From assembly GCA_020439605.1 (NCBI GenBank), contig JAGQSI010000028.1, positions 1-12,076 of the forward strand: a stretch of 12,076 nt of DNA, read 5' to 3'. Shown here piece by piece: positions 1 through 12,076 of this stretch; position 1 is the first letter of the stretch, and every line of letters begins with the position of its first letter. Both the position numbers and the translations under genes were made by a program. Origin of the DNA: Acidimicrobiales bacterium. Its GTDB lineage: Bacteria > Actinomycetota > Acidimicrobiia > Acidimicrobiales > Iamiaceae. The notes below the pieces were generated by a model, which was given only the letters and a program-made list of their open reading frames with translations, was not told the DNA's origin and searched no databases.

Positions 1-14
1 TGCGTCACTGTCAC
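1..14 (-). CDS. possible first codons of thrB (homoserine kinase), cut by window edge
   Basis: On the minus strand a GTG at 14-12 opens a frame reading M-T-V-T that runs off the window. A GGTGAG stretch lies about 6 nt upstream and could be a ribosome binding site. In M. tuberculosis the gene after argS-lysA-thrA-thrC is thrB, whose products often start with a short hydrophilic or valine-rich strand. Only four codons are visible, so the sequence itself cannot prove this. The call rests almost entirely on synteny, and a different start further left is equally possible. Confidence 0.2.
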
Positions 15-77
15 CGTTGGCTCACCAGCTCATCGCAGGGCTGTGAGCGTTTCCTAATCCGGGAAAATCAGTGCATG

Positions 78-102
78 CGAGGTCCACCTCGAACCTCGAA
101 CC
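78..102. repeat. small hairpin plus tandem heptamer downstream of thrC
   Basis: CGAGG (78-82) and CCTCG (87-91) form a 5-bp stem with a 4-nt loop. The heptamer CCTCGAA occurs twice in tandem (87-93 and 94-100), so either copy of CCTCG can pair with the left arm. It lies 25-50 nt past the thrC stop codon. On the minus strand it is followed by a weak T-rich stretch (GATTTTCC) after a gap, so it is not a convincing intrinsic terminator. It could be an RNA-processing or attenuation element between thrC and the next gene. Confidence 0.35.
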
Positions 103-126
103 ATGTCGAAACGTGGCTGATCGTGA

Positions 127-1506
127 CTAATCGTCGAAGGCGGTCCGCACGTAGTTCTGGATAGCTGCGAGGTCATGGGGCATCTGAACCAGATGTTCCC
201 GACGCTCGAAAAGGTCATGTAGATGATCTGGGAGTTCGGGTCTGATCCCGATAGCTGCCTCGACCGCATCGGGGAACTTGGCCGGATGCGCTGTGGCCAA
301 ACAGATCATCGCAACGTCTCGGTCTCGTCTCACCTGCCTGGCTGCAGCGACGCCAACAGCGGAGTGAGGGTCAAGCACCGTGTCAGTGATCTCGTGGGTG
401 CGGCGGATCTCGGCACGGGTGGCTTCGTCATCGAACGCGGCACCATCGAACACCTCGGTTACTCCGGCCAAGCGGGTGTCACCGGTTTCGAAACGCCCGA
501 AGTCACGGAACTGCGCCATCTGCTCGCTCAACACGTCAGGGTTGCGTTCATAGAGCTCGAACAGCAAGCGCTCAGCGTTGGAGGAAACCTGGATGTCCAT
601 ACTTGGGCTGATGGTTGGGTGCACACCGGTCTTTTCCATTACCCCGGTCTGCAACCATCTGGTCAAGATGTCATTGGAGTTTGAACCGACCACCAACTGG
701 CTGATCGGTGTACCGGTGTGGCGAGCAACCCAACCGGCAAAGACGTTGCCGAAGTTGCCGGTGGGTACCGAGAACGCAACTGGTCCACCGCCGCCAACGG
801 AGCGAGCCGCAGTGACGTAGTAGACCACTTGGGCCATTACCCGAGCCCAGTTGATGGAGTTCATGGCCGAAAGGCCAACATCCTTGCGAAACACTTCATC
901 GGCAAACATTGCCTTGACCATGTCTTGACAGTCATCGAATGTGCCGTCCACAGCAACGTTGCGCACGTTGGGCTCGTCGACGGTGGTCATCTGTTTGCGC
1001 TGGACGTCGCTCACGCGCCCTGCGGGGTGCAGAACCACGATGTTCAGATTGGAGCGACCGCGGCATGCCTCAATTGCCGCCGAGCCAGTATCACCGGAGG
1101 TCGCGACCACGATGGTTGCGCGCTCGCCCCGTTTGGTCAGTTCATGGTCAAAGAGTCGTCCGACAAGTTGAAGCGCGACATCCTTGAAGGCGATGGTTGG
1201 ACCCCAGAACAGCTCGAGTAGCCAAAGGCCGTCGTCTAGGGGTCGCACGGGACAAACGTCGGGGTGACCGAAGGTTGCGTAGGCCTCGGTGACCATTGCG
1301 CGCAGTTCATCGACGCTGAGCGACGGTGCCACGTAAGGGGCCATCACAGATACAGCGGTGTCCACATAGCTCGTGTCGAAGCCCAGCTTCTCCTGGGTAG
1401 GCCACTGCTGAGGCACATAGAGCCCACCATCTGTGGCGAGTCCAGCAAGCAATACGTCCCCGAATTCGAGTTCGGGGGCCTGGCCTCGGGTTGAGACATA
1501 ACGCAT
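127..1506 (-). CDS. thrC: threonine synthase, long (E. coli/yeast-like) class
   Basis: PLP enzyme converting O-phosphohomoserine and water to threonine and phosphate, the last step of threonine synthesis; cytosolic. The N-terminus M-R-Y-V-S-T-R-G is typical of the long class. The Schiff-base lysine is in the TIAFKD motif (Lys108 from this start). The phosphate/PLP-binding SGDTGSAA segment follows at about 137-144, and a conserved NSINWARVMAQ stretch lies mid-protein. Length is 459 aa, usual for this class. An upstream in-frame ATG at 1521 adds five residues and would overlap hom by 14 nt. I prefer the ATG at 1506 because it matches family N-termini, has GAGG 9 nt upstream, and lies 1 nt after the hom stop. 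Last visible full gene of the argS-lysA-hom-thrC operon. Oddities: a Trp replaces the usual His in the family motif FHGPT, and M. tuberculosis has a shorter threonine synthase at this locus. Confidence 0.95.
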   Translation of the reverse strand: MRYVSTRGQAPELEFGDVLLAGLATDGGLYVPQQWPTQEKLGFDTSYVDTAVSVMAPYVAPSLSVDELRAMVTEAYATFGHPDVCPVRPLDDGLWLLELFWGPTIAFKDVALQLVGRLFDHELTKRGERATIVVATSGDTGSAAIEACRGRSNLNIVVLHPAGRVSDVQRKQMTTVDEPNVRNVAVDGTFDDCQDMVKAMFADEVFRKDVGLSAMNSINWARVMAQVVYYVTAARSVGGGGPVAFSVPTGNFGNVFAGWVARHTGTPISQLVVGSNSNDILTRWLQTGVMEKTGVHPTISPSMDIQVSSNAERLLFELYERNPDVLSEQMAQFRDFGRFETGDTRLAGVTEVFDGAAFDDEATRAEIRRTHEITDTVLDPHSAVGVAAARQVRRDRDVAMICLATAHPAKFPDAVEAAIGIRPELPDHLHDLFERREHLVQMPHDLAAIQNYVRTAFDD

Positions 1507-1507
1507 G

Positions 1508-2839
1508 TCAGTGGACCTCATCGTCGCCGATAACGCGCAGGACCGAGGTGATCTGATGAATCACCTCAAGTTCCCGCAGGTCATCAAGGGTGGCCTGCAC
1601 ATCTGCTTCACGGGCCTGATGGGTGATGAAGATGAGGCGGGCATCTGCACCAACGCCTTCTTGTTCCAGTGAACGGATGGATACTCCATGACGCTCGAAG
1701 GCCTCGGCTACAGCACGCAACACTCCCGGCCTGTCCAAGACATCGAGGTTGACGTAGTAACTGGATTGAAGTTCGTCGATCGGGCGGATCGGCTTGCGCC
1801 CCAACGTCAGAAGGTCCGCTGAGGTGCCCTTGCGGAGATTCACCGCGGCATCTACCAGGTCTCCAAGAACAGCCGAGCCTGTGGGATCGCCACCGGCTCC
1901 ACGCCCATAGAACATGAGGTCTCCAACCGCAGCACCTTCCACGAACACGGCGTTGAAGGAGTCTCGGACTCCGGCCAAGGGGTGGGACTTGGGCACCATT
2001 GCTGGGTGAACCCGAACAGCAACTTCTGATTCCGAACCCTCAACCTCGATCAATTCTGCGATGGCTAGCAGCTTGACGACGTAGCCAAGGCGATCTGCGA
2101 ACTCGATATCTGTGGCGCCGATATTGGAGATGCCTTCGTGGTAGACGTCTCCTGCCACCACCTTGGCCCCGAAAGCAAGGCTCGCCAAGATCGCAGCTTT
2201 AGCACCGGCGTCGTAGCCCTCCACATCTGCGGTTGGGTCTCGTTCGGCATAGCCAAGTTGCTGGGCTTCCGCGAGGGCTTCGGCATAACCCGTGCCTTGC
2301 TCGGACATCCGGGTGAGAATGAAGTTGGTGGTGCCATTGACGATGCCCATGATTCGCCGGACGTCTTCGCCAACGAGGGACTCACGCAACGGGCGCAGAA
2401 TTGGGATACCACCAGCGACCGACGCTTCAAAGAGCAGATCCACGCCGGCTTGCGATGCCGCCGCAAAGAGTTCGGCACCGTGGTTGGCCAATAGTTCCTT
2501 GTTTGCGGTGACCACCGGTTTACCGTTTGCCAGCGCGGTGAGAATCAGCTCACGTGCTGGCTCAATACCGCCAATCACCTCAACGATCACATCGATCGAA
2601 GGGTCAGACACCAACTCGCCAGAATCCCGGGTGAGAATCGAATCGTCTAGGTCTATCGGGCGTTTGCGAGTGAGGCTGCGCACCGCAACCTTTGCCACCT
2701 CGAGGGTTACTCCCGTGCGAGACGAGATCTCCTCTCCCCGCTCTTGCACCAGTGCCACGAGCGCAGCACCAACATTGCCGCAGCCCAGTACACCTACTCT
2801 CACTACAGATTTGGCCTCTTGGTCGGTCACGGTGCGCAA
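1508..2839 (-). CDS. hom: homoserine dehydrogenase with C-terminal ACT domain
   Basis: NAD(P)H-dependent reduction of aspartate-4-semialdehyde to homoserine, the branch point to threonine and methionine. Domains in order: Rossmann nucleotide-binding motif GCGNVG (about 19-24); the VTANKELL catalytic-region motif; the conserved GIVNGTTNFIL segment; the DPTADVEGYDAGAKAAIL substrate/catalytic segment with its Lys; and a C-terminal ACT domain starting near YYVNLDVLDRPGVLRAV. At 443 aa it is the standard monofunctional ACT-containing form, with no aspartate kinase fused. The ACT domain is the usual site of threonine feedback inhibition in this family (known of the family, not shown here). The start taken is TTG at 2839-2837, 2 nt after the lysA stop. 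No strong ribosome binding site is visible. GTG codons at 2830 and 2803 are alternatives, the latter beginning just before the Rossmann strand. Translational coupling to lysA is likely. Confidence 0.95.
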   Translation of the reverse strand: MRTVTDQEAKSVVRVGVLGCGNVGAALVALVQERGEEISSRTGVTLEVAKVAVRSLTRKRPIDLDDSILTRDSGELVSDPSIDVIVEVIGGIEPARELILTALANGKPVVTANKELLANHGAELFAAASQAGVDLLFEASVAGGIPILRPLRESLVGEDVRRIMGIVNGTTNFILTRMSEQGTGYAEALAEAQQLGYAERDPTADVEGYDAGAKAAILASLAFGAKVVAGDVYHEGISNIGATDIEFADRLGYVVKLLAIAELIEVEGSESEVAVRVHPAMVPKSHPLAGVRDSFNAVFVEGAAVGDLMFYGRGAGGDPTGSAVLGDLVDAAVNLRKGTSADLLTLGRKPIRPIDELQSSYYVNLDVLDRPGVLRAVAEAFERHGVSIRSLEQEGVGADARLIFITHQAREADVQATLDDLRELEVIHQITSVLRVIGDDEVH

Positions 2840-2841
2840 GG

Positions 2842-4119
2842 CTATCGGTCCGCCACGTCGGTGCAGAGCAGATCCGCATCGGTTTCACGTCTGATGACGA
2901 GTCGGGCCTGCCCATCGCGAACGAACACGACTGCAGGACGATGCAACAAGTTGTAATTGCTGCCCATCGAACGCCCATAAGCACCGGTAACCGGCGTAGC
3001 AATCAAATCGCCAACCTCGAGTCCCGGGGGGACCTTGGCTTCTGGGACCAGGACATCACCAGACTCGCAATGCTTTCCGACGAGACGAACAACTTCGCTG
3101 CGATCGGCTTGAACCCGGGCGGGATCAAAGGTCTCATATCCAGACCCGTAGAGCGCCGGACGAGGATTGTCGACGAACCCGCCGTCGCAGGCCACGAAAC
3201 GGCGGATGCCGGGCACGTCCTTGATGGTGCCCACCCGATAGAGCGTGACTGCAGCCTGGGCAGTAATGGAACGCCCTGGTTCCGCGCTAACCCGAGCGGT
3301 GATACCAGCGCGTTCACAGGCTCTACGCACTACCTCACCCCATTCGGCGATGGAAGGAGCCTGTTCACCTTCAACGTAGGCAACTCCGATACCACCACCT
3401 ATCGACAGCTCGCTCACGCCTGACGCGTTGACGAACGGGGCGAGAACTTCGATGGCTTGTTCGAAGAAGCCAGCCACAAACACCTGAGATCCGATGTGGG
3501 CATGAAGGCCGATCAGTTCCACACCGGAACTGGCGCGGGAGCGTTCCACAGCCCTTTGGGCGTCGCCGACCTTCAGACCGAAACCAAACTTCGAGTCGTC
3601 CTGACCGGTCATGACGAACTCATGGGTGTGGGCCTCGACACCCGGGGTGATTCGCAGCAGAATCCTCGCCACCTCACCGTCTTCGCGATGTAGGAGCTCC
3701 AGACGGTCGAGTTCGTCGAAGCTGTCTACGACGATTCGACCCACACCAGCACGCCGAGCAGCTCGCAGCTCATCGCAACTCTTGTTGTTTCCGTGGAACA
3801 CGAGGCGCTCAGCCGGTACATCTGCCGCTAGTGCCACCGCGAGTTCCCCACCGCTCGCAACATCGAGGTGCATTCCTTCTTCGTGGGCCAGTCGAGCCAT
3901 TGCCCGACACAAGAATGCTTTGGTTGCGTAGGCGACACCGTCTCCAAAGGCATCCGCCGCTTCACGGCAACGATCGCGTAGATGCTGCTCGTCGTACACA
4001 AACAACGGGGTCCCGTATTGCTCTGCGAGCTCTCGCACGTCACAGCCACCGATTATCAGTTGCCCTTCGCTGCCGACTTCAGCGGAATCCGGAAGAAGAT
4101 TGCGGGGAAGAACGCTCAT
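2842..4119 (-). CDS. lysA: diaminopimelate decarboxylase
   Basis: PLP enzyme that decarboxylates meso-diaminopimelate to L-lysine, the last step of lysine synthesis; cytosolic dimer. An alanine-racemase-like TIM barrel carries the PLP lysine in YATKAF (Lys67), HIGSQ (about 209-213), the glycine-rich phosphate loop SIGGGIG (about 240-246) and EPGR (281-284). The C-terminal beta domain carries CESGD (352-356, the Cys contributed across the dimer) and the TGAYGRSMGSNYN substrate/PLP region (about 379-391). Length 425 aa is slightly short but complete. The ATG start overlaps the argS stop in an ATGA arrangement, with GGAG 5 nt upstream, giving good support for the start and for translational coupling. 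Second gene of the operon. Confidence 0.96.
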   Translation of the reverse strand: MSVLPRNLLPDSAEVGSEGQLIIGGCDVRELAEQYGTPLFVYDEQHLRDRCREAADAFGDGVAYATKAFLCRAMARLAHEEGMHLDVASGGELAVALAADVPAERLVFHGNNKSCDELRAARRAGVGRIVVDSFDELDRLELLHREDGEVARILLRITPGVEAHTHEFVMTGQDDSKFGFGLKVGDAQRAVERSRASSGVELIGLHAHIGSQVFVAGFFEQAIEVLAPFVNASGVSELSIGGGIGVAYVEGEQAPSIAEWGEVVRRACERAGITARVSAEPGRSITAQAAVTLYRVGTIKDVPGIRRFVACDGGFVDNPRPALYGSGYETFDPARVQADRSEVVRLVGKHCESGDVLVPEAKVPPGLEVGDLIATPVTGAYGRSMGSNYNLLHRPAVVFVRDGQARLVIRRETDADLLCTDVADR

Positions 4120-5720
4120 AGCTGCTCCGGAGCGCTGACACCGAGAAGGTCAAGACCGATCGACAGACCGACCCGCGCTGCCTCCACGAGTTGAAGCCTC
4201 GCATCTGCCAGCTCTGGCGCCACGTCATCGGCCACTACATAACAATCGTGGTAGAAGCCGTGGAAGGTGCCGGCAAGTTCTCTAACCCAGGTTGTGATGC
4301 GGTGAGGCGCTCGATCCCTAGCTGCAATGGCCACGACGTCTGGGAACTCTGAGAGTGATCGCAGAACCTCAAGTTCGCGTTCGTGCACCAACAGTGCCAG
4401 CGAGGCGTCCGCCAACGGTCCCCGCACAATGCCGGTCTCAGCGGCCTTGCGGGCAATTCCATGGATGCGGGCATGGGCCATCTGGACGTAGAAGACAGGA
4501 TTGTCCATGCCTTGGCTTGCCACCTCCGCTAGGTCGATGGTCTGACGAGAGTCGATGGATTGGAGCAGGTAGGTGAGCCGCGCAGCATCTGCCCCTACCT
4601 CATCTATGACGTCACGAAGCTCGATGACGGTTCCTGCACGCTTGGAAAGCCGCACTGGTTCACCGTCTTTGAGCAGGTCCACCAACTGGGTGATTTCAAC
4701 TTCGAGCTTGTCCGCGTCCTCGCCCAGCGACGCCATGGCTGCCTTCATTCGCACGATGTAGCCATGGTGATCTGCGCCCCAAACGTTGATGAGACGATCA
4801 GAGCGGGAGAACTTGTCTCGGTGATAGGCAATGTCTGGAAGCAGATAGGTGTATTCACCATCGCTCTTGACCAGCACACGGTCCTTGTCATCACCAAAGT
4901 CCGTTGAACGCAGCCAGGTCGCACCATCGGCTTCATAGGCAACACCACGGCTCAACAATTCGTTGAGGGTCGTTGTGATGGCGCCACTGTCCACCAGAGA
5001 CATTTCAGAGAACCAGCGGTCGAATACGACACCGAACGAACCAAGCACCTCTTTTTGGTCCTCGATCGCACGCTGCTTGCCCCACTCGACAGGATCGACC
5101 CCGTCGGGCATCTCGGATGCCCAATCCACGATGTATTGACCCAGATATCCCTCTTCAGGTGGTTCTTCGCCTGCTTTGCGGGCCGCGAGAGACTCCCCGA
5201 ACCGGGCCATCTGGACACCACGGTCATTGATGTAGAACTCGCGTGTCACCTGATGGCCTGTGCGCTCCAGCAACCGGGCCAAGGAATCGCCGTGCGAAGC
5301 ACCTCTGGCATGGCCGGCGTGAACGGGGCCTGTGGGATTGGCGGACACGAATTCAACGTTGACCCGCTCGCCAGCACCAAGGTCAGGGGCGGCGTAGCCG
5401 TCTGCACCGCCTTGAACCACCTCAACGAGAACGTCATGAAGCCATGTGGGCTTCAACCTGAAATTGATAAAACCTGGGCCAGCTATCTCCACCGAGTCGA
5501 CATGTGCCAGTTCGTTCGAGGCAAGGTAGGTGGCCAGTTCTTGAGCCAACTCACGAGGGTTGCGACCAGCCCGTTTTGCTGATGCGAGCGCCACGTTGGT
5601 GGACCAGTCGCCATGTTCACGATTGGCAGGGCGTTCCAGCTGGATCGACTCCGGTAGGGGGTCGACGCCCAGCGCCTCGAGCGCGCCGAGCACTCCAGCA
5701 GCGAGATCATCGCGAATCAC
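4116..5720 (-). CDS. argS: arginyl-tRNA synthetase
   Basis: Class I aminoacyl-tRNA synthetase charging tRNA-Arg with arginine using ATP. The N-terminal ArgS-specific domain (about 1-85) recognises the tRNA D-loop side. The catalytic core begins with FVSANPTGPVHAGHARG, where HAGH (134-137) is the HIGH motif. The KMSKS-equivalent is RLSKRAG (357-363), the degenerate form usual in ArgS. A C-terminal anticodon-binding domain follows (DALR type; ends LGVSAPEQL). Length 534 aa is normal to slightly short. The start is a GTG at 5720-5718 with an AAGGA ribosome binding site 6 nt upstream. The nearby ATG at 5711 is out of frame. First gene of the operon; its promoter must lie in the 200 bp before the tRNA. 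A tRNA-Arg gene diverges from it. Confidence 0.97.
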   Translation of the reverse strand: MIRDDLAAGVLGALEALGVDPLPESIQLERPANREHGDWSTNVALASAKRAGRNPRELAQELATYLASNELAHVDSVEIAGPGFINFRLKPTWLHDVLVEVVQGGADGYAAPDLGAGERVNVEFVSANPTGPVHAGHARGASHGDSLARLLERTGHQVTREFYINDRGVQMARFGESLAARKAGEEPPEEGYLGQYIVDWASEMPDGVDPVEWGKQRAIEDQKEVLGSFGVVFDRWFSEMSLVDSGAITTTLNELLSRGVAYEADGATWLRSTDFGDDKDRVLVKSDGEYTYLLPDIAYHRDKFSRSDRLINVWGADHHGYIVRMKAAMASLGEDADKLEVEITQLVDLLKDGEPVRLSKRAGTVIELRDVIDEVGADAARLTYLLQSIDSRQTIDLAEVASQGMDNPVFYVQMAHARIHGIARKAAETGIVRGPLADASLALLVHERELEVLRSLSEFPDVVAIAARDRAPHRITTWVRELAGTFHGFYHDCYVVADDVAPELADARLQLVEAARVGLSIGLDLLGVSAPEQL

Positions 5721-5726
5721 GAGGTG

Positions 5727-5731
5727 TCCTT
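5727..5731 (-). promoter_or_regulatory. argS ribosome binding site (AAGGA) supporting a GTG start
   Basis: On the minus strand AAGGA is followed by six bases and then GTG. This is the best Shine-Dalgarno sequence in the operon and decides the non-ATG start of argS. Confidence 0.75.
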
Positions 5732-5881
5732 CCGAGTGTCAGTGGCGAGGTTGCAGGCTACGCCCGTGTACACCAAGTGCCCCAACTGATTTAGCCATAC
5801 CCGACCAGTGGAGCCAGCCAACAACATGAGTTGCTCAAAGGTTATAGATCACCGCTTGGCAATTGGCGATGTAGGCGATAG
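5732..5881. other. argS / tRNA-Arg divergent intergenic region
   Basis: The 200 bp between argS and the tRNA hold no convincing ORF. On the minus strand a TTGGCT-16-TATGGC pair (TATGGC complement around 5793-5798) is a weak promoter candidate for the argS operon. A direct repeat GGCGAT occurs at 5865-5870 and 5874-5879. A short hairpin-prone stretch (CAAC, 4 nt, GTTG) lies around 5822-5833. I see no T-box: no specifier loop or T-box consensus could be found in the argS leader. Confidence 0.3.
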
Positions 5882-5910
5882 TTGGGCTGGCCTTCGCCCT
5901 GATCTAGGGT
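5882..5910 (+). promoter_or_regulatory. candidate promoter of the tRNA-Arg gene
   Basis: TTGGGC (5882-5887), a 17-nt spacer and TAGGGT (5905-5910) resemble a sigma70-type promoter. They would start transcription near 5917, a few bases before the mature tRNA 5' end. Both boxes deviate from consensus, so this is a plausible but unproven call. Confidence 0.45.
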
Positions 5911-5920
5911 TGCATACCCC

Positions 5921-5992
5921 GCCCTCGTAGCTCAGGGGATAGAGCATCGCCCTCCGGAGGCGTGTGCGCAGGTTCGAATCCTGCCGAGGGCG
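5921..5992 (+). tRNA. tRNA-Arg (anticodon CCG)
   Basis: A complete cloverleaf can be drawn. The acceptor stem GCCCTCG (5921-5927) pairs perfectly with CGAGGGC (5985-5991). The D stem is GCTC/GAGC. The anticodon loop CTCCGGA (5952-5958) has CCG at 5954-5956. The variable loop is 4 nt. The T stem GCAGG/CCTGC encloses TTCGAAT. The discriminator is G5992, and CCA is not encoded. CCG reads the CGG arginine codon. An A in the D loop fits the arginine identity set. The outermost anticodon-stem pair (5947-5963) is T opposite T, a mismatch; the other four pairs are canonical. It lies head-to-head with argS, whose product charges it. No intrinsic terminator with a T-run is visible downstream. Confidence 0.95.
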
Positions 5993-6024
5993 CAAGTGTG
6001 ATGCGCTAGACATGGCGCCCATCC

Positions 6025-6051
6025 CTTAGCTCGGCAGCTGGTTGGGCTAAG
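6025..6051 (-). terminator. weak stem-loop at the 3' end of the tetR gene
   Basis: CTTAGC (6025-6030) and GCTAAG (6046-6051) form a perfect 6-bp stem around a 15-nt loop that contains CAGCTG. The right arm overlaps the tetR stop codon. There is no T-run on either strand, so it is at best a transcript-end or processing hairpin. It could serve either the leftward tetR transcript or the rightward tRNA transcript. Confidence 0.25.
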
Positions 6052-6655
6052 CCTTGGGTACCTCTGCCGCAGCGGCGAAGACTGCGGTGACCGAATCCGC
6101 ATATGGCAGTGCCGCTTCTGGCCCTAGCTGCACCACTGCCATCAATAGTGCCAACACGATCGAGATAACCCCTTCGGAGATCAGGTCTGGGTCTATGTCG
6201 CTTCGGACCAGCCCTAGGGACTGATCTGCTCGTAGTCGATCTGCTACCGCGTAACGCATCTCCGACAGTGCCGGGATATCAAGAACTCGCGGAGTGACTT
6301 CTGGCTCTAGGCCCGCCAACAGTCGTCTCGCCAACGGATGACGTTCTAGAGCATCTACCAGCGACAGCACCAGGCCGGCTCGCCAATCCTCGACAGAGGG
6401 ACCACTGCCTTGCAGGTGAGCCAGGCCTTCGGCGATGGTGCCCGCTGCATCCTCGTCCACAGCGGCATAGAACAACGCTTCCTTGTTGGGGAAGTATGCG
6501 TAGGCGGCAGTTCCGCTCACCCCGGCGTGGCGTGCAATGTCTGCAACCGATGTGGACCGGAACCCATTGGCACCGAAGCGCTCGATAGCCGTGGCCAAGA
6601 TTGCGGCCCGGGTCTGCTCTCCTTTTGGAGTCACTGGGGAATCAACGATCGTCAT
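6047..6655 (-). CDS. TetR-family transcriptional repressor
   Basis: A one-component ligand-sensing repressor. The N-terminal helix-turn-helix (about residues 14-60) shows the family pattern: TRAAILATAIERFGANGF, then the recognition segment around VADIARHAGVSGTAAYAYF, then PNKEALF. The C-terminal helical domain (about 65-202) is the variable ligand-binding and dimerisation part and gives no substrate clue. The chosen ATG at 6655 gives 202 aa. An upstream ATG at 6700 adds 15 residues with no family resemblance and would lie upstream of the predicted start of transcription. It is divergent from the PF10118-monooxygenase genes, the classic layout for a local repressor. Its N-terminal half does not resemble M. 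tuberculosis EthR as I recall that sequence, so it is probably not an EthR orthologue. It probably represses itself as well, through the palindrome at 6674-6702. Confidence 0.9.
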   Translation of the reverse strand: MTIVDSPVTPKGEQTRAAILATAIERFGANGFRSTSVADIARHAGVSGTAAYAYFPNKEALFYAAVDEDAAGTIAEGLAHLQGSGPSVEDWRAGLVLSLVDALERHPLARRLLAGLEPEVTPRVLDIPALSEMRYAVADRLRADQSLGLVRSDIDPDLISEGVISIVLALLMAVVQLGPEAALPYADSVTAVFAAAAEVPKA

Positions 6656-6663
6656 CGGTGACC

Positions 6664-6692
6664 AATGTAACACAAATGAGGGATTGAGTAAA
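6664..6692 (-). promoter_or_regulatory. candidate tetR promoter (minus strand)
   Basis: On the minus strand TTTACT (6692-6687) and TACATT (6669-6664) are separated by 17 nt. The predicted transcription start, about 7 nt after the -10 box, is near 6657, two bases before the ATG at 6655. The mRNA would thus be leaderless or nearly so, consistent with the lack of a good Shine-Dalgarno sequence. The -35 box sits on the centre of the 29-bp palindrome. Confidence 0.5.
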
Positions 6693-6702
6693 TCTCTCAT
6701 TT
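6674..6702. promoter_or_regulatory. 29-bp palindromic operator candidate for the divergent TetR
   Basis: AAATGAG (6674-6680) mirrors CTCATTT (6696-6702), and GATT (6682-6685) mirrors AATC (6691-6694). In all, 12 of 14 base pairs are symmetric about 6688. Length and symmetry fit a TetR dimer or dimer-pair site. It lies between tetR and the PF10118 gene and covers the -35 boxes proposed for both directions. Binding by the neighbouring TetR protein is inferred from position and symmetry. Confidence 0.75.
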
Positions 6703-6713
6703 CATGATATGTT
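6684..6713 (+). promoter_or_regulatory. candidate leaderless promoter of the PF10118-monooxygenase genes
   Basis: TTGAGT (6684-6689), an 18-nt spacer and TATGTT (6708-6713) form a sigma70-like promoter. The last T of the -10 box is exactly 7 nt before A6720, the first base of the ATG. Transcription would start on the start codon. No Shine-Dalgarno sequence is present before this ATG, as expected for a leaderless mRNA, which is common in actinobacteria. The -35 box overlaps the palindrome centre. Confidence 0.55.
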
Positions 6714-6719
6714 TGTCAC

Positions 6720-7589
6720 ATGGAGCAAACGAGCGACCCAAATCGCACCATCACCACTCGTCGGATTTCGTTCGAACCATCCCTCGAAGGCCTCCCCAAA
6801 CTCTTCGCAACCGATGAGGACCTCATCCGTTCTCACCTTGTTGCCGTGTTGACTTCGCTGTTCCCCGATGGAGAGGACTTCTTCGTTGCGGCAGTTCGCC
6901 ACTACCGAGACCGAATCACAGATCCGGTCCTGAAGAAGCAGGTAGCTGGCTTCATCGGCCAAGAAGCCATCCACGGACGTGAGCATCGAGTACTCAACAA
7001 CGCCCTCGCAGATCTGGGTTACCCGACACACCGCATCGAGAAAATGACAGCGTGGGGACTGGGCATGCGACTTCGCAAAGCACCCCCCATCACCAACCTG
7101 GCGCTCACCGCCGCACTCGAGCACTACACCGCCACTCTCGCAGAGTTGCTGCTTACCTCGGACCTCGAGAAGGAGTTCTCCCACGAAGGAATCCGTGACG
7201 TGTTCCTATGGCACGCGCTGGAGGAGTCCGAGCACAAGGCAGTGGCCTTCGACGTATACAGGGCGGTGGGTGGATCCGAGCGTATGAGGATCTGGACCAT
7301 GAAGGTCCTACGGCCTGGTTTCGCGATCTTCCTCGCAATCCACGTCCTCGTATCGATTCTCTCCACCCCCGAGGGTCGCAAGCGCGGAGCACTGCGCAAG
7401 AGCTGGAGGTCTTTCAAGCAATCCGAGATTGTTTCCAAGGACGTTTGGTCAAGGCTCAAGGAATACGACCGCCGAGGCTTCCACCCCAACGACCGTGACA
7501 CCACAGAACTAGAAGCCAAGTGGCGTGGCATCCTCTTTGGCGAAGAAGGCACCCTGAACGAACTACTAGTTACCAAGGCTGCAGCATGA
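6720..7589 (+). CDS. PF10118-like 'predicted metal-dependent hydrolase' (ferritin-like helical protein)
   Basis: 289 aa resembling the actinobacterial and proteobacterial family annotated as metal-dependent hydrolase (PF10118), whose reaction is not established. Mostly helical. Possible metal ligands are two ExxH pairs, E82-x-x-H85 in QEAIHGREH and E169-x-x-H172 in EESEHK, with E134-H135 in ALEHY between them. This spacing resembles di-iron ferritin-like proteins (inference). Residues about 197-214 (PGFAIFLAIHVLVSIL) are strongly hydrophobic and may touch the membrane. The ATG at 6720 is the only reasonable start and appears leaderless. The gene is first in a probable operon; its stop overlaps the monooxygenase start by 4 nt (ATGA), so the two products are probably made in coupled amounts and may act on the same substrate. 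Confidence 0.8.
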   Translation: MEQTSDPNRTITTRRISFEPSLEGLPKLFATDEDLIRSHLVAVLTSLFPDGEDFFVAAVRHYRDRITDPVLKKQVAGFIGQEAIHGREHRVLNNALADLGYPTHRIEKMTAWGLGMRLRKAPPITNLALTAALEHYTATLAELLLTSDLEKEFSHEGIRDVFLWHALEESEHKAVAFDVYRAVGGSERMRIWTMKVLRPGFAIFLAIHVLVSILSTPEGRKRGALRKSWRSFKQSEIVSKDVWSRLKEYDRRGFHPNDRDTTELEAKWRGILFGEEGTLNELLVTKAAA

Positions 7590-9139
7590 CTAGCCCAGAA
7601 CTCGAGCACCTCGATGTGATGATTGTTGGCGCAGGTATCTCCGGTATCGCCGCTGGCCACCACATCAAAACAACCTGCCCATGGGCGAGTTTCGCCATTT
7701 TCGAAGCTCGCGAAACAATGGGCGGCACCTGGGATCTGTTCAAATACCCAGGCATCCGTTCTGACTCGGACATGTTCACCCTGGGCTTCTCGTTTCGCCC
7801 GTGGGACGGGGAACAGGCAATCGCAGACGGTGCCGAGATTCTGCGCTACCTGAAGGAGACAGCAACCGCTGAGGGCTTGGACGAAAAGATCCGCTATCAG
7901 CACAAGATCGTCAACGCATCATGGTCCAGCGATGACGCACTGTGGCACGTGACTGCACAACGTGGCGACACCGGCGAAACGATTCAACTCACCACGAACT
8001 TCCTTTTCGCCTGTTCCGGTTACTACCGCTACGACAGCGGCTACCTACCCGACTTTCAAGGGATCAAGGACTTTGAAGGAGAGGTCATCCATCCCCAGTT
8101 CTGGCCTGAGGACTTCGATTTCACAGACAAGGAGGTCGTTGTAATCGGCAGTGGCGCAACGGCCATAACCCTCGTCCCTTCGCTTTCGCCTAAGGCGGGG
8201 CATGTAACGATGCTCCAGCGTTCTCCCACATACATGGTGACGCTTCCCAAGGTGGATCCAATCGCCAACTTCTTGCGCAAAGTGCTTCCGACCAAGGTCT
8301 CCGGCGGGCTCATGCGCTGGCAACGCGCCTTGTTCACCCAAGGCTTCTATCGCTTGAGCCGCAGCCAACCGGAGTTCATGAGAAGGGTTCTTCGCAAGGG
8401 CGTGGCCGCGCAACTGCCGAAGGACTACGACACAGATACCCACTTCAACCCGCACTACAAGCCCTGGGACCAGCGCGTCTGCATGGTCACAGATGGCGAC
8501 ATGTTCCGTGAGATCCGCCAAGGTCGTGCATCTGTGGTGACAGATCACATCGAGACCTTCGACAAGACCGGTATCAAGCTGGCGTCTGGCGATCATCTAG
8601 ACGCTGACGTGGTGATAACCGCAACAGGGCTGAGCCTGCTGTTCCTGGGCGGGATCGAAGTCGAAGTTGACGGTGAAAAAGTTGAACCGGCCGACAAGCT
8701 TTCCTACAAGGGCATGATGCTTGAGGATGTGCCGAATCTCGCCATAGCTCTCGGCTACACAAATGCTTCCTGGACTCTCAAGGCAGAACTCACCTGCGAT
8801 GCGGTCGCGCGCATTCTCAACCACATGAGACGCGTCGGCATGCGCCAGGCAACACCGGTTGATGTTGAAGGCAACTCTGCAACCAACGATTCCGTCTTTG
8901 ACCTGCAATCTGGCTATGTCCAGCGAGCGGCCTCGCTACTACCGAAGCAGGGCAAGGTGTTCCCGTGGCAGGTACATCAGTCCTACGTGAAGGACTACAT
9001 GGCGATGAAGAAGAAGCCAATCGTCGATGGGGTCATGCAGTTCACCAACCCATCGCCGCTCAGGGGCAAGACCCAAGCGAAATCCGAGGCCACCGATTCC
9101 GCCCTCGACGAGCGGTCTCTAGCCACTAATTCGGACTGA
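7586..9139 (+). CDS. EthA-like flavin-dependent (Baeyer-Villiger) monooxygenase
   Basis: FAD- and NADPH-dependent class B monooxygenase. It inserts oxygen into ketones to make esters or lactones, or oxidises sulfur compounds; M. tuberculosis EthA activates ethionamide. The FAD Rossmann motif GAGISG is at 15-20. The EthA-like block GGTWDLFKYPGIRSDSDM follows at about 46-63. The type I fingerprint FxGxxxHxxxWP is exact at F163-P174. The NADPH Rossmann motif GSGATA is at 188-193. The late ATG motif is in TATGLSLLFLGG. Length 517 aa is slightly longer than EthA (about 489), with a hydrophilic C-terminal tail. The start ATG at 7586 overlaps the preceding stop; a longer upstream frame from 7520 only runs inside the previous gene. 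Resemblance to EthA is strong by recall. Substrate unknown; gene symbol withheld because orthology is unproven. Confidence 0.93.
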   Translation: MTSPELEHLDVMIVGAGISGIAAGHHIKTTCPWASFAIFEARETMGGTWDLFKYPGIRSDSDMFTLGFSFRPWDGEQAIADGAEILRYLKETATAEGLDEKIRYQHKIVNASWSSDDALWHVTAQRGDTGETIQLTTNFLFACSGYYRYDSGYLPDFQGIKDFEGEVIHPQFWPEDFDFTDKEVVVIGSGATAITLVPSLSPKAGHVTMLQRSPTYMVTLPKVDPIANFLRKVLPTKVSGGLMRWQRALFTQGFYRLSRSQPEFMRRVLRKGVAAQLPKDYDTDTHFNPHYKPWDQRVCMVTDGDMFREIRQGRASVVTDHIETFDKTGIKLASGDHLDADVVITATGLSLLFLGGIEVEVDGEKVEPADKLSYKGMMLEDVPNLAIALGYTNASWTLKAELTCDAVARILNHMRRVGMRQATPVDVEGNSATNDSVFDLQSGYVQRAASLLPKQGKVFPWQVHQSYVKDYMAMKKKPIVDGVMQFTNPSPLRGKTQAKSEATDSALDERSLATNSD

Positions 9140-9164
9140 CGAACCCATCAAATAGCTCAGGGCG

Positions 9165-9210
9165 AGCGGGCATCGTTTTATGGCACTACCGTCATGAAGC
9201 GATGCCCGCT
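9165..9210. repeat. 11-bp perfect inverted repeat around the hydrolase start codon
   Basis: AGCGGGCATCG (9165-9175) is the exact reverse complement of CGATGCCCGCT (9200-9210), with a 24-nt spacer. The right arm contains the hydrolase ATG (9202-9204). In a transcript reading through from the monooxygenase, the stem would bury the start codon. If transcription started inside the spacer, the left arm would be missing and the start would be free. There is no T-run, so it is not a typical terminator. Confidence 0.7.
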
Positions 9211-9936
9211 GTCTTTGTCCACGGAGTTCCAGAAACAGCCGATGTCTGGGATTCGCTGATCGCTGAACTTGAGCGCACCGATGTGGTGGCTCTGGCCCTT
9301 CCCGGTTTTGGCCGTCCTGTTCCTGAGGGTTTCAACCCCGATATGGAGACCTATGCCTCCTGGTTGGCCGAGGAGATATCAGGTTTCGATGAAGTTGACC
9401 TTGTAACCCACGACTGGGGCGCTCTGTTGGCGCTGCGAGTTCTTGGGGATCGCCCGTCCAACGTTCGCAGCTGGGTAGCTGATCTCGGGGACCTGGGCGA
9501 TGATTTCCGCTGGCACGACACGGCACGGGGATGGCAGAGCGAAGGCACCGGCGAAGAAATGATGAGTGGGCTGATGGCGGCGAGCAACGAAGATCGAGCC
9601 GCTGTACTTGAAGCGGTAGGGGTCCCTGCCTCACATTCGGAGGACATGGCCGAAGCCTTTGACGAAACCATGGCTGCAGCCATACTCACCCTCTATCGCT
9701 CTGCCACCGAGATCGGTAAGCAGTGGGACCCATGTATCGCCAGGATCGCTGCTCCTGGCCTGCTGATCGAGTCCCACCTGGATCCCTTCCGATCCTCCCG
9801 GCGAGTAGGACGCCTCGCTGAACGAACTGGCGCACAGGTGGCTGCACTGCCCAACTCAGGTCACTTCTGGATGCTCGATGACGCGCCGGGCGCGGCGCGA
9901 GCCATATCGACTTTCTGGACGGACCTGGAGGCCTGA
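9202..9936 (+). CDS. alpha/beta-hydrolase with Asp nucleophile (epoxide hydrolase/dehalogenase-like)
   Basis: 244 aa, a compact alpha/beta-hydrolase fold. The oxyanion-hole motif HGVPE (7-11) follows the first strand directly. The nucleophile elbow is THDWGA with Asp71 where esterases have Ser. The acid is probably Asp194 in IESHLDPF, and the base His221 in SGHFWMLD. An Asp nucleophile after His and before Trp-Gly is typical of epoxide hydrolases and haloalkane dehalogenases. HGxPE favours the epoxide hydrolase side, since dehalogenases usually have Asn after HG. A cap-domain Tyr (about 165, LTLYRS) might donate a proton. The start at 9202 is the only in-frame ATG; the upstream ATGs at 9180 and 9194 are in other frames. 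It lies 62 nt after the monooxygenase gene, and the inverted repeat at 9165-9210 covers its start. It may hydrolyse a downstream product, but ester cleavage by a Ser mechanism is excluded. Confidence 0.88.
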   Translation: MPAVFVHGVPETADVWDSLIAELERTDVVALALPGFGRPVPEGFNPDMETYASWLAEEISGFDEVDLVTHDWGALLALRVLGDRPSNVRSWVADLGDLGDDFRWHDTARGWQSEGTGEEMMSGLMAASNEDRAAVLEAVGVPASHSEDMAEAFDETMAAAILTLYRSATEIGKQWDPCIARIAAPGLLIESHLDPFRSSRRVGRLAERTGAQVAALPNSGHFWMLDDAPGAARAISTFWTDLEA

Positions 9937-9937
9937 A

Positions 9938-11188
9938 TCAGGACCCAGATGGCGGCTTGGGCTCACGTGGCAGGCCCAGGAACTTCTCGCCAACGATGTT
10001 GCGCTGAATCTCTGCGGTGCCGCCCCAGATGGTCTCAGAACGACTGAAGAAGAACGACGAAACCATCGGGCTCGGCTTATAGCTATCGCGACCCTTTGCC
10101 CTCATGACCGCGGGCCATGCCCCCGATTCTGGGCCGACGTCTACGAGCATTGACGCTGTACTAAAGATGTCGAGCGCAAGTTCCAGCGCATCGCGGTGCA
10201 TCTCGGACCAGAACATCTTGTTGGTAAGTCCAAGGGCAATGACTCCCATGTCCTTGGTGCCATTGAGGGTCTGGGTCAGGCTACGTAGACCGTTGATTCG
10301 AAGAATCTGGATCTTGGTGTAGTAGCGGGCCAGACCTTGGCGAATGATCGGATCGTTGATCCTGCCATTTCTCGTGGCCTCTGCCACCATGAGGTCATAT
10401 TCCTGAGCGAATCGGCGATAGCCGGTAGTGGCCGACATGCCGCGCTCATGGCTGAGCGTCGAGTTGGCCACCTTCCACCCGTCGTTCAAGCCGCCGACAA
10501 CATTGTCCTTCGGGCACCTTGCATCGGTAAAGAAGACCTCGTTGAACTCCGCTGTACCGTCGGGCTGAACAATGCCTCGGACCTCGATACCGTCCTGATT
10601 CATCGGCACCAGGAGGTAGGAGATGCCCTTGTGCTTAGGGGCATCGGGGTCGGTTCGGGCCAACAAGAAGCAGTAGTCAGCAAACTGCGCTTGGGTGGTC
10701 CAGACCTTTTGTCCGTTGATCACCCACTCGTCGCCGTCCAGTACCGCTGAGGTTTTCAGCGATGCAAGGTCCGAGCCTGAATCTGGTTCTGAGAACCCCT
10801 GACACCACGACATCTCGCCCTTCATGATCTTTGGCAAGAAGTACTTCTTTTGTTCCTCGGTACCGTGTTGAAGAATCGTCGGGCCTACGAGGGTGTCACC
10901 AAAGAAGTCCGCTCGAAGAGGTGCCTTGGCTCGAGCGAACTCCTCAGCGAGGACCACGTTCTCCATCGTGGAAAGACCCTTTCCGCCGTACTCCTTTGGC
11001 CAAGATGCACATATCCATCCGCCGCCAAAAAGTTTCGCCGGCCAATTCTCGTTGAATGTCTTCTTCTGTTCGGGGGTCATCTCGAAACCCTCGTCAAACC
11101 ATCCCGCGGGGAGGTTGTCCTCCAGCCAGGCACGGATTTCGGTGCGGAACGTCTCAGCTTCGATCGGGTACGTGAGATCCATGGCCAT
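9938..11188 (-). CDS. acyl-CoA dehydrogenase (FadE family)
   Basis: FAD enzyme that introduces an alpha-beta double bond into an acyl-CoA, passing electrons to ETF. Length 416 aa is normal. The N-terminal helical domain covers about 1-120. The mid beta domain begins with the signature WCQGFSEPDSGSDLASLKT (128-146), and WVINGQKVWTTQAQFADY (155-172) is also typical. The C-terminal domain ends with IWGGTAEIQRNIVGEKFLGLPR (387-408). At the position where medium-chain enzymes carry the catalytic Glu (YEGT), this protein has Gly389 (WGGT). The base must be elsewhere or the specificity differs, as in several branched-chain or sterol-type FadE proteins. The start at 11188 (M-A-M-D-L) has an alternative Met two codons later; neither has a clear ribosome binding site. 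It converges with the hydrolase gene and diverges from the FrhB-like gene. Confidence 0.93.
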   Translation of the reverse strand: MAMDLTYPIEAETFRTEIRAWLEDNLPAGWFDEGFEMTPEQKKTFNENWPAKLFGGGWICASWPKEYGGKGLSTMENVVLAEEFARAKAPLRADFFGDTLVGPTILQHGTEEQKKYFLPKIMKGEMSWCQGFSEPDSGSDLASLKTSAVLDGDEWVINGQKVWTTQAQFADYCFLLARTDPDAPKHKGISYLLVPMNQDGIEVRGIVQPDGTAEFNEVFFTDARCPKDNVVGGLNDGWKVANSTLSHERGMSATTGYRRFAQEYDLMVAEATRNGRINDPIIRQGLARYYTKIQILRINGLRSLTQTLNGTKDMGVIALGLTNKMFWSEMHRDALELALDIFSTASMLVDVGPESGAWPAVMRAKGRDSYKPSPMVSSFFFSRSETIWGGTAEIQRNIVGEKFLGLPREPKPPSGS

Positions 11189-11190
11189 AT

Positions 11191-11214
11191 CTTGACCGGT
11201 GGGTCAAGGCCTTG
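11191..11214. promoter_or_regulatory. operator-like inverted repeat upstream of the acyl-CoA dehydrogenase gene
   Basis: CTTGACC (11191-11197), 4 nt, then GGTCAAG (11202-11208): perfect 7-bp arms. An overlapping 10-bp perfect palindrome CAAGGCCTTG (11205-11214) adds a third CTTG half-site. The first repeat begins 3 nt upstream of the dehydrogenase ATG. It could be a repressor operator, or in the leftward mRNA a hairpin abutting the start codon. TTGACC also resembles a -35 box, but I found no matching -10 box in either direction. Confidence 0.55.
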
Positions 11215-11313
11215 CCACCCGTTCTCAAAACAATCCCAGACCTGTCGTTGCCCCTCGAGCGAAAGCCAAATAGGAAGGGACTCAGCACGGTCGTGCAACC
11301 TACGATGCTCAAC
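11215..11313. other. divergent acyl-CoA dehydrogenase / FrhB-like intergenic region
   Basis: This stretch should hold the remaining promoter elements. GCACG-GT-CGTGC (11285-11296) is a short near-palindrome just before the FrhB-like start. TACGAT (11301-11306) fits a TANNNT -10 box whose start point would fall at about 11313, next to the ATG at 11314, suggesting another leaderless transcript. No good -35 box accompanies it. AGGAAGGG at 11272-11279 is too far from either ATG to act as a ribosome binding site. Confidence 0.35.
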
Positions 11314-12076
11314 ATGACTGTGAGCGAGGACACCACGGCCACTCCCCCAACCCCTGAACCTTGGTTCACCCGTGAAGAAGGCCGCTGGACCCATCAGTGG
11401 AAAGAACTTTATGAGGAGGTGGTAACCGCAGGGTTGTGCACCGGTTGTTCAGCCTGTGTCATTGCGTGTCCTCACGATGTTCTTGGCTATGAACACAAAG
11501 AAGGCGGCTACCGACCGTTCCATCTCGAAGAGGAACTTGGCGACAGCGACTGCGTACATGGACAAAAGGGCTGTACCTCATGTACCCGCGCCTGCCCGCG
11601 CTTTCGGGATTGGGAGCCCACAGCAGACGAGCACCTGTTTGGCCGCGTCCGCGAGACCGACGAACTCCACGGCATCACAGAGCAGGTTCTGCTTGTACGC
11701 GCCACAGACGATCACATCAATGAACTCGGCCAAGACGGCGGGCTGGTCTCAACAATTCTGATCTGGCTGCTTGAGGAGGGCTACACAGACGGCGCCCTCG
11801 TCAGCTACCTCGAAGGCGACGGATCAACCTGGCGGCCCAAGCCAGGTGTTGCCACCAACCGAGAAGAGGTCCTCGCTGCTGCCGGAAGCCGCTATACCTA
11901 CAGCGCCAATTGGCTTGCATATGACGAGGCCAAGGAGAGAGGTCTTGAGAACCTTGCTCTGGTGGGCATGGGCTGTCAGGTCTCCTCGCCTGCAGTCATG
12001 TGGTCACGCAAGATCGGCAAGGTCGGCAAGCCAATCAAGTTCAACATCGGCTTGTTGTGCTCCAAGACCTTTGATG
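11314..12076 (+). CDS. FrhB-like F420 oxidoreductase subunit with N-terminal 2x[4Fe-4S] ferredoxin domain (3' end cut by window)
   Basis: The frame is open from 11314 to the window end (254 codons, no stop). The first cluster motif is complete, C42-x2-C45-x2-C48-x3-C52-P. The second is C80-x6-C87-x2-C90-x3-C94-P. An FrhB_FdhB-type domain follows: DGGLVSTILIWLLEEG (about 141-156), GMGCQV (218-223, the equivalent of GTPCQV) and NIGLLCSKTFD (244-254, the equivalent of GLFC). This family moves electrons between Fe-S clusters and FAD/F420 in hydrogenases, formate dehydrogenases and related F420 oxidoreductases. With no hydrogenase gene in view, the partner is unknown. The ATG at 11305 is an in-frame alternative adding three residues, and GTG at 11320 is another. 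It is divergent from the acyl-CoA dehydrogenase gene, so F420H2- or ferredoxin-linked redox of an acyl-CoA or other intermediate is possible but speculative. Confidence 0.85.
   Translation, partial: MTVSEDTTATPPTPEPWFTREEGRWTHQWKELYEEVVTAGLCTGCSACVIACPHDVLGYEHKEGGYRPFHLEEELGDSDCVHGQKGCTSCTRACPRFRDWEPTADEHLFGRVRETDELHGITEQVLLVRATDDHINELGQDGGLVSTILIWLLEEGYTDGALVSYLEGDGSTWRPKPGVATNREEVLAAAGSRYTYSANWLAYDEAKERGLENLALVGMGCQVSSPAVMWSRKIGKVGKPIKFNIGLLCSKTFD

Follow-up and report, generated by a model that had tools for sequence, protein, structure and literature searches.

A conserved palindrome as the predicted shared operator of a tetR-family gene and a divergent PF10118-monooxygenase operon

The window, i.e. 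the whole stretch of 12,076 bases that was analysed, contains a palindrome between a tetR-family gene and a divergent operon. With a probability of about 0.87, we propose that this palindrome is the operator of the TetR protein encoded at 6047-6655, which would repress both its own gene and the operon of a PF10118 protein, a monooxygenase and a hydrolase. A more detailed reading, which we hold tentatively and at somewhat below even odds, is that the ~30-bp element is a two-dimer operator and at the same time supplies the upstream elements that two opposed promoters have in common, the promoters being near-leaderless and mutually exclusive. In most carriers, the operon would then own the sole -35 box, while tetR would have an extended -10.

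The source assembly of the window totals 2.33 Mb in 556 contigs and is 70% complete. The tetR-family gene is on the minus strand (6047-6655, 202 aa, ATG at 6655) and is separated by 64 bases from the divergent plus-strand PF10118 gene (6720-7589, 289 aa, PF10118 E-value 5.9e-68). The stop codon of the latter and the start codon of a flavin monooxygenase of the FMO/Baeyer-Villiger kind (7586-9139, plus strand) are joined in an ATGA overlap at 7586-7589, which suggests translational coupling of the two genes. The PF00743 match of the monooxygenase was obtained with a longer frame, 7520-9139, and the start at 7586 was set separately. After a gap of 62 bp follows an alpha/beta hydrolase (9202-9936, plus strand, PF12697 E-value 3.9e-16), which may be the operon's final gene. 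On the other side of tetR, a tRNA-Arg(CCG) gene (5921-5993, plus strand) lies between tetR and argS (4116-5720, minus strand).

The helix-turn-helix domain TetR_N is found in the repressor with 54.5 bits (PF00440, cut-off 24, E-value 9.9e-15). Its structural model (pLDDT 89) is all-helical, and the top fold matches are TetR-family proteins across residues 6-201, with Rv0078/EthR2 as the best one at 15% identity to the model over the aligned part. A start at 6700 (217 aa) would place the first codon within the palindrome and lengthen the protein by 15 residues; it was rejected in view of the N-termini of 39 homologs with 59-78% identity. Ahead of the conserved lysine 11, the window protein has 10 residues when started at 6655; 31 of the 39 homologs have 6-14 and four have at least 20, i.e. 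in some relatives there is an earlier start, real or by annotation. TetR relatives also occur as neighbouring tandem copies, two or three per array (L028 at G033:C1:705832-707941, G129:C9 and G394:C201), and the palindrome is absent from every tetR copy scanned in the L028 array.

The PF10118 protein is labelled as a metal-dependent hydrolase. Its alignment has invariant Glu and His residues, and its fold matches are led by R2-like oxidases (R2lox), AurF-type oxygenases and CmlI; these matches are weak, with E-values of 0.026 and up and none below 0.001, and no solved structure matching the protein by sequence was found. Together, the invariant residues and the fold matches suggest a di-iron protein. 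In two loci (L019:2221-3192 and L026:490-1425) an AurF-family gene (PF11583) replaces PF10118 beside the same tetR and the same palindrome, which also points to a di-iron PF10118. The enzymes encoded downstream suggest an oxidative degradation pathway.

The original prediction described a 29-bp palindrome with 12 of 14 pairs around a centre at 6688, and all its coordinates were confirmed: it covers 6674-6702 and reads AAATGAGGGATTGAGTAAATCTCTCATTT. This is the only odd-centred palindrome with at least 12 of 14 pairs in the window. When the 64-bp intergenic region was shuffled base by base, 4 of 20,000 shuffles reached this level of pairing. A search of the assembly itself, allowing up to three mismatches, finds one copy and none for the reversed control; as the assembly is 70% complete, a second copy could lie in the missing part.

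To follow the palindrome among relatives, we pooled the loci from a tetR search in 99 related genomes, a search for PF10118 across the genome collection (75 loci) and a search of the window's own assembly. This gave 106 loci, two of which are copies of the window. The comparison set consists of the 54 loci with distinct intergenic DNA where tetR and PF10118 are divergent within 600 bp, the window included; they form 52 sequence clusters. A position-weight search identified a motif of 33 columns, roughly GAAwTTGAGnnATTGAGtnAATCnCTCAAwTC, between the two genes in all 54 loci. In the window it covers 6672-6704, is not assigned to a strand, and has the palindrome as its core. All 54 sites score at least 15.8 bits and the shuffle maximum is 5.8 bits. 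The information of the motif spans columns 3-31. In a leave-one-out run, where sites at least 80% alike were also removed, the same position was regained in 53 of 54 loci (the exception is L055), and the site scored above every control stretch in all 54. The search covered the orientation with tetR to the left and the operon to the right, and the orientation was verified by reversed scoring of each site: two of 53 sites score better when reversed, and five of 54 in the leave-one-out run. The original prediction had proposed that a lack of conservation beside orthologous tetR genes would speak against it; the palindrome is conserved in every divergent locus.

By label, 42 of the 75 related PF10118 loci belong to Acidimicrobiia, either as such or under the name of a taxon in this class. 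The remaining ones are mostly Actinomycetota without a class, with few others, such as an Acidobacteriota (L038) and a Thermoanaerobacterales (L040) locus; four loci (L096, L098, L102, L103) are labelled deltaproteobacterial or myxococcal. The cassette is not universal, since 32 of 395 genomes in a class-level draw have a TetR match at an E-value of 1e-30 or better. This draw gave at least 22 new loci among the matches listed (30 loci), and one of them (L140) repeats an already known site and was left out of the held-out count, so that 21 loci remain, 11 close and 10 distant. Ten of the 11 close orthologs carry the site with a score of at least 19 bits, the exception being L143 with 6.4 bits. 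This set is partly dependent: for at least 8 of the 11, the first set already contains a genome of the same family (f19 or f15), and for two of these one of the same genus. None of the ten distant held-out paralogues scores above 10 bits in the forward direction, which rejects the motif as a general TetR operator. Two of these ten, L146 and L152, have a site on the reverse strand only (17.5 and 18.5 bits), perhaps a related operator that faces the opposite way.

Two -35 boxes had originally been predicted to overlap across the centre of the palindrome, TTGAGT (6684-6689, plus strand) for the operon and TTTACT (6692-6687, minus strand) for tetR, with -10 boxes at 6708-6713 and 6669-6664. All these positions are correct in the window. 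Across the loci, the TTGAGT box of the operon is kept (TTGA in 46 of 53), but the TTTACT hexamer of tetR is not (TTGA in 6 of 53), i.e. it is only weakly -35-like. The putative -10 box of the operon is TATGTT, at a spacer of 18 bp and with TGA (6705-6707) just upstream in this genome. For tetR, the putative promoter has an extended -10, TGT followed by TACATT (6672-6664, minus strand), at a spacer of 17 bp.

The -10 boxes are found at fixed offsets from the palindrome in most of the 54 loci, which agrees with the earlier proposal that the palindrome covers the upstream elements of both promoters. Of 52 loci, 42 have TANNNT starting at offset 19 on the operon side and five, among them the window, have it at offset 20; on the tetR side, the same set has it at offset 19 in 22 loci and at 18 in eight. 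The background for TANNNT over all scanned positions, peaks included, is 1.85%. L055 and L080 were dropped from this offset count, and L055 from the pair and promoter tables, which therefore hold 53 loci. In these 53, the operon side has TANNNT in 49, preceded by the TGn of an extended -10 in three of the 49. The tetR side has TANNNT at offset 18-21 in 36, of which 33 have TGn. The close held-out loci show the same split, with TTGA in 9 of 11, TANNNT in 9 of 11 and TGn in none of nine on the operon side, against 0 of 11, 7 of 11 and 5 of 7 on the tetR side. With its TGn and its 18-bp spacer, the operon promoter of the window is atypical.

Read from these counts, the operator centre is predicted to hold one -35 box and not two, and the tetR promoter would compensate for it via the extended -10. 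A single -35 box at this place would explain the asymmetry in the centre of the palindrome, where columns 15 and 19 pair in 5 of 53 loci; alternatively, the asymmetry may serve the repressor itself. A generic sigma-70 scan of 6000-7500 that required at least 9 of 12 matches reports no promoter at the palindrome, and both box pairs of the window match the consensus at 8 of 12 positions, so the promoter status rests on conservation and not on consensus strength.

According to the spacing of the boxes, both transcripts would start almost at their start codons. Counting seven bases on from the operon -10 leads to position 6720, the A of its ATG and the predicted +1; the same count from the tetR -10 leads to 6657, which lies 2 nt ahead of the start codon at 6655, as the original prediction had it. 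A start was called leaderless when an in-frame start codon stands between -2 and +3 nt relative to the predicted transcription start; the codon closest to it was used, a choice that biases the calls towards leaderless. By this measure, 28 of 54 loci count as leaderless on the operon side, 37 on the tetR side and 20 on both, the window included; a control where the 6-nt window was shifted in steps of 6 gives 0-8 and 0-6, respectively. The earlier idea of promoters without 5' leaders would thus extend to most relatives for tetR, but to only about half of them for the operon. In the locus of the cultured Desertimonas flava (L059), the tetR start codon is 43 nt away from the palindrome centre, which departs from the common spacing. 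No Shine-Dalgarno-like word from our own word list was found at the 65 leaderless starts; of the 19 operon starts whose leader is 15 nt or longer, 12 have one, as the leaderless model predicts. The sole tetR start with a leader of at least 15 nt is without such a word.

The motif follows the tetR ortholog. Among 28 genomes with a TetR ortholog (E-value 1e-40 or better), 20 carry the motif at two mismatches or fewer, in each case adjacent to tetR and at no other place; in the other eight it was not found at this threshold. A wider regulon was rejected: at up to two mismatches, the matches away from a close TetR fall in six of the 99 genomes, none of which has such an ortholog, and the reversed control is matched in eight genomes, four of them among these six. 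Two loci, L025 and L028, have tetR relatives and lack the motif. Two loci without this tetR (L076 and L078) have a different palindrome, CGAATC...GATTCG, upstream of PF10118, perhaps the operator of another regulator.

Could the palindrome be something other than the operator of this TetR? As a two-arm repeat it could form a hairpin, but an origin by chance, or a role as a transcript structure such as a terminator, is scarcely credible. The palindrome is upstream of both predicted starts, a terminator scan of 6000-7500 gives only 6494-6478, the shuffles rarely match its pairing, and across the 54 loci it is kept as a sequence and not merely as pairing. It is also highly improbable that a different regulator, acting on PF10118-type genes, binds it. 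Such a regulator would fit locus L066, where the motif (29.6 bits) precedes PF10118 (start 2965) and the search of the locus gave no relative of tetR; here, the long frame facing the motif presumably encodes a transporter, and the site may be controlled in trans. But the motif is absent from the other 27 of the 28 PF10118 loci without tetR, four of the 28 having been scanned over less than 530 bases, and the next best score is 9.8 bits. Conversely, the two loci with the AurF-type gene retain the motif although tetR there adjoins another enzyme.

If the TetR protein controls the operon, two points concern how it would do so. We regard it as unlikely that tetR lacks true autoregulation or is transcribed from another promoter, with the minus-strand elements as by-products of the palindrome. 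The missing conservation of the minus-strand -35 and the rarer TANNNT on the tetR side fit this idea; however, the minus-strand -10 lies outside the palindrome core at a fixed offset, nearly always with TGn, and the tetR start codon is at a leaderless distance in more than two thirds of the loci. Harder to set aside, though still the less probable option, is that a single central dimer suffices, as in the original prediction, and that the outer arms are flanking contacts. The element is one clean palindrome, a central dimer would still cover both -35 regions, and the left one of the two proposed overlapping sub-sites matches TTGAG-n7-CTCAA poorly, as columns 17-19 vary. Against this, the outer half-sites TTGAG and CTCAA, 20 bp apart, are among the most conserved parts (columns 6-8 pair with 26-28 in 47-51 of 53 loci), while the central columns 15 and 19 seldom pair. 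According to PMC4150764, the operators of single-dimer TetR proteins are 15-17 bp long and those of two-dimer proteins 22-32 bp; the conserved element, at 29-31 bp, falls in the latter, QacR-like class. The top structural match, Rv0078, binds as two dimers staggered by 7 bp (PMC6016246). The length and the outer half-sites therefore probably suit two TetR dimers better than one.

In the switch that we propose, the repressor would sit on the palindrome, probably as two dimers on overlapping half-sites, and cover the upstream elements of the back-to-back promoters, so that tetR and the operon are both off. An inducer, plausibly a substrate or product of the operon, would loosen the repressor, and RNA polymerase could then start in either direction; both directions at once are improbable because the promoters overlap in the same ~30 bp. 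The single good -35 that fits the operator centre would go to the operon promoter, and the tetR promoter would rely on its extended -10. With both mRNAs starting 0-2 nt from the ATG in this genome, no leader would stand between operator control and translation. If this is correct, promoter competition would act beside repression, and firing of the operon would lower the synthesis of the repressor, a built-in positive feedback.

The analysis supplies a specific operator consensus and a target for a TetR subfamily without an earlier record in the open literature searched. There, no description of this operator or cassette was recognised among the matches listed, subscription papers being mostly outside the scope of that search. 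Tying the regulator to the PF10118-monooxygenase operon makes an inducer screen possible, and the pairing of a -35-type with an extended -10-type promoter, kept in most loci, lends itself to a clean test of how a single sequence would serve a repressor and two polymerases.

Several known systems resemble this one. In Tn10, tetR and tetA form an autoregulated pair with overlapping divergent promoters and two 15-bp operators, each bound by one dimer. In the window, overlapping divergent promoters and autoregulation are likewise predicted, with a single palindrome. In the EthR-ethA system, a TetR-family repressor controls a Baeyer-Villiger-type monooxygenase, and in the window, too, a TetR-family repressor is paired with a monooxygenase of the Baeyer-Villiger kind. 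PMC4482099 describes the EthR motif as larger and more complex, present in multiple copies and different from a classical palindrome; in comparison, the window has one clean palindrome, and a PF10118 gene comes first in the operon. In operator length, compared without regard to sequence, the system is like the two-dimer regulators QacR, CgmR, MS6564 and CprB, for which PMC4150764 gives the 22-32 bp class. In the Rv0078 (EthR2)-Rv0077c switch of Mycobacterium tuberculosis, a 21-bp operator lies over the transcription starts of both genes, and each start is inside the untranslated region of the other gene, according to PMC6016246. Compared with that account, the operator in the window is longer and lies on the -35 regions, and the predicted starts point away from each other with nearly no leaders; the two repressors share the 15% identity given above, and the two dimers seen for Rv0078 are predicted for the window. 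The class of system is thus already known from Rv0078-Rv0077c, EthR-ethA and Tn10 tet, and the layout is unusually tidy and conserved; what is new is the TetR family, the operator consensus and the conserved unequal promoter pair.
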